Assembly (NCBI GenBank): GCA_019308525.1
Contig: JAFDIC010000224.1
Location: 1 to 8,826 of the forward strand
Length of the DNA: 8,826 nucleotides
DNA from: Deltaproteobacteria bacterium
Lineage (GTDB): Bacteria > Desulfobacterota > DSM-4660 > Desulfatiglandales > HGW-15
Direction of reading: 5' to 3'
Part shown: positions 1 to 8,826 of the stretch, piece after piece
Position numbering within the stretch: position 1 is the stretch's first letter
Layout: every line of letters begins with the position of its first letter
Program-made: the position numbers and the translations under genes
Notes under the pieces: generated by a model
What the model saw: only the letters and a program-made list of their open reading frames with translations
Database searches by the model: none
Told to the model about the DNA's origin: nothing

Positions 1-2
1 GG

Positions 3-1319
3 TTAGAATCCGTATCTTATTGCGGAGTAGACACTGGAGTTGTCTTCAAATTGGCCGAAGAATGTCTGGTTTGACGATCCCAGAAACAAGTTCGCCCCGA
101 TCTCCGCCGTCCAATAGTCTGTGATCTTGTAGTTTACCTTGGGGCGGAGATAAGCATCAGAATCAGAGGGGCTGTAGAAGGTGAATAGGGACAGGGTGAG
201 GTTCTGGTTCATAAGGAGCTTTGTCAGGCGCAGAGTTACCACGTGGCGGTATTCACTGCGCACTGGCATGCCGGCAGGCAGAGAGAGGAGATAATCAGCA
301 TACTCGAGGAGTACCTCCAGGTAATATTGAAGGCCCACTGTGAAGTCGTGGGCTATCTGGGGCAGGTCCATCTCGTAACCGGTCAGAAAGCGAAACTCAG
401 AGTTTCTCTTGTAGGGATCATCCCCGGATGGATCCTCCCTGGAGTCGTAATACCCTATCTCGATGTTGGCTATTCCCTTGGCCAGGGGACCGCGAATGCT
501 CCCTCCATAGACGTTCAGCTTTGGAAAAAGGGCCTCGCCGGTGGCTGGGTCGAATCCCCCCGGGCTCTTCCAGAAGCCCTTGTAGCCGTACAAGCACAGC
601 TCGTAAGCCTCAATGTTCCTTGCTATTCTCAGTGCCAGTTCGTAGTCTTCGAACCAGGAATTAGGCAGATCAAGCTCTATGATGGCATCTCTTCCCGCGG
701 TTCTTCCGAGGGCAGCGTTGTAGTAAGAGAGCCGCTCACCAGAAACGAACCTGTCTGGATCAAACTTGGGTGTATAGACGATGTCGAGATTTGCAATCCG
801 GCTGAAGAGACTGGTTTTCAGTGCATCGGATGGTGCCTTTAGATATTCTACATCCCTGCCGATGAGAAATGCCTGCCAGTCCTTGGGGGAAAGATCATTG
901 ATGAATATGAGATCACCGGTGCCCCAGGTCAGGATCTGCCTGCCTGCCTTGAGGTCCATGAAAGCCAGAGGGGATAGGGATACATTTGCCTCACGCAGGT
1001 CCAGCCAGCCCTGACCGGATTCCAGGTCTATGTCGTGATCTTCAAGCACGAAATCATAAAGAAAATCCGCGGTGAGCTTGAAGATGGCTTCACCCAGTAC
1101 CGGCTCAATTCCTACCTGGAGACGGGTTTCGCCGAGGGATGCATCTTTCTCATATTGGTCATTCCCTGTACGCACACCACCGCGGGCCTCCCAGAAGCCC
1201 GAAGACCCCAGCTTCTCCATGCTCCTTTTGATTTTGCTCCCATCTGAGGGCTTTTTCTCTAGGGGAGTAACGGCGCCAGGTCGGGGCAAACCCTCCAGCC
1301 CCCCGGGGAGTTGCGGCTC
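3..1319 (-). CDS. Outer-membrane beta-barrel protein, barrel part (frame 2 of a frameshifted gene)
   Basis: This is the C-terminal, larger part of an outer-membrane barrel protein. It shows alternating hydrophobic/polar strands rich in aromatic residues and ends in R-Y-G-F before TAA; a terminal Phe is the usual recognition signal for the BAM assembly machinery. A stretch reading LKAGRQILTWGTGD followed by a D-W...GRDVEYLK region resembles the DUF1302/alginate-export-like barrels found beside RND and LolA-like genes. The only nearby start in this frame is a TTG at 1289, inside the linker, with no signal peptide, so it is not a credible native start. Upstream of it the frame reads E-P-Q-L-P-G-G-L-E-G, which continues the repeats of the 1627-1259 frame exactly. 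Adding one base near 1320 joins the two into a protein of about 541 residues. The barrel identification is firm at fold level; the substrate is unknown. Confidence 0.85.
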   Translation of the reverse strand, partial: EPQLPGGLEGLPRPGAVTPLEKKPSDGSKIKRSMEKLGSSGFWEARGGVRTGNDQYEKDASLGETRLQVGIEPVLGEAIFKLTADFLYDFVLEDHDIDLESGQGWLDLREANVSLSPLAFMDLKAGRQILTWGTGDLIFINDLSPKDWQAFLIGRDVEYLKAPSDALKTSLFSRIANLDIVYTPKFDPDRFVSGERLSYYNAALGRTAGRDAIIELDLPNSWFEDYELALRIARNIEAYELCLYGYKGFWKSPGGFDPATGEALFPKLNVYGGSIRGPLAKGIANIEIGYYDSREDPSGDDPYKRNSEFRFLTGYEMDLPQIAHDFTVGLQYYLEVLLEYADYLLSLPAGMPVRSEYRHVVTLRLTKLLMNQNLTLSLFTFYSPSDSDAYLRPKVNYKITDYWTAEIGANLFLGSSNQTFFGQFEDNSSVYSAIRYGF

Positions 1320-1627
1320 GCGCCGGGTCGGGGCAAACCCTCCAGCCCCCCGGGGAGGTGCGGCTCTTTTTCGGGCTCGATGTGACCGGGCGGTTGGGAC
1401 CCTCCCTGGAGGCCTGCCGGAAGCCCCGGTTCAGTTTGCTCTGGCTCCCTGGCCCCGGACAACCCTTGAGGCAAGGGCGGAGCCTGGTCTCCTGGAAGAG
1501 CAGAACCCAGGCCCCGGGGCAAGGGCGGAGGTTCCTGTGCATTGGCGCAGGAGCAGACAAGCAGGCCTCCGCAAAGCAGGAAAAATGAGATGGGAAACAG
1601 TATGAGGAAGAGAAACGTGATCTTCAT
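1259..1627 (-). CDS. Signal peptide and proline-rich linker of the barrel protein (frame 1 of a frameshifted gene)
   Basis: The first 30 residues are a Sec signal peptide: MK, a long hydrophobic run from T4 to V24, then C-S-C-A-N-A with probable signal peptidase I cleavage before Q31. LLVC does not fit a lipobox because Val, not Gly/Ala/Ser, precedes the Cys. Residues 31-103 are a proline-rich linker of about five degenerate repeats with core P-x-L-P-x-G-L. The frame then reads off-repeat and stops at 1259. The ATG overlaps the TGA of the upstream LolA-like gene (ATGA at 1627-1624). Upstream there is no good Shine-Dalgarno, so translation is probably coupled to that gene. As read this would be a secreted 122-residue stub. 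More likely it is the N-terminus of the barrel protein at 1319-3. Confidence 0.75.
   Translation of the reverse strand: MKITFLFLILFPISFFLLCGGLLVCSCANAQEPPPLPRGLGSALPGDQAPPLPQGLSGAREPEQTEPGLPAGLQGGSQPPGHIEPEKEPHLPGGLEGLPRPGASRNSPGGWRVCPDLAPLLP
1271..1537 (-). repeat. Degenerate proline-rich tandem repeat linker, nominal 48-bp unit, one unit 47 bp
   Basis: Five repeats of 16-22 residues, each with core P-x-L-P-x-G-L-x-G, lie between signal peptide and barrel. At DNA level, 1279-1319 and 1326-1366 match over 41 bases with a single mismatch, offset by 47 bp. Another pair, GGCAAGGGCGG at 1470 and 1518, is offset by exactly 48 bp (16 codons). The 47-bp spacing breaks the frame. Alignment of the copies places the missing base in the GGCGCC junction at about 1320. 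The C6G4 runs have equal length in both copies, so they are not where the base was lost. Confidence 0.9.
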
Positions 1628-2472
1628 CTCAGATATCTATAGGGCGGGCGTCTCAAGTACCTTTCCGTAAAAATGGATTCAGATATACCCAGATTGTACT
1701 TCACGCTGCTATATCCCAACTCCGTGTATCCTCCTGTGCGCAGGTCGGCCATGGTAGCCCTTGTGACCGTTGGATAACCTTGGATCACCTTTACTTCCTT
1801 TGCGGTGTACTCCCTGTACTTCTCGCCTTGCTTATCAAAGTATTCGGTCTTGACCACCACAAAGGTGCGGCGGTGAATCCACATGGTGAAATAGGAAAAC
1901 TCCACTGACCCGGGGTCCTTTGGGGTATTCTTCAAAACATAGTAATTCTGTGTGGTCTTGAGAATCTCATGGGTATCCTCGTCAATGTGCCTTCCCGAGA
2001 TGTCTTCGTAGAAGAAGTCTGACCCTACGAAGCTGGTCCGTTTATCCGTGGCGGCTATACGTTTGACCAGGTCCAGGGCGGGAAGATACAGCCAGCGATC
2101 ATCATCACGATCCAGATGCTTGTGTACCAGAAAGGCCATCTTGTTCACGTCCGCGGGTCTGTGGAAATACACGTAGAATTTCTGCTCCCCGCAGAACTTG
2201 TCATCTCCGCCCGGGCCGGGCTTGTCCCACCGGAGAATTGTCATAACTCGGGAGCGTTTTCTTCCCTGGCTGTCCACGATCGTCATGGACACCTTGGCCA
2301 TTCCATCCGAGCCCTGGTAGTAGGAGACCCGGTTCGTGTTGTTGACGATCTCATCAACCGTGGGCACGGCAGCCGTCGGCTGCTCGCCGGCAGAAAGAAT
2401 CGGGGTCAAGAGAAGGATCAAAAAGAACGCTGACACTGGCAAGACGGTTCCAATGGATTTAGCCCTAGGCAT
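1624..2472 (-). CDS. Outer membrane lipoprotein-sorting protein (LolA-like, periplasmic)
   Basis: A 282-residue exported protein. Residues 1-28 form a signal peptide, with a hydrophobic stretch around residues 9-26 and probable cleavage after L-S-A at 26-28. The mature part is a LolA/LolB-type half-barrel. Its diagnostic block is at residues 124-161: D-D-R-W-L-Y-L-P-A-L, then K-R-I-A and S-D-F-F-Y-E-D-I-S-G-R. This block is typical of the 'outer membrane lipoprotein-sorting protein' family that accompanies MMPL-type RND transporters. Members are thought to carry lipids or lipidated cargo across the periplasm; the cargo here is not known. The start is well supported by AAGGAGG six to seven bases before the ATG. 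That Shine-Dalgarno overlaps the TAA of the RND gene, and the gene's own stop overlaps the next start, so all three genes look translationally linked. Confidence 0.9.
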   Translation of the reverse strand: MPRAKSIGTVLPVSAFFLILLLTPILSAGEQPTAAVPTVDEIVNNTNRVSYYQGSDGMAKVSMTIVDSQGRKRSRVMTILRWDKPGPGGDDKFCGEQKFYVYFHRPADVNKMAFLVHKHLDRDDDRWLYLPALDLVKRIAATDKRTSFVGSDFFYEDISGRHIDEDTHEILKTTQNYYVLKNTPKDPGSVEFSYFTMWIHRRTFVVVKTEYFDKQGEKYREYTAKEVKVIQGYPTVTRATMADLRTGGYTELGYSSVKYNLGISESIFTERYLRRPPYRYLR

Positions 2473-2484
2473 GTTGAGCCCTCC

Positions 2485-5370
2485 TTATTGATCTGGTGAG
2501 AATTTGCATTTTTCCCTTCTAGACAGTATCCCGCAGCCCAACGCGATGAAGGGTATCGCTATCAGGCTGATCCACGTAAGGGTCGACCATCCTACCCTCG
2601 CGTACTGGTGCAGGTTCAGGGCAACCAAAGCCACCAGGGCAAGGGAAGAGACAAGGCAGGTGACACAGTTGCACGTGGGGCCCATGACCTTGCCGGGCAG
2701 GAACAGTCTCTTTTCAAGTATTCTTGAGAGGGACGGCAAGAGGAAAAATGTTGAGATGCCGCTCAGCAAGAGGATCGTTGCCATGAGAATACCCACGGTC
2801 TTGTAAGGCACCAGGGGTGCGAAGAGCAAGGGCAAGAAGCCCACTGCGATAACTATTACGTTGCGCGCGATGGCCCGGGCCGGCTCACCAAACACGCAAA
2901 GGGCTGCTTCCTTCCACGATCCCACGTTTTCGTACATTGCCCTTCCCCGCGCCAGGAAATGGATTGCGAAGTCGACGGCCAGGCCGAGGGTAAGACTGCT
3001 CAAGACGGCCACGGGCATGTCATAGTCTTTCCCGATGAGACCTACCGCCCCATATATCGCTCCTATGGTCACCGTGAGAGGAACCATGGAGAGCAGACCC
3101 CACAATGCAGAGCGAAACAGGATGGTCATAAGGAGGAAAACAACAAGAAAGCTGCCGAGGAACGCCTGGAGCATTCCCGCCACCATTTTCCTTTGCCAGA
3201 TGACGTTGATATAGGTGAGGCCGAACCACTGGTGCTTGACAGGCACTGGGGGTGGATTTGAAGCCATGAACTCATCCACGGCCCGCGCCACCAGGGCCAT
3301 GTCCTTGTTATCGCCGCTTCGCAGTTGCACCCATATACTCGAGGTTCTGTAGTCGGGTGTCACAAAATGCCACAAGTCCCCGGGGCGATGACTGTTCTGG
3401 AACTGGATCAGGCACTCTGCTACGATCCGTCGCCTGTCCGGTATCCTGAAATTCTTGGCCTGCTCCCCTGGGTCGTTTCCAGAGACAAGGTCGCGGTAGA
3501 CCGTTTTCACTATGTCTGCGAGGGAATTGCTCTTGCCCACAATGCCGGTCCGCTTCATGGCCTCCTGTAAGCGTTCCTGGTACCGGAGGAGGTCTGGATC
3601 CTTGAAGATCTGGCTGAGTTGCCTCTGCTCATCGAGGAACAGGCCTGCCTCCTCCCAGGAGAAGGCGGATTCGCCTTCCGCCAGTTCCGCCTTTTGTCTC
3701 ACGACACGGTCCATGGCCTTGAAAAACTCGTCTCTGGATTGAGCCTTCTTCATCTCGCCGCCGGCCAGGAGAACAAGTTCCTGGAAAACACCCGGGCCGG
3801 ATGGCAGATCCTCTTTCAAAGACACAGCCCTTTCTTCGGCCTTCCGGGCCAACTCGTTCAAGGTCCTTTCCGGGTCGAACTTCTTTTCCACCGGTGAAAG
3901 GACGAGGTAGGCCATGTAAGTTCCGCCGAAGTGCCTGTTCAAGACAGTGTCAGCCACACGTATCGGGTGTGATCGAGTGAACCATTTTATGGGATTGTCA
4001 TTGATCTCGATCCTGCTCATACCATAGGCGGAAATCCCGATGACCGCAATGGTGACGCCGATGATCAGCTTGGCCCTGTGATAGGTGACGCTTCCGAGGA
4101 TGTGGAGGAATTTGCCAAGTCCGCCGGTTGAAACTTCGGCTTCCGCCACGGTTCTAGCGGCCCCGAAGTCCTCAAGACGTTTCGGAGAAATAAACATGAG
4201 GAACGCCGGGATAAAAGTCACGGTCAAGAGCCATGCTACCATGATCCCGAAGGCGACAAACACTCCGAATACCTGCACCGGGGGGGTTGGTGTCAGGGCA
4301 AGGGAAGCGAACCCCGCGGCAGACGTAAGGGACGTATAGAGCATGGGCTTGAAAAGAATATAGAGGACCTTTCTTATGGTTTGCCTCTTGTCCCTTGTTT
4401 CCTGGTAGAGCTCGAAGAACTCGCTGATAATGTGGATGCTGTCAAGAACGGCAATGGGCATGATGAAGATAGGGATCATGCTGGACATGATGTGAACCGG
4501 GTAGCCTGATATGATCAGGGCCCCCATGGTGAAGATAACGGACATGAGCGCCACTATCAAGGACGGGATGATAACTATGATCTTACGGAAAAAGAGGATC
4601 ATAAGGATGAATATGATCAGCATGGCAAGGGGCGCGGAGATGCCCATCTGGACGAACATCTCCACTCCAAAGGTATCCTCTGCCACAGGTAGGCCTGTAA
4701 TATAGTATTGCTCAGACCCTTCAAAACTCTCTATCTTTTCCCTCAACCTGGATGAGATCTTGTAGCTCAAATCCTTTCTTGTCAGGGGCAAATAGATAGC
4801 GATGGCCTTACCGTCCTCTGAAACCAGGGTTCCATTGAGGAAAGGGATGCGCTGGGCCTTTCGTCTGATCTCCCTGGCTTCTTCGGGAGTGCCGGGCGGC
4901 GTTTTCATGAGCCATTCGAACTTTATGACGCCAGCTCCCCCGGGTTCGATGCTGTCCACGGTGGAGGGGGCGATCAAGTCCACTTCCACCACCCCTTCTC
5001 CCGGTGGTTCACCAATGTCCTTTCCTCTCAGGGTTCTTGCGTATTCCGTCAGATCATAGATCTTCCGGAGAGAGCCGGGATTGAAGACACCCTCTTTCGC
5101 TTCTTCATTCACGATTCCCAGCACCACCATATCGTGGAGCGAAAAGACCTTTTTCATCCTATTGTGGAATATCCGGACGGCTTCATCTTTGGAGAGCATG
5201 TTTTCGGGATCCGTGTCCACGGTGATCGGGTTGAGCCATTGAAAGGCCCTGGGCCAGAGGGAGGGGACACCGGCAAGGAGGGCAAAGAGAAGTGTGACAA
5301 TAACAATGACAAGTGTTGCTGACCTGTAATGATCTACCGATTTAGAGACTAGCCAATGGGCCTTTTCCAT
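2485..5370 (-). CDS. MMPL-type RND superfamily exporter
   Basis: A 961-residue inner-membrane transporter with the RND duplication. TM1 is at about 18-38, followed by a periplasmic loop (about 40-240), a TM2-6 block (about 243-395), TM7 (about 433-451), a second periplasmic loop (about 455-725), and a TM8-12 block (about 728-885). Asp310 (A-V-L-D-S-I-H) and Asp800 (G-L-A-V-D-F-A-I-H-F) sit in the TM4 and TM10 positions that carry the proton relay in MMPL/RND exporters. A C-terminal extension carries a Cys cluster (C900, C902, C905) and two further hydrophobic segments (about 905-922 and 928-949). I chose the ATG at 5370 because AGGA lies seven bases upstream and TM1 then begins near residue 18, as is normal. 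A TTG at 5460 would add 30 polar residues with no Shine-Dalgarno. The adjacent LolA-like and barrel genes suggest export of a lipid-like cargo to the outer membrane. Confidence 0.94.
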   Translation of the reverse strand: MEKAHWLVSKSVDHYRSATLVIVIVTLLFALLAGVPSLWPRAFQWLNPITVDTDPENMLSKDEAVRIFHNRMKKVFSLHDMVVLGIVNEEAKEGVFNPGSLRKIYDLTEYARTLRGKDIGEPPGEGVVEVDLIAPSTVDSIEPGGAGVIKFEWLMKTPPGTPEEAREIRRKAQRIPFLNGTLVSEDGKAIAIYLPLTRKDLSYKISSRLREKIESFEGSEQYYITGLPVAEDTFGVEMFVQMGISAPLAMLIIFILMILFFRKIIVIIPSLIVALMSVIFTMGALIISGYPVHIMSSMIPIFIMPIAVLDSIHIISEFFELYQETRDKRQTIRKVLYILFKPMLYTSLTSAAGFASLALTPTPPVQVFGVFVAFGIMVAWLLTVTFIPAFLMFISPKRLEDFGAARTVAEAEVSTGGLGKFLHILGSVTYHRAKLIIGVTIAVIGISAYGMSRIEINDNPIKWFTRSHPIRVADTVLNRHFGGTYMAYLVLSPVEKKFDPERTLNELARKAEERAVSLKEDLPSGPGVFQELVLLAGGEMKKAQSRDEFFKAMDRVVRQKAELAEGESAFSWEEAGLFLDEQRQLSQIFKDPDLLRYQERLQEAMKRTGIVGKSNSLADIVKTVYRDLVSGNDPGEQAKNFRIPDRRRIVAECLIQFQNSHRPGDLWHFVTPDYRTSSIWVQLRSGDNKDMALVARAVDEFMASNPPPVPVKHQWFGLTYINVIWQRKMVAGMLQAFLGSFLVVFLLMTILFRSALWGLLSMVPLTVTIGAIYGAVGLIGKDYDMPVAVLSSLTLGLAVDFAIHFLARGRAMYENVGSWKEAALCVFGEPARAIARNVIVIAVGFLPLLFAPLVPYKTVGILMATILLLSGISTFFLLPSLSRILEKRLFLPGKVMGPTCNCVTCLVSSLALVALVALNLHQYARVGWSTLTWISLIAIPFIALGCGILSRREKCKFSPDQ

Positions 5371-5549
5371 TTCCACATCCTGAACCCCCCGAAATCTGAA
5401 CCGGTTGGTTACATTGTTCTTACCACCGACTAGTGACGTGATCCAGGCACAAAAGCGCAACAGGGACGTTCGGCGCGTGGTACCTGTGCTTGGAGAGAAG
5501 CTCGTTTGTCATCACTGCTGGAAACAGCGGAATCGAGGGTATTTGTGTT
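5371..5549 (-). other. Untranslated leader of the exporter operon
   Basis: About 170 nt between the predicted transcription start and the RND ATG. I see no convincing gene here. The only structure noted is a small hairpin, GCTG-TTTC-CAGC, around 5516-5527. No known riboswitch family was recognised by eye. Confidence 0.4.
5378..5381 (-). promoter_or_regulatory. Ribosome binding site deciding the RND exporter start
   Basis: AGGA on the minus strand, seven bases before the ATG at 5370. An in-frame GTG lies two codons upstream of the ATG but is too close to this site, and the far-upstream TTG at 5460 has no comparable site. Confidence 0.6.
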
Positions 5550-5578
5550 AATATAAAGGGGCCATATGCAGAGGTCAA
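5550..5578 (-). promoter_or_regulatory. Sigma70-type promoter for the exporter operon
   Basis: On the minus strand, TTGACC (5578-5573) and TATATT (5555-5550) are separated by exactly 17 bases; each differs from consensus by one base. Transcription would start near 5543, just past the DUF1614 stop at 5607. This gives a leader of about 170 nt before the RND start at 5370. The operon can therefore be transcribed independently of DUF1614. I see no intrinsic terminator between DUF1614 and this promoter, so read-through is also possible. Confidence 0.65.
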
Positions 5579-5606
5579 GACAAAGAGAGTGCTATTCATG
5601 GCACGA

Positions 5607-6284
5607 TCAAGTAAAAAACATGGAAAGGAGTACCGCGAGTATGCCATTGAGGAATATGCCGTCAAATGTTCCCGCTCCTCCAATGGATGCCACGGGTGCC
5701 CCCAAGTCGCTGATCTTGTTGAGGTTAAGAAGATCAGCCCCTATCAGGGTCCCGAGGGTGCCGGAGATATAGGCGATCACAGGCGCATGATTGTAACCGA
5801 CAATGACAGCGATAAATGCCGCAAGGAGAGGGGGCAGGAAACCGGGCAGGGCAATCCCGAGGCCCGGTACAGGTCTTGCAAGCCTGTGGGTGACGATGGA
5901 CATCAGGGCGGTCGCGATGGCAGCCCTTCCCCACAGACCTGTTTTCATGACCAGGTAGAGGGAGAGCAGGGTGGGGATAATGGCCCCTCCCAGGTTCACG
6001 GCGAGGATGGTCTCCTTTCTTTTCCATACCGGGACGACGTACCTGAAGCCAAAGAAATCCACCCTTGTCTCAGTGGTCATGAGTTCCTGGGGGATCCTCC
6101 TGATGGGAATGTTAACGAAACTACCCACGAGGGTGGCAAAGAGGGCCGAGAACACGTATTGGGGCGGTATCCCTATTCTTGTGAAGGCGAGGGCAATGAG
6201 GTTGACTTGAACAATGACGAAAAAAAATACGATAGCAAAGAAGAAGAAGACTATGAAAACAAAAGTCAGCGGGTTAAAGAACAT
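5607..6284 (-). CDS. DUF1614 family integral membrane protein
   Basis: A 225-residue, very hydrophobic protein with about six membrane segments. The first is an unusually Phe-rich helix (residues 8-24). Family-type conserved blocks are visible: A-V-N-L-G-G-A-I-I-P (95-104), T-H-R-L-A-R-P-V-P-G-L-G-I (132-144), N-H-A-P-V-I-A-Y (165-172), and a long C-terminal block with G-A-D-L-L (182-186) and S-I-G-G-A-G-T-F-D-G-I-F-L (200-212). These match my knowledge of DUF1614, a family of unknown function. The conserved Gly, Asn, Asp and His residues within membrane segments would suit a transporter or membrane enzyme, but that is inference. The start is supported by GAGGAGG seven bases upstream of the ATG. 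It lies on the same strand as the exporter operon but 236 bp before it, with a promoter in between, so a functional link is uncertain. Confidence 0.85.
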   Translation of the reverse strand: MFFNPLTFVFIVFFFFAIVFFFVIVQVNLIALAFTRIGIPPQYVFSALFATLVGSFVNIPIRRIPQELMTTETRVDFFGFRYVVPVWKRKETILAVNLGGAIIPTLLSLYLVMKTGLWGRAAIATALMSIVTHRLARPVPGLGIALPGFLPPLLAAFIAVIVGYNHAPVIAYISGTLGTLIGADLLNLNKISDLGAPVASIGGAGTFDGIFLNGILAVLLSMFFT

Positions 6285-6345
6285 AAATATGCCTCCTCTG
6301 CCACAAAATGTTGTTGATATCGGGAGCGCTCGGGTCTAATAAGCT

Positions 6346-6373
6346 AATATCACAGTTGTTGATCCAATGTCCA
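6346..6373 (-). promoter_or_regulatory. Possible promoter for DUF1614
   Basis: On the minus strand, TGGACA (6373-6368) is followed after 16 bases by GATATT (6351-6346), preceded by TG in the extended -10 position. The match is moderate only. It would give a leader of about 55 nt before the ATG at 6284. Confidence 0.35.
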
Positions 6374-6590
6374 CAGGAATGAGGGGAATTTGAGAAGAAC
6401 TAGAGGGCTGATTCTCTAAGCATTTAACAGATTGTCAAGCAATAGAAGAAGAGAATCTTGGCCTTCATGGAGAAGGTTTTCTGAACAGTATTGTGATGGG
6501 CAAAAACCCGCCATGAGGCAGGAGAAAGGGCGGGAGCGACCGATCCGGGGCCGCGTCTTGGCGGCCGAGAGGTGCCGTCTATCAATTCGG

Positions 6591-6598
6591 GGAGGAGG
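6591..6598 (+). promoter_or_regulatory. Ribosome binding site deciding the HAMP protein start
   Basis: GGAGGAGG lies four to seven bases before the ATG at 6603, depending on which GGAGG pairs. It supports that ATG over a TTG at 6432, which would add 57 Arg-rich residues in front of what is otherwise a normal N-terminal membrane anchor. Confidence 0.7.
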
Positions 6599-6602
6599 CA
6601 TT

Positions 6603-7358
6603 ATGGGGCTAAGAGGAAAGACCATGTCGGGATTCCTGATCCTTGTGACCATGTTGTTTCTTGCAGGCGTATGGTCGGTATACGAATTGAGGACAGTAGG
6701 AAGCGGGGTCCAAAGGCTTCTGGACGAAAACTACAAGAGCATCCAGGCCGCAAGAAGGATGATCGAGGCGCTCGAAAGGCAAGACAGCGGAGTACTCGTC
6801 CTGTTGCTCGGTGACAGGAAAGAGGGGAGGGCTATTATCAACCGGGCAGACGCGCTGTTTAGAGATGCCCTGGAGGTCGCCGGGGGCAATATAACGATCC
6901 GGGGAGAATCCTCCTATGTGAACGAGATAAGATCCAAGTACGAAGCCTACAAGACACTGTGGTCAAGGTCCATAGCCGGCACAAGGCTTGAGAGAGATAT
7001 CGATTGGTATTTCAAGGAGGTTCATGCAGCGTTCCTCGAGGTTAAGAAATCCGTACAGAAACTGATGGCCATGAATGACAGCGTCATGTATGACACGGCT
7101 TCCAATTTGAAAAACAGGTCGCACAGGGCTGTGATGCCGGGGGTCATAGCAATCCTGTCAGCCCTCGTTTTTTCGCTTGTCTTCAACTATTTCGTGAACT
7201 ATTACACCGTGAATCCTATTATCAGGATGTCTAAGGGAATCAAGGAATTCATATCCAATAGGACGCCCTTTGATATCAAGATCGAATCAGAGGACGAACT
7301 CAGGGACTTGGCAAACTCCATCAAGGAGTTGTCTTCCATGGTAGGAGCAAGGGACTAA
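6603..7358 (+). CDS. Membrane sensor protein with HAMP domain and no output domain
   Basis: A 251-residue protein laid out like the front half of a KinB/NtrY-like sensor kinase. TM1 is at about 9-27 after M-G-L-R-G-K-T. A periplasmic helical domain spans about 28-176 and includes E-N-Y-K-S-I-Q-A-A and M-I-E-A-L-E-R-Q-D-S-G (53-63), motifs typical of KinB-type four-helix sensors. TM2 is at about 178-199. A HAMP domain spans about 200-246, with Pro205 in V-N-P-I and the second-helix signature E-D-E-L-R-D-L-A-N-S-I. The protein stops at residue 251, exactly where a DHp or methyl-accepting helix would normally begin, so it has no kinase, cyclase or chemotaxis output. trkH starts one base after its TAA, so the two are surely co-transcribed. 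I infer that the HAMP helices may act directly on TrkH or on an unlinked partner; a decayed kinase is the alternative. Confidence 0.85.
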   Translation: MGLRGKTMSGFLILVTMLFLAGVWSVYELRTVGSGVQRLLDENYKSIQAARRMIEALERQDSGVLVLLLGDRKEGRAIINRADALFRDALEVAGGNITIRGESSYVNEIRSKYEAYKTLWSRSIAGTRLERDIDWYFKEVHAAFLEVKKSVQKLMAMNDSVMYDTASNLKNRSHRAVMPGVIAILSALVFSLVFNYFVNYYTVNPIIRMSKGIKEFISNRTPFDIKIESEDELRDLANSIKELSSMVGARD

Positions 7359-7359
7359 G

Positions 7360-8706
7360 ATGAGGCTCCACATAATTCTCAGGTACAACGGCTTTGTATT
7401 GCTCTTGAACGCTGCCTTTTTGCTGCTTTCCGCTCTGGTCTCCTTGATCTACCGGGACGGTGCCTCGTACCTGCTTTTTTACAGCTCGATTATCACGATC
7501 CTTTTCGGACTTTTCCTGATGGTTTTCGTCCCGGCCTCCACTGATATCAGCAACAAAGAGGGTTTCATGATCGTGGTGAGCAGTTGGCTGCTCTCGTGTC
7601 TCGTGGGTATCCTTCCATATGTCTTGTGGGGAGGTGAGTTCACTCTCAGCAATGCATGGTTTGAGAGCGTCTCGGGATACACTACCACTGGGTCATCCAT
7701 ATTGAACAATATCGAGTCCCTCCCGAAGGGACTGTTGTTCTGGAGATCTTCCACCCATTGGATTGGAGGAATAGGGATCCTGATTTTTGTGCTATCGGTC
7801 TCCCCTTCCATGGGAAGGGCTGGAATGATACTTTACAGAACCGAGATGTCTGCACTGGCAGCAGAAAACTTCCATTACAGGACAAGGCAGACCCTGAAAG
7901 TCCTGCTCTACATATACGTCGGCTTTTCAACAAAGAACTTGAGCATTGCCCATTACGGGAGCCTCGGGGTGGAGATGGTAGTAATGCTCTTCATGGTACT
8001 GTCCGGGATCCACTTCGGGCTCTTGTTTGGGGCGATCACGGGAAAGATTGCGGACCTGTGGCATTCGCCGGTCGTCAAGTACTATGTTTTATCGATGCTG
8101 GCTGGTATCGCCGCGATAAGCCTGTATCTGTACTGGATTGAAGGCCAAGGCCTTGGCGAGTCCTTGCGCTACTCCGCATTCCAGGCCATATCCCTTGGTA
8201 CTTCCACCGGGTTCTCGACCACTGATACCTCCCAATGGCCTCCGTTCACACAATTGATTCTCATCTTTTTTACCCTTCAATGCGCATGTGCTGGTTCCAC
8301 TTCGGGCGGCATAAAGGTTGATAGGGTTGTCATACTGTGGAAGGCGATTGCAAAGAGGGTAAAAAAAATTCAACATCCGAGTGGGATCATAAGGGTGAAG
8401 GTCAACGGGATCACCATGGAGGAGGAGGTCCTGGAAATGAATGTGCTTTACATATCTCTATACTTGGGAATTGTGTTCCTGGCCGCTCTCATCCTGACGG
8501 CCCTTGGCCTGGATATCCTCTCTTCCTTTTCAGGCGCGGCAGCCACCATGGGCAACGTGGGGCCCGGGTTCGGGCTGGTGGGCTCCATGAGCAACTACAG
8601 CCATATCCCTGAGGTCGGCAAGTGGGTCTTGAGTGCCACTATGTTACTGGGTCGCCTTGAGGTCTACGGCCTGGTCCTGTTCTTCATGGCCAGGTGGTGG
8701 AGGTAG
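7360..8706 (+). CDS. trkH: TrkH family potassium uptake protein with the second pore loop deleted
   Basis: A 448-residue inner-membrane ion-channel subunit; family members are usually about 480 residues. Of the four M1-P-M2 units, three pore loops are present: P1 at 101-113 (S-G-Y-T-T-T-G-S-S), P3 at 277-289 (S-L-G-T-S-T-G-F-S-T-T-D), and P4 at 393-405 (G-N-V-G-P-G-F-G). A-G-S-T-S-G-G-I-K-V (311-320) and the final L-L-G-R-L-E block are also intact. At residues 183-191 the protein runs from L-Y-I-Y-V-G straight into F-S-T-K-N. Relatives have about 30-35 more residues here: the rest of an M1 helix, the second pore helix and the T-G-G part of the filter. The deletion is in frame and falls at GGC 7921-7923. 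TrkH normally needs a TrkA regulatory ring; no trkA is in the window. The start is one base after the HAMP gene stop and probably relies on translational coupling. Confidence 0.93.
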   Translation: MRLHIILRYNGFVLLLNAAFLLLSALVSLIYRDGASYLLFYSSIITILFGLFLMVFVPASTDISNKEGFMIVVSSWLLSCLVGILPYVLWGGEFTLSNAWFESVSGYTTTGSSILNNIESLPKGLLFWRSSTHWIGGIGILIFVLSVSPSMGRAGMILYRTEMSALAAENFHYRTRQTLKVLLYIYVGFSTKNLSIAHYGSLGVEMVVMLFMVLSGIHFGLLFGAITGKIADLWHSPVVKYYVLSMLAGIAAISLYLYWIEGQGLGESLRYSAFQAISLGTSTGFSTTDTSQWPPFTQLILIFFTLQCACAGSTSGGIKVDRVVILWKAIAKRVKKIQHPSGIIRVKVNGITMEEEVLEMNVLYISLYLGIVFLAALILTALGLDILSSFSGAAATMGNVGPGFGLVGSMSNYSHIPEVGKWVLSATMLLGRLEVYGLVLFFMARWWR

Positions 8707-8720
8707 GAAGAGATTCCTGA

Positions 8721-8826
8721 TCACGTGGCCAATGCCTTCTGTCTTTCTTCCTTTTCCTCCTGGCAGGCGCGGCACCGTAAAGCATAGGGCATCACCTTCA
8801 ACCTCGCAGGGGTTATCCATTTGCCG
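8721..8826 (-). CDS. DksA/TraR-type zinc-finger protein, C-terminal fragment
   Basis: Only the last 34 residues lie in the window; the gene continues past the right edge. They read G-K-W-I-T-P-A-R-L-K-V-M-P-Y-A-L-R-C-R-A-C-Q-E-E, then a charged tail ending K-A-L-A-T before TGA at 8723-8721. The I-x-x-A-R-L-K-x-x-P-Y-A-x-x-C-x-x-C pattern is the second half of the four-cysteine zinc finger of DksA/TraR family regulators; the first Cys pair would lie outside. Such proteins bind the RNA polymerase secondary channel or act as small transcription regulators. The gene is convergent with trkH, with only 14 bases between the two stop codons, and no clear terminator is visible between them. Confidence 0.75.
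   Translation of the reverse strand, partial: GKWITPARLKVMPYALRCRACQEEKEERQKALAT

Follow-up and report, generated by a model that had tools for sequence, protein, structure and literature searches.

A TrkH homologue lacking its second pore helix, encoded beside a partner with a HAMP-like region

Genes of the locus

The window, by which we mean the whole 8,826-nt stretch of DNA analysed, encodes on its forward strand a TrkH homologue shorter than its relatives (approximately 479 aa) and, directly upstream, a stand-alone protein combining a four-helix bundle with a HAMP-like region (Table 1). The TrkH homologue scores 163.3 bits against PF02386, above the gathering cut-off of 27, and is homologous over its whole length to the TrkH/KtrB/TrkG superfamily (PF02386; V. 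parahaemolyticus TrkH, VpTrkH, PDB 3pjz, 4j9u, 6v4j-l). The VpTrkH structures (3pjz, 4j9u, 6v4j-l) were its best structural matches, and filters 1, 3, and 4 are intact. Unlike members of this superfamily, it has half of repeat D2 missing, fewer than four complete repeats, and no filter 2 strand; the locus also differs in that no trkA was seen among the window genes and in the HAMP gene directly upstream.

Table 1. Features of the HAMP-trkH pair, with positions counted from the first letter of the window
Feature	Position	Strand	Remarks
Upstream partner, four-helix-bundle sensor with HAMP-like region	6603..7358	+	251 aa; ends 1 nt before trkH ATG
trkH homologue, short form	7360..8706	+	448 aa
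Filter 1, T-T-T-G-S, residues 108-112, intact	7681..7695	+	alignment
D2 M1 remnant, residues 178-187, about half a transmembrane helix	7891..7920	+	alignment, hydropathy
Deletion junction, codons 187 GTC / 188 GGC	7918..7923	+	31 codons of relatives absent
G-F-S-T, residues after filter 2; G188 corresponds to VpTrkH G222	7921..7932	+	alignment
Filter 3, T-S-T-G-F-S, residues 281-286, intact	8200..8217	+	alignment
Filter 4, G-N-V-G-P-G, residues 398-403, intact	8551..8568	+	alignment

The start of the partner gene is best placed at the ATG at 6603, and no output domain was found in its product by Pfam scan or alignment. Its score against HAMP (PF00672) was 16.8 bits, below the gathering cut-off of 25; P205 and D231-E232, which we take to be typical HAMP residues, are invariant in all 22 rows of the partner alignment. 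Against 4HB_MCP_1 (PF12729) it reached 26.8 for a cut-off of 27, which is passed by the partners of some relatives (L002, 33.4; L023, 27.8; L046, 31.7), those of L001, L005, L010, and L011 being below it.

The remaining genes lie on the reverse strand. Positions 3-5460 encode a DUF1302-like protein (below cut-off), a protein resembling outer-membrane lipoprotein-sorting proteins (PF17131), and an MMPL/RND-type transporter, a cluster that looks like an envelope export unit. A short open reading frame at 1259-1627 has a signal-like start and a repetitive tail rich in proline, glycine, and leucine, and the other strand is also open there. A DUF1614 membrane protein (5607-6284; 205 bits) is divergent from the HAMP-trkH pair, and the frame just past trkH (8707-8826), a possible convergent neighbour gene, reads PYALRCRACQEEKEE, presumably reminiscent of the zinc-finger end of DksA/TraR proteins.

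The segment missing from repeat D2

Residues 182-193 of the window TrkH read LLYIYVGFSTKN. In the multiple alignment, exactly 31 codons (93 nt) present in its relatives are absent, in frame, from repeat D2, with the junction at 7920/7921, between codon 187 (GTC, 7918-7920) and codon 188 (GGC, 7921-7923). Its nearest homologue, P0002 (76% identical, 479 aa), has YVGL...TIATGGFSTKN where the window protein has YVGFSTKN, the two being separated by one clean 31-residue gap. The gap takes in the latter half of the M1 helix of D2, the whole of pore helix P2, and T-I-A-T-G of filter 2, so that among the four M1-P-M2 repeats D2 is left without half of M1 and all of P2, and among the four filter sequences, one per repeat, the second lacks T-I-A-T-G. 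A sequence-only reading of this DNA had claimed a clean in-frame loss of 30-35 codons covering the second half of M1 and P2, as the alignment bears out; its further claim that filter 2 was lost holds for T-I-A-T-G and the pore helix and fails for one glycine, G188. This residue, directly before F-S-T, aligns with VpTrkH G222, used as a filter marker in PMC6987127, and could derive from either the left or the right edge of the gap. Since G188 is retained, a missing filter 2 is to be understood as loss of the pore helix and the carbonyl strand, not of each letter.

Profile searches located the same break. The HMMER alignments of the window TrkH break at 187-190 against both the NCBIfam models and V. 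parahaemolyticus TrkH, whereas intact P0002 matches the same NCBIfam models as one unbroken stretch. The Pfam match is also broken, at 188, but this break alone is not diagnostic because intact P0002 is likewise matched by Pfam in two stretches. Similarly, the window TrkH scores 228.1 bits against TIGR00933, below the curated cut-off of 331.15, but the four intact relatives tested also fall short (270.8-287.6 bits), so the shortfall reflects divergence of the subfamily as well as the deletion. Hydropathy analysis indicated that one transmembrane crossing is lost: no 19-residue window above 1.6 starts within the D2 M1 remnant, while in intact P0002 such windows start at 179-184 and at 187. An AlphaFold2 model of the window TrkH retains the overall TrkH fold (TM 0.85 to 4j9u, query-normalised) without a P2 helix. 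Low confidence at residues 149-173 was rejected as an effect of the deletion, as the intact control shows the same; the two models differ only in the stretch after these residues and in the missing P2. AlphaFold2 is known to be insensitive to disruptive deletions.

It is highly improbable that the three remaining filters together with G188 still form a pore, of altered selectivity, that passes cations. The alignment of G188 with the filter glycine G222 speaks for such a pore, as does an engineered deletion of the D3 intramembrane loop, which gives a constitutively open TrkH channel (PMC6987127) and shows that not every pore-domain deletion kills the channel. However, neither the pore helix nor the carbonyl strand preceding G188 is left, P2 is absent from the model, and the filter glycines of KtrB are reported to be essential.

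Outside the deletion, the protein is conserved. The window TrkH departs at 0 of the 69 columns invariant among the other homologues, in agreement with the earlier claim that the other signature blocks are intact, and at 6 of the 164 columns conserved to at least 95%, relatives departing at up to 8. Relative-rate counts against P0002 with six outgroups gave no acceleration (largest chi-square 2.12), nor was any found for the HAMP protein, an open frame evolving at a normal rate, against its sister P0123 with ten outgroups. GC3 is uniform over trkH (0.652 before the junction and 0.690 after it). Departures from the consensus, all small numbers, were 9 in the window against 3 in P0002 for D0, 6 against 2 for D1, 4 against 8 for the rest of D2, 6 against 6 for D3, and 8 against 11 for D4. 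Relaxed selection on the rest of trkH was not seen in the conserved columns or relative rates. This normal conservation and rate could mean either that the deletion is recent or that the remainder is still constrained, two cases between which rate tests do not separate; a recent deletion is favoured by the rarity of the short form, described below, and by the structural argument.

The GGC-TTT microhomology at the junction, put forward in the sequence-only reading as a possible driver of the deletion, found little support. Across the 10 relatives examined, the sequences at the two ends agree over only 2-4 nt, and in eight of them 14-47% of codon positions match as well as the deletion ends do; in the other two (L002 and L004), the 4-nt identity of the ends is equalled at approximately 4% of codon positions. 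This bears also on an assembly or strain-mixture artefact, in which the assembler skipped 93 nt of a gene that is really full length. Such an artefact is unlikely, although the window is a short contig and its TrkH a singleton (the sole sequence, on a single contig, of its 90% identity cluster, with no second copy found). The 15-, 21-, and 31-mers over the junction each occur once in the window, and with the ends sharing just 2-4 nt in the 10 relatives there is no visible repeat that could mislead an assembler. A join of two lineages is also unlikely because P0002 is the nearest relative of both the part before the junction (N part, 86.1%) and the part after it (C part, 77.0%); the loss is also exactly in frame, an outcome expected in one case in three by chance.

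Distribution of the short form and of the HAMP-TrkH pair

Among 121 aligned homologues (the window protein, 119 others from the similarity list, and one from a search with the junction region), only the window TrkH has an internal gap of at least 8 columns. The segment is present in all 80 related loci, where the largest gap across the site relative to the window TrkH is 31 residues in 78 loci, 32 in one, and 21 in one; T217, G218, and G219 of filter 2 are invariant in 93 of 93 aligned relatives. The search with the junction region (residues 166-212) was limited in reach, as only five candidates shared enough words; the junction occurs in the window TrkH alone, the other four (479, 457, 479, and 479 aa) having no D2 gap. 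TrkH matches were obtained in 207 of 395 sampled genomes and, among the matches listed, all start at query positions 185-190 or end at 191, so none extends more than 4 residues beyond the junction. The same short form, which the earlier reading advised looking for in close relatives, was found in none of the homologues or loci, and no description of a three-filter TrkH was found in the titles and abstract openings of the open-access PMC articles listed.

A partner homologue lies directly upstream of TrkH in 72 of the 80 related loci, in at least two phyla, a frequency that applies only to this TrkH subfamily, as the loci (80 kept of 149) were found through its patterns. In 65 of the 72, it overlaps the start of the tblastn match or lies no more than 16 nt from it. 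The partner is absent from seven loci, all Bacteroidales (L055, L058, L059, L060, L073, L074, and L080), and L042 has too little upstream DNA to show it. The sites of the two-gene unit are the window (6603-8706), those 72 of L001-L080, L096-L098, and L126-L128. HAMP-linked relatives such as P0002 (76%), L001 (59%), and L023 (43%) keep the segment and measure approximately 479-481 aa; L001 and L023 have the same operon layout as the window, and the contigs of P0002 and of the HAMP homologue P0123 are equally long. Other TrkH and partner homologues also fall on contigs of equal length (3866, 10612, 4810, 3649, 5305, 3160, and others), in agreement with pairing.

In the reverse test, a profile of the partner was run on 118 genomes from the G013 phylum (Bacteroidales), a sample centred on G013 itself, whose pair was already known, and matched 29. 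Stand-alone partners with very strong scores occur in three of them (G013, G439, and G459) and are followed by this TrkH type in 3/3; in the remaining 26, the matches lie inside frames of 590-713 aa. The only one of these long matches to be domain-scanned, L099, is a histidine kinase (HAMP-HisKA-HATPase). Such HAMP-bearing kinases match the profile of the window partner over their first approximately 250 residues; unlike them, the window partner has no kinase part, its sequence ending after HAMP and trkH coming next. Among 390 genomes of the phylum of G001, strong stand-alone partner matches were found in three, namely G001 (the sample centre), G062, and G198, each followed by TrkH, and among the TrkH matches listed, identities of at least 58% occur in the same three genomes only. 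G127 gave a further partner match with a weak score (9.1e-33), in a frame of 231 aa lying at the end of a contig; it was not counted as stand-alone. The forward and reverse tests indicate, in small numbers, that the stand-alone HAMP gene and this TrkH subfamily co-occur in both directions. In G198, the HAMP-linked TrkH is split, with residues 1-83 on C37 (L128), ending 345 nt before the contig end, and residues 82 onward on C23 (L088), from base 323, which may reflect a contig break or interruption of the gene by an insertion.

This distribution bears on the proposal of the sequence-only reading that the protein, if no assembly collapse, is non-conducting and perhaps repurposed as a sensor with its HAMP partner. 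A functional three-filter TrkH, repurposed to sense or regulate alongside the HAMP protein without conducting, would account for the preserved frame, the unbroken conservation of invariant columns, the open HAMP gene with its normal rate, and the adjacent sensor-type gene. It is nevertheless very unlikely: no second example occurs in the 121 homologues, the 80 loci, the five junction-region candidates, or the matches listed for the 395 genomes, a transmembrane crossing is lost, and the HAMP partner accompanies segment-bearing channels, so that the short form is not required for the pairing. Since the partner adjoins segment-bearing TrkH in 72 of 80 loci, it does not explain the loss. The non-conducting part of the proposal appears to be the best reading.

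Reading of the deletion and of the pairing

The short TrkH is probably the product of a recent in-frame loss-of-function deletion, which would be tolerated since a TrkA-linked TrkH is usually present as well in relatives. Without the 31 codons, repeat D2 has only half of its M1 helix, no pore helix P2, and no carbonyl strand for filter 2. A protomer short of one filter strand and one transmembrane crossing would be unable to form a selective K+ pore, and its C-terminal half would either misfold or insert awkwardly. On its sequence, the window TrkH can be regarded with fair confidence as a defective descendant of TrkH and not as a working member. Several observations stand against a loss of function. 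The intact frame and the conservation of the other blocks would also fit a protein still under selection (chance alone would keep the frame in one deletion out of three); AlphaFold2 gives a TrkH fold even so; a second Trk system in the organism of the window is inferred from relatives only; and four of the 14 genomes searched (G005, G011, G013, and G014) gave no TrkH gene match other than the HAMP-linked one.

No TrkA-like open reading frame was found in the flanking DNA of any of the 80 related loci, covered to at most 4 kb on each side; the same query, taken from L082, found TrkA in 3/4 control stretches (L081, L084, and L085), the fourth, L083, being a short contig. Absence of TrkA from these genomes was rejected, as all 14 related genomes have TrkA_C matches. 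Nine of the ten genomes G001-G010 have two or more TrkH matches, and in eight of these ten (G001, G002, G003, G004, G006, G007, G008, and G009) a TrkA_C match adjoins the strongest TrkH match; a TrkA open reading frame lies directly upstream of the strongest TrkH in 4/5 fetched stretches. As TrkA-linked and HAMP-linked TrkH coexist in relatives, a null HAMP-linked copy could be tolerated. The four genomes with the HAMP-linked TrkH as sole match each carry an unlinked frame of 453-506 aa bearing two TrkA_C matches, and this unlinked TrkA may serve the HAMP-linked TrkH there.

HAMP domains are relays to kinases, cyclases, and chemoreceptor tips. The pairing described here could tentatively represent an undescribed sensor-channel system, somewhat short of an even chance in our estimate, in which a kinase-less protein resembling the input part of a histidine kinase, with a periplasmic four-helix bundle and HAMP, has a dedicated TrkH from the adjacent gene as its output and an extracellular signal directly gates K+ flux; the short TrkH would then be a natural knock-out of the channel half. 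The predicted normal role of the HAMP protein is to pass a periplasmic signal through the membrane to TrkH at its cytoplasmic face, and in the proposed system its HAMP dimer would act on that face of the TrkH dimer, replacing the TrkA ring or working beside it. That the HAMP protein gates TrkH directly is suggested by gene order and co-occurrence only. A related arrangement is that of the NtrYX/PlrSR-trkAH clusters (PMC13001219), in which a sensor containing HAMP is likewise encoded close to Trk genes; in those clusters trkA and trkH come after a complete kinase and a response regulator, whereas in the window a kinase-less HAMP protein precedes trkH alone. No description of the HAMP-TrkH pair was found among titles and abstract openings of the open-access PMC articles listed.

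The deletion offers a natural test of a TrkH that has lost one of its four filters, and its occurrence as one singleton suggests that TrkH cannot lose a filter for long. The conserved HAMP-TrkH pairing is the larger point. If the proposed system is real, a HAMP-only receptor sharing its operon with a K+ channel, as seen across two or more phyla, would represent a new kind of HAMP output as well as a new mode of gating for Trk channels, whose control is otherwise explained by the nucleotide-sensing TrkA.
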